From: Paracoccus bogoriensis
GTDB taxonomy: Bacteria > Pseudomonadota > Alphaproteobacteria > Rhodobacterales > Rhodobacteraceae
Assembly (NCBI RefSeq): GCF_019431455.1
Contig: NZ_JAHYSR010000005.1
Span: 62,001 to 126,000, forward strand
Reading direction: 5' to 3'
DNA: 64,000 bases
The notes beneath the pieces are model-generated. The model searched no databases and was not told where the DNA came from. It saw only the letters and a list, made by a program, of their open reading frames with translations. Shown in pieces: positions 1 through 64,000 of the stretch; position 1 is the stretch's first letter, and every line of letters begins with the position of its first letter. A program made the position numbers and the translations under genes.

Positions 1-152
1 GCATCGCCGTGCGTGTCGGGCTCGGGTTCGCCCCCCTTCAGCGCGTCAAAGACACGGCCGAAGAAACTGCGCTGACGATCCTGCTCGCCCTCGTCTTCGG
101 CCAGATCGCCCGCCTCTCGGGCAGAAACCGATAATCGACTACCGGAATTCAT
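1..152 (-). CDS. CorC/TlyC-family protein, N-terminal fragment
   Basis: Only the first 50 or so codons are in the window; the gene runs off the left edge. The ATG shares its first bases with the ybeY stop (ATGA overlap), so it is the next gene of the same minus-strand operon. The visible protein begins MNSGSRLSVS, is acidic and low complexity, then has RSFFGRVFDALKGG, an N-terminal motif I associate with alphaproteobacterial CorC/TlyC (hemolysin-C-like, CBS-domain) proteins. The order phoH-ybeY-corC is the usual alphaproteobacterial arrangement and is the stronger support. The CBS and CorC_HlyC domains would lie outside the window, so the identification rests on context plus a short motif. 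Confidence 0.7.
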   Translation of the reverse strand, partial: MNSGSRLSVSAREAGDLAEDEGEQDRQRSFFGRVFDALKGGEPEPDTHGD

Positions 153-652
153 CTTTCGCTGGTCTCCTCATAGGGATCGGGGATGTTCAGACCGGCCAGA
201 ATCTGACGCTCTGTCTGTTCCATCACGTCGGCATCGGCGTCGTTCTCGTGATCGTAGCCCAGCAGATGCAGGCAGGCATGGACCAGAAGATGCGTGACGT
301 GATGCGCAAAGGGTTTGCCCTGCGCCAACGCCTCGGCCGCGCAGGTGTCATAGGCGATGGCGATGTCGCCGAATTCGTCCGTGTCGGGCATGGCCGGGGC
401 TGCGCCCGGCGCGCGGGGCACGGGTTCGACCGATGGCCAGGACAGGACATTCGTCGCGCGATCCTTGCCCCGGAAATCGGCGTTCAGGGCCGCGATGCGG
501 GCATCGTCGCAGCCCATGACCACGACCTCGCCGCCGATGCGGTGCCATTCCAGCGTCGCGGTGACGGCGCGGGCCGCCAGATCTTCAAGTCCGGCAGCCT
601 CCCATCGGTCATCCTCGATGACGCAATCGGTGGTGATGTCCTCAGGCATCAT
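149..652 (-). CDS. ybeY: Endoribonuclease YbeY, rRNA maturation factor
   Basis: Single-strand-specific zinc endoribonuclease acting in 16S rRNA 3' end maturation and ribosome quality control. The zinc signature is seen directly as HLLVHACLHLLGYDH (HxxxHxxxxxH), followed by the acidic C-terminus usual for the family. The reading frame extends upstream to 838, but that part lies inside phoH. The adjacent ATG-ATG pair at 652/649 gives a protein of about 167 residues starting MMPEDITTD, normal for YbeY. The start overlaps the phoH stop by about 10 bases, which suggests translational coupling. The 3' end overlaps corC by ATGA. Confidence 0.95.
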   Translation of the reverse strand: MMPEDITTDCVIEDDRWEAAGLEDLAARAVTATLEWHRIGGEVVVMGCDDARIAALNADFRGKDRATNVLSWPSVEPVPRAPGAAPAMPDTDEFGDIAIAYDTCAAEALAQGKPFAHHVTHLLVHACLHLLGYDHENDADADVMEQTERQILAGLNIPDPYEETSER

Positions 653-1718
653 TTCGCATCGCCCGCCGCAGAGCATGTTGGCCGCGCGGCTCGTTGCTGT
701 CGCCGCGCGCGATCGCGGCGGCCTCGTCGGCATCATATGCCTTGATGATGCGCGCAACAAGCGGGTGGCGCACGACATCTTCGGCGCTGAAATAGCTGAA
801 GCTGATCCCCTTGACCCCGCCGAGGATCCGTTCGGCATCGACCAGACCCGATTGCACCCCGCGCGGCAGGTCGATCTGGGTGCGGTCTCCGGTGACGACC
901 ATGCGAGACCCCTCGCCCAGCCGGGTCAGGAACATCTTCATCTGCATCGAGGTCGCGTTCTGCGCCTCGTCCAGCACCACGAAGGCGCGCGACAGCGTCC
1001 GCCCGCGCATGAAGGCCAGCGGCGCGATCTCGATGCGCTTTTCCTCGACCAGCTTCTGCATCTGCTTGGCAGGCAGGAAATCGTTCAGCGCGTCATAAAG
1101 CGGCTGCATGTAGGGATCGACCTTTTCCTTCATGTCGCCGGGCAGAAAACCAAGGCGCTCGCCCGCCTCGACGGCGGGGCGCGACAGGATGATCTTGTCC
1201 ACATGACCGCCGATCAGCATGGTCACGCCCACCGCGACGGCCAGATAGGTCTTGCCCGTCCCCGCAGGCCCGATCCCGAAGGCCAGTTCATGTTCGAACA
1301 GCGACCGCACATAGGCCTTCTGCGCGTCGGTGCGCGGCTCGACCGATTTCTTGCGGGTGCGCAGTTCATAAACACCCCTCGAGAACATTTCGAGCTGATC
1401 GGCAGGGGTCGGATCGCCCGCCGGGTCGATGCCCATGCGAAGCGCCGCGTCAACTTCGCCCAAGGATACCGGGCGCTGTTTTTCAAGGCGGTCATAGAGG
1501 CCACGCAGGACGTTGCTGGCCTCGGACTGGGCCTCGGGGCCGCCGACCACGGCCAAGAGGTTGCCGCGTCGCAGGATATGCACGCCCAGGGCTTCCTCGA
1601 TCCGGGCCAGGTGGCGGTCATTCGCCCCGCACAGGTCGATCAGCAGCCGGTTATCGGGGAATTCCAGCACGGTCTCATTCGGAGGGGTGGTGACGGGGGG
1701 CGTTGGCGAAAGGCCCAA
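642..1718 (-). CDS. phoH: PhoH-family P-loop ATPase
   Basis: PhoH/PhoL-type cytoplasmic ATPase of 358 residues, of uncertain biochemical role but constantly linked to ybeY in RNA metabolism. Walker A is GPAGTGKT near residue 152, and Walker B/DEAQ is seen as FVVLDEAQNAT. The N-terminal region (FPDNRLLIDLCGANDRHL) resembles the KH-like domain common in the family. The start appears to be TTG, with an AGGAG Shine-Dalgarno six bases upstream and no good ATG at the right place. Upstream, 1719-1853 separates it from the ABC ATPase gene; I see no gene there. The miaB gene often found upstream of phoH in alphaproteobacteria is absent here. Confidence 0.93.
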   Translation of the reverse strand: MGLSPTPPVTTPPNETVLEFPDNRLLIDLCGANDRHLARIEEALGVHILRRGNLLAVVGGPEAQSEASNVLRGLYDRLEKQRPVSLGEVDAALRMGIDPAGDPTPADQLEMFSRGVYELRTRKKSVEPRTDAQKAYVRSLFEHELAFGIGPAGTGKTYLAVAVGVTMLIGGHVDKIILSRPAVEAGERLGFLPGDMKEKVDPYMQPLYDALNDFLPAKQMQKLVEEKRIEIAPLAFMRGRTLSRAFVVLDEAQNATSMQMKMFLTRLGEGSRMVVTGDRTQIDLPRGVQSGLVDAERILGGVKGISFSYFSAEDVVRHPLVARIIKAYDADEAAAIARGDSNEPRGQHALRRAMRNDA

Positions 1719-1853
1719 ATCGTTCTCCTGCTCAGGCGTCCTTGGGGGTCATGGTGGCAAGATTGCGAGATTCGCACAAGGAGGGGTTGTCTGCCAGGGT
1801 GGCATCCCTGCCCGCCTGCGGCGCATAACGCGCGCCAGCCGATGCGGGTTGCA

Positions 1854-2585
1854 TCAGCGGTGGACAAGAGTCGCCCTGCCCATAAAGGCCGCCAAGGCCG
1901 GTTCGCTGTCCATCTCTGCAACCGGGCCGATATGGGCGATCCTGCCGTTTTGCAGCAGTGCCACCCGGTCCCCGATCAACGCGACCGAGCGCATGTCATG
2001 CGTGATCGTGATGGCCGTCGCGCCGGTCTCGGTCACGATGCTGCGGATCAGCGCGTCGATGGCGCGGGCGCGGATCGGGTCAAGGCCGGTCGTCGGCTCG
2101 TCGAAGAAGATCACCGCCGGATCGTCGGCGATGGCGCGGGCCAAGCCCACCCGCTTGGCCATGCCCCCCGACAATTCGGCGGGCATCAGATCGGCGGTCT
2201 CGGGCGGCAGGCCCACGCGCGCCAGCTTGTCCAGCGCGATGGCGCGGGCCTCGCGGTCGGGCATCCGCTGACGCAGGCGAAAGGCGACATTCTGCCAGAC
2301 GTTGAGGCTGTCGAACAGCGCCCCGCCCTGAAACAGCATCCCGAAGCGCGTCAGGAATTGCGGCAGGCGCGCCGCGTCCAGCGGCTGGCCCTGCCACAGA
2401 ACCTGCCCGCCATCGGGTGGCACAAGGCCAAGGATAGATTTCAGCAGCACCGACTTGCCGGTGCCAGACTGGCCGATGACGCAGAGGCTCTCGCCCGGGG
2501 CGACGGCCAGATCGACACCCGCCAGGACACGCTTGGCGCCGAAGCTGCGCGTCAGATCGCGCGTCTCGATCATCGGCGCGCTCAT
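1854..2585 (-). CDS. ABC transporter ATP-binding protein, MlaF type
   Basis: ATPase of an Mla-type ABC system that moves phospholipids between the inner and outer membranes. The 243-residue protein has Walker A GQSGTGKS, the signature LSGGMAKRVGLARA (the LSGGM variant typical of MlaF/Ttg2A), Walker B VIFFDEPTTGLDP and the H-loop ITHDM. Its ATG overlaps the stop of the upstream permease gene (ATGA), so the two are one translational unit. No MlaD substrate-binding (MCE) gene is visible in the window. The substrate is inferred from the family; other MCE-type substrates are possible. Confidence 0.88.
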   Translation of the reverse strand: MSAPMIETRDLTRSFGAKRVLAGVDLAVAPGESLCVIGQSGTGKSVLLKSILGLVPPDGGQVLWQGQPLDAARLPQFLTRFGMLFQGGALFDSLNVWQNVAFRLRQRMPDREARAIALDKLARVGLPPETADLMPAELSGGMAKRVGLARAIADDPAVIFFDEPTTGLDPIRARAIDALIRSIVTETGATAITITHDMRSVALIGDRVALLQNGRIAHIGPVAEMDSEPALAAFMGRATLVHR

Positions 2586-3352
2586 CGGAAGAACAGCCCC
2601 GTCAGCACGAAGTTCGCCGCCAGGATGCCCACCGCCGCCGCCACCACGGCCGAAGTCGTGGCCCGGCCCACCCCCGCCGCGCCGCGCGCACAGCGCATCC
2701 CGAACCAGCAGCCCGACAGCGCGACAACCAGTCCGAAAACCGCGCCCTTGATCAGGCCCGACAGCACGTCCCAGCCTTCCAGATAGGCCCAGCTGTCGGC
2801 GATGTAACGCGCCGAGGTAAAGCCCAGCGAGGTCGTCCCGACCAGCCAGCCGCCCATGATTCCGATGATGTCGCCCACCGCGACCAGGATCGGCAGCGAC
2901 AGGATCGCGGCCCAGAGACGCGGCGTCACCAGCCAGCGCAGCGGATCGGTGGACAGCGTGACCAGCGCGTCGATCTGTTCGGTGACTCGCATCGTGCCGA
3001 TCTCGGCGGCGATGGAACTGGCCACGCGGGCAGCCACCATCAGGCCGCCCAGAACCGGCCCCAGTTCGCGCACCATGCCGATGGCGACGATGGCGGGCAC
3101 GACATCGCTGGCCTGAAATCGCGCGCCGCCCGAATGGATCTGCAAGGCCAGCGCCGCGCCGGTGAACAGCGCCGTCAATCCCACGACCGGCAGCGACAGC
3201 CAGCCGATCTGGATGATCTGCTGCGCCAGGGCGCGTCCGGGGAAGGGGCGCAGTCGTGTCAGGCCGCGCGCGGCAAACAGCGCCACCGCCCCAATCCCGC
3301 GCAGCATCGCCAGCGCCGGGCGGCCAAGACTGCGCAAGACGGTCAAGACCAT
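2582..3352 (-). CDS. ABC transporter permease, MlaE family
   Basis: Inner-membrane permease of an Mla/MCE-type transporter, 256 residues. It is hydrophobic, with the MlaE core motifs LGPVLGGLMVAARVASSIAAEIGTM and a clear run of five or so membrane segments. The frame is open far upstream (to 3976), but that part is the shadow of alr. The ATG at 3352 gives the family length and starts [10 protein letters not shown]. It begins inside the last codons of alr (10-base overlap) and ends overlapping the ATPase gene by ATGA, so alr, permease and ATPase look co-transcribed. Confidence 0.88.
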   Translation of the reverse strand: MVLTVLRSLGRPALAMLRGIGAVALFAARGLTRLRPFPGRALAQQIIQIGWLSLPVVGLTALFTGAALALQIHSGGARFQASDVVPAIVAIGMVRELGPVLGGLMVAARVASSIAAEIGTMRVTEQIDALVTLSTDPLRWLVTPRLWAAILSLPILVAVGDIIGIMGGWLVGTTSLGFTSARYIADSWAYLEGWDVLSGLIKGAVFGLVVALSGCWFGMRCARGAAGVGRATTSAVVAAAVGILAANFVLTGLFFR

Positions 3353-4362
3353 GAGCGGGCGTAACGCTGACGCAGGGCGGTCAGGATCTCGTATCCGATG
3401 GTGCCTGCCAGATCGGCCAGCCGGTCGATGGGCTGATGGGCGCAGATCAGGTCCAACGTCTCGGGCACGTTCTCCAGCGCCGTCACATCGACGGTGATGA
3501 GGTCCATCGAGACGCGCCCCACGATCGGGCAGCCGATATCGCCCGCATAGAGCATCGCCCCCTTGCCGGACAGCGAGCGCAGCACGCCATCCGCATAGCC
3601 CGCATCGACGGTGGCGATGCGGCAGGGCCGGTCGGCGATATAGGAGGCGCCGTAGCCGACCATCTCGCCCTGGGCCACGGAGCGGGTCTGGATCACACGC
3701 AGCGACAGGCGGACAGTCGGCCGCGCCTCGGCAAAGGGCAGGCCGCCATAAAGCCCGATGCCAGGGCGCACGAGGTCGAAATGATAATCCGGTCCCAGAA
3801 GAATGCCGCCGGTCGCGGCCAGCGACAGGGGCACGCCCTCGCAGCCCTGCGTCATGTCGCGGAAGGCGGCCAGTTGCGCCGGATTGGCCGGATGCTCCGG
3901 CTCGTCCGCGCAGGCCAGGTGGGACATGATGAAATCGGGCCCCGCGGCCAAGGCCTCGGCGCGGATCGCGGCCCATTCGGGCGCCTCCATCCCCAGCCGG
4001 TTCATGCCGCTGTCAAGCTGAATGGCAAAGGGCTTGCCGGGGCGCAGGGCGCGGTCGCGAAAGAACTGCTCGGGCGAGTTCAGCACCGGGACAAGGCCGG
4101 TCAGATCCTCGCCCGGCATATGACCGGAAAGGACGTTGATGCGCGCATCCTCGGGCAGATGCGGGCGCAGGGCGCGCCCTTCGGCGGCCAGCGCCACGAA
4201 GAAGTCACGCGCCCCCGCCGCATAGAGTGCAGGCGCAACCCGCGCAGCCCCCAGCCCGTAGGCGTCCGCCTTGACGACAGCCGCGCAACGCGCGCCCGGC
4301 GCACGCGCGGCCAGCGCCCTCCAATTGGCCGTGACGGCCGCGATGTCGATCCGCAATCCCAT
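3343..4362 (-). CDS. alr: Alanine racemase
   Basis: PLP enzyme interconverting L- and D-alanine for peptidoglycan. The PLP lysine motif [13 protein letters not shown] lies near residue 35. The second-domain tyrosine motif is seen as [11 protein letters not shown], and the C-terminal beta domain carries [15 protein letters not shown] 4362 gives 339 residues starting [14 protein letters not shown], with the usual first strand before the lysine; the open frame to 4500 adds only low-complexity residues. It is the promoter-proximal gene of a minus-strand unit with the Mla-type permease and ATPase. Upstream, 4363-4616 is the divergent control region shared with pccB. Confidence 0.93.
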
Positions 4363-4521
4363 GCCGGCTGAGTGCCCTTGCAGGTGGCGCGCGTCAAGCG
4401 AAACTGGCGGGAGAGGTCGCGCCGGGCCGGCCATCGAGGCCGCCCCGGCGCGGCGGCCGACCCTTTGGGGTCGCCCGCGCGCACCCCGACAGGTTTGCAC
4501 TTTTTCAGTTAGCTAGCGATC

Positions 4522-4541
4522 AATGCTACATAGTTTGCAAA
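4522..4541 (+). promoter_or_regulatory. Candidate PccR (ScfR) operator upstream of pccB
   Basis: The perfect palindrome TTTGCAAA at 4534-4541 is preceded, after a 4-base spacer, by AATGCTAC, which keeps the TGC core. This matches the layout TTTGCAAA-N4-TTTGCAAA that I recall for the short-chain acyl-CoA regulator PccR of Rhodobacter sphaeroides. It lies 75 bases before the pccB start. A further TTTGCAC half-site is at 4494-4500. No pccR gene is in the window. Seen: the palindrome and spacing. Inferred: the regulator. Confidence 0.5.
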
Positions 4542-4616
4542 TTTTCTCGATATTTCTTTCCAGCGCGCCATGCGGCGTCTAGGTTCGCAGCACGGCTGAG
4601 AGGAGGAAGGCTTGCG

Positions 4617-6149
4617 ATGACGGACATCCTTGCGGAATTGCAACGGCGGCGTGACCAGGCCCGGATGGGCGGCGGCCAGAGGCGCATCGACGCACAGCAC
4701 GCCCGCGGCAAGCTGACCGCGCGCGAACGGCTGGACCTGCTGCTGGACGAGGGCAGTTTCGAGGAATTCGACATGTTCGTGGCCCACCGCTCGACCGATT
4801 TCGGGATGGAAACCGACCGCCCCTATGGCGACGGCGTCGTGACGGGATGGGGCACGATCAACGGTCGCATGGTCTATGTCTTTTCGCAGGATTTCACCGT
4901 CTTTGGCGGCTCTCTGTCCGAAACCCACGCCCAGAAGATCTGCAAGATCATGGACATGGCGATGCAGAATGGTGCGCCTGTCATCGGGCTGAACGATTCG
5001 GGCGGCGCCCGCATCCAGGAGGGTGTTGCCTCGCTTGCCGGTTATGCCGAGGTGTTCCAGCGCAATATCATGGCCTCGGGCGTGGTGCCGCAGATCAGCG
5101 TCATCATGGGCCCCTGCGCGGGGGGCGCGGTCTATTCGCCGGCCATGACCGACTTCATCTTCATGGTGCGCGACACGTCCTACATGTTCGTGACCGGCCC
5201 CGATGTGGTCAAGACCGTTACCAATGAGGTCGTCACTGCCGAGGAACTGGGGGGCGCCTCGACCCATACGCGCAAATCCTCGGTCGCGGATGGTGCCTTC
5301 GAGAATGATGTCGAGGCGCTGAGCGAGATCCGGCGCCTGTTCGACTTCCTGCCGCTGAACAACCGCGAGAAGGCGCCGACCCGGCCCTTCTTCGACGATC
5401 CGGCGCGAATCGAGCCCAGTCTCGACACGCTGATCCCCGACAATCCGAACCAGCCCTATGACATGAAGGAACTGATACAGAAGGTCGCGGATGAGGGCGA
5501 TTTCTACGAGCTGCAAAAGGATTTCGCGGCCAACATCATCATCGGCTTCATCCGGCTGGAGGGGCAGACCGTCGGCGTCGTTGCCAATCAGCCGATGGTG
5601 CTGGCCGGATGCCTGGATATCGACAGTTCGCGCAAGGCGGCGCGCTTTGTGCGTTTCTGCGATGCCTTCGAGATCCCGATCCTGACGCTGGTCGATGTGC
5701 CGGGCTTCCTGCCGGGAACGAGCCAGGAATATGGCGGCGTCATCAAGCACGGGGCCAAGCTGCTGTTCGCCTATGGCGAGGCGACGGTGCCCAAGGTCAC
5801 GGTCATCACCCGCAAGGCCTATGGCGGGGCCTATGACGTGATGGCCTCGAAACACCTGCGCGGCGATTTCAACTATGCCTGGCCCACGGCGGAAATCGCC
5901 GTGATGGGCGCCAAGGGCGCGGTCGAGATCCTTTATCGCAGCGAATTGGGCGACCCCGAGAAGATCGCGGCCCGCACCCGGGATTACGAGAACCGCTTTG
6001 CCAACCCCTTCGTGGCGGCCGAAAGGGGTTTCATCGACGAGGTCATCCAGCCGCGCTCCACGCGCAAGCGGGTGGCGCGGGCCTTTGCCTCTCTCAGGGG
6101 CAAGCGGCTGAGCAATCCCTGGAAGAAGCACGACAACATTCCGCTCTGA
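4617..6149 (+). CDS. pccB: Propionyl-CoA carboxylase beta (carboxyltransferase) subunit
   Basis: Transfers carboxyl from biotin to propionyl-CoA, giving methylmalonyl-CoA, in complex with PccA encoded 1.6 kb downstream. The 510-residue length is exactly family-typical. Acyl-CoA and biotin site loops are visible: [30 protein letters not shown] in the N half and [31 protein letters not shown] in the C half. The start ATG follows AGGAGG with a good spacing. Four small genes separate it from pccA. An acetyl-CoA substrate cannot be excluded from sequence alone, but pccA and methylmalonyl-CoA mutase nearby fix the pathway. Confidence 0.96.
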
Positions 6150-6360
6150 GCGAACCGACCATGCGGCCCGAAGCCAAGCACAAATGCGTGAATGATGCAG
6201 CCGCGCCACAGCCCCGGCGGGGTGACCGGTCCTGCGATGGCGGCGTCTGTCTGAAATCGGGGCGCGCCGCTATCATGGCGGCCGGGCCGGTTCGACGCGA
6301 AAACGGCCTCAACCCGAGCAGCAGGGCGCCAAGCCGCCCGTATTACAGGAGCATATGTTC

Positions 6361-6510
6361 ATGTCGAAGAAAATCATCCTCGGCCTCGTTCTGGTTTCGG
6401 CCTTTGCCGCCTGCCAGCGCCAGCAACCGGATGTCTTCGTGCCCACCGCGCCCGCAGCGCCCGTGGCCAACCCGGTCACGACCGAGCCCGTCTTCCGCGG
6501 CAAGTTCTGA
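6361..6510 (+). CDS. Very small lipoprotein (49 aa)
   Basis: A 49-residue protein, MSKKIILGLVLVSAFAAC followed by a proline/alanine-rich tail ending in PVFRGKF. The lipobox FAAC follows a short hydrophobic signal, so the mature lipoprotein is only about 32 residues. An ATG two codons earlier (6355) is possible, but AGGAG at 6347-6351 is better spaced for 6361. It lies 211 bases after pccB (nothing seen in that gap) and is followed within 50 bases by a terminator-like hairpin. Tiny lipoproteins of this type occur in Rhodobacteraceae; I know no function for this one. Confidence 0.7.
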   Translation: MSKKIILGLVLVSAFAACQRQQPDVFVPTAPAAPVANPVTTEPVFRGKF

Positions 6511-6559
6511 TACGATCTGCCCGACCAGACCGTGCGGGCGGCCCGTCTGCCCGCACGCA

Positions 6560-6597
6560 GAAAAAGCCCCCGCAACACCTGTTACAGGGGGTTTTTC
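6560..6597 (+). terminator. Bidirectional intrinsic terminator
   Basis: GAAAAAGCCCCC at 6560-6571 pairs with GGGGGTTTTTC at 6587-6597, with one bulged G and a 15-base loop. The C/G stem is flanked by A5 and T5 tracts, so it could terminate in either direction. It follows the small lipoprotein gene and ends at the base before the next start codon. Confidence 0.75.
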
Positions 6598-7038
6598 ATG
6601 CTGAAACATCGAGGTTTTCCGGGCCGCCTGCCCGGCACCGACTTTCAGTTCGTGATCCGGCGCGAGAATCGCAAGGACGGACCCACGCCCATCACACGCC
6701 GCGAGCGGTTCAAGGACCGCAGGCCCGCCGACAAGCGCGCCGACGAGGCTTTCCTGGCCGCGCTTATCGACCATTTCGGTGATCAGCCCTTTGAACGCGG
6801 CAATCTGGATGCCGGGCGGCTGTCCTGGCTGATCGGCCGCGAGGTCAAGCCCGTGGGCGCCTTCGATCCGGCCGATTACGACCAGCTTCTGCGGGTGGAC
6901 TTGGCTGTCGCAAGGGCAACCTTTCCTCAGTTGTTCCAGAGCGACGAGCCCCGTGACGGGGAGGACGGCGACCGGCCTGACACGGATGCGGATGCGGATG
7001 ACGGGGACGCGGATGACGGGGATGAGGGCCATCGCTGA
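6598..7038 (+). CDS. Hypothetical protein with acidic Asp/Gly-rich C-terminus
   Basis: I do not recognise this 146-residue protein. The first 30 residues are basic (MLKHRGFPGRLPG, then REN, RRERFKDRR). A folded-looking core follows (DEAFLAALIDHFGDQPFERGNLDAGRLSWLIG). The last 30 residues are an acidic Asp/Gly/Ala repeat (DTDADADDGDADDGDEGHR) encoded by short GATGCGGAT and GACGGGGA repeats. There is no signal peptide or membrane segment. The ATG at 6598 directly follows the terminator's T tract, and the AGGGGG in that stem may act as ribosome binding site. A GTG at 6532 is also in frame. The core looks like real coding, but the start is uncertain. Confidence 0.6.
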   Translation: MLKHRGFPGRLPGTDFQFVIRRENRKDGPTPITRRERFKDRRPADKRADEAFLAALIDHFGDQPFERGNLDAGRLSWLIGREVKPVGAFDPADYDQLLRVDLAVARATFPQLFQSDEPRDGEDGDRPDTDADADDGDADDGDEGHR

Positions 7039-7084
7039 TGCGCGAAAGACTGCTGGAAGGAACCGCGTCACGGGCATGTCAGTT

Positions 7085-7102
7085 TGACCTTTGCAAAGGT
7101 CA
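7085..7102. promoter_or_regulatory. Perfect 18-bp palindrome, candidate operator
   Basis: TGACCTTTGCAAAGGTCA is an uninterrupted 18-base palindrome with a TTTGCAAA core. It is followed directly by CATGCG-ATAA-CGCATG (7101-7116). It lies in the 127-base gap before the small lipoprotein gene at 7166. The TTTGCAAA core is shared with the candidate site before pccB, but the flanks differ, so it may be the site of a different regulator. Confidence 0.5.
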
Positions 7103-7165
7103 TGCGATAACGCATGTCCATCGACAACCGGTCCCGCAGCGGATCTCAACAACAGGCAGACTATC

Positions 7166-7405
7166 ATGCAAAAAACCGTTCTCTTCCGCATCGGCGGTGT
7201 CTCGGCCCTGGTGCTTGGCCTTGCGGCTTGCGACCCCAACATGCAGACCGGCCTGTCGCCCGATGCGCAGCGCGCTGCCGGTGGCGCTGTCGCCGGTGCC
7301 GTTGTCGCCCGCGCGCTCAACGAGAACGTGGCGACCGGTGCGGCCGTCGGCGCGACCGCCGGTGCGCTCTGCGACGATTTCGGCGTCTGCCAGCGTCGCT
7401 ACTGA
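7166..7405 (+). CDS. Small glycine-rich lipoprotein (79 aa)
   Basis: 79 residues with signal peptide and lipobox (VLGLAAC, Cys at about residue 21). A mature part follows with alternating Gly/Ala (GGAVAGAVVARAL, GAAVGATAGALCDDF) of glycine-zipper type and a C-terminal CDDFGVCQRRY carrying two cysteines. ATG 7166 starts MQKTVLFRIG; the frame opens earlier, but without a signal peptide. It shares the end motif AGALCDDF..CQ with the next gene, so the two are probably ancient tandem duplicates. Function unknown; glycine-zipper lipoproteins are often outer-membrane or envelope-stress proteins. Confidence 0.72.
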   Translation: MQKTVLFRIGGVSALVLGLAACDPNMQTGLSPDAQRAAGGAVAGAVVARALNENVATGAAVGATAGALCDDFGVCQRRY

Positions 7406-7465
7406 TCGACATGCAGTCGCGCGGCAGACCCTTGCGTCAGCCTCGCATCAGACAGGATTGAACAA

Positions 7466-7687
7466 ATGTCCAAGTTTCTCGCCATCGCTGCCGTCATCAG
7501 CGCGACCGCTGTCGCCGGCTGCACCCAGAACATCAACCCGACGGATGCCGACCGCGCCATCATCGGCGCCGCGACCGGCTACACCGTGCAGACCGTTCGC
7601 GGACGCGGCGGCAGCGACCGCCTGCGCGGCGCGGCCATCGGCGGTGCTGCCGGCGCGCTGTGCGACGATTTCCGTCTCTGCCAGTGA
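7466..7687 (+). CDS. Small glycine-rich lipoprotein (73 aa), paralogue of the preceding gene
   Basis: 73 residues: signal peptide MSKFLAIAAVISATAVAGC with lipobox AVAGC, then a short mature region (IIGAATGYTVQTVRG, LRGAAIGGAAGALCDDFRLCQ) of glycine-zipper character. The C-terminal AAGALCDDF..CQ matches the gene 60 bases upstream, while the rest is diverged. It is followed by an intrinsic terminator at 7733-7768, so the pair probably forms one short transcript. Function unknown. Confidence 0.72.
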   Translation: MSKFLAIAAVISATAVAGCTQNINPTDADRAIIGAATGYTVQTVRGRGGSDRLRGAAIGGAAGALCDDFRLCQ

Positions 7688-7732
7688 TGATGTGACGCGC
7701 GGCGCAGGCCGCCGCGCCCTGCACAACAACAG

Positions 7733-7768
7733 AACCGTCCCCGGCCCGCGGCCAGGGGCGGTTTTTTT
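7733..7768 (+). terminator. Intrinsic terminator before pccA
   Basis: AACCG(T)CCCC at 7733-7742 pairs with GGGGCGGTT at 7755-7763 with one bulged base, followed by an uninterrupted run of seven T (7762-7768). It ends the small-lipoprotein transcript 24 bases before the pccA start, so pccA should have its own promoter or depend on read-through. Confidence 0.8.
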
Positions 7769-7792
7769 CATGCCGATCGGTCGGGAGGGGCC

Positions 7793-9835
7793 ATGTTCAA
7801 GAAGATTCTGATCGCCAACCGGGGCGAGATCGCCTGCCGCGTCATCAAGACGGCGCGCCGCATGGGCATTGCGACCGTCGCTGTCTATTCGGATGCCGAC
7901 CGCAATGCCCTGCATGTCAGGATGGCGGATGAGGCTGTCCATATCGGCCCTTCTCCTGCGAACCAGTCCTATATCGTGATCGACAGGATCATGGAGGCGA
8001 TCCGCCAGACGGGCGCGGAAGCCGTGCATCCGGGCTATGGCTTTCTCTCCGAGAACATGAAATTCGCCGAGGCGCTCGAAGCGGAAGGCGTTGTCTTCAT
8101 CGGCCCGCCCTCGGGCGCGATCGAGGCGATGGGCGACAAGATCACTTCGAAGAAGATTGCCGCCGAGGCCGGTGTCAATACCGTGCCGGGCCATATGGGC
8201 CTGATCGCCGATGCGGATGAGGCCGCGCGCATCAGCACCCGGATCGGCTATCCGGTGATGATCAAGGCCAGTGCGGGCGGCGGCGGCAAGGGCATGAGGA
8301 TCGCCTGGAACGACGACGAGGCGCGCGAGGGATTCCAGTCCTCGAAGAACGAGGCCGCCAGCAGCTTCGGCGACGACCGCATCTTCATCGAGAAATTCGT
8401 CACCCAGCCCCGCCATATCGAGATCCAGGTCCTGGCCGACCAGCACGGCAACGCGGTCTATCTGCACGAACGCGAATGCTCGATCCAGCGGCGGAACCAG
8501 AAGGTCATCGAAGAGGCCCCCTCGCCCTTTCTCGACGAGGCGACGCGGGCGGCGATGGGCGCCCAGGCCGTCGCGCTGGCCAAGGCCGTCGGCTATTGCA
8601 GCGCCGGCACGGTGGAATTCATCGTGGATGGCGACCGCAATTTCTATTTCCTCGAAATGAATACCCGGCTTCAGGTCGAACACCCCGTGACCGAACTGAT
8701 CACCGGCGTCGATCTGGTGGAACAGATGATTCGGGTCGCGGCGGGCGAGCCCCTGCCCTTTGCACAAACGGACCTGACGATCACGGGCTGGGCGATCGAA
8801 AGCCGCCTTTACGCCGAAGACCCCTATCGCAATTTCCTGCCTTCGATCGGGCGGCTGACGCGCTACCGCCCCCCGGCCGAGGTGGCGGCGGGTCCGATGC
8901 TGGCCAAGGGCAAATGGCTGGAACAGGCGCGCCGGGGCGATCGGGCGGTCCGCAATGATACCGGGGTGCATGAGGGCGGCGAGATCAGCATGTTCTACGA
9001 CCCGATGATCGCCAAGCTCTGCACCTGGGCGCCCTCGCGCCCTGAGGCCATCGAGGCAATGCGTCTGGCGCTGGACGAGTTCGAAGTCGAGGGGATCGGC
9101 CACAACCTGCCCTTCCTGTCGGCAGTGATGGACCATCCGCGCTTTGTCTCGGGCGAGATCACAACCGCCTTCATCGCCGAGGAATATCCCGAAGGCTTCC
9201 AGGGCACCACCCTGCCCGATGCCGACCTGCACCGCATTGCCGCCGCTGCCGCCGCCATGCATCGCGTGGCCGAGATCCGGCGCACGCGGATCAGCGGGCG
9301 ACTGGACAATCACGAACGCCATGTCGGCGAAAACTGGGTCGTGTTCATCGGCGATCAGGAATACCCCGTTCGCATCCGTGCCGACCGCGACGGCTCGACC
9401 GTCAGCATCGCGGGGCAGGATCTGCGCGTCGAAAGCGACTGGAAGCCGGGGCAGAGCCTTGCGCGGCTGATGGTCGATGACCGTCCGCTGGTGCTGAAGG
9501 TCGATCGCATCCCCGCGGGCTATCGGCTGCGGACGCGCGGCGCCGATCTGCGCGTCCATGTGCGCCGCCCCCGCGCGGCCGAACTGGCGCGGCTGATGCC
9601 GGTCAAGCAGGCGCCCGACACATCGAAACTGCTGCTCTGCCCGATGCCGGGGCTGGTGGTCAGGATCAATGTAGCCCCCGGGGACGAGGTGCAGGAGGGT
9701 CAGGCGCTGGCCACGATCGAGGCCATGAAGATGGAAAACATCCTGCGCGCCGAGCGCAAGGGCGTCGTCAAGTCCGTGAACGCCGAGCCGGGCCAGAGCC
9801 TCAAGGTCGATGAGATCATCATGGAGTTCGAATGA
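7793..9835 (+). CDS. pccA: Propionyl-CoA carboxylase alpha subunit (biotin carboxylase + BCCP)
   Basis: ATP- and bicarbonate-dependent carboxylation of its own biotin, then delivery to PccB. The 680 residues show, in order: the biotin carboxylase domain (MFKKILIANRGEIACRV; ATP-grasp glycine loop KASAGGGGKGMR; EMNTRLQVEHPVTE), a BT-like linker region (about 480-600) that contacts the beta subunit in PCC, and a C-terminal biotinyl domain with EAMKMEN carrying the biotinylated lysine. The length fits PCC alpha rather than the shorter AccC. GGGAGGGG precedes the ATG. The stop overlaps the next gene by ATGA. Confidence 0.96.
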   Translation: MFKKILIANRGEIACRVIKTARRMGIATVAVYSDADRNALHVRMADEAVHIGPSPANQSYIVIDRIMEAIRQTGAEAVHPGYGFLSENMKFAEALEAEGVVFIGPPSGAIEAMGDKITSKKIAAEAGVNTVPGHMGLIADADEAARISTRIGYPVMIKASAGGGGKGMRIAWNDDEAREGFQSSKNEAASSFGDDRIFIEKFVTQPRHIEIQVLADQHGNAVYLHERECSIQRRNQKVIEEAPSPFLDEATRAAMGAQAVALAKAVGYCSAGTVEFIVDGDRNFYFLEMNTRLQVEHPVTELITGVDLVEQMIRVAAGEPLPFAQTDLTITGWAIESRLYAEDPYRNFLPSIGRLTRYRPPAEVAAGPMLAKGKWLEQARRGDRAVRNDTGVHEGGEISMFYDPMIAKLCTWAPSRPEAIEAMRLALDEFEVEGIGHNLPFLSAVMDHPRFVSGEITTAFIAEEYPEGFQGTTLPDADLHRIAAAAAAMHRVAEIRRTRISGRLDNHERHVGENWVVFIGDQEYPVRIRADRDGSTVSIAGQDLRVESDWKPGQSLARLMVDDRPLVLKVDRIPAGYRLRTRGADLRVHVRRPRAAELARLMPVKQAPDTSKLLLCPMPGLVVRINVAPGDEVQEGQALATIEAMKMENILRAERKGVVKSVNAEPGQSLKVDEIIMEFE

Positions 9836-10203
9836 ACGGCCTGCTGCCACCCCTGTTTCTTGCGGCGCTGCCCGCGCTGGCGGTGGGCGCGGGCGTGCTG
9901 GTGGTGCTGGGGGGAGAGACCTTCCCCATCGGCCCGACGCGCCTGCCGATGGTCTATCTTGTGACGCCTCTGGCGGTCCTGGCCGTGTTCCAGATCGTGT
10001 TCGGCGGCCTCACCGGGCGCTGGCGGGGCTGGCGCTTCTGGGCGCTGGCGCTGCCGGTCAGCGCAATCCTCTGGGGGACGGGGCTGATCCTGTTCCTTGA
10101 CGGTCGCGCCGCGCCTGTCCCGCTGCTGCTGGCCGAGGCTGCGGCGCATCTGCTGGTCGCCGCTCTTGCGTTGGAGGCGCTGGAACGGATGCGGCGGCCA
10201 TGA
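9832..10203 (+). CDS. Small hydrophobic membrane protein coupled to pccA
   Basis: 123 residues, nearly all hydrophobic, with about four predicted membrane segments (PLFLAALPALAVGAGVLVVL; MVYLVTPLAVLAVFQIVFGG; FWALALPVSAILWGTGLIL; LLLAEAAAHLLVAALALEAL). It starts within the pccA stop codon (ATGA), so it is translationally coupled to a cytosolic carboxylase. I do not recognise the family. The spectrum of residues and unbroken hydrophobicity argue for a real gene. It ends 4 bases short of the convergent DUF4174-like gene. Confidence 0.68.
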   Translation: MNGLLPPLFLAALPALAVGAGVLVVLGGETFPIGPTRLPMVYLVTPLAVLAVFQIVFGGLTGRWRGWRFWALALPVSAILWGTGLILFLDGRAAPVPLLLAEAAAHLLVAALALEALERMRRP

Positions 10204-10207
10204 GGGG

Positions 10208-10627
10208 TCAGCGCTGCGCCTCGTTCTGCCGCATCGGCATCTGGTCGATCAGCGCGATGATCTCGGCGGGCGTCACGGGTTGGCTGCGCGAAAGCTTGAC
10301 CCCGCCATCCTTGCCGATCAGCAGCAGCGCGAAATCGCCGCCAGCGGGCAGAGGCAGATCGCTTGTTCCGGGCGCGGCGGTCAGGATCACCACGTCGCGT
10401 TCGGACAGAGCGTCGGCTTCCTGCATCAGGGCGGTCAACTGCGTCTCGATCGCGGGGCCATCCGCGACGATGACCAATGGCCGGGCCTGCCAGCGCAGCT
10501 TGTCCAGCACGCCCTGGGCCAGCGGATGGGGCGACAGATCGCCGGGCGTCGGCACGTTCGAGGCGGCAATAGCGGGCGGTGCCATGGCCAGCAGCGCAAG
10601 CGCAACAGGCACGGAAATTCGGTTCAT
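10208..10627 (-). CDS. Exported DUF4174-like protein
   Basis: 139 residues with a signal peptide (MNRISVPVALALLAMAPPAIAA). A thioredoxin-like alternating domain follows (RPLVIVADGP...RDVVILTAAPG...FALLLIGKDGGVKLSRSQPVTPAEIIALIDQMPMRQNE), which fits DUF4174, a periplasmic family of unknown function. The last motif, with Asp-Gly, a Lys/Arg turn and 'IIALIDQMPMRQ', is typical. ATG 10627 is nine bases from GAGGAG and gives the signal peptide directly; an ATG at 10633 is too close. It lies downstream of a second gene of the same family on the same strand. Confidence 0.75.
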   Translation of the reverse strand: MNRISVPVALALLAMAPPAIAASNVPTPGDLSPHPLAQGVLDKLRWQARPLVIVADGPAIETQLTALMQEADALSERDVVILTAAPGTSDLPLPAGGDFALLLIGKDGGVKLSRSQPVTPAEIIALIDQMPMRQNEAQR

Positions 10628-10681
10628 GGGCATTTTCTCCTCGCTGGAGAAAGGACGCACGCGCCGGGCGTTCGGTTCCCC

Positions 10682-11260
10682 CTATCGCTGCGCGGCGCGG
10701 CCGGTTTCCTGCCGCCTCAGCGGAAAGCGGTCGATGGCGCGGGAAATCTCGCGCACGCTCCACGGAAAAGGCTTGCGCTGCTTGACCTGCCCGTCCTTGT
10801 CCATGACCACCAGCGAAAAGCCCGAGGGGCGCAATTGCTGGCGCCAGATGCTGTTGGCGCGCGGATCGGTATCGACAATCACGATCACGTCGCGCTGGAC
10901 CAGCAGCGCCGCACCTTCGTTCAGCATCCGCATCTGGTCGGTCACCGCCGGATCGCCGGGTGTGTCGGCAAAGACCACGATGGGCCGCCGCGTCCATAAC
11001 AGCTCGTCGGGCGTGACCTCGTCGAAGCCCACGACCTCCAGCGCACCGGGTTCCTGCGACGACATGTCCCGGTCCTGGGCCTGGATTTCGGGCGCTTCGC
11101 GCTCGGCAACGGGCGGCAGGCGGGCGGGATTGCGTGGCTGGCCCCGCTCGGAGGCTGTGCTTTCGGCCTGCGGCAGCGCGGCCGGATCGGGCGGCGGCGC
11201 GTCGCGTCCCGGCCCCATCGCCGCCAGAACCGTAGCGAATATCAGGAATTTCAACTTCAT
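10682..11260 (-). CDS. Exported DUF4174-like protein with proline-rich linker
   Basis: 192 residues: a short hydrophobic N-terminus (MKLKFLIFATVLAAMG), a disordered Pro/Ala/Glu-rich linker to about residue 75, then the same fold pattern as the downstream gene (RRPIVVFADTPGDPAV...RDVIVIVDTDP...FSLVVMDKDGQVKQRKPFPWSVREISRAIDRFPLRRQE). The paralogy with 10208-10627 is clear from matching spacing of IVVFAD/LVIVAD, RDVIVIVD/RDVVILTA and DKDGQVK/GKDGGVK. A GAGGTG precedes ATG 11260. It is divergent from mcm, with 57 bases between the two starts. Confidence 0.75.
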   Translation of the reverse strand: MKLKFLIFATVLAAMGPGRDAPPPDPAALPQAESTASERGQPRNPARLPPVAEREAPEIQAQDRDMSSQEPGALEVVGFDEVTPDELLWTRRPIVVFADTPGDPAVTDQMRMLNEGAALLVQRDVIVIVDTDPRANSIWRQQLRPSGFSLVVMDKDGQVKQRKPFPWSVREISRAIDRFPLRRQETGRAAQR

Positions 11261-11317
11261 CGGCACCTCATCCTGGTCTGAATATAGGGCAGGACGTGCG
11301 GTGGGAAAGGACGGATC

Positions 11318-13453
11318 ATGACAAAACCCACGCTTCAGGATTGGCGCAAGCTGGCCGAGAAGGAGCTGAAAGGCCGCGATCCCGACAGCCTGACCTGGCA
11401 GACGCTGGAGGGAATTGCGGTCAAGCCGCTTTATACCGAGGCCGATACCGAGGGCCTGAGCCATCTGGGCAGCCTGCCCGGCCTGGCTCCCTATACGCGC
11501 GGCCCCCGCGCCACGATGTATGCAGGCCGGCCCTGGACGATCCGCCAATATGCGGGTTTCTCGACCGCCGAGGAATCGAACGCCTTCTATCGCAAGGCAT
11601 TGGCGGCGGGACAGCAGGGCGTGTCGGTCGCCTTCGACCTGGCCACCCATCGCGGTTATGACAGCGACCATCCGCGCGTCGTCGGCGATGTCGGCAAGGC
11701 CGGGGTCGCCATCGACAGTGTCGAGGACATGAAGATCCTGTTCGACGGCATCCCGCTGGACAAGGTATCGGTCTCGATGACCATGAATGGTGCGGTCATT
11801 CCGATCCTTGCGAATTTCATCGTGACCGGCGAGGAGCAGGGCCATGACCGCGCCGTTCTGTCCGGCACGATCCAGAACGACATCCTCAAGGAGTTCATGG
11901 TCCGCAACACCTATATCTATCCGCCCGAGCCCTCGATGCGGATCGTCGCGGACATCATCGAATACACCAGCCGCGAGATGCCCAGGTTCAACAGCATCTC
12001 GATCTCGGGCTATCACATGCAGGAGGCCGGCGCGAACCTAGTGCAGGAACTGGCCTATACGCTGGCCGACGGGCGCGAATATGTCCGCGCCGCCATCGCT
12101 GCGGGCATGGATGTGGACGCCTTCGCCGGGCGGCTCTCGTTCTTCTTTGCCATCGGCATGAACTTCTTCATGGAAATCGCCAAGCTGCGCGCCGCGCGCC
12201 TGTTGTGGCACCGCATCATGACCGAATTCAATCCGAAGAAGCCCGGCAGCCTGATGCTGCGGACGCATTGCCAGACCTCGGGCGTCAGCCTGCAGGAACA
12301 GGATCCCTACAACAACATCATCCGCACCGCCTACGAAGCAATGTCGGCCGCGCTTGGCGGCACGCAATCGCTGCATACCAACGCGCTGGACGAAGCGATC
12401 GCCCTGCCGACCGAGTTCAGCGCCCGCATCGCCCGCAACACTCAGCTCATCCTGCAAGAGGAAACCGGCATCACCCATGTCGTCGATCCGCTCGCCGGAT
12501 CCTACTACGTCGAAAGCCTGACGGCGGAACTGGCCGAAAAGGCCTGGGCGCTGATCGAGGAAGTCGAGGCGATGGGCGGCATGACCAAGGCGGTCGCCTC
12601 GGGGATGCCCAAACTTCGGATCGAAGAGACCGCAGCGCGGCGTCAGGCCATGATCGACAGGGGCCAGGAAGTGATCGTGGGCGTCAACAAGTATCGCAAG
12701 GAGCGCGAGGATCCGATCGACATTCTGGACATCGACAACGTCGCCGTGCGCGAGGCCCAGATCGCCCGGCTGTCGCGCATCCGCGCCAGCCGCGACGAGG
12801 CTGCGGCGCGCGCGGCGCTGACCGAGATCACCCGCCGCGCTCGCGAGGGCGGCAACCTGCTGGAGGCCGCCGTCGAGGCCGCCCGCGCCCGTGCAACCGT
12901 CGGAGAGATCAGCATGGCCATGGAAGAGGTGTTCGGCCGCCATCGCGCCGAGGTGCGCACCTTGGCGGGGGTGTATGGCGCCGCCTATGAAGGCGACGAG
13001 GGCTTCGCCCGGATCCAGCGCGACGTCGAGGCCTTCGCCGAAGAGGAAGGCCGCCGCCCGCGGATGCTGGTCGTCAAGATGGGCCAGGACGGGCATGACC
13101 GTGGGGCCAAGGTGATCGCCACGGCCTTTGCCGATATCGGCTTTGACGTGGATGTGGGCCCGCTGTTCCAGACGCCCGAGGAAGCCGCGCAGGACGCCAT
13201 CGACAATGACGTGCATGTGGTCGGCATCAGCTCTCTGGCGGCGGGCCACAAGACGCTGGCGCCCAAGCTGATCGAGGCCTTGCGGGCGCAGGGCGCGGGC
13301 GAGATCCTGGTAATCTGCGGCGGTGTCATCCCGCAGCAGGATTACGGTTTCCTGCGACGGGCCGGAGTCAAGGCGATCTTCGGCCCCGGCACCAACATCC
13401 CCCAGGCCGCGGCCGAGATCCTGGCCCTGATCCGCGAGGCGCGCCGCAACTGA
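11318..13453 (+). CDS. mcm: Methylmalonyl-CoA mutase (adenosylcobalamin-dependent)
   Basis: Isomerises methylmalonyl-CoA to succinyl-CoA, the last step of propionyl-CoA assimilation. A single 711-residue chain carries both the N-terminal substrate barrel ([61 protein letters not shown]) and the C-terminal B12 domain with the base-off motif [10 protein letters not shown] (DxHxxG) and a Gly-rich end ([11 protein letters not shown]). This is the homodimeric ScpA-like form. AAAGGA lies six bases before the ATG. The methylmalonyl-CoA epimerase and MeaB-type chaperone are not in the window. The 276 bases after the gene hold GC-rich short hairpins only. Confidence 0.97.
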
Positions 13454-13729
13454 CGGCGCGGACTGCGCCCCGCGGTGCCCTGGAAGACCTTCGGCGGTCC
13501 CCCGAACCCCAGCCCGGCACCGGCGTGGGCCGGGACGCCCGATGATGCGCGCCGGGGTCGGGGCGAAGGCGCGGATGAATGGGCGCTGCCCCGCTCACCG
13601 GGCCATTCCCGTTCTGCCATCCCGAAGGTGGCGACGGAAAGCCACAGCCTCGCGCGCTTTGCCGCATCGCGCGTTGCATGGGGCCACAAGCCGCGCTAAC
13701 ACCCGCGAAATCTGGAAGCGAGGAAGCTC

Positions 13730-15019
13730 ATGTCGTCCCCTCTCCGCCTGGGTATCGCCGGGCTTGGCACCGTCGGGATCGGTGTCGTCAAGATCGTGCA
13801 GAAACATGCCGACCTGCTGGCGCTGCGGGCGGGACGGCCCATCACCATCACTGCCGTTTCGGCCCGTGATCCGCTGAAGAACCGCAGCGCCGACATCTCG
13901 GCCTACCGCTTCCAGACCGACCCCGTCGCCGTCGCCACCGCCGATGACGTGGATGTCTATGTCGAGCTGATCGGCGGCGAAAACGGCGCGGCGCGCGACA
14001 GCATCGAGGCCGCGTTGCGCGCAGGCAAGGACGTGATCACCGCCAACAAGGCGCTGCTGGCCGTGCATGGCGCCGAACTGGCCGCCCTGGCCGAAAGCCT
14101 GGGCCGCGTGATCCGCTTCGAGGCGGCCGTGGCGGGCGGCATCCCGGTCATCAAGGCGATGACGGAATCGCTGGCGGGCAATGCCATCACCCGCGTCATG
14201 GGGGTGATGAACGGCACCTGCAACTATATCCTTACGCGGATGGAAAGCGCGGGCCTGCCCTACGAGGCCGTGTTTGAAGAGGCGCGCCAGCTGGGCTATC
14301 TGGAGGCCGATCCGACGCTGGACGTGGGCGGCATCGACGCCAGCCACAAGCTGGCCATCCTGTCCTCGATCGCCTTCGGCACAAGGATCGACTTCGGCTC
14401 GGTCGAGATCGAGGGGATCGAGCGTGTCAGCATCGACGACATCCGCCGCGCCCGCGATCTGGGCTATCGCATCAAGCTGCTGGGTGTGGCGCAGATGACC
14501 GCGCGCGGGCTTGAACAGCGTATGTCGCCTTGCCTTGTCCCGGCGGACAGCCCGCTGGGCCAGCTGGTCGGCGGCACGAACATGGTCGTGATCGAGGGCG
14601 ACAGCGTGGGCCAGGTCGTGCTGCGCGGCGCGGGCGCGGGCGAAGGCCCGACTGCCAGCGCGGTCATGTCGGATGTGGTCGAGATCGCACGCGGCGTGCG
14701 CCTGCCGGTCTTCGGCCAACCCGCCGAAACGCTGGTCGCGGCCCAGCCTGCCCGAACCGCCGTGCCCGCCGCCTATTACATCCGGCTGGAATTGCAGGAC
14801 AAGCCCGGCGCGCTGGCCAAGGTGGCCACGGTTCTGGGCGATGCGGGCATCTCGATCGACCGGATGCGCCAATACGGGCAGCACAGCCCCGCCAGCGTCC
14901 CGGTTCTGGTCGTCACCCACAAGACCACGCCTGACGCGATCGACTATGCGGTCGAGGCCCTGCCCAGGACCGGTGTTCTGGTCAGCGATCCGGTCGAGTT
15001 GCGGATCGAGGAGGTCTGA
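13730..15019 (+). CDS. hom: Homoserine dehydrogenase
   Basis: NAD(P)H-dependent reduction of aspartate semialdehyde to homoserine, feeding threonine and methionine. The 429 residues show the nucleotide-binding GIAGLGTVGIGVV at the start, the catalytic region (VMGVMNGTCNYILTRM; GYLEADPTLDVGGIDASHKLAILSSIAFG, the family signature with the catalytic lysine), and a C-terminal ACT domain from about residue 350 (YIRLELQDKPGALAKVATVLGDAGISIDRM), so allosteric control is expected. It is a stand-alone monofunctional enzyme. A strong hairpin terminator follows. Confidence 0.96.
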   Translation: MSSPLRLGIAGLGTVGIGVVKIVQKHADLLALRAGRPITITAVSARDPLKNRSADISAYRFQTDPVAVATADDVDVYVELIGGENGAARDSIEAALRAGKDVITANKALLAVHGAELAALAESLGRVIRFEAAVAGGIPVIKAMTESLAGNAITRVMGVMNGTCNYILTRMESAGLPYEAVFEEARQLGYLEADPTLDVGGIDASHKLAILSSIAFGTRIDFGSVEIEGIERVSIDDIRRARDLGYRIKLLGVAQMTARGLEQRMSPCLVPADSPLGQLVGGTNMVVIEGDSVGQVVLRGAGAGEGPTASAVMSDVVEIARGVRLPVFGQPAETLVAAQPARTAVPAAYYIRLELQDKPGALAKVATVLGDAGISIDRMRQYGQHSPASVPVLVVTHKTTPDAIDYAVEALPRTGVLVSDPVELRIEEV

Positions 15020-15052
15020 GGCCGTCAGGCCCCGGCTGTCGTCGGATATGCG

Positions 15053-15084
15053 AAAGGCGCCGGAATTTCCCCTCCGGCGCCTTT
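15053..15084. terminator. Bidirectional terminator between hom and guaB
   Basis: AAAGGCGCCGGA (15053-15064) and TCCGGCGCCTTT (15073-15084) are perfect 12-base arms with an 8-base loop between the two convergent genes. The T run is only three bases on either strand, so termination efficiency is inferred from stem strength and position. Confidence 0.75.
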
Positions 15085-15099
15085 ACCGTGCCATGACAC

Positions 15100-16554
<1,455 letters not shown>

Positions 16555-16662
16555 TCATCCTTGCGGCAATGTCGTTTGGCAGTTTCCCCTTTCATGGGCG
16601 GGCGTATTTGTCCAGCCCGGCCGAGGCCGTTGCGACGACGACACGACAACGCTCTGACGATT

Positions 16663-16677
16663 ACGTGAACGTCACGT
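16663..16677. promoter_or_regulatory. ACGT-type inverted repeat upstream of the FadL-like gene
   Basis: ACGTGA-ACG-TCACGT is a perfect dyad with 6-base arms in the guaB/FadL-like divergent region, 81 bases before the porin start. ACGT-repeat operators are known for MerR-family regulators of acyl-CoA and branched-chain amino acid catabolism (LiuR) in proteobacteria. The regulator here is inference. Confidence 0.4.
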
Positions 16678-16758
16678 CATGTGCTGTCGGGAATTGATTG
16701 TCGGTCTGGCGCTGCTAGGCTGATGCCGGGGCCAGTTGGCTTGCCAAGGGAGGATGAC

Positions 16759-17883
16759 ATGAAAAAAACCATCGGCGGCCTTGCCGCACTGATGCTGACC
16801 ACCGCGCCCGCTCTCGCCGGTGGGATCGAGCGCGCGCCGCAATCGCTGGCCGTGCTGTTCGAGCCGGGCAATTACGTCGAGCTGAGCTTTGGTGGGGCCG
16901 ACCCGACGGTCAGCGGCCGCGATGCCGCGGGCTTTCGGACCGGCGATGTGGCGCAGGGCTACGGCTTCGTCGGCCTGGGATACAAGCAGCAGATCAACGA
17001 GAACCTGTCGGCGGGCCTGATCATCGAACAGCCTTTCGGCGCAGATGTGCGCTATCCGACGCAGCCAAACCCTCTTGCGCCGAACCCGGCCGTCGATGGC
17101 TCGGTCGTGCTGGGGGGAACCTTCGCCACGGTGAATTCGACCACGGTGACGGCACTGGCACGCTACAAGCTGGACAACAACATCTCGTTCCATGGCGGCA
17201 TCCGCGCCTCGCGCGCCGATGCCGAGGTGGGGCTGAACGGCCTGGGCTATGGCGCGATCTCGGGCTACAGCGTCCGCATGGATCCGGCCTGGGGCGCGGG
17301 CTACGTGATCGGCGCCGCCTACGAGATCCCCGAGATCGCAGGCCGCGTCTCGTTGACCTACAACAGCAAGGTCACGCATGATTTCGACACGCGCGAGAAC
17401 ATCAATCCCGGCGCCGTGACGACAACCTCGGTGGACACGCCGCGCTCGGTCACGCTGGAGGGACAGACCGGCGTCGCCGCCGACACACTGGTCTTCGGCT
17501 CGATCCGGTGGGTGAAGTGGTCGGAATTCCTGGTGGAACCCGCAGCTTTCACCGCCGCGACGGGCGGCGGCCTCGTCTCGCTGGAGGATACGACGACCTA
17601 CACGCTTGGCGTGGGCCGCCGCTTCACCGAAAACTGGTCGGGCTCGGTCTCGTTTGTCTATGAGCCCACGGGCGACGATCTGGTCTCGCCGCTGGCGCCG
17701 ACCAACGGGCGCAAGGGGGTCACGCTGGCCGCCGTCTATACAATGGACAATCTCAAGGTCACGACCGGCATCAACTATTCGAAGCTGGGCAATGCCCGTC
17801 CGCAGACCGCCGGCCAGCCGCGTGCGGACATGCAGGACAACGACCTCTGGGGCATCGGCATCCGCGTCGGCTACAGCTTCTGA
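16759..17883 (+). CDS. OmpP1/FadL-family outer membrane protein
   Basis: Outer-membrane beta-barrel channel for hydrophobic substrates such as long-chain fatty acids. The 374-residue protein has a signal peptide (MKKTIGGLAALMLTTAPALA), the FadL-like N-terminal SLAVLFEPGNYVELSFGG, alternating amphipathic strands, and a C-terminal strand ending GIRVGYSF with terminal Phe, typical of BAM substrates. GGGAGGA precedes the start. It is monocistronic, with an intrinsic terminator at 17903-17935. Substrate not determinable from sequence; fatty acids are the family default. Confidence 0.88.
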   Translation: MKKTIGGLAALMLTTAPALAGGIERAPQSLAVLFEPGNYVELSFGGADPTVSGRDAAGFRTGDVAQGYGFVGLGYKQQINENLSAGLIIEQPFGADVRYPTQPNPLAPNPAVDGSVVLGGTFATVNSTTVTALARYKLDNNISFHGGIRASRADAEVGLNGLGYGAISGYSVRMDPAWGAGYVIGAAYEIPEIAGRVSLTYNSKVTHDFDTRENINPGAVTTTSVDTPRSVTLEGQTGVAADTLVFGSIRWVKWSEFLVEPAAFTAATGGGLVSLEDTTTYTLGVGRRFTENWSGSVSFVYEPTGDDLVSPLAPTNGRKGVTLAAVYTMDNLKVTTGINYSKLGNARPQTAGQPRADMQDNDLWGIGIRVGYSF

Positions 17884-17902
17884 TCGCCCGCGCCCGATTT
17901 TC

Positions 17903-17935
17903 GAACGGCCCCGTCCTCGCGGCGGGGCCGTTCTT
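17903..17935 (+). terminator. Intrinsic terminator of the FadL-like gene
   Basis: GAACGGCCCCG (17903-17913) pairs perfectly with CGGGGCCGTTC (17923-17933) across a 9-base loop and is followed by TT. Strong stem, short T tract. Confidence 0.78.
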
Positions 17936-18040
17936 CGTGGCGGGCGGCAGACCTTGCCGGGGCGCTGGAATGGGAAGTTCGCTCCCCCCCGCCTCCCCTG
18001 CGCGGGCGCGCCCTTCGACCATGCGTGCTGCAGAGGGGGG

Positions 18041-18111
18041 TCCGGGGGGCTGGCCCCCCGGCGGTCGCGGGACGCAAGGCCCCGGCCGCAGAGCCGCCGC
18101 CCCCCCCCCCC
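18041..18111. repeat. Dispersed hairpin repeat, copy 1, plus poly-C tract
   Basis: CCGGGGGGC-TGG-CCCCCCGG (18041-18060) forms a hairpin and is followed by CGGTCGCGGGACGCAA (18061-18076). The same hairpin-plus-tail unit recurs at 42491-42529, where 18053-18076 matches 42506-42529 at 23 of 24 positions. A run of 12 C at 18100-18111 follows, 57 bases before the ATPase start. The rest of 17936-18167 is GC-rich with no gene seen. Confidence 0.6.
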
Positions 18112-18167
18112 TTTTCTTGGCCCGCCCGCGCGTTTAGCTAGTGCTCAGGCGACGAAAGGGGCGGCGG

Positions 18168-19031
18168 ATGATCTATGGCAGCGCGGATGAGTGGCACCTG
18201 GCCGCCTCGAAGCGGGTCGTTCTGTTCGGCATGTCGGGGCTGGGCAAAACCTATCTGGCGACCATGCTGCGTGCGACGGGCGACTGGTTCCATTACAGTG
18301 TCGATTACCGCATCGGCACCCGCTACATGGGCGAATATATCGCCGACAACTTCAAGCGCGAGGCGATGAAGGTTCCTTTCCTGCGCGACTTGCTGATGTC
18401 GGACAGCGTCTATATCGCCTCGAACATCACTTTCGACAATCTGGCGCCGCTTTCGACCTATCTGGGCAAGCCCGGGAGCCCCTCGCGCGGAGGCCTGCCC
18501 TTCGATCAGTATTGCCTGCGCCAGGACCAGCATCGCCGGGCCGAGATCGCCGCGCTTCTGGACACACGCCACTTCATGGACCGCGCCGCCGAGATCTACG
18601 CCATTCCGCATTTCGTCTGCGACAGCGGCGGTTCGATCTGCGAGGTCGTGGACCCCGAAGACCCCGACGATCCGGTCCTGGCCGCGCTTGAACGTGACCT
18701 TCTGATGGTCTGGATCAAGGGCAGCGACACGCATACGGCCGAGCTGGTGCGCCGCTTCGACCGCGCGCCCAAGCCCATGTATTACCAGCCGCAATTCCTG
18801 GAACGCGCCTGGATCGCCTATCGCGTCGAGAAGGGCCTGACCGAGGACGAGGTCAATCCCGACGATTTCATCCGCTGGACCTATGCCCGCGCGCTTGCCC
18901 ACCGCCAGCCTCGATACGAGGCGATGGCCCGCCGCGGCGTCACCATCCTGGCCGAGGAAGTGGCCGAGATCCGCAGCCCGGCCGATTTCGACGACCTGAT
19001 CGCCCGCGCCATCGCGCGCAAGAAAGACTGA
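18168..19031 (+). CDS. P-loop ATPase of unknown role, upstream of metA
   Basis: 287 residues. Walker A is GMSGLGKT at residues 21-28, immediately after a short beta strand (RVVLF). A kinase-like layout follows (VDYRIGTRYMG, FVCDSGGSICEVVDP, LLMVWIKGSDTHTAELVRRF). It resembles uncharacterised Rhodobacterales ATPases of the nucleoside/HPr-kinase-like P-loop class; I cannot name a substrate. ATG 18168 gives the Walker motif at the usual distance and is preceded by a GGGGCGGCGG stretch; a GTG at 18141 is in frame. It ends 3 bases before metA, so they are probably one operon with ppk2. Confidence 0.72.
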   Translation: MIYGSADEWHLAASKRVVLFGMSGLGKTYLATMLRATGDWFHYSVDYRIGTRYMGEYIADNFKREAMKVPFLRDLLMSDSVYIASNITFDNLAPLSTYLGKPGSPSRGGLPFDQYCLRQDQHRRAEIAALLDTRHFMDRAAEIYAIPHFVCDSGGSICEVVDPEDPDDPVLAALERDLLMVWIKGSDTHTAELVRRFDRAPKPMYYQPQFLERAWIAYRVEKGLTEDEVNPDDFIRWTYARALAHRQPRYEAMARRGVTILAEEVAEIRSPADFDDLIARAIARKKD

Positions 19032-19034
19032 CCC

Positions 19035-19967
19035 ATGCCGATCACCCTGAACGAGAACCTGCCCGCCTATCGCATCCTGTCCGAGGAAGGCGTCATGGTC
19101 ATGTCGCCGGGCCGCGCGGCGACCCAGGACATCCGCCCGCTGCGCATCGGCCTTCTGAACCTGATGCCCCGGAAGATCCAGACGGAAAACCAGTTCGCCC
19201 GCCTGATCGGCGCCACGCCCCTGCAGATCGACTTTCAACTGATCCGCATGTCCGATCACGAAAGCCGCAACACGGCGGCAGAGCATCTGGAAAGCTTTTA
19301 CCGCCCCTTCCGCGAGGTCGAGGCCACGGGCGAGAAATTCGACGGGCTGATCATCACCGGCGCGCCCGTCGAGCATCTGCCCTTTGATCAGGTCACTTAC
19401 TGGGACGAACTGACCCGCGTCTTTGCCTGGACGCAGACCCATGTCCATTCGACCTTCGGCGTCTGCTGGGGCGGCATGGCAATGGCCTGGCACTTTCACC
19501 GACTGCCCAAGCATATCCTGCCTGCCAAGGCATTCGGCTGTTTCCGCCACCAGAACCTGGCCCCCGCCTCACCCTATCTGCGCGGCTTCTCGGATGATGT
19601 GCTGGTCCCGGTCAGCCGCTGGACCGAGGTGCGCCAGGAAGATGTCGATGCCCGCCCCGCCCTGACGACGCTGCTGGCCAGCCCCGAGGTGGGGCCCTGC
19701 CTGCTGGCCGATCCGGGGCATCGCGCGCTTTATGTCTTCAACCATTTCGAATATGACAGCACCACGCTCAAGGACGAATACGAACGCGACCTGGCGGCCG
19801 GAAAGCCCATCAACCTGCCCGCAAACTACTACCCCGATGACGACCCGTCGCGCAGGCCCGCAAACCGCTGGCGCAGCCATGCCCATCTGCTCTACGGTAA
19901 CTGGATCAACGAGATCTACCAGACGACATGGTATGACATGTCCCGCATCGGAGAGACTCCGCCGTGA
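19035..19967 (+). CDS. metA: Homoserine O-acyltransferase MetA (predicted acetyl-CoA type)
   Basis: Activates homoserine for methionine synthesis. 310 residues of the MetA fold: [20 protein letters not shown] start, catalytic cysteine in [13 protein letters not shown], and the His-Glu dyad region [16 protein letters not shown]. The residue said to set acyl specificity is Glu (GAPVE, E113; position 111 in family numbering), where E. coli has Gly. The published rule is Glu for acetyl-CoA and Gly for succinyl-CoA, so I expect O-acetylhomoserine as product. It lies 3 bases after the ATPase gene and overlaps ppk2 by four bases. Confidence 0.94.
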
Positions 19968-20854
19968 CCCGCCCTGCCCCCATCGCGGAATTGCCGTTGG
20001 TCGGGCGGATCTCGGATTATCTGGACCATGACGCGCCCGATGCGCTGCGACGGGCCGTGACCGAGGGCACCCGGCGCGAGATCCTCGACACCTCGTTCCC
20101 CTATCAGCGGATGATGGACAAGGCCGAATACGAGACGGCGATGGAGCGGTTGCAGCTTCAGCTTGTCCGCATGATGCATGACGTGATCGCGACGAAAAAG
20201 CGTGTCGTGGTCCTGTTCGAGGGACGCGACGCGGCCGGCAAGGGCGGCGCCATAGACCGGGTGCGCGCCAATCTGAATCCGCGTTCGGCCTATGTCGTGG
20301 CCCTGCCCAAACCGACCGAGCGCGAGGCCGGGCAATGGTATTTCCAGCGCTATGTGGACTGGCTGCCCGGCCCGGGCGAGATGGCGCTGTTCGACCGCAG
20401 CTGGTATAATCGCGGCGTGGTCGAACGGGTTTTCGGCTTCTCGACCGATGCGCAGCGCGAGGCGTTCTTTCGCCAGCTGCCCGACTTCGAACAGATGCTG
20501 GTCGATGACGGCATCATACTGGTCAAGCTGTGGCTGAACGTCGGTCGCGCCGAACAGCTGCGCCGCTTCCTCGACCGCGAATGCGACCCGCTCAAGCAAT
20601 GGAAGCTGAGTTCCATCGACGTGGACGGGCTGGCGAAATGGGATGATTATACCAGGGCCATTCGCGACACGCTGGCGCGGTCTCATTCGCCCATCGCGCC
20701 CTGGACGGTGATCCGGGCCGATGACAAGCGCCGGGCACGAATCGAAGCGATCCGGGCGATCCTGCAGGCAGTCGATTTCGCACACCGCGACCTTGCCGCC
20801 ATCGGCGCGCCCGATGCCGCGATCGTGGGCGGCCCCGAGATGCTGCGCGGCTAG
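19964..20854 (+). CDS. ppk2: Polyphosphate kinase 2
   Basis: Transfers phosphate between polyphosphate and nucleotides. 296 residues with Walker [12 protein letters not shown], lid/base residues [16 protein letters not shown] and Walker [16 protein letters not shown], all diagnostic of one-domain PPK2. The start is GTG overlapping the metA stop (GTGA), so translation is coupled to metA. The subclass (ADP- or AMP-phosphorylating) cannot be fixed from motifs alone; one-domain proteins of this length are usually class I, phosphorylating NDPs. No exopolyphosphatase or ppk1 is nearby. Confidence 0.93.
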
Positions 20855-20918
20855 CCCCTCTTGGCGAGTCCACGCGCGCATGGCAGAACGGGACCGTTGA
20901 GCCAAGGGGGGGAAGAAC

Positions 20919-21662
20919 ATGCAACTCGCACAAGGCCGCGCCATTGTCACCGGGGGTGCCTCGGGTCTGGGTCTGGCCACCGCGCGCCATTTCCGCAAGG
21001 CGGGCGCCGAGGTGGTGATCCTCGACCTTGCCCCGTCCGGACAGGCCGAGGCCGAACGCATCGGCGCAGGCTTCCATCGCACCGATGTGACCGACGAAGC
21101 CAGCGCCGAGGCCGCCATCGCAGCCTCGGTCGCGCGGATGGGCGGCATCGACATCTGCGTGAACTGCGCGGGCATCGCCACAGGCGAGCGGGTCCTGGGC
21201 CGCGAAGGGCCGCACCGGCTGGACAGCTTCCGCCGCACCATCGAGATCAACCTGATCGGCAGCTTCAACATCATGCGCCTGGCCGCCGCCGAAATGGCCC
21301 GCAACGGGCGCGACGAAAATGGCGTGATCGTCAACACGGCCTCGGTTGCGGCCTTCGATGGACAGAAGGGGCAGGCGGCTTACGCGGCGTCAAAGGCCGC
21401 CATCGCGGGGATGACGCTGCCGCTTGCGCGCGACCTGGCCAGCCAGCGCATCCGCGTCTGCGCCATCGCGCCCGGCATCTTCGGCACGCCGATGCTGCGC
21501 GGCCTGCCGCAAGAGGTGCAGGACAGCCTGGCCCAGGACGTGACCTTTCCCAAACGGCTTGGCGAGCCCGAGGAATATGCGCAGCTTGCCGCCTTCATCG
21601 TCACCAGCGGCTATCTGAACGGCGAGGTCATCCGCCTGGATGGCGCCCTGCGGATGCGCTGA
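20919..21662 (+). CDS. Short-chain dehydrogenase/reductase (type II 3-hydroxyacyl-CoA dehydrogenase-like)
   Basis: 247-residue classical SDR: cofactor motif TGGASGLGLATA, NCAGIATGERV, catalytic Ser in NTASVAAFDGQKGQAAYAASKAA with the YxxxK pair, and C-terminal PGIFGTPMLRGLPQEVQDSLAQDVTFPKRLGEPEEYAQL. The Asp at the end of strand 2 (VVILDL) predicts NAD rather than NADP. The loop and C-terminus resemble the HSD17B10 / type II 3-hydroxyacyl-CoA dehydrogenase group, which acts on 2-methyl-3-hydroxybutyryl-CoA and similar substrates. That would fit propionyl-CoA production, but the substrate is inference. Monocistronic, with a GGGGGGA ribosome site. Confidence 0.82.
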   Translation: MQLAQGRAIVTGGASGLGLATARHFRKAGAEVVILDLAPSGQAEAERIGAGFHRTDVTDEASAEAAIAASVARMGGIDICVNCAGIATGERVLGREGPHRLDSFRRTIEINLIGSFNIMRLAAAEMARNGRDENGVIVNTASVAAFDGQKGQAAYAASKAAIAGMTLPLARDLASQRIRVCAIAPGIFGTPMLRGLPQEVQDSLAQDVTFPKRLGEPEEYAQLAAFIVTSGYLNGEVIRLDGALRMR

Positions 21663-21741
21663 ACACGGGCGCGCGAGCCGCTTGCACCCCCCTGCCGACG
21701 GGGCTAGCCTGAGGCAAAATCCAACAGGAAGGTCCGTCCTC

Positions 21742-22779
21742 ATGCGCCTGCTATCTTGCACCATTCTGGCCGTCTCGGCCATGCCCGCCCTTGCCGCCGA
21801 TCCCGAACTGACCGTGTTCGACTGGGCGGGCTTCGAGGTTCCCGAGATCTTTCAGGCCTATATCGACAAGCACGGCCAACCGCCCACCTTCGCCTTTTTC
21901 GGCGATGACGACGAGGCGTTCCAGAAGGTCTCGTCCGGGTTCCGCGCCGATGTGGTCCATCCCTGCAGCCAGATGGTCGGCAAATACCGCGACGCGGGCC
22001 TGATCGAGCCCTGGGATACCAGCCGCATTCCCAATTTCGACAAGATCGACGAACGTTTCCTGGACAGCGAGGTGTTCCGCGACGAAACCGGCGTCTGGTT
22101 CATCCCGACCGATTGGGGCGCGACCGCCATCGCCTACAATACCGAGACCGTCCCGGCCGAGGACGTGGCCAGCCTCCAGATCTTCGTCGATCCGAGATAT
22201 CAGGGCCGCACCTCGTTGCCCGACAGCGCGGATGATGTCTGGGCGCTCGCCTATCTGGCGACGGGCACGACCGATTGGGACGACGTGACCGAGGAGCAGT
22301 TCCAGGCCGCCGCGGACTGGCTGCGTCAGGCTCATCAGAATGTCGCGGCCTATTGGTCCGACCCCTCCGAGCAGGCGCAGCTCATGGCCTCGGGGCTGGT
22401 CGATGTCGCCTGGTCCTGGAATGATGGCGTGGTTTATCTGCAGGGCGACAATTACCCCGTGGGCTTCCAGCGCGCGCCGGTCGAGGGATCTTCGACCTTC
22501 TTCTGCGGCTTCGTGAATGTGAAAAACGGGCCGGGCAACGAGGACAAGGTCTATGATTTCATCAACGCCTGGCTGGAACCTTCGGCAGGCCGCGCGCTGC
22601 TGGACGCGATCGGCTACGGCCATAGCTCGGTCGAAGCGATGGCGACCATCGCGGATGATCCGGCGGTGATCGAGGGTCTGGGCGAACTGGATGTGCCGGT
22701 TCTGGCGCAGACCCCGAACGATCCGCAACAGCGTGTCCGCCAGCTGGCCGAGTTCGAGCGGATCAAGGCCGGCTTCTGA
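21742..22779 (+). CDS. Periplasmic solute-binding protein, PotD/PotF-like
   Basis: 345 residues with a signal peptide (MRLLSCTILAVSAMPALA) and the polyamine/iron-type binding fold: ELTVFDWAGFEVPEIFQAY, VHPCSQMVGKYRDAGLIEPWDTSRIPN, FIPTDWGATAIAYNTE, and hinge VAWSWNDGVVYLQ. No ABC permease or ATPase gene is adjacent: an SDR precedes and metH follows. Either it works with transporter subunits encoded elsewhere or it is an orphan. The frame opens earlier (21640), but ATG 21742 gives the signal peptide. Substrate unknown; spermidine/putrescine is the usual family ligand. Confidence 0.85.
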   Translation: MRLLSCTILAVSAMPALAADPELTVFDWAGFEVPEIFQAYIDKHGQPPTFAFFGDDDEAFQKVSSGFRADVVHPCSQMVGKYRDAGLIEPWDTSRIPNFDKIDERFLDSEVFRDETGVWFIPTDWGATAIAYNTETVPAEDVASLQIFVDPRYQGRTSLPDSADDVWALAYLATGTTDWDDVTEEQFQAAADWLRQAHQNVAAYWSDPSEQAQLMASGLVDVAWSWNDGVVYLQGDNYPVGFQRAPVEGSSTFFCGFVNVKNGPGNEDKVYDFINAWLEPSAGRALLDAIGYGHSSVEAMATIADDPAVIEGLGELDVPVLAQTPNDPQQRVRQLAEFERIKAGF

Positions 22780-22805
22780 CTTCTGATCTGACGGCCTGCT
22801 GTCAT

Positions 22806-22829
22806 GGGCGGGAACGCCAAGCCCCGCCC
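22806..22829 (+). terminator. Possible hairpin terminator of the solute-binding protein gene
   Basis: GGGCGGG (22806-22812) and CCCGCCC (22823-22829) are perfect 7-base arms with a 10-base loop, 27 bases after the stop codon. Only TCTT follows, so this is a weak candidate. Confidence 0.4.
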
Positions 22830-22833
22830 TCTT

Positions 22834-22869
22834 CAAGACATCTTGCAGACAACTCATGATCTTCTGCAA
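22834..22869. promoter_or_regulatory. Nested inverted repeats in the metH leader
   Basis: CAAGA-CA-TCTTG (22834-22845) overlaps a second dyad, TTGCAGA (22843-22849) with TCTGCAA (22863-22869). The two share bases and cannot form together, so they could be alternative structures or operator half-sites about 65 bases upstream of the metH start. The region is clearly more A/T-rich than its surroundings. I could not match it to a SAM, SAH or cobalamin riboswitch. Confidence 0.35.
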
Positions 22870-22934
22870 AATTATGAATTTGCGGGCAGGTTCGCGGATC
22901 GCTATATCACGGACTTCAAACACGAGGTTCGTCC

Positions 22935-23972
22935 ATGTCCCTGCCCGTATCCCCCGTCCTGAAGGCGCTGAACGACATCGCGCGCGACCGTATCCTGATC
23001 CTCGACGGGGCGATGGGAACGCAGATCCAGAACCTCGGCCTGACCGAAGAGGATTATACCGGCCATGCCTCGGGCCATCCCTGCCCCCACCACACAGATC
23101 ACCCGCAGAAGGGCAATAACGACCTGCTGATTCTGACCCAGCCCGAGGCGGTCGAGGATATCCATTACCGCTACGCCATCGCGGGCGCCGATATCGTCGA
23201 GACGAACACCTTTTCGGCGACCACCATCGCGCAGGCGGATTACGGTCTGCAAGAGGCTGTGACCGACCTGAACGTCGAAGGTGCCCGCATTGCGCGCCGC
23301 GCGCTGGACCGCGCAACAGCCCGGGACGGGCGCCCCCGCTTCGTTGCGGGTGCCATCGGGCCGACGAACCGCACGGCCTCGATCAGCCCCGACGTGAACA
23401 ATCCCGGTTTTCGCGCGACCAGTTTCGAGGAATTGCGCGTGGCCTATCTGCAACAGGCGCGCGGCCTGATCGCGGGCGGCGCCGACATCCTGCTGATCGA
23501 GACGATTTTTGACACGCTGAACGCCAAGGCCGCGATCTTCGCCTGCAATCAGGCGATGGAGGAACACGGCCTTGCCTTGCCGCTGATGATCTCGGGAACG
23601 ATCACGGATGCTTCGGGGCGCACCCTGTCGGGGCAGACGCCCACGGCCTTCTGGTATTCGGTGCGCCATGCCCGGCCCTGGACAATCGGCCTGAATTGCG
23701 CGCTTGGCGCCGAGGCGATGCGCCCGCATCTGGCCGAGCTTTCGGGCGTCGCCGAGACGCTGATCTGCGCCTATCCGAATGCCGGCCTGCCCAATGCCTT
23801 CGGCCAGTATGACGAGGGCCCGCAGGACACCGCCCGGCAGGTCGCCGAATTCGCTCGCGAAGGTCTTGTCAACGTCGTGGGCGGCTGCTGCGGCACCACG
23901 CCCGACCATATCCGCGCCATAGCCGAAGCCGTTGCGGGCTTCACCCCCAGGAAGGTGCCCGCCTATGCCTGA
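22935..23972 (+). CDS. metH: Methionine synthase, homocysteine-binding module (split MetH, part 1)
   Basis: 345 residues equal to the N-terminal domain of cobalamin-dependent methionine synthase. It has [11 protein letters not shown] and [13 protein letters not shown], and the three zinc-ligand cysteines in GLNCALG and [10 protein letters not shown]. It ends right after the barrel ([18 protein letters not shown]), where intact MetH continues into the folate domain. The next gene supplies the rest in another frame with an 8-base overlap and its own AGGAAGG, so both halves are probably made stoichiometrically. Symbol given for the split gene as a whole. The start [19 protein letters not shown] has the expected distance to the barrel. 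Confidence 0.93.
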
Positions 23973-26697
23973 GCGTCTTTTGCGTCTTTCGGGTCTGGAA
24001 CCCTTCACGCTGACCCCCGACATTCCCTTCGTGAATGTGGGCGAGCGCACGAACGTCACCGGCAGCGCGCGTTTCCGCAAGCTGATCAAGGAACGCGACT
24101 ACGCCGCCGCGCTGGAAGTTGCCCGCGAGCAGGTCGAGAACGGCGCCCAGATCATCGACATCAACATGGATGAGGGGTTGATCGACAGCCGCGCGGCCAT
24201 GGTCGAGTTCCTGAATCTCGTCGCGGCCGAACCAGACATCGCGCGCGTGCCGATCATGATCGACAGCTCCAGGTGGGAGGTGATCGAGGCGGGCCTGCAA
24301 TGCGTTCAGGGCAAGCCGGTGGTCAACTCCATCAGCCTGAAGGAGGGCGAAGAGCAATTCCGCCATCAGGCGCGGCTGTGCCTGGCCTATGGCGCCGCCG
24401 TCGTGGTCATGGCCTTCGACGAACAGGGCCAGGCCGACACTGCCGCCCGCAAGATCGAGATCTGCCAGCGTGCCTACAACATCCTGGTCACCGAGGTCGG
24501 CTTTCCGCCCGAGGATATCATCTTCGACCCCAACATCTTTGCCGTAGCGACCGGGATCGAGGAGCACGACAATTACGGCGTCGATTTCATCGAGGCGACA
24601 CGCTGGATCCGCCAGAACCTGCCTCATGCCCATGTCTCGGGGGGCGTCTCGAATCTCAGCTTCAGCTTTCGCGGCAACGAACCCGTGCGCGAGGCCATGC
24701 ACGCGGTGTTTCTCTACCACGCCATTCAGGCGGGGATGGATATGGGCATCGTCAATGCGGGCCAATTGGCGGTCTATGACCAGATCGACCCCGAACTGCG
24801 CGAAGCCTGCGAGGATGTCATCCTGAACCGCAAGCCTCGCACGGGCGGTAGCGCGACCGAACGCCTGCTGGAGATTGCCGAGCGCTTCCGCGGGGACGGT
24901 GGCGGCGCCAGACGCGAAAAGGATCTGTCCTGGCGCGAATGGCCGATCGAGAAGCGCCTGGAACATGCCTTGGTCAACGGTATCACCGAATATATCGAGG
25001 CCGATACCGAGGAGGCCCGGCGACAGTCCGAACGCCCGCTGCACGTCATCGAAGGGCCGCTGATGGCTGGCATGAACGTCGTCGGCGACCTCTTCGGCGC
25101 GGGCAAGATGTTCCTGCCGCAGGTGGTGAAATCCGCCCGCGTGATGAAACAGGCCGTCGCAGTCCTGCTGCCCTATATGGAGGAGGAAAAGCGCCTTTCG
25201 GGTGGCGAGGGCCGCGAATCCGCCGGCAAGGTTCTGATGGCCACGGTCAAGGGCGACGTTCACGACATCGGCAAGAACATCGTGGGCGTCGTGCTGGCCT
25301 GCAACAATTTCGAGGTGATCGACCTTGGCGTGATGGTCCCCCCCCAGAAGATCCTGCAGGTCGCGCGCGAGGAAAATGTGGACATCATCGGCCTTTCGGG
25401 CCTCATCACGCCCTCGCTGGACGAAATGGTGCATCTGGCCTCGGAGATGGAGCGCGAGGGTTTCGACATCCCGCTGCTGATCGGCGGCGCGACCACCTCC
25501 AAGATTCACACCGCGGTCAAGATCGCGCCCCGCTACACGCGCGGGCAGGTGGTCTATGTGACCGATGCCAGCCGCGCGGTCGGTGTCGCCTCGGCGCTGA
25601 TGTCGCCGACGCAGCGGGCCGATTACGTCGCGGGGATCCGCGCGGAATATGCCGAGGTGGCCGAACGCCATGAACGATCCGAGGCCGCGAAAAGCCGCCT
25701 GCCTCTGGCCGCGGCCCGCGCCAATGCCCTCTGCCTGGACTGGGCGTCCTACAAGCCGGTTGCGCCTTCGTTCACGGGAGCCCGCGTGATCGAGGACTGG
25801 GATCTGGCTCGGATTGCCCAGTATATCGACTGGACGCCCTTTTTCCAGACCTGGGAACTGAAAGGCGTTTATCCCCGCATCCTCGAAGACGAGGCGCAGG
25901 GCCCCGCCGCCCGGCAGCTTTTCGCCGAGGCGCAGGAGATGCTGTCGCGCCTCATCGCGGGCAAATGGTTCCGCCCCCGCGCCGTGCTGGGTTTCTGGCC
26001 CGCCAATGCCGAAGGCGACGATATCCGCTTGTGGACCGATGCCCAGCGCAGGACACCCCTGGCCACGCTACACACGCTGCGCCAGCAGGTGACCAAGCGC
26101 AATGGCCGCCCGAATGTGGCCCTGTCGGATTTCGTGGCGCCCGAGGGCATCCCCGACCACGTCGGCGGCTTCGTCGTCACCGCCGGCCCCGAAGAGGCCG
26201 AGATCGCCGCCCGCTACGAGCGCGCGAATGACGATTACGGGGCGATCATGGTCAAGGCCCTGGCCGACCGCATCGCCGAGGCCATGGCCGAGATGCTGCA
26301 CGAACGCGTCAGGCGAGAATTCTGGGGCTACGCTGCGGACGAGGCCTTCACCCCCGAGGAGCTGATCGCCGAACCCTACAAGGGCATCCGTCCCGCGCCG
26401 GGCTATCCGGCCCAGCCCGACCATACCGAAAAGCGGACGCTGTTCCGGCTGCTGGATGCCGAACAGGCGACCGGCGTGACGCTGACGGAAAGCATGGCGA
26501 TGTGGCCCGGCTCATCGGTCTCGGGCCTCTATATCGCCCATCCCGACAGCTATTATTTCGGCGTCGCCAGGATCGAGGAGGACCAGGCCCGCGACTATGC
26601 CGCCCGCAAGGGCTGGACGCTTGAAGAGGCCGAACGCTGGCTGGCGCCAATCCTCAATTACGACCCGGCTCGACGCACGGCCGATGCGGCGGCCTGA
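23965..26697 (+). CDS. metH: Methionine synthase, folate, cobalamin and reactivation modules (split MetH, part 2)
   Basis: 910 residues covering the rest of MetH. Domains: pterin-binding barrel ([26 protein letters not shown]), cap (about 320-400), B12 domain with GDVHDIGKN near residue 433 (His is the lower cobalt ligand), and the AdoMet-binding reactivation domain ([30 protein letters not shown]). It is therefore self-reactivating, unlike the minimal split MetH systems that need a separate reactivase. The start ATG 23965 sits inside the last codons of part 1, behind AGGAAGG. Both parts total 1255 residues, close to E. coli MetH (1227). Confidence 0.95.
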
Positions 26698-26752
26698 CAA
26701 CCGGCTGCGCGGCCGGATCATCGTCCGCGCGCCGGAAGCGGTTGGAGGCCGA

Positions 26753-26766
26753 GGGGCAAAAGCCCC
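26753..26766. terminator. Hairpin between convergent metH and the mannose-1-phosphate guanylyltransferase gene
   Basis: GGGGC-AAAA-GCCCC is a perfect 5-base stem with a tetraloop in the 86-base gap between the two convergent genes. There is no T tract, so its role as terminator is only suggested by its place. Confidence 0.35.
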
Positions 26767-26783
26767 CCGCCCCTGGCGCCTGT

Positions 26784-28217
26784 TCAATCGGTGCTGCTGC
26801 GCGAATAGACATCTTCGTAGCGGATGATGTCATCCTCACCCAGATAGGCGCCGGTCTGCACCTCGATCAGGACCATCGGCACCTTGCCGGGGTTCTCCAT
26901 GCGATGGATGGCGCCAAGCGGCACATAGATCGACTGATTCTCGGTCACCAGCGTCACCGTCTCGTCCACCGTGACCCGTGCCGTGCCCGACACCACGATC
27001 CAGTGTTCGGACCGGTGCACATGGCTTTGCAGCGACAGCGCCGCACCCGGTTTCACGACGATTCGCTTGACCTGGAAACGGTCGGCCAGGGCCAAAGTCT
27101 CGAACCAGCCCCAGGGGCGATGGTCGCGCGGAAAGGCGGTAGCCTGCCTGACGCCCCGCGCCTTGAGCACATCGACCGCTTGGCGCACATCCTGCGCGCG
27201 GCCCTTGTCGGCCACCAGGACCGCATCCGAGGTCGCCACCACCATCACGTCGCGCAGCCCGATGCCTACGATTTCGACATCTTCGCTGTCCGAGCGCAGC
27301 AGCACGTTCTCGCAGTCGATGGCGGTCGCGTTGTGCCCGGCCAGAACGCCGTTTTCCGAAGGGTTGCCCAAGAGACCCTCGCGCCAGACGGCATCCCAGC
27401 CCCCCAGATCCGACCAGCGGCCCGAATAGCGCACTACGCTGAGATTGTCGGCCTTTTCCATCACGGCATAGTCGATGGAATTGTCCTCGACCTGCTCCCA
27501 GGGGCCTCGTGCCAGGCGCAGGAAGCCCAGATCATGCGTGGCGCCATCCACCGCCGTCTGGACCGGCTCAAGATAGGACGGTGCATGGCTGCGGAAGGCC
27601 TCGATCATCACGTCGGCGCGAAAGAGGAAAATCCCCGCATTCCACAGGAACCTCCCCTCTTGCAGCATCGCTGCCGCGCGCGCGGCATCGGGCTTTTCGA
27701 CGAAGCGCGCCAGGGGCTGCGGGCCGTCGCCATCCGAGGCCAGTTCCAGATAGCCGTAACCGGTTTCAGGGCGGTCGGGTGTGATGCCGAAGGTCACGAT
27801 CCGCCCCTCGCGCGCCGCAGCTGCGCCCTGCATCACCGCGGCCCGGAAGGTGGCCGCATCGGGGATCACGTGATCCGAGGGTGCAACCAGCACCAGCCCC
27901 GAGGGGGTTCTGGCCGCCACCATCAGCGCAGCGGCCAGGATTGCCGGAGCGGTATTGCGGCCCGCAGGCTCGATCACGATGCTGCTCGGCTCGATCCCGG
28001 CCTGTTCAAGCTGTTCGGCCACGATGAAACGGAAATCGGAATTGGTCATCACCATGGGCGCGGCGAAATCCTCGCCGCAGAGCCGCCGGGCCGACGCCTG
28101 AAACAAGGTCTCGTCGCCGACAAGCTGCGCGAACTGCTTGGGAAAGGCCTTGCGCGAAACAGGCCACAGGCGCGTGCCTGACCCGCCCGCCATCAAGACC
28201 GGAGTAATCTGAGCCAT
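26784..28217 (-). CDS. manC: Mannose-1-phosphate guanylyltransferase / mannose-6-phosphate isomerase
   Basis: Makes GDP-mannose for exopolysaccharide or LPS. The 477 residues carry the N-terminal nucleotidyltransferase (VLMAGGSGTRLWPVSRKAFPKQF; VEKPDAARA; FLWNAGIFLFRAD) and a C-terminal type II isomerase cupin (RPWGWFETLALADRFQVKR; SLQSHVHRSEHWIVVSGTARV), the bifunctional CpsB/ManC/AlgA type. ATG 28217 follows AAGGGGAT and starts MAQITPVLMAGG; the longer frame is not needed. No other sugar-nucleotide or polysaccharide gene is near. The 141-base gap to guaD holds no gene. Confidence 0.93.
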   Translation of the reverse strand: MAQITPVLMAGGSGTRLWPVSRKAFPKQFAQLVGDETLFQASARRLCGEDFAAPMVMTNSDFRFIVAEQLEQAGIEPSSIVIEPAGRNTAPAILAAALMVAARTPSGLVLVAPSDHVIPDAATFRAAVMQGAAAAREGRIVTFGITPDRPETGYGYLELASDGDGPQPLARFVEKPDAARAAAMLQEGRFLWNAGIFLFRADVMIEAFRSHAPSYLEPVQTAVDGATHDLGFLRLARGPWEQVEDNSIDYAVMEKADNLSVVRYSGRWSDLGGWDAVWREGLLGNPSENGVLAGHNATAIDCENVLLRSDSEDVEIVGIGLRDVMVVATSDAVLVADKGRAQDVRQAVDVLKARGVRQATAFPRDHRPWGWFETLALADRFQVKRIVVKPGAALSLQSHVHRSEHWIVVSGTARVTVDETVTLVTENQSIYVPLGAIHRMENPGKVPMVLIEVQTGAYLGEDDIIRYEDVYSRSSTD

Positions 28218-28358
28218 ATCAATCCCCTTGGCGCGCAGCGCCCCTGTTCGTCCCGTCGCAGAAAGCACCCTCTGCCGCGGCCAGTCAAATGACGAACGGC
28301 GACCAGCGTCAAGCCGCAGGCTTTGCCGCGTGCCGCCCTGGCTGCAGATTTGCAGCAT

Positions 28359-29639
28359 TCACGCGGTTTTCATCGGCCGACCGGCAACATAGGTCTGCAC
28401 CACCGCACGGTCGTCGCCCATGATCTGCAGGATGAACAATTCCTCGGCCAGGGTGGCCGCGCGTTCGGCGCGCAACGCCATGGCAGGTGTCGCGCGCGGG
28501 TCCAGAACGACCAGATCGGCGGCACTGCCCGGCGCAAGGGTGCCGATCTCGGCCTCGAGTCCGAGAGCCAGCGCATTGCCGCGCGTCGCCCAGTGGAAGG
28601 CCGCCAGCGGATGCAGTTTCTGGCCGCGCATCTGCAGAACCTTGTAGCCCTCGTTAAGGGTCTGCAACATCGACCAGCTGGTGCCGCCGCCGATATCGGT
28701 CGCGATCCCGCTGACGATCCCCGCCGCCCGCAACCTCCGTTCGTCGAAGAGGCCCGAGCCCAGAAACAGGTTCGAGGTCGGGCAGAAGACGGCGCGGCTG
28801 CCTGTCTCGGCCATGCGCGCGATCTCTCGCGTTTCCAGATGGATCGAATGGCCCAGCAGGGTTTTCCGGCCCAGAAGGCCGTGCGTCTCGTAGATGTCGA
28901 GGTAATCGCGCGCCTGAGGATGGAGGCTTAGCGTATAGGCGATCTCGTCGCGGTTTTCGGAAAGATGTGTCTGGACATGACAATCGGGATGCTCGGCGGC
29001 CAGCGCGCCCGCCGCGGCCAGTTGTTCGGGCGTCGAGGTGATGGCAAAGCGCGGCGTGATCGCGTAGCGCTGTCGGCCTTGGCCGTGCCAGGTCTCGATC
29101 AGCGCCTTGCTGTCGTCATAGGCGGATTGCGCCGTGTCATGGATCGCGGGAATGGCGTTGCGGTCCATCATCACCTTGCCCGCGATCATGGCCATGTCAC
29201 GGGCATGGGCAGCGGCAAAGAGCGCCTCGGCGCTGGTCCTGTGGCTGGAGCAGAAGGCGACGGCGGTCGTTGTGCCATGTGCCAGCAGCTGGCCGAGGAA
29301 GAGGTCCGCCATGCGGGCGGCATGGGAGGGGTCGCCGAATTCGGCCTCGGCCGGAAAGGTGTAGGTGTTCAGCCAGTCCAGAAGCTGGGCGCCCCAGCTG
29401 GCGATGACCTGAAGCTGGGGGAAATGGATATGCGGATCGATGAAGCCCGGCAGGATCAGATGCGGGCGGTGGTCGATCTGGGACAGGCCGTCGCGGGCCA
29501 GATCGGTGTGATCCCCGACCGCGAGGATGCGGCCATCCTGAACCAGGATCGCGCCATCTTCATGGTAGCGGTGGCTGAGGTCGGTTTCGGACGGGTCGGC
29601 GAAGAAGTCGAGGACGCGGCCCCGGATCAATTGTTGCAT
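28359..29639 (-). CDS. guaD: Guanine deaminase
   Basis: Hydrolyses guanine to xanthine, the substrate of the XDH encoded just upstream. The 426-residue amidohydrolase has the metal motif PGFIDPHIHFPQL, the guanine-deaminase hallmark FCPTSNLFLGSGLF, the substrate-loop QTHLSENRDEI and the late metal Asp in ATDIGGGTSWSML. It starts within the last codons of xdhC (13-base overlap) and is the last gene of the minus-strand operon xdhA-xdhB-xdhC-guaD. Confidence 0.95.
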   Translation of the reverse strand: MQQLIRGRVLDFFADPSETDLSHRYHEDGAILVQDGRILAVGDHTDLARDGLSQIDHRPHLILPGFIDPHIHFPQLQVIASWGAQLLDWLNTYTFPAEAEFGDPSHAARMADLFLGQLLAHGTTTAVAFCSSHRTSAEALFAAAHARDMAMIAGKVMMDRNAIPAIHDTAQSAYDDSKALIETWHGQGRQRYAITPRFAITSTPEQLAAAGALAAEHPDCHVQTHLSENRDEIAYTLSLHPQARDYLDIYETHGLLGRKTLLGHSIHLETREIARMAETGSRAVFCPTSNLFLGSGLFDERRLRAAGIVSGIATDIGGGTSWSMLQTLNEGYKVLQMRGQKLHPLAAFHWATRGNALALGLEAEIGTLAPGSAADLVVLDPRATPAMALRAERAATLAEELFILQIMGDDRAVVQTYVAGRPMKTA

Positions 29640-30358
29640 GGGTATTTGTTCAACGGAGAAGAGGTGAGGCGCGCCATCAATTCGGCGGCGGTGAAGGTGG
29701 CGATGATCGCGGGGCGCTTGTCGCGCGAGAAGCCGGCGCCGATCGGGCAGGTCAGGGGCGCGGGGTCGAGGCCGCGGTCGCGGGCGAAGCGGGTGAATTG
29801 CGCGCGTTTCGTGGCGCTGCCGATCATGCCGATATAGGTGAGGTCGGGACGGGCCAGCGCCTCGGCGGCCAGCAGGAAGTCCAGCGCGTGGTCATGGGTC
29901 AGGATGATGACGGCCGTGCCGGGGCGGGCGGCGCGGATTTGCACCTCGGGTAGCGGTGTCAGCAGTGTGGGGCCGACGGCGCGAGCCAGCTCCTCGGCGC
30001 GGCTGTCGATCAGCAGCGCGTTGACCGGCAGATGCTGGAGGAGCGCCGAGAGCGCGCGCCCGACATGGCCCGCGCCGAAGATCAGCACGTCGGGATGATC
30101 CGGCGGGCTCGCCGCCTGGCGGTCGAGGGACAGGACCACGCGGCCGCCGCAGCATTGTCCGATCTCGGGGCCGAGGGAGATCTCCATGCGGGCCATCTGT
30201 TCGCCGCGCGCCAGCATCTGGCGGGCGCGGTCGATGGCCATGTATTCCAGCTGGCCGCCGCCGATGGTGCCCTGCGTGGCGTGGGAGGTCACGATCATCT
30301 CGGCCCCCGCCTCGCGCGGGGTGGACCCGCGCGCGGATATGACCCGGACGCGGATCAT
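29627..30358 (-). CDS. xdhC: Xanthine dehydrogenase accessory protein XdhC
   Basis: Molybdenum-cofactor-binding chaperone that inserts sulfurated Moco into XdhB. 243 residues: VISARGSTPREAGAEMIV and GTIGGGQLEYMA at the N-terminus, GQCCGGRVVLSLD, and the Rossmann part VLIFGAGHVGRALSALLQHLP. The ATG overlaps the xdhB stop (ATGA). Compared with many XdhC, which carry about 20 residues before VxxARGSxPRE, this one starts almost at the motif (MIRVRVISARG). No better start exists without entering xdhB. Confidence 0.92.
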   Translation of the reverse strand: MIRVRVISARGSTPREAGAEMIVTSHATQGTIGGGQLEYMAIDRARQMLARGEQMARMEISLGPEIGQCCGGRVVLSLDRQAASPPDHPDVLIFGAGHVGRALSALLQHLPVNALLIDSRAEELARAVGPTLLTPLPEVQIRAARPGTAVIILTHDHALDFLLAAEALARPDLTYIGMIGSATKRAQFTRFARDRGLDPAPLTCPIGAGFSRDKRPAIIATFTAAELMARLTSSPLNKYPCNN

Positions 30359-32664
30359 CCGCGCAGCCGCTCTACCGCCATCAGCACGCGTTCGGGCGTG
30401 GCGGGGGCGTCCAGGCGGGCGGGTTCGCGGTAATCCGCGACCGAGGCCACGGCCATGTTGATCGCCTCGAAGACACTGATGCCCAGGACGAAGGGCGGCT
30501 CTCCGACGGCCTTCGAGCGTTTGATGGTCCGCTCGGTCGCTTCGGACCAGTCGGCCAGCGCGACGTTGAAGATGCGCGGCCGGTCCGAGGCCAGCGGCAC
30601 CTTGTAGGTCGAGGGCGCATGGGTCCGCAGCCGGCCCTTGTCGTCCCACCACAGTTCCTCGGTGGTCAGCCAGCCGGCGCCCTGCACGAAGGCGCCCTCG
30701 ACCTGGCCCCGGTCCAGCGCAGGGTTCAGGCTGCGGCCCACGTCATGCAGGATGTCGGCGCGGTCGATGACATATTCGCCGGTCAGCGTGTCCACCGAGA
30801 CCTCGGACACCGCCGCGCCATAGGCAAAGTAATAGAACGGCCGCCCCTGCCCCGTGGTCCGGTCCCAATGGATCTTGGGCGTCTTGTAGAAGCCCGCCGC
30901 CGACAAATGGATGCGCGCCATATAGGCCGCCCGGATCACCTGATCGAAGACGATCATCTGGTCGCCCGCCCGCACATGGCCCGGAACGAAGGCCACCTGA
31001 TCCTCGGCGACCTTCCAGTTTTCCGCGACGAAAGCCGTCAGACGCGCCTTGATCTGATTGGCCGCGTCCAGCGCCGCCATGCCGTTCAGGTCGGTCCCGG
31101 ACGACGCCGCCGTGGCCGAGGTGTTCGGCACTTTCTCGGTCGTCGTCTTCGTGATCCTGATACGGCTGATGTCGCATTGGAACGCCTCGGCCACGATCTG
31201 GGCGACCTTGGTGTTCAGGCCCTGCCCCATCTCGGTCCCGCCATGGTTCAGGTGGATCGAGCCGTCAGAATAGATGTGGATAAGCGCGCCCGCCTGATTG
31301 AACCAGGTTGCGGTGAAGCTGATGCCGAACTTCACCGGCGTCAGGGCGATGCCCTTGCGGATCACGCCGCCGCGCGCGTTCCAGTCCAGCACCGCCTGCC
31401 TGCGGGCCTGATAGTAGCTGCTCTGCTCCAGCTCCGCGATCAGGCGCGGCAGGATCTGGTCCTGCACCTCCTGGTGATAGGGGGTCAGCTGGCCATTCTG
31501 ATAGAGGTTGCGCTTGCGCACCTCCAACGGGTCGAGGCCCAGGGCATAGGCGATCTCTTCGACCATCCGTTCGGCCATGATCGCGCCCTGCGGCCCGCCG
31601 AAGCCCCGAAAGGCCGTGTTGCTGACCGTGTTCGTGCGCATCGGATGCGAGGACAGCCGCACATCGGGATAGAAATAGGCGTTGTCGGCGTGAAACAGCG
31701 CCCGGTCCGTGACGGGGCCGCTGAGATCCGCCGAAAACCCGCAGCGGGCATAGAGATCGCCCTCCACCGCCCGGATGCGGCCTTCGTCGTCGAAGCCCAC
31801 GGCATAGTCGATCACGAAGTCATGCCGCTTGCCGGTGGCGGTCATGTCGTCGTCGCGGTCGGGGCGGATCTTGACCGCGCGGTGCCAGCGCTTGGCCGCC
31901 ACGGCGGCCACGCAGGCAAAGAGGTTCATCTGCGTCTCCTTGCCGCCGAAGCCCCCGCCCATGCGGCGCACATTCACCACGACCGCGCTGCTGGGCACGC
32001 CCAGGACATGGGCGACCATGTGCTGCACCTCGGACGGGTGCTGGGTCGAGACATGCAGCGCGACCTCGTCATCCTCGCCCGGAATGGCCAGGGCGATCTG
32101 CCCCTCCAGATAGAAGTGATCCTGCCCGCCCACGGCAAAGCGCCCGGTGATCCGGCGCGGCGCATCGGCCATGGCCACCGCCGCATCGCCGCGACGCAGG
32201 GTCAGCGGATCGGTCACATAGCCCATCCCCGCATCCCGCGCCGCGATCGGGTCCAGAACATGGGGCAGCGCGTCATAGTCGATCCGCGCCTTATGCGCCG
32301 CGCGCCGCGCCTGGTCGCGGGTTTCCGCGATGACGGCAAAGACCGGCTGCCCCCAGAAATGCACCACCCCATCGGCCAGGATCGGGTCATCATTCATGCC
32401 ATTGGGCGACACATCGTTGACGCCAGGCAGGTCATCGGCGGTCAGCACACCCAGCACGCCGGGCTGGGCCAGCGTGTCGGTGAAATCCATCCCCGTGATG
32501 CGCCCATGCGCGCAGGTGGACAGGCCCAGATAGGCGTGGATCGTGCCGGTCGGCTCTACCAGATCGTCGGTATAGTCCGCACGGCCCGTGACATGCTTGA
32601 TGGCGCTGTCGTGGATGGTGTCCTGATGGGCCTGGCCGGCGATGGGGGCGGCGTCGTCCTTCAT
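30355..32664 (-). CDS. xdhB: Xanthine dehydrogenase molybdopterin-binding (large) subunit
   Basis: Catalytic subunit oxidising hypoxanthine and xanthine to urate. 769 residues: HVTGRADYTDDL at the start, Moco-binding RRMGGGFGGKETQ, FRGFGGPQGA, NHGGTEMGQGLNTK, and the catalytic glutamate in KAVGEPPFVLG near the end. It has the two-polypeptide bacterial layout, with XdhA carrying the Fe-S and FAD domains. Three bases separate it from xdhA, and it overlaps xdhC by ATGA. The long open frame on the opposite strand here is a codon-bias shadow. Confidence 0.96.
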   Translation of the reverse strand: MKDDAAPIAGQAHQDTIHDSAIKHVTGRADYTDDLVEPTGTIHAYLGLSTCAHGRITGMDFTDTLAQPGVLGVLTADDLPGVNDVSPNGMNDDPILADGVVHFWGQPVFAVIAETRDQARRAAHKARIDYDALPHVLDPIAARDAGMGYVTDPLTLRRGDAAVAMADAPRRITGRFAVGGQDHFYLEGQIALAIPGEDDEVALHVSTQHPSEVQHMVAHVLGVPSSAVVVNVRRMGGGFGGKETQMNLFACVAAVAAKRWHRAVKIRPDRDDDMTATGKRHDFVIDYAVGFDDEGRIRAVEGDLYARCGFSADLSGPVTDRALFHADNAYFYPDVRLSSHPMRTNTVSNTAFRGFGGPQGAIMAERMVEEIAYALGLDPLEVRKRNLYQNGQLTPYHQEVQDQILPRLIAELEQSSYYQARRQAVLDWNARGGVIRKGIALTPVKFGISFTATWFNQAGALIHIYSDGSIHLNHGGTEMGQGLNTKVAQIVAEAFQCDISRIRITKTTTEKVPNTSATAASSGTDLNGMAALDAANQIKARLTAFVAENWKVAEDQVAFVPGHVRAGDQMIVFDQVIRAAYMARIHLSAAGFYKTPKIHWDRTTGQGRPFYYFAYGAAVSEVSVDTLTGEYVIDRADILHDVGRSLNPALDRGQVEGAFVQGAGWLTTEELWWDDKGRLRTHAPSTYKVPLASDRPRIFNVALADWSEATERTIKRSKAVGEPPFVLGISVFEAINMAVASVADYREPARLDAPATPERVLMAVERLRG

Positions 32665-32667
32665 GGC

Positions 32668-34116
32668 TCAGGCTCTTTCGGTCAGGCGCAGCCGCACGGG
32701 CAGGCCAGGTTCGGATTGCTCCAGCCAGAAGCGGCGGATCAGGTTCCGCGCGACCGTGGCGCGGTATTCGGCGCTGGCGCGCATGTCGGTCATCGGCTGA
32801 AAGTCACCCGCGATGGCGCGGGCGGCAGCATCGAAAGCAGCCTCGGCGAAGGGCTGGCCGCGCAGCGCGGCCTCGGCCGCGCGGGCGCGTTTGGGAATGC
32901 CTGCCATGCCGCCAAAGGCCAGCCGCGCATCGGTGATGATGCCCTCCGCCACATCGACGCGGATGCCCGCCGCGACCGCGGTGATGTCGCTGTCGCGGCG
33001 CTTGCTGACCTTGTAGGCGGCGGTGCGGGCCGCACGGTGGATGGGGATCACGATCTCCTCGACGAATTCGCCGGGCTGGCGGTCCTGCTTGCCATAGTCG
33101 ATGAAGAAATCCTCCAGCGGCATCTCGCGGCGGTCCGCGCCCCGGCGCAGCACGATCCGCGCATCCAGCGCGATCAGCAGGGGCGGCGTGTCCCCGATGG
33201 GCGAGCCGTTGGCGATGTTCGCGCCGATGGTGCCCACATTCCGGACCTGCCAGCCGCCGATGCGCTGCCAGTATTCCGCCGCCTGCGGGATGTGGCGGGC
33301 GATCACCGGCGCAGCCTCGGAATAGGTGACGCCCGCGCCGAGGCGGATCAGGTCACCCTCGACGGTAATGTCTTTCATCAGATGGCCGATGAAGATGGCG
33401 GGGCTGATGTCGCGCATGAATTTCGTGACCCACAGGCCCACATCGGTCGCGCCCGCGACCAGCGTTGAGTCCGGTTCCTTCAGAAGTGCCGCAGCCAGAT
33501 CGTCCGTGTCGGTGGGGATCAGCGCCCGGTCTGCGCCGCGCGCAAGCGATACGCGCGCGCCCCGCATCCCGGCCAGGCGCGCGGCCACCGCCTCGCGTTC
33601 GCGCGCCAGCGCGTCCTGGGCCTGCCCTCCGGCCGCGCCTGCGGCCTGGGCCGCGCGGATGATCGGCGCATAGCCCGTGCAGCGGCAGATATTGCCCTGC
33701 AGCGCAGTCTCGATCTCGGCTTCGCCCGCCTTCGGGTCTGTCATCCACAACCCATAAAGCGCCATGACGATGCCCGGCGTGCAGAAGCCGCATTGGCTGC
33801 CGTGATGCGCGACCATCGCGGCCTGGATCGGGTGCAGCCCGCCATCCGGGCCGCGCAGGTGCTCGATCGTCACGATATGGGTCGCGTGACAGGATGCCAT
33901 CAGCCGGATACAGGCATTGATCGGCTCGTAGACCAATCCATCCGGCGTCAGCCGCCCCGAAAGGACCGTGCAGGCACCGCAATCGCCCTCGGCGCAGCCC
34001 TCCTTGGTGCCGGTCAGCCGCCGCGTCAGCCGCAAATGGTCCAGCAGCGTGTCAGACGCTGCGACCTCGGTCAGGGCCACCTCGGTATCATTGAGCAGAA
34101 AACGCAGCTGGGTCAT
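32668..34116 (-). CDS. xdhA: Xanthine dehydrogenase small subunit (2Fe-2S and FAD)
   Basis: Electron-transfer subunit: 482 residues with a plant-type 2Fe-2S cluster (GTKEGCAEGDCGACTVL), a second all-helical 2Fe-2S cluster (GFCTPGIVMA ... NICRCTGY), then the FAD domain (LVAGATDVGLWVTK; NVGTIGANIANGSPIGDTPP) and CO_deh_flav_C-like end. It is the first gene of xdhA-xdhB-xdhC-guaD and is divergent from a LysR regulator 105 bases away, the usual arrangement for local control. Confidence 0.96.
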   Translation of the reverse strand: MTQLRFLLNDTEVALTEVAASDTLLDHLRLTRRLTGTKEGCAEGDCGACTVLSGRLTPDGLVYEPINACIRLMASCHATHIVTIEHLRGPDGGLHPIQAAMVAHHGSQCGFCTPGIVMALYGLWMTDPKAGEAEIETALQGNICRCTGYAPIIRAAQAAGAAGGQAQDALAREREAVAARLAGMRGARVSLARGADRALIPTDTDDLAAALLKEPDSTLVAGATDVGLWVTKFMRDISPAIFIGHLMKDITVEGDLIRLGAGVTYSEAAPVIARHIPQAAEYWQRIGGWQVRNVGTIGANIANGSPIGDTPPLLIALDARIVLRRGADRREMPLEDFFIDYGKQDRQPGEFVEEIVIPIHRAARTAAYKVSKRRDSDITAVAAGIRVDVAEGIITDARLAFGGMAGIPKRARAAEAALRGQPFAEAAFDAAARAIAGDFQPMTDMRASAEYRATVARNLIRRFWLEQSEPGLPVRLRLTERA

Positions 34117-34221
34117 CTGGGTCTTTCCTCGGGTGACGCGATGCTAGGCCCGAACTTGCGGGTGGGAAATCGCTCGTGGCATAGAAGACTTTACACGAAA
34201 CGTTGAAAGCGGGCCAATCTC

Positions 34222-35121
34222 ATGTCCTATCTGGAAAGCCTGCGCGTCTTTGTGCGGGTGGTCGAACTGGGCTCGATCACCGCCGGAGGCAGGGATCTGC
34301 GGCTTTCCCCGGCAGTTGCCTCGAATCGCATCAAGGATCTTGAAAATCGCTTCGGGCTGCGGCTGCTGAACCGCACCACCCGCAAGCTGACCCCGACCGA
34401 GATCGGGCGCGCCTTCTACGACCATGCGCGGCGCGTCATCGACACGCTGGACGAGGCCGAGGCGCTGGTCAGCAGCTTTTCGGGCAAGCCGCAGGGGGTG
34501 ATCCGGCTGACCGCACCCCTGGGTCTGGGGCGGCGGCTGATCGCGCCGTTGATCCCGATCTTCTGCGCCGACAATCCCGGCGTCGAGATCCGGCTGCGAT
34601 TGTCGGATCGCAACGTCAACATCGTCGAGGATGCGATCGACTTGGCCTTCTTTCTGGGCGAACCTGCCGATTCCGCCTTGAAATGGCGCAAGATCGCGGA
34701 TTGCCCGCGCGTGCTGGTCGCCGCGCCGGATTACCTGGCGCGCGCGGGGATGCCCGAAGGACCGGACGATCTGGCGGGGCATAACTGCCTGCTGCTGCGC
34801 TATCCACGCAGCCCGGAATATTTCTGGGTTCTCCAGACCGAGGGCGGCCCCCGCAAGCTGAGCCTGCAAGGGCGGTTCGACACGGATGACGGCGATGTGC
34901 TGCGCGATTGGGCGCTTGGCGGGCATGGCATCGCCAACCGCCCGCTTTATGAAGTGGCCGGGGATCTCGCTGCGGGCCGTCTGGTCGAGGTGCTGCCGCA
35001 GAACCGGCCGCTGCCCGCGCAATTCGGCTGTCTGACGCCGCATCGTCGCTTGCAGGATCCCAAGATCCGCATGTTTGCCGATTACGCGGCACGCGAATTG
35101 CGCCCCCTGTTCCAGGAGTGA
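34222..35121 (+). CDS. LysR-family transcriptional regulator
   Basis: 299 residues: N-terminal winged HTH (ESLRVFVRVVELGSITAGGRDLRLSPAVASNRIKDLE and FGLRLLNRTTRKLTPTEIG) and a C-terminal substrate-binding domain of the CrgA/PA2206-like subgroup. It is divergent from xdhABC-guaD, so the likely target is that operon plus itself, with a purine or pathway intermediate as ligand; the ligand is inference. The intergenic region 34117-34221 would hold the operator, but I could not pick one T-N11-A box over others. Confidence 0.9.
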   Translation: MSYLESLRVFVRVVELGSITAGGRDLRLSPAVASNRIKDLENRFGLRLLNRTTRKLTPTEIGRAFYDHARRVIDTLDEAEALVSSFSGKPQGVIRLTAPLGLGRRLIAPLIPIFCADNPGVEIRLRLSDRNVNIVEDAIDLAFFLGEPADSALKWRKIADCPRVLVAAPDYLARAGMPEGPDDLAGHNCLLLRYPRSPEYFWVLQTEGGPRKLSLQGRFDTDDGDVLRDWALGGHGIANRPLYEVAGDLAAGRLVEVLPQNRPLPAQFGCLTPHRRLQDPKIRMFADYAARELRPLFQE

Positions 35122-35149
35122 TCCCGGCGGACCTTGCCGGGGGCGCGGC

Positions 35150-35186
35150 GGCGCCGCCTTCCCCCATCGAGGGGGAAGGCGGCGCC
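35150..35186. terminator. Very strong hairpin between convergent lysR and the PepSY gene
   Basis: Perfect 16-base arms (GGCGCCGCCTTCCCCC and its complement) with a 5-base loop. The stem is almost pure G/C with no T tract. It sits between two convergent genes, which suggests a bidirectional transcription barrier. It may equally be a member of a dispersed intergenic repeat family. Confidence 0.6.
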
Positions 35187-35229
35187 CGGGGGCCTGGCGG
35201 CCCCCGCAGCCCCGATCATGCGCCCGCGT

Positions 35230-36630
35230 TCAGGTCAGAACGCGCCTGAGAGCAGGCAGGCGGGACAGGATCAGCCAATCGACCAGCAGCACCGCCGCAA
35301 AGGTCAGGCCCGCCAAAGGAAAGGCCACGCCGATCACCAGGCCTGCCACGACCGCGCCTTTCCAGAAGGGCATTTCGCGCGGCATGGGTGGCGCCGACAG
35401 CCGCCACGCACCCGACGGTCTGCGCTTCCACCAGAGCACCGCCCCCGACAGGCAGAGAAAAATGACCGCCAGGCAAAAGACCGTGTTGGCCAGCACGCTC
35501 CAGAGGCCAAGCGTTCCCATATGCAGCGCGATCCCCACGGCCATCGCCTTGCCCGCCAGCGAGTAATCCTCGAACCGCACATCGGCAAGGATGCGGCCGC
35601 TGTAGCGGTCCACATGCACCGTCCGGTCGCTGGTCGGGTCAAGACTGTCGGTGCTCATGCTGTCGCGACTGATCGTCCAGACGCCGGTCTCGCCGCGCGG
35701 CAAGGCCAGCTGATAGCGGCCCTCGAAACCGATCGAGCGGGCCAGCGCATCGACGCTGTCGATCGTCACCGGCTCGCCTGCCGGTATGCCCGCCTGCCCG
35801 ACCGGACCGCCGGAGGCGGGCATGAGCGTCTGCTCCAGCGCCCAGGGCACCTCTTTCGGGCCATCATTCAGGCTGGCATGGGTCACGTCGGACAGGGGCA
35901 CCTCATCCCATTTCGCCGCCGGAAAGGTGGACCAGGCCTGCATCATCTGCCCGCCCCAGATGCCCGCCCAGCTGAGGCCGGACACCAGAAAGAACAGCAG
36001 CCCGACCGAGATCCAGACGCCGATGCTCATGTGAAGCGACCGCCAGAGGGCGCGGCCCCTGGCGCGCAGGTCCGGCACCAGCGCCGCGCGCAGGCTTGTC
36101 CCCCGCGGCCACCAGAGAAACAGCCCCGAGACCAGCAGCATGATCCCGAGCGAGGCCGAGACCTCCAGCATCCGGTCGCCGACCACCCCCAGGCGCAGGT
36201 CGCTGTGGATGCTGTCTGCCCAGTCATACCAGCCGCTGCGGCGGGGGAAACTGTCGATCACCTGTGCCTTGAAGGGATCGACGGCGACCATGACCGGGCC
36301 GTCCGGGCCGTCGATGCGGAACAGCGCCGCCTGATCCGGCGCGCGCGGGGCGATGTAGAGGCGCGGCTCGCCGCCTGGCACGGCGGTCAGGGCGACCGCG
36401 GCCTGAAGGGTCAGGCTTGCAGGGCTGGACTGCGGCTCGACCGGGATACGTTCGCCGTCGCGCCCGTCGATATGGGCGATCCACAGCATCATCAGCCCGG
36501 TGACGGCCAGCACCAGAAAGAAGGGGATCACGAAAAGCCCGGCATAGAAGTGCCAGCGCCAGGCTGCCCGGTAGAGGCGCCGCGCGGTGTCGCCGCGGGT
36601 GATGTCATGGGATGCGTCGATGCTGGTCAT
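35230..36630 (-). CDS. PepSY-domain membrane protein (PepSY_TM family)
   Basis: About 466 residues with four or five membrane segments: AWRWHFYAGLFVIPFFLVLAVTGLMMLW near the start, a long periplasmic PepSY-containing loop, then SASLGIMLLVSGLFLWWPRG, ISVGLLFFLVSGLSWAGIWG and C-terminal helices ending in WLILSRLPALRRVLT. WRWHFYAGLFVIPF is the hallmark of PiuB/PepSY_TM proteins, often linked to iron uptake and thought to reduce ferric complexes. Start chosen at ATG 36630 (MTSIDASHD), with 36642 as alternative. It interrupts the purine catabolic block, and no TonB receptor is adjacent. Confidence 0.8.
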   Translation of the reverse strand: MTSIDASHDITRGDTARRLYRAAWRWHFYAGLFVIPFFLVLAVTGLMMLWIAHIDGRDGERIPVEPQSSPASLTLQAAVALTAVPGGEPRLYIAPRAPDQAALFRIDGPDGPVMVAVDPFKAQVIDSFPRRSGWYDWADSIHSDLRLGVVGDRMLEVSASLGIMLLVSGLFLWWPRGTSLRAALVPDLRARGRALWRSLHMSIGVWISVGLLFFLVSGLSWAGIWGGQMMQAWSTFPAAKWDEVPLSDVTHASLNDGPKEVPWALEQTLMPASGGPVGQAGIPAGEPVTIDSVDALARSIGFEGRYQLALPRGETGVWTISRDSMSTDSLDPTSDRTVHVDRYSGRILADVRFEDYSLAGKAMAVGIALHMGTLGLWSVLANTVFCLAVIFLCLSGAVLWWKRRPSGAWRLSAPPMPREMPFWKGAVVAGLVIGVAFPLAGLTFAAVLLVDWLILSRLPALRRVLT

Positions 36631-36752
36631 GATTGCACCCATGCAAGCGGGGCCGCCGGAGCGGTCGTAAAAAAACAAGTCATTGGTCATGCCTCTTGCG
36701 CATGGCAGGCGCCATGCGATTGTCGGAAAGGACGGAAGGAAGGGTTCTTGCG

Positions 36753-37112
36753 TCAGATCCGAGGTGGCGCGCGGGCATCACCCGTGTGGAAGGCATGAGC
36801 CGGCCGCCAGAGGTGATGATCGGCGACCGGGGCGCTGGTCGCGGCCAGTTCCAGCCACAGGGGCGGGATGGCGGGCGTAGCACATCCATCCAGCGCATGG
36901 GCTAGAAGACAGGGCAAATCGTGCCGGTCGCGCGGGGGCTGCGGCGTATCGCCGGGTATGGAGAGGGTGATTTCGGTCAGGCCGTGGCCGGTGCAGATCA
37001 GCACCGTGCGGCTGTCAACGACACCCATGCCCGCCAGCACCACCGAGGTTTTCGGCAGCACCACGCCAAGGATTACCCCCAGCAACAGGACAAGGCGCAT
37101 GGCAGAGATCAT
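36753..37112 (-). CDS. Small exported hypothetical protein
   Basis: About 119 residues with an N-terminal signal-like stretch (MRLVLLLGVILGVVLPKTSVVLAG after a short lead). A short mature part follows with TVLICTGHGLTEITLSIPGD and two more cysteines (LPCLLAHALDGCATP), reminiscent of small DUF2946-like metal-associated proteins. The remainder is low complexity. It lies 122 bases upstream of the PepSY gene on the same strand and may belong with it. The start may instead be 37100. I am unsure of function. Confidence 0.5.
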   Translation of the reverse strand: MISAMRLVLLLGVILGVVLPKTSVVLAGMGVVDSRTVLICTGHGLTEITLSIPGDTPQPPRDRHDLPCLLAHALDGCATPAIPPLWLELAATSAPVADHHLWRPAHAFHTGDARAPPRI

Positions 37113-37155
37113 CACCGCGCCATAACGCGACGTGGCGCCTTCCTGTCAAGGGCGA

Positions 37156-38409
37156 TCAGAGGCCCGCCAGCCCGAAGGCGCCCACCTCACGGAACCAGCG
37201 AATGATCCGGGCGCGTTCCTCGGGTTGCATGTCGGTCAGGTTGGCGGGTGGCATGGCACCGGTCAGACCCGATTGCACATAGATCTCGCGCGCGGCGCGG
37301 GCGATGTCGGCGGGCGTTTCCAGCACAACACCCTTGGGCGGGACGCGGATACCGTCCCAGACGGGCTCGCGCGCGTGACACATCGAACAGCGCCCGATCA
37401 CGGTCTGCGTCACCTCGTCAAAGCCGGGGGCCTCGGCAAAGCGTGCCTCGACCGGGGTCAGGGGACGGGCCATCGCGTCGTCATAGCGGTCCTGGTTCAC
37501 GCCAAGCGCCGAGAGCCACATCACCCCGATGAACAACATCACCGTCACCGCCCAGGTCCACCATCGATAGCCTTTGCCGGCGTGCATCGTGTTGAAGAAG
37601 TGCCGGATCGTCACGCCCATCAGGAAGATCAGCGCCGCGATCAGCCAGTTGTATTCGCTGGCAAAGGCCAGCGGATAATGGTTCGACAGCATCAGGAAGA
37701 TGACGGGCAGCGTCAGGTAGTTGTTATGCGTCGAACGCAGCTTGGCGATCCGGCCGTATTTCGGATCGGGCGCGCGCCCGGCCTTGAGGTCGGCCACCAC
37801 GATGCGCTGGTTCGGCATGATGATCAGGAACACGTTCGCGGTCATGATCGTCGCGGTGAAGGCGCCCAGATGCAGCAAGGCCGCGCGCCCCGTGAAGACC
37901 TGGTCATAGGCCCAGCCCATCGCCACCAGCGCGGCGAACAGAAGCAGCATCAGCACCGTCGGCCGGTTGCCCAGGGGCGACTTGCACAGCCCGTCATAGA
38001 TCAGCCAGCCAAGCGCCAGCGAGCCCGCCGAGATCGCGACCGCCTGCCATGTCGCCAGGTCCGCCTTGGCCGGGTCGATCAGATAGAGGTTCGCCCCCGC
38101 CCAATAGGTCACCATCAGAAGCGCCGCGCCCGACAGCCAGGTCGAATAGCTTTCCCATTTGAACCAGGTCAGATGCTCGGGCATCCGCTCGGGCGCGACC
38201 AGGTATTTCTGGATATGGTAGAAGCCGCCGCCATGGACCTGCCATTCCTCGCCATGCGCGCCCCTGGGCAGATGCGGGGCCTTGCGCAGGCCCAGATCCA
38301 GCGCGATGAAATAGAAGCTGCTGCCGATCCAGGCGATGGCGGTGATGACATGGATCCAGCGGATCGCAAAGGCCAGCCATTCCCACAGGATGATGGTTTC
38401 CGGGATCAT
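37156..38409 (-). CDS. puuD: Urate oxidase PuuD, membrane-bound with C-terminal cytochrome c domain
   Basis: Oxidises urate to 5-hydroxyisourate, passing electrons to the respiratory chain instead of making H2O2. 417 residues. The N-terminal part is an eight-helix urate hydroxylase membrane domain (AFAIRWIHVITAIAWIGSSFYFIALD; IMTANVFLIIMPNQR; LRSTHNNYLTLPVIFLMLSNHYPL), and the C-terminal cytochrome c domain has heme motif CSMCH (near residue 337). The start at 38409 lies one base after the uraH stop; the two are coupled. No cofactor-free uricase or HpxO is present in the window. Confidence 0.93.
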   Translation of the reverse strand: MIPETIILWEWLAFAIRWIHVITAIAWIGSSFYFIALDLGLRKAPHLPRGAHGEEWQVHGGGFYHIQKYLVAPERMPEHLTWFKWESYSTWLSGAALLMVTYWAGANLYLIDPAKADLATWQAVAISAGSLALGWLIYDGLCKSPLGNRPTVLMLLLFAALVAMGWAYDQVFTGRAALLHLGAFTATIMTANVFLIIMPNQRIVVADLKAGRAPDPKYGRIAKLRSTHNNYLTLPVIFLMLSNHYPLAFASEYNWLIAALIFLMGVTIRHFFNTMHAGKGYRWWTWAVTVMLFIGVMWLSALGVNQDRYDDAMARPLTPVEARFAEAPGFDEVTQTVIGRCSMCHAREPVWDGIRVPPKGVVLETPADIARAAREIYVQSGLTGAMPPANLTDMQPEERARIIRWFREVGAFGLAGL

Positions 38410-38410
38410 C

Positions 38411-38764
38411 TCAGCTGCCCCGATAGGTCGAATAGCCAAACGGCGAGACCAGCAGCGGGACGTGATAATGATCGTCCTGCGACATGCCGAATCGGATCGG
38501 GATCACGTCCAGGAAACGCGGCTCCTCGGGCGGAATACCGGTCGCGTCCATCCAGGCGCCGGCGTGAAACTCCAGCTCGTAGCGGCCGGTCGCGAAATCC
38601 TCGGCGGGCAGGATCTGGCGGTCGGTCCGGCCGTCGGCATTCGTGACCAGCCGCGCAAGTTCGGTTCGGGTCGCACCGTCGAGACGGTAGAGCACCACCT
38701 CCATCCCCTCGGCCGGGCGGCCGCGAGCGGTGTCCAGAACATGGGTCGTCAGATAGCCCGGCAT
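38411..38764 (-). CDS. uraH: 5-hydroxyisourate hydrolase
   Basis: Hydrolyses 5-hydroxyisourate to OHCU. 117 residues of the transthyretin-like fold: the N-terminal signature GYLTTHVLDTARGRPAEG and the exact C-terminal YRGS. The active-site His, Arg and His are seen in THVLD, FLDVIPIRFG and YHVPLLVSP. GGAGG precedes ATG 38764; the open frame to 38836 adds no family sequence. It is first of the pair uraH-puuD and is divergent from iclR across 482 bases. Confidence 0.95.
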   Translation of the reverse strand: MPGYLTTHVLDTARGRPAEGMEVVLYRLDGATRTELARLVTNADGRTDRQILPAEDFATGRYELEFHAGAWMDATGIPPEEPRFLDVIPIRFGMSQDDHYHVPLLVSPFGYSTYRGS

Positions 38765-39246
38765 CCATTCCTCCGTCGGCAGATCCTGCCCCTTGATACC
38801 CCATGACCTCTGCCATTCGAGCGTCAGCATAGGCAAGGCAGTCTTAACATCCCGTGTAAAATCGCCCGCAAGTCCCGACGGTTTTCGATGCCACCCGTTC
38901 GCGGGACAGGATCAGGTGCCGAACGATGGCGGCCAGCGCGGCCGGCAGAATGCCCGAGGCGCCCAGGATCAGCAGCATCTTGGGCAGGCGATCCAGCGCA
39001 TTGACGCCGCCGCGCGCCAAGCGGTCAGAGCAATGGCTTGACCTTGGTCGCCAAGGCACCGAGACTGTAGCCGCCTCGGCTGGACGGCAGAAATCCCGGC
39101 CGCGCGCAGCCAAGATGGCACATTCTTGTGGAATATCTTTCCAATTCGTGCCATGAGTTTGTCAAATCCCGTCCTTTCAACGCTTTGACACGTGCCAAAG
39201 GCGATTTTCTGCCGCTTGGCCATGTCATCTCAACGGAGTGACAAAA
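38765..39246. other. Divergent control region uraH / iclR, no gene
   Basis: 482 bases without a convincing gene. An 89-codon minus-strand frame at 38844-39113 has a single hydrophobic stretch (MLLILGASGILPAALAAIV) but no ribosome site, and its codon use is not convincing; it may be a relic. The right part (39120-39246) is clearly more A/T-rich and carries the candidate IclR site at 39129-39143. It also has an inverted repeat TGTCAAA (39160-39166) / TTTGACA (39184-39190), whose right arm could serve as a -35 element. Confidence 0.6.
39129..39143. promoter_or_regulatory. Candidate IclR-family operator
   Basis: TGGAATATCTTTCCA keeps the inverted TGGAA/TTCCA ends and 15-base size of the E. coli IclR box (TGGAAATNATTTCCA), 12 of 15 positions agreeing with N counted as a match. 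It lies 104 bases before the iclR start, between the two urate-pathway transcripts. Confidence 0.6.
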
Positions 39247-40071
39247 ATGGCCGAAGCCATTCGCCGCCGGGGGCGCCCGCGCAAGGCCGCACCCGAGACC
39301 CCCGCCACCGTCCAGGCGCTGGAGCGGGCACTGGACATGCTGGACCTGCTGGCGGCGCGGCCGAACCTGACACTGAGCCAGGTGGCCGAAGCCACAGGCC
39401 AGCCCCCCTCGACCACGCATCGGATCCTGCACACGCTGGCCACGCGCGGCATGGTCGAAAGCGACCCGGCAACGCAGGGCTGGAATATCGGTCCCGCCAG
39501 CTTTCGGCTCGGCTCGGCCTTCATGCGCCGCTCGGGGCTGGTGGAACGCGCCCGTCCGATCCTGCGCGGTCTGATGGAACATACCGGCGAGACGGCCAAT
39601 CTGGGTATCCTCAACGGCGATGCGGTCCTGTTCATCAGCCAGGTCGAGACCACCGAAACGATCCGCGCCTTCTTTCCGCCCGGCACCCGTTCGCCCCTGC
39701 ACGCATCGGGGATCGGCAAGGCACTGCTGGCCTTCGGCCGTCCCGCAATCCTGGAGACGATTCTGTCGGGTCCGGGGTTGCAGCGATTCACCGAGCAGAC
39801 GCTGACCGACCCCGAGGCGCTGCGCGCCGATCTGGCCCGCATCCGTCATCGCGGCTTCTCGCTGGATGACCAGGAAAAGACCAGAGGTATGCGCTGCATC
39901 GCCGCCCCTGTTTTCGATCTCAGCGGAGAGGCGGTCGCGGGCATCTCGGTCAGCGGCCCGGCGCACCGCATCCAGCCCGAACATGTCAAGACCCTCGGCG
40001 CGGCCGTCACTGCTGCCGCCGCAGCCCTGACCGAGGCGATGGGCGGCCAGCCCCCCGAGCCGCAGACCTGA
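39247..40071 (+). CDS. IclR-family transcriptional regulator
   Basis: 274 residues: winged HTH (TVQALERALDMLDLLAARPNLTLSQVAEATGQPPSTTHRILHTL) and a C-terminal effector domain (NGDAVLFISQVETTETIRAFFPPGTRSPLHASGIGKALLAF; RGFSLDDQEKTRGMRCIAAPVFD). It is of the AllR/purine-catabolism type by context, placed between uraH-puuD and puuE-allE. ATG 39247 is nine bases from GGAG; the GTG at 39238 touches the ribosome site and is unlikely. The effector is perhaps glyoxylate or allantoin, by analogy with AllR; not determinable here. Confidence 0.9.
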   Translation: MAEAIRRRGRPRKAAPETPATVQALERALDMLDLLAARPNLTLSQVAEATGQPPSTTHRILHTLATRGMVESDPATQGWNIGPASFRLGSAFMRRSGLVERARPILRGLMEHTGETANLGILNGDAVLFISQVETTETIRAFFPPGTRSPLHASGIGKALLAFGRPAILETILSGPGLQRFTEQTLTDPEALRADLARIRHRGFSLDDQEKTRGMRCIAAPVFDLSGEAVAGISVSGPAHRIQPEHVKTLGAAVTAAAAALTEAMGGQPPEPQT

Positions 40072-40198
40072 CCATCTGCCCGCCCGGCGGGCCGCGCGAT
40101 TGTCGCCGTTTTCTTGATATTGAATTCCGCCCCTGCCCGCTTGCCCCTGCGGGCATCGCGCGCTTTTCTGGGGCGGCCAGGACCGACCGGAGAAAGAG

Positions 40199-41617
40199 AT
40201 GCGCTACAGCCGCGACCTGAGAGGCTACGGCCCGACGCCCCCCGACCCCCAATGGCCCGGCAAGGCGCGAATCGCGATCCAGATCGTGGTGAATTACGAA
40301 GAGGGCGGCGAGAACAGCATCGAACATGGCGATGCCGCCTCCGAGGCGTTCCTGTCCGAGATCATCGGCGCCCAGCCCTGGCCCGGCCAGCGGCACTGGA
40401 ACATGGAATCGATCTACGATTACGGCGCCCGCGCGGGCTTCTGGCGGCTCCTGCGTCTGCTCGAGGGCATTCCCGTCACCTGCTTTGGGGTTGCAACGGC
40501 GCTGGAACGCAGCCCCGAACAGGTCGCGGCCATGCAGGCGGCCGGCTGGGAAATGGCGACCCACGGCCTGAAATGGATCGACTACCGCAACGTCCCGCGC
40601 GAGATCGAGGCCGACCATATCGCCCAGGCCATCGCCCTGCACACTGCCATCTGTGGAGAGCGCCCGCGCGGCTTCTATCAGGGCCGCTGCTCGATGAACA
40701 CCGTGGCGCTTGGCTGCGAGGAAGGCGGGTTCGACTATCTCGCCGACACGATCGCGGACGAACTGCCCTACTGGCATGTCCACAATGGGCGCCCGCAGCT
40801 GATGGTGCCCTACACGATGGACGCCAACGACATGCGGTTTTCCTCTGGTCAGGGCTTCGGGACGGGAACGGATTTCTTCGACTATCTGCGCGACAGCTTC
40901 GACATGCTCTATGCCGAGGGCGCCGCGGGCGCGCCCCGGATGATGTCGGTGGGGCTGCATTGCCGCCTTGCAGGCAGGCCGGGCCGGGCCATGGCGCTGA
41001 AGCGCTTTCTGGACCATGCGCGCGGCCATGACGGCGTGTGGTTCGCCACCCGCCTCGACATCGCGCGTCACTGGGCACGGGTGCATCCCTTCCGGCCGCG
41101 CCTGCGCCCTTCCCGGATGCAGCGCGACGATTTCCTGTCCCGCTTCGGCGGCGTCTATGAACATTCCCCCTTCATCGCCGAACGTGTCTTTGCCGCCGAA
41201 ATGGGCGCCGTCCATGACAGCGCCCAGGGCCTTGCTGCGCGGATGGCGCAGATCTTCCGCCAGGCCTCGGACGAGGAGCGCTTGGGCATCCTGCGCGCCC
41301 ATCCCGACCTGGCGGGCAAGCTGGCACAGGCCCGCCGCCTGACGGCTGACAGTGCCGCCGAACAGGCCAGCGCGGGGCTCGATGCCCTGACCGATGCGGA
41401 ACGGGCGGAATTCACGCGACTCAACCAGGCCTACATGGCCCGCCACGGCTTCCCCTTCATCATCGCGGTGCGCGACCACGACAAGGCCGGCATCCTCGCC
41501 GCGATGCAGACACGCCTCGACACCGACACCGCCACCGAACGCGCCACCGCCGAGGCACAGGTCATCCGCATCGCCAGCCTGCGCATCGCCCAGATCCTCA
41601 ACGAGACCCGGACATGA
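40199..41617 (+). CDS. Fused allantoinase (PuuE) - OHCU decarboxylase (UraD)
   Basis: 472 residues in two parts. Residues 1-305 are a polysaccharide-deacetylase-fold allantoinase of the PuuE type (IQIVVNYEEGGENSIEHGD; SIYDYGARAGFWRLLRLLEG; MATHGLKWIDY; YQGRCSMNTVAL). From about residue 315 it becomes a 2-oxo-4-hydroxy-4-carboxy-5-ureidoimidazoline decarboxylase (DFLSRFGGVYEHSPFIAERVF; LRAHPDLAGKLAQA; RLNQAYMARHGFPFIIAV). One chain would thus perform two consecutive steps, OHCU to S-allantoin and allantoin to allantoate. ATG 40199 follows GGAGAAAG. It overlaps the next gene by ATGA. Confidence 0.93.
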   Translation: MRYSRDLRGYGPTPPDPQWPGKARIAIQIVVNYEEGGENSIEHGDAASEAFLSEIIGAQPWPGQRHWNMESIYDYGARAGFWRLLRLLEGIPVTCFGVATALERSPEQVAAMQAAGWEMATHGLKWIDYRNVPREIEADHIAQAIALHTAICGERPRGFYQGRCSMNTVALGCEEGGFDYLADTIADELPYWHVHNGRPQLMVPYTMDANDMRFSSGQGFGTGTDFFDYLRDSFDMLYAEGAAGAPRMMSVGLHCRLAGRPGRAMALKRFLDHARGHDGVWFATRLDIARHWARVHPFRPRLRPSRMQRDDFLSRFGGVYEHSPFIAERVFAAEMGAVHDSAQGLAARMAQIFRQASDEERLGILRAHPDLAGKLAQARRLTADSAAEQASAGLDALTDAERAEFTRLNQAYMARHGFPFIIAVRDHDKAGILAAMQTRLDTDTATERATAEAQVIRIASLRIAQILNETRT

Positions 41618-42444
41618 CCCCCTCCCTCTATGCCAATCCGGTCGCAGGTCTGCCCCCCCAGACCGACCTGACCACCGACACGGCGATCTTTACCCAGGCC
41701 TATGCCGTCATCCCCCGCAGCGCGATGCGCGACATCGTCACCAGCGCCCTTCCCGGCTGGACGGGGATGCGCATGTGGATTCTCGCCCGTCCGCTGACCG
41801 GCTTTGCCGAAACCTTCAGCCAGTATATCGTCGAACTGGCTCCGGACGGCCGCACCGAGAACCCGGACGACGACCCCGAGGTGCAACACGCGATCTTCGT
41901 GACCCAAGGCCGCACAGCATTGCAGATCGAGGGCCAGAGCCACGACCTCGAACCGGGCAGCTTCGCCTATATTCCACCCGGCACGTCGTGGCGCATCGCC
42001 AATCCCGGCCCCGGCACCACCCGCTTCCACTGGTGGCGCAAGCGCTGGCAGCCCGCCCGCGGCCTCTCTCGCCCCGACCCGATCGTCGCCCGCGAACAGG
42101 ACATCGCGCCCGCGATGATGCCCGGCACGAACGGCGCCTGGGGCACGACCCGGTTCATGGACCCGGCCGATCTGCGCCACGACATGCACATCACGCTGGT
42201 GACCTTCGAACCCGGCGGCTCGATCCCCTTCGCCGAGACCCATGTGATGGAACACGGCCTCTTCGTCCTTGAGGGCAAGGCGGTCTATCGCCTCAACCGC
42301 GACTGGGTCGAGGTCGGCCCGGGCGATTTCATGTGGCTGCGCGCCTTCTGCCCGCAGGCCTGCTATGCCGGCGGTCCGGGCCGCTTCCGCTACCTGCTCT
42401 ACAAGGACGTGAACCGGCACGCCCCGCTCTGGCCCAATCGCTGA
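41614..42444 (+). CDS. allE: (S)-ureidoglycine aminohydrolase
   Basis: Hydrolyses ureidoglycine to ureidoglycolate and ammonia. 276-residue bicupin: first cupin VQHAIFVTQGRTALQIEGQSHDLEPGSFAYIPPGTSWRI, second cupin HMHITLVTFEPGGSIPFAETHVMEHGLFVLEGKAVYRLNRDWVEVGPGDFMWL with the Mn ligands of the family (E, H, H/Q pattern). It ends in KDVNRHAPL, typical of AllE/UGlyAH. It starts within the preceding stop (ATGA). Allantoate amidohydrolase (or allantoicase) and ureidoglycolate lyase, needed upstream and downstream of this step, are not in the window. Confidence 0.93.
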   Translation: MTPSLYANPVAGLPPQTDLTTDTAIFTQAYAVIPRSAMRDIVTSALPGWTGMRMWILARPLTGFAETFSQYIVELAPDGRTENPDDDPEVQHAIFVTQGRTALQIEGQSHDLEPGSFAYIPPGTSWRIANPGPGTTRFHWWRKRWQPARGLSRPDPIVAREQDIAPAMMPGTNGAWGTTRFMDPADLRHDMHITLVTFEPGGSIPFAETHVMEHGLFVLEGKAVYRLNRDWVEVGPGDFMWLRAFCPQACYAGGPGRFRYLLYKDVNRHAPLWPNR

Positions 42445-42478
42445 CGCACCTGCCTTTGCCTTGGAATAAATATGCCGC

Positions 42479-42529
42479 GGGGGGGGGCGGCCGGGGGACG
42501 CGAAGCCCCCCGGCGGTCGGGGGACGCAA
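42479..42529. repeat. Dispersed hairpin repeat, copy 2, with poly-G tract
   Basis: Nine G (42479-42487) are followed by CCGGGGG (42491-42497), a short loop and CCCCCCGG (42506-42513), then CGGTCGGGGGACGCAA. 42506-42529 matches 18053-18076 at 23 of 24 positions. It lies in the 93-base gap between convergent allE and the EamA gene. Confidence 0.6.
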
Positions 42530-42537
42530 TCAGACCG

Positions 42538-43446
42538 TCAGATCTTCGTCGCCCCCACCGGCGGCGTCTTCAGCGCCGCCCGCAGCCGCGCCTCGCGCCA
42601 GGTGATGTAGCTGATCGCGGCGATCATCATCGCTCCGCCCAGGATCACCCAGCCATCCAGCGGCTCGTGAAAGACGAGGATCCCGACCAGGCTCGCCCAG
42701 ATCAGCTGCAGGAATGTGACCGGCTGCGTTACCGTCAGCGGCGCGGCCGAAAAGGCCCGCGTCATCGTGTAATGGCCGAGCGTGGCAAAAAAGGCGACCA
42801 GACCCAGCCACAGAACCTGTGACAGCGTCGGGGGCACCCAGACCAGCCAGGCCAGCGGCGCCAGCCCGATGGCGACGCTCACCGACATCATCGCCACCAC
42901 GACCGAGGCCGCAACCCGTTCGGACAGACGCTTGGCGACCAGGTAGGACGCCCCGAAGGCGACCGAGGCAAGGATCTGCGACAGATGGCCCGGGTCCAGC
43001 GCGCGCAGGCCCGGCCGCAGCACGACCAGCGCGCCCAGAAGCGCAATGCCGACTGCGGCGATGCGCCGCGCGGCCAGTCGTTCGCCCAGGAAGAGCGCCG
43101 CGCCAAGCGTCACGACGATGGGATTGAGAAAGCCGATCGCCGTCACCTCGGCCACCGTGATGCGCGACATCGCATGAAACCATGCGATCACCGCCACGAC
43201 GTGCAAGGCCCCGCGCAGCCCGAACATGCGCCAGACCACCGGATCGAACCCCTGACGCAAGGCGGGCAGGATGACGGGGATCAGCACGACCAGCCCGATC
43301 GCGAAGCGGATGAAGGCCGCCTGCGCCGCGGGCAGCGCGCCCTCCAGCCCCCGAACGATGGCGTTCACCGCGACAAAGCACAGCCCCGTCGCAACCATCC
43401 AGCCGATGCCGACCAGATCGCGGCGAGTCGTGGCGTCGATTTGCAT
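42538..43446 (-). CDS. EamA-family (DMT superfamily) transporter
   Basis: 302-residue inner-membrane protein with ten predicted helices and two EamA repeats: first repeat GIGWMVATGLCFVAVNAIVRGL, second repeat beginning ILASVAFGASYLVAKRLSE, with the TVAEVTAIGFLNPIVVTLGAALFLGERL motif at the end of repeat one. Substrates of this family are small metabolites, often amino acids; unknown here. ATG 43446 is chosen because the extra 18 codons upstream are charged and precede the first helix without a ribosome site. Upstream lies a short G-rich tandem repeat. Confidence 0.85.
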   Translation of the reverse strand: MQIDATTRRDLVGIGWMVATGLCFVAVNAIVRGLEGALPAAQAAFIRFAIGLVVLIPVILPALRQGFDPVVWRMFGLRGALHVVAVIAWFHAMSRITVAEVTAIGFLNPIVVTLGAALFLGERLAARRIAAVGIALLGALVVLRPGLRALDPGHLSQILASVAFGASYLVAKRLSERVAASVVVAMMSVSVAIGLAPLAWLVWVPPTLSQVLWLGLVAFFATLGHYTMTRAFSAAPLTVTQPVTFLQLIWASLVGILVFHEPLDGWVILGGAMMIAAISYITWREARLRAALKTPPVGATKI

Positions 43447-43480
43447 ATGCTGCACATGACGCCTTTGCCTCTCCTGCACA

Positions 43481-43512
43481 AGGGGGCAAGAGGGGGGCAA
43501 GAGGGGGGCAAG
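43481..43512. repeat. Three tandem units of AGGGGGGCAAG
   Basis: Units at 43481-43490 (one G short), 43491-43501 and 43502-43512. It lies 35-66 bases upstream of the EamA start codon on the minus strand and 17 bases beyond the trpE stop, in a position where slippage could change promoter spacing. Confidence 0.6.
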
Positions 43513-43528
43513 GCGGGTGGCCGGTCCC

Positions 43529-45034
43529 TCAGCGATTGCCGGGCAGGAACCGGGCCGCGCCTTCGGCCGCGCGTTGCAGCGCGCGGGCCTTGTTCACCGT
43601 TTCCATGAACTCGGCCTCGGGATCGCTGTCATAGACCACACCGCCCCCGGCCTGGATGTAAAGCGTGCCGTCCTTGACCACGCCCGTTCGCAGCGCGATG
43701 CACATGTCCATTTCGCCGTTTGCCGCGAAATAGCCCACCGCCCCGCCATAGACTCCGCGCTTTTCGGGCTCCAGCTCGTCGATGATCTGCATGGCGCGAA
43801 CCTTGGGCGCCCCCGAGACGGTGCCCGCCGGCAGGCCGGCCAGCAGCGCCGACAGCGCGTCCTCGCCCTCCCGCAGCTTGCCCACCACATTCGAGACGAT
43901 ATGCATGACGTGGCTGTAGCGTTCGATCACGAATTGCTCGGTCGGTCGCACGGTGCCGGGGCGCGCCACGCGGCCCACGTCGTTACGCCCCAGATCCAGC
44001 AGCATCAGGTGTTCGGCCAACTCCTTCTGGTCGGACAGCAGATCGGCCTCCAGCGCGCGGTCCTGGGCCTCGTCGCGCCCGCGCGGGCGGGTGCCCGCGA
44101 TGGGCCGGATCGTCACTTCGCCATCACGCAGGCGCACCAGGATCTCGGGCGAGGCCCCGACGATCTGGAAGCCGCCCATGTTCAGAAAGAACATGAAAGG
44201 CGAAGGATTGGTGCGCCGCAGACTGCGATAGAGCGCAAAGGGCGGCAGCGGAAAATCCATGCGCCAGCGCTGGCTGGGAACAACCTGAAAGATATCGCCC
44301 GCGCGGATGTAATCCTTGGCCTTCTCGATTGCGGCGAGATAATCGGCCTTGGCGAAGTTCGAGACCGGCTCGCCGATGCGGGCCTTGTCGCCCAGGGCAC
44401 GCGGCTCTTGCGGGACGCGGTCCAGCGATTTCAACGCGTCCATCACGCGCTCGGCGGCGCGGGCATAGGCGGCGCGGGCATTGTCGCTACCGTCATGCCA
44501 TGCAGGCGCGCAGAGCGTCACCTCGCCCTTGACGCCGTCCAGCACCGCGACCACCGAAGGACGCATCAGGATCGCGTCGGGCAGGTCCAGCGGATCGGGG
44601 TTCACGTCGGGCAGATGCTCGACCAGACGGATCATGTCATAGCCCAGATAGCCGAACAGCCCCGCCGCGACAGGCGGCACGCCCTCGGGCATGGTCTCGA
44701 TCCGGCTTTCGGCGATCAGCGCCCGCAGGCTGTCCAGCGCCGGGCGGTCGTCATCCTGCCAGGCATCGGAAAAGCGCGCCTCGCGGTTCAGCCGGGCCCG
44801 GCCGTCGCGGCATTCCCAGATCAGGTCGGGCTTCATGCCAACGATGGAGTAACGCCCGCGCAGCTCGCCGCCCGTGACCGATTCCAGCATGAAGCTGTGG
44901 GGCGCGGCCTCGGCCAGTTTCAGCATCAGGCTGACCGGCGTGTCCAGATCCGCCGCCAGCCGGATCGTGACAAGCTGGTTGCGCCCCGCCTGCCATTCGC
45001 GCTGGAAGGCGTCGAAATCGGGGGAAAGCTGCAT
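43529..45034 (-). CDS. trpE: Anthranilate synthase component I
   Basis: Converts chorismate to anthranilate with the glutaminase TrpG. 501 residues: feedback-site region SFMLESVTGGELRGRYSIVG, then chorismate-binding motifs FFLNMGGFQIVGASPEILVR, PIAGTRPRGRDEAQD, LMLLDLGRNDVGRVA, GTVSGAPKVRAMQIIDELE and QAGGGVVYDSDPEAEF. Its ATG overlaps the ppiD stop by one base (TGATG), so it is translated after ppiD on the minus strand. trpG, trpD and trpC lie 4 kb away on the other strand, so TrpE and TrpG come from separate transcripts. Confidence 0.96.
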   Translation of the reverse strand: MQLSPDFDAFQREWQAGRNQLVTIRLAADLDTPVSLMLKLAEAAPHSFMLESVTGGELRGRYSIVGMKPDLIWECRDGRARLNREARFSDAWQDDDRPALDSLRALIAESRIETMPEGVPPVAAGLFGYLGYDMIRLVEHLPDVNPDPLDLPDAILMRPSVVAVLDGVKGEVTLCAPAWHDGSDNARAAYARAAERVMDALKSLDRVPQEPRALGDKARIGEPVSNFAKADYLAAIEKAKDYIRAGDIFQVVPSQRWRMDFPLPPFALYRSLRRTNPSPFMFFLNMGGFQIVGASPEILVRLRDGEVTIRPIAGTRPRGRDEAQDRALEADLLSDQKELAEHLMLLDLGRNDVGRVARPGTVRPTEQFVIERYSHVMHIVSNVVGKLREGEDALSALLAGLPAGTVSGAPKVRAMQIIDELEPEKRGVYGGAVGYFAANGEMDMCIALRTGVVKDGTLYIQAGGGVVYDSDPEAEFMETVNKARALQRAAEGAARFLPGNR

Positions 45035-46980
45035 CACTGAACCTGTGTGTTGATGGCATTGATCGCGGCCTGATTGACCTCGATCCGGTGCTGGCGCTGA
45101 ACATATCGCGCGTAATAGTCGAAGATGTCGTCCTGCAGCGATTGCCCGATCCGCGCGGCGACACGTTCCCGAACCGCCTGCCCGTCGGTGCTGGAGAGAT
45201 CCGCATCGGCCACCGCATCCAGACGGACCAGGATCACCCGGTCGCCGACATCGACGATTTCGACCTCGCCGGGTTCGTCCAGGGCGAAGGCGGTCTGGAT
45301 CGCCGCTTGCGGCAGGGTCGGCAGCCAGGAATTGCGCAACATCTGCGTTTCGGAAATCCAGGCATCACCAGGGGCCTCGCTGGCACCGCCGCTGGCGTCG
45401 GATGCGCCCTCGGCGGGCAGGGTAGCCGAACCGTCGGGGGTGGGTTGAAGGGCGCGCATCGGCTCAAGGACGGCATCGGCCAGCGCCGCGACCTGAAGGT
45501 TCTGAGCCAGTTCCAGAAGCTGCCGCTGCAATTCGGCCTGACGCCAATCGGCCAGGACATCGGCGCGCGCCTCGGCAAAGGGGATCAGCGCGGGGGGGAT
45601 CACCTCATCCAGACGCAGCGTATAGACGCCGCCATCGGCCAGTTCGAACAATTCGGGAAAGTCGCGTTCGGTGATGCTTTCGGCGCGCTCGCGGAAATCG
45701 GCATAGCCCGCAATACTGTCCTCGGGCGCCCCGAGATCGCGATGCCATTCGATCCGGCCGGCCTCCATTTCGGTCTCGGCGGCCAGATCCTCGATTGTCG
45801 CACCGCCGGCCAGCATATCCTCGAACTCCGCAGCGCGGTCCTGAATCAGGCGCGCGGCGCGGCTGAGCGCGGCTTCGGCGCGCAGGCCCTCGCGGGCTTC
45901 TTCAAAGGGCACATCGACCGGATCGAGGATCGCGTTCACGGAAAACAGCGCCCAGCCCAGATCGGTCTGGACGGGGCCCACGACCTGATTGCCTGGCGCG
46001 GCAAAGACCTCGGCCCCGGCGGCGCCCAGTTCGTCCTGGGTGACCGCGCCCAGATCGACATCATCCAGCGTCAGGCCACGTTGCAGCACAAGGCCCTCGA
46101 ACGACTGTTCGCCCGCCTCGATCGCGGCGGCGGCCTCGGCGGCCTGTTCCTGCGAGCCGAAGATCAGGCGACTCAGCAGGCGGCGTTCGGGTTGCTGGAA
46201 TTCGGCGATGTTCTGGTCATAGGCCGCACGCAGGGCGGCCTCGTCCAGCTCGACTTCGGGCGCCAGCATCTGGGGCGTGACCCAGGCATAGGAAATCACG
46301 CGCCGCTCGGGCGCGGTGAAGCGGTCGGCATTGGCGGCGTGCCAGGCCTCCAGCGTCGCTTCGTCGGGTTCGGCGATCGGGGCGGGCAGGTCGGCCTCGG
46401 TCAGTTCGCGCCAGCTGAAATCGCGGGTCTCCAGGATCCACCGCGCGGTCTGCTCGACCATCGGTTCGGGCGCGACGACACCTCCGGCCACGGCGCGTTG
46501 CAGCAAAAGCCGCGCTTCGTCGAGGCGGATCGCGGCCTCGAACTCGGCCTCGGTCAGGCGCTCACGGCGCAGCACTTCGGCATAGGCGGCGCGGTCAAAG
46601 CGCCCGTTCGGCCCGCGGAAGGCATCGGCGGCCAGGATCGTCTGGGCCACACGCTCGTCCCCGACCGAGACACCCATCACGCGGGCCTGTTCGGCCAAGG
46701 CTGCGGCGGTGAACAGGTTGGCCTGCACGGCCTGCGGCAGGCCCATCGCCTGCGCCTCGGCCATGCTCAGCGGGCGGCCGGTCTGGCGGGTGATGGCCAT
46801 CATCTCGCCGCGCAGCGCGCGGGCATATTCGTCGGCGGTCACGCGGGTCTCGCCCACCCGGCCCACGGCGGTTGACCCGCCCGAAAAGCTGGTCACGCCA
46901 AAACCCCCGAGCCCCAGGACCATCAGACCCATCAGGATCCAGACGATCGTCGATTTGCCCTTTGCGCGCAGGTTGGCCAT
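45034..46980 (-). CDS. ppiD: Periplasmic peptidyl-prolyl isomerase PpiD/SurA type
   Basis: Membrane-anchored folding factor for outer-membrane proteins. 648 residues: cytoplasmic start MANLRAKGKS, one anchor helix (IVWILMGLMVLGLGGFGVTSF), SurA_N-like chaperone region, a parvulin-like domain around residues 240-360 (RRLLSRLIFGSQEQAAEAAAAIEAG; GDL-like DLGAVTQDELGAAGAEVFA), and a long C-terminal region with an unstructured Ala/Ser/Gly stretch. The parvulin motif is degenerate, common in this family. It is followed directly by trpE. Confidence 0.88.
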   Translation of the reverse strand: MANLRAKGKSTIVWILMGLMVLGLGGFGVTSFSGGSTAVGRVGETRVTADEYARALRGEMMAITRQTGRPLSMAEAQAMGLPQAVQANLFTAAALAEQARVMGVSVGDERVAQTILAADAFRGPNGRFDRAAYAEVLRRERLTEAEFEAAIRLDEARLLLQRAVAGGVVAPEPMVEQTARWILETRDFSWRELTEADLPAPIAEPDEATLEAWHAANADRFTAPERRVISYAWVTPQMLAPEVELDEAALRAAYDQNIAEFQQPERRLLSRLIFGSQEQAAEAAAAIEAGEQSFEGLVLQRGLTLDDVDLGAVTQDELGAAGAEVFAAPGNQVVGPVQTDLGWALFSVNAILDPVDVPFEEAREGLRAEAALSRAARLIQDRAAEFEDMLAGGATIEDLAAETEMEAGRIEWHRDLGAPEDSIAGYADFRERAESITERDFPELFELADGGVYTLRLDEVIPPALIPFAEARADVLADWRQAELQRQLLELAQNLQVAALADAVLEPMRALQPTPDGSATLPAEGASDASGGASEAPGDAWISETQMLRNSWLPTLPQAAIQTAFALDEPGEVEIVDVGDRVILVRLDAVADADLSSTDGQAVRERVAARIGQSLQDDIFDYYARYVQRQHRIEVNQAAINAINTQVQ

Positions 46981-47043
46981 GGCTTGTCCTTGTGCTTGTC
47001 GTCGCTGCCGTCTTTAGGACGGCACGGCCCTCGCGACAAGCCG

Positions 47044-48219
47044 TCAGCCGCGCAAGAGGCCAAGCCTTTCGGCAAGTTGACCGATCCCGGCCGCATCGAC
47101 ATTGGCGAAGGCGATCCGCAGATGGCGCGCGCCCGACGGGTCGTCATCGGGGGTGAACATCGTGCCGGGCAGCGCCAGAACGCCGATCTCGGCCACCATG
47201 CGCCGCGCCAGATCGGCCGAGCTTTCGGCAAAGGGATGTTCAATCCAGGCGAAATAGGCGCCCACGCTTTTCAGCCGCCAGCCCGGCAGGGCCGACAGCG
47301 CCTTGTCCGCCGCCGCCCGCCGCGCCAGGATCTCGGCCCGCTCGCCGGCCAGCCAAGGCCCAAGGTTGCGCATCCCCCAGACCGCGCCGATCTGGCCCGG
47401 CTGGCTGGGCGAGATGGCGACGGTGTCGAGGAACTTCTCGATCTGGGCCAGCCGCGCGGGGTTCGCGATCAGCGCGCCGACGCGGTGTCCGGTCAGGCGA
47501 TAGGCCTTGGAAAAGCTGTAGAGCTGGATCGCCGTCTCGTCCCAGCCGGGCCGGGTCAGCAAGTCATGAGGCGCGCCCTCGCGGCTGTCGAAATCGCGAT
47601 AGGTCTCGTCGAGGACCAGCGCGATGCCGTGGCGGCGCGCCAGATCGTGGAAGCGCCCGACCAGCGCGGCCGGATATTCCGCCCCCGAGGGATTGTTGGG
47701 CGTGACCAGCACAATGGCGCGGGTCCGGGGTGTGATCAGTGCTTCGGCCCGCTCGGGATCGGGCAGCATGTCGTCGCCGCAGGCCAAAGGCACGGTTTCG
47801 ACGCCCGCCATATCAAGCCACATCTTGTGGTTGAAATACCACGGCGTCGGCAGGATCACCTGATCCCCCGGCCCCGCAAGGCTGGCCATGACCGCGCAGA
47901 AGGCCTGATTGCAGCCCTGCGTGATCGCCACCTGTTCCGCCTCGACCGATCCGCCATATCCCGCCGAGAACGCCCGCGCCAATTCCGCGCGCAGATCCGC
48001 ATTGCCCAGAACGGGCCCGTAAAGATGCGCCTCGGGTCGGGTCAGCAGCGCATCCGCCATCGCACGGCGCAGCCCTTCGGGCGGTGGATCGACGGGCGCG
48101 GCCTGGCTGACATTCAGCAAGGGGCGGTCGGGGGCGAAGGTCACGCCGTCCAGCCAGCGGCGAGCCTCCATCACGGGCGGCGCGAAAGTGGCGGCGAGCA
48201 GGGGATTGGTGGGGGTCAT
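47044..48219 (-). CDS. Class I/II PLP-dependent aminotransferase
   Basis: 391 residues of fold type I: N-terminal LLNVSQAAPVDPPPEGLRRAM, cofactor contacts TQGCNQAFCAVMASLAGPGDQVI, VTPNNPSGAEYP, the aspartate in LVLDETYRDFD, and PLP lysine in YSFSKAYRLTGHRVGALI. It resembles aspartate-type aminotransferases of unassigned specificity; the substrate cannot be told from sequence. It starts right after the stop of the upstream proline-rich gene (adjacent codons), so those two are a transcription unit. 63 bases separate it from ppiD. Confidence 0.88.
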   Translation of the reverse strand: MTPTNPLLAATFAPPVMEARRWLDGVTFAPDRPLLNVSQAAPVDPPPEGLRRAMADALLTRPEAHLYGPVLGNADLRAELARAFSAGYGGSVEAEQVAITQGCNQAFCAVMASLAGPGDQVILPTPWYFNHKMWLDMAGVETVPLACGDDMLPDPERAEALITPRTRAIVLVTPNNPSGAEYPAALVGRFHDLARRHGIALVLDETYRDFDSREGAPHDLLTRPGWDETAIQLYSFSKAYRLTGHRVGALIANPARLAQIEKFLDTVAISPSQPGQIGAVWGMRNLGPWLAGERAEILARRAAADKALSALPGWRLKSVGAYFAWIEHPFAESSADLARRMVAEIGVLALPGTMFTPDDDPSGARHLRIAFANVDAAGIGQLAERLGLLRG

Positions 48220-48888
48220 TCAGTCACGTTCCAGTCGGCGCAGGTCGCTGAGATCGGGCGGCAGGGACAGATCCAGCGTGGGCGCATACAGGCGCGGGAT
48301 TGCCACGGGTTCGGCAAGGGGTCCGGCGGTCGGAGGGGAAACAGGCGCCGGGTCGGCGGGGGCGGGCGCCACGGGCGCCTCGTCGCGCGGGGCGCGCGAG
48401 GTGGATTGCGGCGCGGCGGGGCGGTCGGGCGGCGACGCGCCCTCGGCGCCGGGCAGGTCCAGCGCGGGGCCGTCGGCCACCGGCACAGGCTGGCCGTGCA
48501 AGGGCGCGTCGGGATCGGGCGCGGCCTCGGGGCGCGCGGACCCGCCGGTCGCGGCGACGGGGGCGGTCTCGGAGACGGGCGGCGCGATGGCGGGCGCGGG
48601 CGCAGGCAGGGCGGCCGTGCCGCTGACAGGCGCGGGCAGGCGCGGCGGCAGATCGCCCGACCGCCCGAATTCGGACCCGACCGGCACATCCAGCGTCCCG
48701 AGGGCGGGGCCGCCCTCGGCCAGAGCGGGGGCAGATATGGCGGGCTGTGCCTCGGGCGCGGTCGGGTGCGGGTCGGGAAGCGCATCCGCCGGCGGCTCGG
48801 ACAGCGGCCGGACAAGCCAGCCCGCCACGATCATCACCACAGCCGCAGCTGCGCCATGGACCAACCCCCGAAAGAAACCGCCTGCCAT
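48220..48888 (-). CDS. Proline/alanine-rich single-pass membrane protein
   Basis: 222 residues: an N-terminal anchor (MAGGFFRGLVHGAAAAVVMIVAGWLVRPL), then about 190 residues of Pro/Ala/Ser-rich disordered sequence and a short end (IPRLYAPTLDLSLPPDLSDLRRLERD). The start resembles the anchor and linker of Rhodobacterales 'divergent polysaccharide deacetylase' (YibQ-like) proteins, but the deacetylase domain is missing. It may be a truncated remnant or an independent linker protein. ATG 48888 follows GAAGAG; codon bias is consistent with coding. Confidence 0.6.
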   Translation of the reverse strand: MAGGFFRGLVHGAAAAVVMIVAGWLVRPLSEPPADALPDPHPTAPEAQPAISAPALAEGGPALGTLDVPVGSEFGRSGDLPPRLPAPVSGTAALPAPAPAIAPPVSETAPVAATGGSARPEAAPDPDAPLHGQPVPVADGPALDLPGAEGASPPDRPAAPQSTSRAPRDEAPVAPAPADPAPVSPPTAGPLAEPVAIPRLYAPTLDLSLPPDLSDLRRLERD

Positions 48889-49067
48889 CTGCTCTTCTTC
48901 CCGCGCCGAATCGTTCCGACTCGACGCTGCCTGCTCCTGCCGCCGAAGGGACAAGGCAAATGCCGCTCTTGACCCTTGGTCGCGCTTTGCCCCATCTATA
49001 GCCGACGCTTTCGCGGGGGGAAACCGCCCCCATGCCAAGGCCCCGAACTGCCTGAGACGGGTGCATC

Positions 49068-49658
49068 ATGATCCTTCTGATCGACAATTACGACAGCTTC
49101 ACCTGGAATCTCGTCCATTACATGGGCGAAGCCGGAGCCGAGGTCATCGTGCGCCGCAACGACCAGATCACCGTGGACGAGGCGCTGGACATGGCGCCCG
49201 AAGGCATCGTGATCTCGCCCGGCCCCTGCGATCCGGCGCAGGCAGGGATCTGCCTCGACCTGATCCGGGCGGCGGCAGAACGCGCCGTTCCGCTGTTCGG
49301 CGTCTGCCTGGGCCACCAGGCCATCGGCGAGGCCTTCGGCGGCCATGTCGTGCGCGCCAACCGCATCCTGCACGGCAAGGTCGATGCGATAAGCCATGAC
49401 GGCACGGGGGTCTTCTCCGGCCTGCCCTCGCCCCTGAAGGCGACGCGCTATCATTCGCTGACCGTCCAGCCCGAGACGCTGCCCAATTGCCTGCGCATCA
49501 CCGCGACCTCGGATGACGGCACGATCATGGGCCTGATCCACGAGGCGCTGCCCATCGAGGGCGTGCAGTTCCACCCCGAATCCATCGCCTCGGAATACGG
49601 GCACGAGATGATCCGCAACTTTCTCGACCGCTGTGCGGCCCGCAAGGACGCCGCATGA
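49068..49658 (+). CDS. trpG: Anthranilate synthase component II (glutaminase)
   Basis: Glutamine amidotransferase supplying ammonia to TrpE. 196 residues: [20 protein letters not shown] at the start, oxyanion loop [12 protein letters not shown], catalytic Cys in [17 protein letters not shown], and His-Glu in [12 protein letters not shown]. It is first in the plus-strand run trpG-trpD-ung-trpC-moaC-moeA. In 48889-49067 there is a GC hairpin just before the start but no convincing promoter or Trp leader peptide. It may also serve as PabA, as is common. Confidence 0.96.
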
Positions 49659-50674
49659 CCGACATCCGGCCCCTGATCGGCATCGCCGCCGAACGCGCCC
49701 TGACCGCAGCCGAGGCGGCCGAGGCTTTTTCCGCGCTGTTCGACGGCGCCGCCACGCCGGCCCAGATCGGCGGTCTGCTGATGGCCTTGCGCGTGCGCGG
49801 CGAGACGGTCGAGGAAATCGCCGCCGCCGCAGGTGCGATGCGGGCACGCATGAACCGGATCACGGCCCCCGATGACGCGATGGACATTGTCGGCACCGGC
49901 GGCGACGGCAAAGGCACGCTGAACATCTCGACCGCGACGGCCTTTGTTGTGGCGGGGGCGGGCGTGCCGGTCGCCAAGCACGGCAACCGCAACCTGTCGT
50001 CGAAATCCGGCGCGGCGGATGCGCTGACGCAGATGGGCATCAACGTGATGGGCGGCCCTGCCGTCGCGCAGCGGGCGATCGCACAAGCGGGCATCTGCTT
50101 CATGATGGCACCGATGCACCACCCGGCGATGCGCCATGTCGGCCCGCCCCGCGCCGAACTCGGCACTCGCACGATCTTCAACCTGCTGGGGCCGCTGACC
50201 AATCCCGCGGGCGTGCGCCGCCAGCTCACGGGCGCCTTCTCGACCGCCTGGCTGCGCCCGATGGCAGAGGTGCTGCGCGATCTGGGCAGCGAGGCGGCCT
50301 GGCTGGTCCATGGCAGCGACGGCACCGACGAGATCACCATTGCGGGCGAAACCCACGTCGTGGCGCTGAACGATGGCCGGATCGAGGAATTCACCGTCAC
50401 GCCCGAAGATGCGGGCCTGCCGCGCCACCCGTTCGAGGCGATCATCGGCGGCACGCCGGCACAGAACGCGCGCGCCTTCCGCGCCCTGCTTGAGGGCGAG
50501 ACCGGCGCCTATCGCGATGCGGTCCTGCTGAACGCGGCGGCGGCCCTGCTGATCGCGGGGCGCACGGCCGATCTGCGCGAGGGGGCGGCGATGGCCGCCC
50601 ATTCGATCGACAGCGGCGCTGCCCGCGCCCGGCTGACCGCGCTGGCCGAGATCACCGGCGCGCCAGAATCGTGA
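49655..50674 (+). CDS. trpD: Anthranilate phosphoribosyltransferase
   Basis: Adds ribose 5-phosphate from PRPP to anthranilate. 339 residues: glycine-rich PRPP loop [69 protein letters not shown] and the metal-binding HGSDGTDEI. It overlaps trpG by ATGA and ung by four bases (GTGA). Confidence 0.97.
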
Positions 50675-51309
50675 CGCCGCCTGCTGCCTGGGCTCATCTG
50701 CCCTTTTTCCGCAGTCAATGGCCCGCCATCAGCGACCGGCTGGCCGCCCTGCCCGATTTTCTGCCCGGACCCAAGCGCCTGTTCGCCGCGCTGGAGGCCA
50801 CGCCGCCCGAAAAAGTGCGCGTCGTGATCCTGGGACAGGATCCATACCCGACACCGGGCCATGCCAACGGGCTGGCCTTTTCGGTGGAACGTGGCGTGGC
50901 CTTGCCCCGCTCTCTGGTCAATATTTTCAAGGAATTGCAGGCCGATCTGGGCGGCGTTCCCGCGAATGGCGATCTGTCCTTTTGGGCAGAGCAAGGGGTT
51001 TTGCTGCTCAACACATCGCTCAGCGTGATGCCGGGTCAGGCGGGAGCACATGCGGGCTGGGGCTGGGACCGACTGGCCCGGCAGGCCGTGGCCGAGTCGC
51101 AGAGGCACGGCCCGCTGGCCTTCCTGATCTGGGGCAACCAGGCGCAGAAGGCGCTGGCGGGCCTGCCGCGCGCGGGCGATCTGACCATCGCCACCCCCCA
51201 TCCCTCGCCGCTTTCGGCGCGACGGGGTTTTTTCGGCTCGCGGCCCTTCAGCCGGATCAATGACTGGCTGGCCGCGTCGGGTCGGGGCCGGATCGACTGG
51301 ATCGGCTGA
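50671..51309 (+). CDS. ung: Uracil-DNA glycosylase (family 1)
   Basis: Removes uracil from DNA to start base excision repair. 212 residues: water-activating loop [21 protein letters not shown] (E. coli has GQDPYHGPGQAHG), [23 protein letters not shown] and the leucine loop [18 protein letters not shown] with the catalytic His. The start is GTG overlapping the trpD stop. A DNA repair gene therefore sits inside the tryptophan operon and will be made with it. 44 bases follow before trpC. Confidence 0.94.
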
Positions 51310-51353
51310 TCCGCCCCCTTCCCCCGGACGGCCTGTGCGGCTAGAACCGGGGC

Positions 51354-52145
51354 ATGAACATTCTTGACAAGATCAAGGCCTACAAGCTGGACGAGATCGC
51401 CGCCGCCCGCGCGGCGCGTCCGCTGGCCGAACTCGAGGCGCAGGCCCGCGCCGCCGATGCCCCGCGCGGCTTTGCCCGCGCCCTCGACCGCGCCGCACAG
51501 ACCGGCCCGGCGCTGATCGCCGAGATCAAGAAGGCCAGCCCCTCGAAGGGACTGATCCGGCCCGATTTCGACCCGCCGGCCCTCGCGCGTGCCTATCAGG
51601 CAGGCGGCGCGGCCTGCCTGTCGGTGCTGACCGACGGCCCCAGTTTTCAGGGCGCGCCCGACTATCTGGCCCAGGCCCGCGCGGCCTGCGATCTGCCTGT
51701 GCTGCGCAAGGATTTCCTCTATGACACCTATCAGGTGGCAGAGGCCCGCGCCTGGGGTGCCGATTGCATCCTGATCATCATGGCTTCGGTCGAGGATGCG
51801 CTGGCCCGCGATCTTGAGGACGCTGCGATCCATTGGGGCATGGATGTGCTGGTCGAGGTGCATGACGCCCACGAACTGGACCGCGCGCTGGCGCTGAAAT
51901 CGCCGCTGATCGGGGTGAACAACCGCAACCTCAAGACCTTCGAGGTGACGCTGGACGTGACCCGCAATCTGGCGCCCCGCATCCCGGCCGGCCGGCAGCT
52001 TGTCTGCGAAAGCGGCCTGTTCACGCCTGCCGATCTGGGAGCGATGATGCAGGTGGGCGCCCGGCGCTTCCTGATCGGCGAAAGTCTGATGCGGCAGGCC
52101 GATGTTGCTGCGGCCACCCGCGCCATCCTGAAGGTCGCGGCATGA
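51354..52145 (+). CDS. trpC: Indole-3-glycerol phosphate synthase
   Basis: Closes the indole ring from carboxyphenylaminodeoxyribulose phosphate. 263-residue TIM barrel: [17 protein letters not shown], catalytic Lys in [48 protein letters not shown], and phosphate loop [21 protein letters not shown]. It has its own start 44 bases after ung and overlaps moaC by ATGA. The separate trpF, trpB and trpA genes are not in the window. Confidence 0.96.
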
Positions 52146-52615
52146 GCCTGACGCATTTCGACCCAACCGGCCAGGCCCATATGGTCGATGTTTCGGCGAA
52201 ACCCGCCACCCTGCGCGAGGCCGTGGCCGAAGGTGTCGTTCGCATGAGGCCCGAGACCTTGGCCCTCGCCCAGGGCGGCGGGGCCAAGGGCGATGTGCTG
52301 GGGGTCGCGCGACTGGCGGGGATCATGGGCGCCAAGCGCACGGCCGACCTGATCCCGCTCTGTCATCCCCTGCCTTTGTCCAAGGTCTCGCTGGACCTGG
52401 ACGCCGATCCGGGGTTGCCCGGCATCCGAGTGACAGCGACCGTCCGCACCACCGGACCGACCGGCGTCGAGATGGAGGCGCTGACGGCCGTGACCACCGC
52501 CTGCCTGACGATCTATGACATGCTGAAGGCGGCCGAAAAAGGCATGGAGATTCAAGGCGTCAGACTGATTTCCAAGACGGGGGGCAAGTCGGGCCACTAT
52601 CGGGTTGCGCCATGA
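52142..52615 (+). CDS. moaC: Cyclic pyranopterin monophosphate synthase MoaC
   Basis: Forms cPMP in molybdenum cofactor synthesis. 157 residues with the conserved [50 protein letters not shown] and [19 protein letters not shown]; the C-terminal KTGGKSGHY is exact. Start overlaps trpC, end overlaps moeA (both ATGA), so Moco genes ride on the trp transcript, an arrangement I associate with alphaproteobacteria. Confidence 0.97.
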
Positions 52616-53790
52616 TCACGGTTGCCGAAGCTCGGGCTCGCGTCCTGGCGCTGGCCTCTGCCCCGCGCGCCGAGACGATCGGCCTTGAGGCCGCCTATGG
52701 CCGCGCTCTGCTGGACGCCCCTCCCACCGCTCTGACAAATCCTCCCTTCGACAGCGCCGCAATGGATGGCTACGCCCTGCGCGATGCCGACCTGCCCGGT
52801 CCGCTGACGATCATCGGCGAGGCTGCCGCCGGCCATCCCTGGCATGGCACCCCGCGCCCCGGAACCGCCATCCGCATCTTCACCGGCGCGCCCGTCCCCG
52901 CGTTCTACGACCGTGTCGAGATGCAGGAAAACACCATCCGCGACGGCGATAGGGTCACGGTCATCAACCCCTCGACCGAGCGCCATATTCGCCCGCGCGG
53001 CTCGGATTTCGTCGCAGGCCACCGTCTGGCACCGGGCCGCAGGCTGTCGGCGGCCGATATCGGTCTGTTGGCGGCAATGAACATTCCTCGGGTTCAGGTT
53101 GCACGCCGACCCGTTGTCGCGATCCTGCCGACCGGCGACGAGTTGTTACAACCCGGCGCGACCCCTCGCCAAGGCCAGATCATCGCATCGAACCACCTTG
53201 CCATCGCGGCGCTGGCCACCCAGGCCGGAGCCCAGCCCCGCCTGCTGCCGATCGCCGGCGATACGGCATCTGACCTGCAAGAGGGTCTGAATGCAGCACA
53301 AGGGGCGGATCTTCTGGTCACGATCGGAGGCGCTTCGGTGGGAGATCGGGACATGATTGCAAAAATCGCGCCCGATCAGGGGTTCAAGCGCGATTTTCAC
53401 AAGATTTCGATGCGTCCGGGCAAGCCTCTTCTGTCAGGAATGCTGGGAACCATGCCTTTGCTGGGCCTGCCCGGAAACCCTGTTTCGGCAATAATATGCG
53501 GCATCTTGTTCATGCAGCCGCTGCTGCGGGCGATGCAGGGGATCAACCCCGGACCCAAACGCCATCGCGCCCGGCTTGCGCGCGCCCTGCCGCCCGAGGG
53601 TTCGCGCGAACATTACCTTCGTGCAATCCTGAAACCAGGGGAGGATCTGCCCCGCGCCGATCCGTTCGAGCGTCAGGACTCTGCGCTGCTGTCAGTCCTG
53701 TCTTCGGCCGAGGCGCTTCTGGTGCGCCCGGCAGGCGACCCCGCCCGCGAGGCAGGAGAGATCCTGGACTACATCCCTCTTGACCCCTGA
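52612..53790 (+). CDS. moeA: Molybdopterin molybdotransferase MoeA
   Basis: Inserts molybdate into adenylated molybdopterin. 392 residues in the MoeA domain order: domain [14 protein letters not shown] and [13 protein letters not shown]-binding domain III with [26 protein letters not shown] and [22 protein letters not shown] and [11 protein letters not shown], then the beta domain IV. The xanthine dehydrogenase in this window is a consumer of the cofactor. It is last of the overlapping run; 96 bases separate it from lexA. Confidence 0.95.
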
Positions 53791-53827
53791 CGATTAACGA
53801 TTTCTTCACCTCGATCCTTTCAGCTTG

Positions 53828-53867
53828 TTGACGAGATTCGCAGGCTCGGCTAGAACAATGAAAGAAC
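53828..53867 (+). promoter_or_regulatory. lexA promoter with alphaproteobacterial SOS box
   Basis: TTGACG (53828-53833) and TAGAAC (53851-53856) form a -35/-10 pair with a 17-base spacer. GAAC-AATGAAA-GAAC (53853-53867) is an exact GAAC-N7-GAAC, the reverse complement of the alphaproteobacterial SOS box GTTC-N7-GTTC, and covers the -10 element. LexA bound there would block its own promoter. Confidence 0.85.
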
Positions 53868-53886
53868 TTTTGGGGGATTGCGGGCG

Positions 53887-54597
53887 ATGCTCACGAAGAA
53901 GCAAATTCAATTGCTGGAATTCATACAGAAGCGCATGGACCGCGACGGCGTGCCGCCCTCGTTCGAGGAGATGAAGGATGCGCTGGATCTTCGATCCAAA
54001 TCAGGAATTCATCGACTGGTCACGGCTCTGGAGGAGCGCGGCTTCATCCGCCGCCTGCCTCATCGCGCCCGCGCGCTGGAGATCGTGCGCCTGCCGGATG
54101 CCCTGTTGCCGCGCAATATGCCTGCCACCCAGCCCGACGGGTTCAGCCCGCGCGTCGTTCCGGGTAGTCGCGCGTCGCGCCCCCGCGGGGCGATGTCGGT
54201 TGTGGACAGCCCTGCTGTCGATTTGCCGCTGATGGGTCGGATCGCCGCTGGCGTCCCGATCGAGGCAATCAGCGAAGTCAGCCACCACGTTGCGGTGCCG
54301 GGCACCATGCTGACCGGGCGCGAACATCACTACGCCCTTGAAGTGACAGGCGATTCGATGATCGATGCCGGGATCAATGATGGGGACATCGTCGTGATCC
54401 GTGAACAGGATACGGCCGAGAACGGCGATATTGTCGTAGCCTTGGTCGATGGTCAGGAGGCAACGCTTAAGCGCTATCGCCGCAAGGGTTCCATGATCGC
54501 GCTTGAGGCCGCGAATCCCGCCTATGAGACGCGCGTTCTGCCGCAGGACCGCGTTCGCATCCAGGGTCGTCTGGTCGGCTTGATCCGTAGTTATTGA
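53887..54597 (+). CDS. lexA: LexA repressor
   Basis: SOS repressor and self-cleaving protease. 236 residues: winged HTH ([56 protein letters not shown] in outline), a long linker, cleavage site Ala121-Gly122 in [11 protein letters not shown], catalytic Ser157 in [11 protein letters not shown] and Lys195 in QEATLKRY. The chosen ATG is three codons after an in-frame TTG and gives the standard MLTKKQ start. Autoregulation is indicated by the SOS box at 53853-53867. It converges on hemC with a 20-base gap. Confidence 0.97.
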
Positions 54598-54617
54598 TCG
54601 CGACAAGTTGGCGCAGG

Positions 54618-55559
54618 TCAGACGCCAGCCAGAAAGCCCGGACCCGCGCGAGACAGCAATTCGCGCGCCAGATCGTCGCCCATTGCCGCACCATCGCTCG
54701 TGCTGCCTTGACGGCTAGCGGCATGAACTTCGGTGCCATCCGGCCTCAGGATCTCGCCGCGCAGCTTCAATCCGTCTCGCGTCAATTCGGCCAATGCGGC
54801 GATTGGTGTCTGACAGGAACCGTCAAGGCGCGCCAGAAAAGCGCGTTCGGCCCGCACCCGCAATTCGGTCGGCCGGTCATTGATCGGAGCAAGAAGCGAA
54901 GCCGCCATCTCGTCATCAAGACGCCGCTCGACTCCGATGGCGCCCTGCGCGACTGCGGGCAGCATCTGAGAGGGCTCGACCGGACTGCGTACAATCTGAG
55001 CCAGTCCAAGGCGCGACAGGCCCGCCATGGCAAGAAAGGTCGCAACCGCTACACCATCCTGCAATTTCTGCAATCTGGTCTGCACATTACCGCGGAACTC
55101 GACCAGCGTGAGGTCGGGACGCCGATGCAACAACTGCGCGCGCCGCCGCAGACTCGACGAGCCGACAACCGCGCCGCGAGGCAGGGAATCGATAGAGGGA
55201 TGATCCGGCGCAATGAAGGCATCGCGCACATCCTCGCGAGGCAGGAAGCAGTCGATCACCAGCCCGTCCGGTTGCTGCGTCGGCATGTCCTTCATCGAGT
55301 GAACGGCGATATCGATCTCGCCCGACGCCATCGCCTCTTCGATTTCGCGGGTGAACAGCCCCTTGCCGCCGATCTCGCTGAGCGGCCGGTCCAGAACGCG
55401 GTCTCCGGTCGTCTTGATCACGACGATACGGAACGCATCCTCGGACAGACCGTGACAGGCCATGAGCCGGTCGCGCGTCTCGTAAGCTTGGGCCAGCGCC
55501 AGCGCAGAGCCGCGTGTTCCGATCCGAAGAGGGCGGGTGGGGTCGGGAAAGCGTGTCAT
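54618..55559 (-). CDS. hemC: Hydroxymethylbilane synthase (porphobilinogen deaminase)
   Basis: Polymerises four porphobilinogens to hydroxymethylbilane in heme and bacteriochlorophyll/B12 synthesis. 313 residues: RIGTRGSALALAQA, VIKTTGDR, GGKGLFTREIE, catalytic Asp in DIAVHSMKD, GSSSLRRRAQLL, and dipyrromethane cysteine in ARLDGSCQTPIAA. ATG 55559 gives MTRFPDPTRPLRIGTRGSAL; the extended frame is unlikely. It is divergent from hemE with a 73-base intergenic region. Confidence 0.96.
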   Translation of the reverse strand: MTRFPDPTRPLRIGTRGSALALAQAYETRDRLMACHGLSEDAFRIVVIKTTGDRVLDRPLSEIGGKGLFTREIEEAMASGEIDIAVHSMKDMPTQQPDGLVIDCFLPREDVRDAFIAPDHPSIDSLPRGAVVGSSSLRRRAQLLHRRPDLTLVEFRGNVQTRLQKLQDGVAVATFLAMAGLSRLGLAQIVRSPVEPSQMLPAVAQGAIGVERRLDDEMAASLLAPINDRPTELRVRAERAFLARLDGSCQTPIAALAELTRDGLKLRGEILRPDGTEVHAASRQGSTSDGAAMGDDLARELLSRAGPGFLAGV

Positions 55560-55632
55560 GCGCCCGCCATACCTGCCCTCCCCCAGCTTGACAACGCCCT
55601 GTCCCTCGCTTTGAAGGGGATCAGGAGGCATC

Positions 55633-56661
55633 ATGACCAAACTTCTGCTGCGTGCCCTGGCGGGTGAGACCTTGCCGACCCCGCCGATCTGGATGATGCG
55701 TCAGGCCGGACGATATCTGCCGGAATACCGCACCACCCGCGCCAAGGCAGGAGATTTCCTGTCACTCTGCTACAATCCCGAACTGGCAGCAGAAGTCACG
55801 CTGCAACCCGTCAGGCGCTTTGGCTTTGACGCAGCGATCCTGTTTGCCGACATTCTGCTTGTGCCGCAGGCGCTTGGCGCCGACTTGTGGTTCGTGACGG
55901 GCGAGGGGCCAAGGCTAAGCCGGATCCGCGCAGCCTCGGACCTTGCGGCGCTGAAACCTGCCGACCGGATCCACGAGCGCCTGGCCCCGATTTACGAAAC
56001 GATCCGGATCCTGCGCCGGGAACTTCCGGCCGAAACCGCGCTGATCGGTTTCGCCGGTGCCCCGTGGACGGTTGCAACTTACATGATTGCCGGCCGCGGC
56101 AGCCCGGATCAAGCGCCGGCGCATGACCTGAAGAACAACGACCGGGCCAGCTTTACCGCGCTGATCGACCTGATCACGGAGGCGACGATCGCCTATCTGT
56201 CACGGCAGATCGAGGCAGGCGCCGAGGTCGTCAAACTGTTCGACAGCTGGGCAGGCAGCCTGAAGGGCCGCGATTTCGACGATTTCGCGGTCGAACCGAC
56301 GCGCAGGATCATTGCCGCGCTCAAGGCACGCCATCCGGGCGTGCCGATCATCGCCTTTCCGCGCGAGGCCGGTCAGCGATACATCGGCTTTGCCAAGGCG
56401 ACCGGGGCCGATTGCGTGGCGCTGGACAATTCGGTCTCTGCCGAATGGGCTGCAGCCCATGTCCAGATCGATGGTTGCGTGCAGGGCAATCTGGCGCCGC
56501 AGCACATGGTCACAGGCGGGCCGAATCTGATCGCCGAGGCGCAGCGGATCACGCGAGCCTTCCGGGGCGGGCCGCATATCTTCAATCTGGGCCACGGTAT
56601 CACTCCCGATGCGGATCCCGACAATGTGGCGCGAATGATCGAGGCGGTCAGGACCGCCTGA
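55633..56661 (+). CDS. hemE: Uroporphyrinogen decarboxylase
   Basis: Decarboxylates uroporphyrinogen III to coproporphyrinogen III. 342 residues with the signature [53 protein letters not shown] and the C-terminal [16 protein letters not shown]. It is divergent from hemC, so the two heme genes share a control region. It converges on the SPOR-domain gene with 16 bases between stops. Confidence 0.97.
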
Positions 56662-56677
56662 TCGACCGACAACTTGT

Positions 56678-57607
56678 TCAACGGGCAACGGCGCCGGGCC
56701 AGCCTTCGGAGCGCAGGCGGTTCAATGTTTCGATCAGCTTCTGGCGGTCGGCGAACGGCCCGGCCATGATGACGATCGGCTGGTCGCCCTGGGATCGCAG
56801 GCGTGCGACTGGCAGACCTTTCGTCGCCAGGGCGCGGGCCGCCCTGTCGGCGTCTTCTCGCCGGAACATACCCAGCTGAACATAGCGGGCATGAGCCGGG
56901 ATCATCTCGACCCGCGGAGCAGGCGCAGGGCGCGGCGGTTCGGCACCGGTCTGCCGGGTCGGTGCCGGGGCCCCGCGTTGACGTTCAACGGGAGCGGCGG
57001 CGCGCCGCGACGGTGCGGGGACAGGGCGCGGCGCGGCGTTGCGGGTTGCGGAAGGCGCGTCGCCGAGCAATGCGGCGGGTGCAGGCGGGCGCAGGCCGGG
57101 GCAGAAGCCTGTCGGGTCCGGCAAGCCACCATCGACCGGCCCGTCGCTGTAGCCAAGTCGGCGGCAAAGATTGTCGGGCACGCCGAAAACCTGCGTTGCG
57201 CGCTGCTGCACCGCAAGGCTGACCGCGATCTGTTCGCTGAATGGTGAAGATTCGGCGCCTGCTGCGATGGGCCTGGGCTCGGCCAGATCCGTTTGTCGCA
57301 ATTCCTCAGCCAGCCTTTCTGCCAAGAGGGCAGCCGGATCGTGTGAAGGTTCCGGCCGGGCGACGGGCAGGACATGACTGCTGTCAGGGTCCAGGCGTCG
57401 CATCTCGATACTGGGTGGAAAGCCGCAGAGAGGCTGACCCGCGCTGTCGGTGCGCGCCTTCCAGCCGCCCTCGACCCGATGAAAGACGCAGCCCTGACCG
57501 TCGATATACTGACTGCCCGAGAAATTCGCAGGTGGCGGCGGCACCGGCGCGGCAAGCGCCGCAAGCGGGGCCAGCAGCAAAGCCAACAGAGCCGGAACAC
57601 GCATCAT
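56678..57607 (-). CDS. Exported SPOR-domain protein
   Basis: 309 residues: signal peptide (MMRVPALLALLLAPLAALAAP), an N-terminal cysteine-containing region (YIDGQGCVFHRVEGGWKAR), a Pro/Ala/Arg-rich linker, then a C-terminal SPOR-like domain (ARYVQLGMFRREDADRAARALATKGLPVARLRSQGDQPIVIMAGPFADRQKLIETLNRLRSEGWPGAV in outline). SPOR domains bind denuded glycan strands at the septum, so a cell-envelope or division role is likely. AAGGAG precedes the ATG pair 57607/57604. It stands alone between convergent hemE and the upp operon. Confidence 0.85.
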   Translation of the reverse strand: MMRVPALLALLLAPLAALAAPVPPPPANFSGSQYIDGQGCVFHRVEGGWKARTDSAGQPLCGFPPSIEMRRLDPDSSHVLPVARPEPSHDPAALLAERLAEELRQTDLAEPRPIAAGAESSPFSEQIAVSLAVQQRATQVFGVPDNLCRRLGYSDGPVDGGLPDPTGFCPGLRPPAPAALLGDAPSATRNAAPRPVPAPSRRAAAPVERQRGAPAPTRQTGAEPPRPAPAPRVEMIPAHARYVQLGMFRREDADRAARALATKGLPVARLRSQGDQPIVIMAGPFADRQKLIETLNRLRSEGWPGAVAR

Positions 57608-57673
57608 GGGATCTCCTTGCCGCAAACTGCGACAAGAATTAGAGCCAGCGCGTGAAGGCCGGGTTAACAGCCG

Positions 57674-58303
57674 CTATTTCGTGCCGAACATCCGGTCGCC
57701 CGCGTCGCCCAGGCCGGGCACGATATAGCCGTGATCGTCCAGCCGTTCGTCCAGCGCAGCGGTAAAGATCGGCACGTCGGCATGGGCCTCGCGCATCCGT
57801 GCCACACCCTCTGGTGCGGCCAGAAGGCACAGGAAACGCAGGTTCTTCGCGCCGCGTTCCTTCAGCATGTTGATCGCTGCCACCGAGGAATTGCCCGTGG
57901 CCAGCATCGGATCGACCACGATCGTCATGCGTGCATCCAGTTCGCGCGGCACCTTGCAGTAATATTCGACGGGCTTCAGCGTCTCGGGGTCGCGGTAGAG
58001 GCCGACAAAACCCACGCGCGCGCCCGGAATCAGTTCCAGGATGCCATCCAGCAGCCCGTTCCCCGCCCGCAGAATTGAGATCAGGGCCAGCTTCTTGCCC
58101 TCGAGCATGGGGGCGTCCATCTCGCAGAGCGGCGTCTCGATCCGGGTCGAGGTCAGTTCCAGTTCGCGCGTGATCTCATAGGCCAGAAGCAGGCTGATCT
58201 CGCGCAGGAGGCGGCGGAAACCGGCGGTGGATACGTCCTTTTGCCGCATGATCGACAGCTTGTGCTGCACCAGCGGGTGATCGACAATGGTCAGGTGCTG
58301 CAT
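57674..58303 (-). CDS. upp: Uracil phosphoribosyltransferase
   Basis: Makes UMP from uracil and PRPP. 209 residues: [58 protein letters not shown] loop [15 protein letters not shown] and the C-terminal [13 protein letters not shown]. It is last of five minus-strand genes and overlaps the add stop by one base (TGATG). Confidence 0.97.
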
Positions 58304-59274
58304 CAGGCAAAGTCCTTCATCAGGCGGTCGCGGGTCGCTTGGTCACAGAAAGCGGCCTCCAGCGCCCAGAGATTGATCTGTCGGAATTCCGTATCGCCCC
58401 AGCCGAAGGTCGAGGCAAGCCGGTCGTATTCATCGCGCATCGTGGTGTGGAAGAACGGCGGATCATCGGTCGAGACGGTAACGCGCAGCCCCGCATCCGC
58501 AAGCCGCGCGATGGGATGGGCGGCCCAGTCCGGCACGACCCCAAGCGCCACGTTCGAGCCGGGGCAGACCTCCAGCGTGACGCCCGCCTCGCGCAGGTCG
58601 CGCATCAGCTCGGCATCCTCGATCGCCTGCACGCCGTGGCCGATCCGCGTGCAGCCAAGCGCCAGCGCCTCGCGGATCGAGGCGGGCCCGCCCCATTCTC
58701 CCGCATGGCAGGTCAGGCCAAGCCCGGCCTCGCGCGCGCAGTCGTAGCTCCAGGCGAAATCGGTGGCCTTGTGCATCTGCTCGGCCCCGCCCATGCCGAA
58801 GCCCGTGACCCAGCCGGTCCAGTCGGCCGAGGCCGTTTCGGCGGCGCAGCGCGCGGTCAGGCGGGCGCGTTCGGGGCCGAAATGGCGGATGATGGTGACG
58901 ATGCCGCGGCTCTCGATCCCTTGGGCGCGGGCCTCGTCGGCAACCTCGGTCATGGCGGCCAGATAATCGCGCCATGCGGAAAGATCGCCACCGCCGCAGA
59001 ATTCGGGCGAGACGAAGAACTCGGTGTAGATCACGCCCTCTTCGGCGCTGCGTTCCAGCACCTCGGCCAGCAGGCGGGCATAGTCGCGGGGGGTCTTCAG
59101 AACGGCCGTCGCGGCCTCGTAGCAGCGCAGGAAGCCCTCGAAGCCCTGATAGGCATAGGCGCCGCGTTCATCGAAGACGCCGGTCAGATCGACGCCCTTC
59201 TCGCGGGCCAGGGCGCGGATGAAATCAGGGGGCGCAGCGCCTTCAAGATGCAGGTGGATTTCGGTCTTTTTCAT
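58303..59274 (-). CDS. add: Adenosine deaminase
   Basis: Deaminates adenosine to inosine. 323 residues: zinc motif [12 protein letters not shown], then [15 protein letters not shown] (catalytic Glu and His), [20 protein letters not shown] and the metal Asp pair [11 protein letters not shown] 59274 gives [12 protein letters not shown]; upstream frame is the shadow of deoB. It overlaps deoB by ATGA and upp by one base. An adenine-deaminase-like specificity is less likely, since HAGE/STDDP fits Add. Confidence 0.93.
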
Positions 59275-60446
59275 AGAAAGGATGTCCCATGTGCGGCGGC
59301 CGGAAGGCCCAGATGGGCCAGCACCGAGGCGCCGATATCGGAAAAGCCGACCAGCCCGGCCTCGCCCCGCCCCGCGCCATGCACCAGGACCGGCACGCGT
59401 TCGCGCGTGTGGTCTGTGCCGTGCCAGGACGGGTCGTTGCCGTGATCGGCGGTGAAAACGGCCAGGTCGCCCGGCCGCAGGGTCGCCAGAAACCGCCCCG
59501 CGACCGTATCGAACCATTCCAGATGAGCCGCATAGCCCGGAATGTCGCGGCGATGGCCGAAGGCTGCGTCGAATTCGACAAAATTGGCGAAGGTCAGGCT
59601 GCCCGGTTCGGCTGTGCGGCCAAGGCGGATCAGGTGGCCGGCCAGTTCCGCGTCTGTGCCCTTGTGCTGATGGGTGATGCCGCGATGGCTGAAGATGTCG
59701 CCGATCTTTCCGACCGCATGGGTAACGCGCCCCGCCCGATGCGCGATGTCGAGGATTGTGTCGCCCGGCGGCGCGATGGCGAAATCGCGGCGGTTCGCGG
59801 TGCGATGAAACGCGCCCGGCTGGCCAAGGAAGGGGCGCGCGATCACGCGGCCCACGCGCATCTGGTGCAGCATCGGCGCAACATCGCGGCAGAGCGCGAT
59901 CAGCCGGTCCAGGCCAAAGGCTTCCTCATGCGCGGCGATCTGCAGCACGCTGTCGGCAGACGTGTAGCAGATCGGCCAGCCGGTCCGCAGGTGATCCGCG
60001 CCGAAGCGGTCGATGATCTCGGTCCCCGAGGCGTGGCAATCGCCCAAGGTTCCCTCGGTCCCGGCCAGATCACGGATGCGGGCCGTGACCTCGGGTGGAA
60101 AGCTGGGGACGATCTTTGGAAAGTAGTGCCATTGCCACGGCACGGGGACGCAGGCGATCTCCCAATGGCCCGAGGGGGTGTCCTTGCCCTGCGAGATTTC
60201 GGTCGCCGCCGCCCAGAGACCCGAGGGTTCGGCGTCCAGCCCCGGCGCATCCGCCCCCGAGGCCAGACGCAGCGCCGCGCCCAGTCCGAGGCTGTCCAGA
60301 ACCGGCATCCGCAGGGGATGCGCGGCGGCGATATGGGCCAGCGTGTTGGCGCCGGTATCGGGCAGGCCGTCGTTGAAGAATATCGCCGCATCGGGTGCGC
60401 CGCCGATGCCAACGCTGTCCATCACGATCAGGAAGGCGCGGTTCAT
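59271..60446 (-). CDS. deoB: Phosphopentomutase
   Basis: Interconverts (deoxy)ribose 1- and 5-phosphates from nucleoside phosphorolysis. 391 residues with alkaline-phosphatase-fold metal motifs: FLIVMDSVGIGGAPDAAIF, ADHGNDPSWHGTDHTRERVPVLVHG, and DTGANTLAHIA. It overlaps deoA upstream and add downstream by four bases each. Confidence 0.96.
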   Translation of the reverse strand: MNRAFLIVMDSVGIGGAPDAAIFFNDGLPDTGANTLAHIAAAHPLRMPVLDSLGLGAALRLASGADAPGLDAEPSGLWAAATEISQGKDTPSGHWEIACVPVPWQWHYFPKIVPSFPPEVTARIRDLAGTEGTLGDCHASGTEIIDRFGADHLRTGWPICYTSADSVLQIAAHEEAFGLDRLIALCRDVAPMLHQMRVGRVIARPFLGQPGAFHRTANRRDFAIAPPGDTILDIAHRAGRVTHAVGKIGDIFSHRGITHQHKGTDAELAGHLIRLGRTAEPGSLTFANFVEFDAAFGHRRDIPGYAAHLEWFDTVAGRFLATLRPGDLAVFTADHGNDPSWHGTDHTRERVPVLVHGAGRGEAGLVGFSDIGASVLAHLGLPAAAHGTSFL

Positions 60447-61726
60447 GGCGCCACCCTTGCACGGACCAGCGGGCCGGGATCGGCGGGATCGCCCAGATGA
60501 TAGGCGGCCGCGACGGCGGCGACGGCGATGTCGGCGGCGGTCTCGTCGGCGGCATGGACCATGGCCAGCGGCCGGTCCGGGCCGACCGCCTCGCCCAGAC
60601 GGGCCAGGTTGTCAAGTCCCACGCGCGGGTCGATCCGCTCGCCCGCCCGCACGCGCCCGCCACCAAGCGCAACCACAGCATGACCAAGCGCGGCCACGTC
60701 GATCCGTGCGACATGGCCCGCAGGCGCGCTCACGGGGCGGATGACGGGGGCGCGCGCCAGATGAGCCTCGGGGCGCTCCAGCAGGTCAGAGGGGCCGCCC
60801 TGCGCGGCGACCATGCGGGCAAAACGCTCGGCGGCGGCGCCACTGTTCAGCGTTTGTGCAAGACCCTCGGCGCTCTGCCCGGCCAGTGCAAGCGCCTCGG
60901 TCGCAAGGGCCAGTGTCAGGTCGCGCAGCGCGCCCGGCTCGCCCTGCAGGACGCGGATGGCCTCGGCGACCTCAAGCGCATTGCCGGCGCTGCGGGCCAG
61001 AGGCTGGTCCATGTCGGTGATCAGCGCCGCCGTCCGGCAGCCCGCGCCATTCGCCGTCTCGACCAGCGCAAGGGCCAGCCTTTCGGCGCTGTCGGCCTTC
61101 TGGAGGATCGCGCCCGAGCCGGATTTCACGTCCAGAACCAGCGCATCCAGCCCCGCCGCCAGCTTCTTGGACAGGATCGAGGCGGTGATCAGGTCGATGG
61201 ATTCCACCGTCCCCGATTCGTCGCGGATCGCATAAAGCCGCCGGTCCGCAGGCGCGAGTTCCGCCGTCGCCGCGACGATGGCGCAACCGACCTGACGGGT
61301 GATGCGGCGCAAATCAGCCTCGGACTGGTCGCAAAGATAGCCGGGGATCGCCTCGAGCTTGTCCAGCGTGCCGCCGGTATGGCCCAGCCCCCGCCCCGAG
61401 ATCATCGGCACGAAACAGCCCCGTGCCGCCAGCAGCGGCGCCAGGATCAGGCTGACCGTGTCGCCGATGCCGCCCGTCGAATGCTTGTCCACGACCGGCC
61501 CGGACAGGTTCCATTGCAGCACATGTCCCGAATCGCGCATGGCACGGGTCAGCGCCACGCGGCCCGGCACGCCCAGGCCCCGCGTCAGCACCGCCATCGC
61601 GAAGGCCCCCGCCTGCGCGTCGCTGACCGATCCATCGGCCAGCCCCTGTGCGATCAGCGCCGCGCCCGGACCGTCAAGCCCGCGTCCGTCGCGCACCGCC
61701 GCAATCACCGGGCGCGGATCGGTCAT
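60443..61726 (-). CDS. deoA: Thymidine phosphorylase
   Basis: Phosphorolyses thymidine and deoxyuridine. 427 residues: SGPVVDKHSTGGIGDTVSLILAPLLAA (phosphate loop), SGRGLGHTGGTLDKLEAIPG, YAIRDESGTVESIDLITASILSKKLAAG and KSGSGAILQ, all diagnostic of DeoA/pyrimidine-nucleoside phosphorylase; the IRDxSGTV form fits thymidine phosphorylase. ATG 61726 overlaps the cdd stop by four bases; the longer open frame covers cdd. Confidence 0.95.
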   Translation of the reverse strand: MTDPRPVIAAVRDGRGLDGPGAALIAQGLADGSVSDAQAGAFAMAVLTRGLGVPGRVALTRAMRDSGHVLQWNLSGPVVDKHSTGGIGDTVSLILAPLLAARGCFVPMISGRGLGHTGGTLDKLEAIPGYLCDQSEADLRRITRQVGCAIVAATAELAPADRRLYAIRDESGTVESIDLITASILSKKLAAGLDALVLDVKSGSGAILQKADSAERLALALVETANGAGCRTAALITDMDQPLARSAGNALEVAEAIRVLQGEPGALRDLTLALATEALALAGQSAEGLAQTLNSGAAAERFARMVAAQGGPSDLLERPEAHLARAPVIRPVSAPAGHVARIDVAALGHAVVALGGGRVRAGERIDPRVGLDNLARLGEAVGPDRPLAMVHAADETAADIAVAAVAAAYHLGDPADPGPLVRARVAP

Positions 61727-62115
61727 GTGCGGTCCATGTGGCCAGCATCGAACCGGCCCGGCAGCAGATCGCCGATCGTGGTCTGCAGAAGCGTCCCGTC
61801 GGTCGTGGCCAGCGTCACCGGCACATCGGCGCGGCCGAACTCGGCCAGTTTCTGGCGGCAGCCTCCGCACGGCGGCACCGGGCTGGGGCTGTCGGCGATC
61901 ACGGCGACCGCGACCAGCTCGGTCTCGCCTGCGGCGACCATGGCGGCGATGGCCCCGGCCTCGGCGCAGGTGCCTTCGGGATAGGCCACGTTCTCGACAT
62001 TGCAGCCCCGATAGACCGCGCCCGACGCACCACGGATCGCCGCACCAACCTTGAATCGGGAATAGGGGGCATAGGCGCGTTCGCGCACCTCTCGCGCAGC
62101 ATCGACCAGTGACAT
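61723..62115 (-). CDS. cdd: Cytidine deaminase
   Basis: Deaminates cytidine and deoxycytidine to uridine forms. 130 residues of the small tetrameric type with three zinc cysteines: GCNVENVAYPEGTCAEAGAI and PPCGGCRQKLAEF. ATG 62115 follows AAAGG and starts MSLVDAAREVRERAYAPYS. It is promoter-proximal in cdd-deoA-deoB-add-upp, in which every junction overlaps. Confidence 0.96.
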   Translation of the reverse strand: MSLVDAAREVRERAYAPYSRFKVGAAIRGASGAVYRGCNVENVAYPEGTCAEAGAIAAMVAAGETELVAVAVIADSPSPVPPCGGCRQKLAEFGRADVPVTLATTDGTLLQTTIGDLLPGRFDAGHMDRT

Positions 62116-62241
62116 GTTCAAGCCTTTCATCCGTGTTCCCCGCAATTTGCGCCCGCATCGCGACAGGCGCAAGCCGCCAGCAGCGTCTCGCCCCCTCTGC
62201 GCCAAAGCCTGCGACATCGCGTCTGTTCGAGGCCGCGGAAA

Positions 62242-62259
62242 TGGTTTAACGGTAAACCA
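62242..62259. promoter_or_regulatory. LacI-type palindrome upstream of maeB
   Basis: TGGTTTA-ACGG-TAAACCA is an 18-base palindrome with 7-base perfect arms and a central CpG, the layout of LacI/PurR-family operators. It lies 24 bases before the maeB start and 127 bases from cdd. A LacI-type central-carbon regulator such as CceR of Rhodobacter is a candidate, by inference only. Confidence 0.5.
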
Positions 62260-62282
62260 ATTCCCAAAGCGGAGGGGCAGAG

Positions 62283-64000
62283 ATGGAAGAACGCAGGCAG
62301 GACAGCGCCAGGCAGGCAGCCTTGGATTATCACGAGTTTCCGCGCCCCGGGAAGCTGGAGATCCGCGCGACGAAACCTCTGGCCAACGGGCGCGACCTGT
62401 CTCGGGCCTATTCGCCCGGCGTCGCCGAGGCCTGTCTGGAAATCAAGGCGGATCCGACGAACGCGGCGCGCTACACCTCGCGCGGGAATCTGGTCGCGGT
62501 CGTCTCGAACGGCACGGCGGTTCTGGGCCTGGGCAATATCGGCGCGCTGGCCTCGAAACCGGTGATGGAGGGCAAGGCGGTCCTGTTCAAGAAATTCGCG
62601 AACATCGACTGTTTCGACATCGAACTGAACGAGCCCGATCCCGAGAAGCTGGCCGAGATCGTCTGCGCGCTGGAACCGACCTTTGGCGCCATCAACCTCG
62701 AGGACATCAAGGCTCCCGACTGCTTCATCGTGGAAAAGATCTGCCGCGAGCGGATGAACATCCCGGTCTTTCACGACGACCAGCACGGCACCGCGATCGT
62801 GGTGGGCGCGGCGGCGACGAACGCGCTGCGCATCGCCGGCAAGCGGTTCGAGGACATCAAGATCGTCTCGACCGGCGGAGGGGCTGCGGGGATCGCCTGC
62901 CTCGACATGCTGCTGAAGCTGGGCGTGAAGCGCGAGAATGTCTGGCTCTGCGACATTCACGGGCTGGTCTATCAGGGCCGGGCCGAGGACATGAACCCGC
63001 AAAAGGCCGCTTACGCCCAGCCCTCGGACAAGCGGAGCCTGGCCGAGGTGATCGACGGCGCCGACCTGTTCCTGGGCCTCTCGGGGCCGGGCGTTCTGAA
63101 GCCCGAGATGGTTGCGCGCATGGCCCCGCGCCCGATCGTCTTTGCGCTGGCGAACCCTACGCCGGAAATCCTGCCCGACGAGGTCCGTAGCGTCGCCCCC
63201 GACGCGATCATCGCCACGGGGCGCAGCGATTACCCCAATCAGGTTAACAACGTCCTGTGCTTTCCCTTCATCTTCCGCGGCGCGCTGGATGTGGGCGCGA
63301 CGACGATCAACGACGAGATGAAGATCGCCTGTATCGAGGGCATTGCCGCGCTGGCCCGCGCCACGACCGCCGCCGAGGCCGCCGCCGCCTATCGCGGCGA
63401 GACACTGACCTTCGGCCCCGACTATCTGATCCCCAAGCCGTTTGATCCGCGTCTGGTGGGCGTGGTCAGCAGCGCGGTGGCGCGCGCGGCGATGGAGTCG
63501 GGCGTGGCGACGCGCCCCCTGCCCGATCTTGCGGCCTACAAGCAGAAACTGGACAGTTCGGTCTTCCGCTCGGCCATGATCATGCGCCCGGTTTTCGAGG
63601 CCGCCGCCACCGCCACCCGCCGCATCGCCTTTGCCGAGGGCGAGGATGAACGCGTCCTGCGCGCCGCCAATGCGATGCTGGAGGAGACCACCGACGTTCC
63701 GATCCTGATCGGCCGCCCCGAGGTCATCGCCATGCGCGCCGAACGTGCGGGCCTGCCCATCCGTCCGGAACGCGACTTCGAGATCGTGAACCCCGAGAAC
63801 GATCCGCGGTATCGCGATTACTGGGAGACCTACCACAACCTCATGGCCCGCCGGGGCGTCAGCCCTGACATTGCTCGCGCGATCATGCGCACGAATACGA
63901 CCGCCATTGCCGCCGTCATGGTCCATCGCAACGAGGCCGACAGCCTGATCTGCGGCACGTTCGGGCAATTCTCGTGGCATCTGCGCTATATTCAAGAGGT
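62283..64000 (+). CDS. maeB: NADP-dependent malic enzyme (MaeB type), 5' part
   Basis: Oxidative decarboxylation of malate to pyruvate. About 572 codons are present and the gene runs off the right edge. Seen: the malic domain ([77 protein letters not shown]), the NAD(P)-binding domain ([42 protein letters not shown]), and from about residue 440 the phosphotransacetylase-like regulatory domain ([20 protein letters not shown]). This is the long MaeB architecture, expected around 750 residues. Confidence 0.95.

Follow-up and report, generated by a model that had tools for sequence, protein, structure and literature searches.

The window, by which we mean the whole 64,000-nucleotide stretch of Paracoccus bogoriensis DNA that was analysed, carries on its plus strand two adjoining genes that together encode the domains of a cobalamin-dependent methionine synthase (MetH):

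22935..23972, plus strand: metH part 1, 345 amino acids, ATG start, TGA stop; homocysteine S-methyltransferase (zinc) domain, PF02574
23946..23982, plus strand: stretch matching Linker I (the Hcy:Fol linker) and holding the cut, by Thermus MetH alignment and the limits described in PMC10567725; residue mapping putative
23949..23955, plus strand: AGGAAGG, ribosome-binding site of part 2, formed by the linker's Arg-Lys codons
23965..23972, plus strand: 8-nt overlap ATGCCTGA, containing both the start of part 2 and the stop of part 1; seen also in relatives
23965..26697, plus strand: metH part 2, 910 amino acids from ATG 23965; folate-binding, B12 cap, B12-binding and AdoMet reactivation domains

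The initial annotation had proposed two overlapping genes in place of a single metH, the second with its own AGGAAGG and start, and both open reading frames, their overlap and the motif were found as claimed. The two parts lie in different reading frames and share 8 nt; since part 1 stops at 23970-23972 in a frame other than that of part 2, the locus does not encode the single polypeptide of one-chain MetH. AGGAAGG stands nine bases upstream of ATG 23965, and a longer option offered by the ORF tool, starting from TTG 23932, seems the less likely start because ATG 23965 is the one kept in relatives.

Pfam assigns PF02574 only to part 1 and, to part 2, PF00809, PF02607 and PF02310 together with the reactivation domain PF02965, which the initial annotation had rightly described as retained. 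On the NCBIfam metH profile TIGR02082 (1182 positions), part 1 covers 2-322 and part 2 covers 327-1182, and the two therefore join without a missing piece. A two-part split MetH is thus what the locus presents: PF02574 in a gene of its own adjoining the gene with the remainder, a profile covered without overlap or loss, and the same split in relatives. In the one-chain MetH of Escherichia coli, human and Thermus all domains follow in the same order, but there on one polypeptide. Part 2 alone exceeds the cut-offs of TIGR02082 (1233.8 bits against 1010.85) and NF007024 (1595.5 against 1497), whereas part 1 alone remains below both (466.1 and 518.6 bits, respectively), so that annotation may miss that part 1 is one half of the enzyme.

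Site motifs are in register in alignments of the parts to solved MetH, and the zinc, B12 and AdoMet site motifs of the one-chain enzyme are all present, the roles of the ligands being our assumption. Across the split loci, LNCA (74/75), GGCCG (75/75), DxHDIG (75/75), GLSGLIT (74/75), RPAPGYP (75/75) and AMWPG (73/75) are kept; we take LNCA and GGCCG in part 1 to be the zinc-ligand motifs and those of part 2, DxHDIG and RPAPGYP among them, to mark the B12 and AdoMet sites. Both parts are under purifying selection, with median dN/dS values of 0.107 for part 1 and 0.134 for part 2 in split Paracoccus loci, and of 0.162 and 0.165 for the corresponding parts of fused ones (150 random pairs each, from 50 of the 54 split loci, four having been dropped where the script did not find the anchor motifs, and 49 fused).

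The genome contains one match to part 2, that is, one MetH, with no second MetH or second corrinoid-protein match to part 2, and one MetF. PF01717, one of the two Pfam domains of MetE, was not found in it; a control search found this domain in 10 of 14 genomes. Scanning the entire window against Rfam at gathering thresholds gave no match, so no described riboswitch lies there. Elsewhere in the window, at 28359-29639 and 29627-30652 on the minus strand, a guanine deaminase-like gene adjoins a xanthine dehydrogenase accessory protein-like frame, as judged by eye from the translations.

Position of the cut and structure models

According to the description in PMC10567725, the Hcy and Fol barrels of MetH move as one rigid body, zipped together by Linker I (Pro342-Asn352). 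An alignment to chain 9cbr of Thermus MetH places Pro338 of part 1 near position 342 and residue 6 of part 2 near 352; taking the count of this chain to equal the numbering of that paper, the cut would therefore lie inside Linker I. The initial annotation had placed it in the linker after the zinc domain, in agreement with this mapping.

The AF2 model of part 1 (mean pLDDT 87.8) shows a barrel ending in a helix at 323-333, followed by a tail at 334-345 without helix or strand, and that of residues 1-320 of part 2 (mean pLDDT 82.9) forms short strands in the LSGLEPF region, at 7-9 and 13-15. The sequence matches to solved MetH were already decisive.

Split and fused metH in Paracoccus and beyond

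Judged by open frame, 125 Paracoccus genomes divide into 55 with split, 57 with fused, one with disrupted and five with fragmentary MetH (G022, G093, G096, G099 and G101), and seven without MetH (G080, G081, G086, G097, G100, G107 and G124), of which G086, 71% complete, gave no match whatever. Identity is at least 82% for the split forms and at most 81% for the fused. We fetched 106 of the loci (56 split or disrupted, 50 fused) and classified them by a script using the position and frame of both parts, in agreement with the open-frame reading; the other seven of the 57 fused ones were judged by open frame. Among the 56 split or disrupted loci, 53 have the 8-nt overlap, two have a 4-nt overlap and one (G051) is disrupted. 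Three of the 53 (L025, L112 and L115) have 15 extra bases in part 2 behind the stop of part 1, and in another (L126) the contig starts within part 1.

The initial annotation had called for comparison with relatives, naming a single frame in them as grounds for taking the split as an error. The nearest relative (95% identity) has an identical junction and the closest relatives are split likewise; a single frame is found in relatives only in the sense that another Paracoccus clade has the fused form. RpoB trees of 40 chosen Paracoccus genomes require one split/fused change in the protein tree, for which supports were not printed, and three in the DNA tree, which carried composition warnings; the state within the genus looks to be mostly inherited vertically. 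Movement of the split form between Paracoccus species by transfer was considered and set aside, as the RpoB trees mostly fit vertical descent.

Two Paracoccus loci stand somewhat apart. One (L136, G051:C2:74587-79082) is the split metH with both halves disrupted, through either decay or poor sequence; the other (L137, G062:C1:1785627-1790054) is a second, foreign-looking split metH (63% identity) in a genome that also has a pair cut at the usual site.

Beyond the genus, two cut positions can be told apart by the side on which LSGLEPF stays: with the folate part at site A, as here, and with the homocysteine part at site B, as in L137. The 325 metH loci collected, a set that is not random and in which Paracoccus is over-represented, comprise 167 fused, 86 site-A split (before LSGLE) and 48 site-B split (after LSGLE), and further nine variant-LAG splits (site B by eye), eight with a distant or broken upstream part, six without an upstream Hcy domain and one without an anchor motif. 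The family sample gave a MetH match beyond corrinoid hits of about 35% in 25 of 149 genomes. One family genome (G241) has two site-A pairs, both with 4-nt overlap (L138 and L144); its assembly is 84% complete and genome mixing is possible. Six loci from genomes of the phylum (L305-L309 and L323) have a part 2-like MetH for which no homocysteine domain was found just upstream, and part 1 may lie elsewhere.

All 64 near-full-length matches at 58-72% identity that the class sample (192 genomes) gave besides the locus itself were classified: 19 are fused and 45 split, the latter being 38 site B, four variant B, two with part 1 further upstream and one site A. Most of the alphaproteobacterial splits examined outside Rhodobacteraceae are cut about 15 residues later than here, after LSGLEPF. 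A further 36 class-sample genomes have a distant MetH (31-35% identity to part 2 at nearly full coverage) in frames of at least 1155 amino acids, apparently one-chain; these count against the split as a rule for the class, and apparently represent a second MetH lineage in it.

In a FastTree phylogeny of 316 rows, the Rhodobacteraceae site-A sequences, 76 in all, group as a single clade (support 99) nested among fused sequences from Rhodobacteraceae and Hyphomicrobiales. For this tree nine of the 325 loci were omitted (six duplicates, L105, L136 and L325), and distant and no-Hcy loci counted as split. The clade includes L042, from a metagenome bin that carries the label Sphingomonadales. The frame relation within this clade may be an 8-nt overlap, a 4-nt overlap or the same frame after a gap (L042, L139). 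Site-A splits outside Rhodobacteraceae, from the phylum loci L301-L304 and L320, branch apart from it. The tree implies at least 15 fused/split changes, or 18 with the sites told apart; an IQ-TREE analysis of 62 picked rows gives 11, of which at least eight are forced by well-supported branches, and unites the 12 sampled Rhodobacteraceae site-A members on one branch (SH-aLRT 99). In both counts the direction of change (split or re-fusion) is resolved for the Rhodobacteraceae clade only. Taken together, these comparisons indicate that the split is real and old, and stable in its clade.

On one reading of the wider pattern, MetH breaks preferentially at Linker I, since the two domains connected there never separate, and this joint can repeatedly be replaced by non-covalent contact with LSGLEPF on either side. 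We hold this only tentatively, at somewhat short of an even chance: our estimate is lowered by the Bacteroides thetaiotaomicron enzyme, which is cut elsewhere, with a separate reactivation domain in the description given in PMC7311316, and by our locus searches, which used part 2 as the query and would mostly show cuts at the front of part 2.

The second start and rival readings

Immediately before the second ATG, the Arg of the linker Pro-Arg is encoded by AGA, AGG or CGA in 59 of the 75 split loci and in 2 of the 61 fused ones, against a background among Arg codons of the same genes of 5.0% (306/6133) in split and 3.0% (144/4743) in fused genes; within Paracoccus alone the counts are 48/54 and 2/49. 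The sample consists of 75 site-A split loci of at least 78% identity and 61 fused loci of the same family, and in these counts, as in those of pairing energy below, the rows are related rather than independent. Over the 20 bases upstream, mean pairing energy with the 16S tail is -7.92 for the 75 split loci, and the 61 fused loci average -3.12 at the equivalent position; the second start of the present locus has -10.4. For 1500 random coding stretches taken from the split genes the mean is -5.54, and as the split median is reached by 21% of these stretches, pairing energy alone is not extreme; at the corresponding place, fused genes pair more weakly than random stretches. The use of rare Arg codons to form its ribosome site indicates that the second start is under selection.

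These data bear on three readings that compete with a two-subunit enzyme. The one that survives best, though it remains improbable, holds that the zinc subunit also serves another methyl donor or corrinoid protein, the split allowing reuse of subunit 1. A free Hcy-domain protein of Phaeobacter, Bmt, does use betaine and DMSP in vitro, as described in PMC12366255; against such reuse, the genome lacks a second corrinoid-protein match to part 2, and part 1 fits the metH models better than the betaine model, on which it reaches 121.9 bits against a cut-off of 338. Rather less probable still is a programmed ribosomal frameshift that would continue to yield a fused enzyme: the frames do overlap at the end of part 1, yet the way they relate varies within one clade, which contains 8-nt overlaps, 4-nt overlaps and same-frame arrangements with a stop and a gap, and the second start has both a ribosome site and an ATG. 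A sequencing error or recent frameshift in a single metH, which the meeting of two frames in a linker might suggest and against which the GapMind description warns in general (adjacent pieces are often ambiguous between split and frameshifted; PMC7311316), is extremely unlikely in view of the identical 8-nt overlap in 53 of 56 fetched Paracoccus split loci from separate assemblies, the differing overlaps within one clade and the codon choice at the second start. A pseudogene reading of the split metH was also considered and rejected.

Proposed working and relation to described split synthases

We consider it very probable that the locus specifies a functional two-subunit cobalamin-dependent methionine synthase, a reading in which the two polypeptides, their complex and its activity are deduced from the genes. 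The two genes would form one operon giving two proteins; translation of part 2 would begin at a ribosome-binding site of its own, within the end of part 1, and would probably be coupled to termination of part 1. Contact between the subunits would most likely be made where the homocysteine and folate barrels, a rigid pair in one-chain MetH, face each other. B12 in subunit 2 would then shuttle the methyl group from methyl-folate on subunit 2 to homocysteine on subunit 1, and the C-terminal domain of subunit 2 would reactivate oxidised B12 with AdoMet. The two-part enzyme would thus most likely work as one-chain MetH does, with the rigid Hcy:Fol joint made non-covalent. The occurrence of split and fused metH within one genus offers a natural pair for asking what the Hcy:Fol linker does.

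Comparable arrangements have been described elsewhere. GapMind reports a two-part MetH in Burkholderia phytofirmans PsJN (BPHYT_RS02310 and BPHYT_RS02305), among nine MetH splits held genuine since relatives share them and not all of one kind, as a Bacteroides example illustrates (PMC7311316); a split into metH a and b is also mentioned for Burkholderia in PMC4364669. The B. phytofirmans enzyme resembles ours in having the zinc domain alone, the folate, B12 and reactivation domains in the other protein, and adjacent locus tags, a likeness in domain content and gene order drawn from the published description. Among Alphaproteobacteria, a two-part metH is described for Sphingomonas koreensis (PMC7857596), and Caulobacter crescentus MetH is given as CCNA_02221 plus CCNA_02222 (PMC6538847), which we read as two halves; on this reading all three are alphaproteobacterial two-part enzymes, and the descriptions of these two do not state the cut position. 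The rarity implied in the initial annotation does not hold, given 45 split among the 64 close-type alphaproteobacterial loci and the same split published for B. phytofirmans: the two-part MetH of Paracoccus is ordinary, splits in related bacteria being common and already described. A limited literature search found no description of the Paracoccus split itself, which may exist elsewhere.

The three-part synthase of Phaeobacter inhibens, as described in PMC5764234, has separate folate and B12 parts and lacks PF02965, in whose place DUF4445 and DUF1638 proteins are suggested to act; PMC12478193 argues that subunits of this type are not derived from MetH. The Paracoccus enzyme shares with it a separate homocysteine-domain protein, but here folate, B12 and PF02965 domains lie on one protein, and the RamA-like reactivase DUF4445 is absent from the genome (22 of 125 Paracoccus genomes have it). 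The contrast that the initial annotation drew with a minimal split MetH dependent on a separate reactivase is consistent with this difference. Six Paracoccus genomes (G080, G081, G097, G100, G107 and G124) lack MetH and show corrinoid-protein matches of about 35% only. Because five of these six, all save G097, carry DUF4445, methionine synthase seems to come in three kinds within the genus, namely fused, two-part and Phaeobacter-like.
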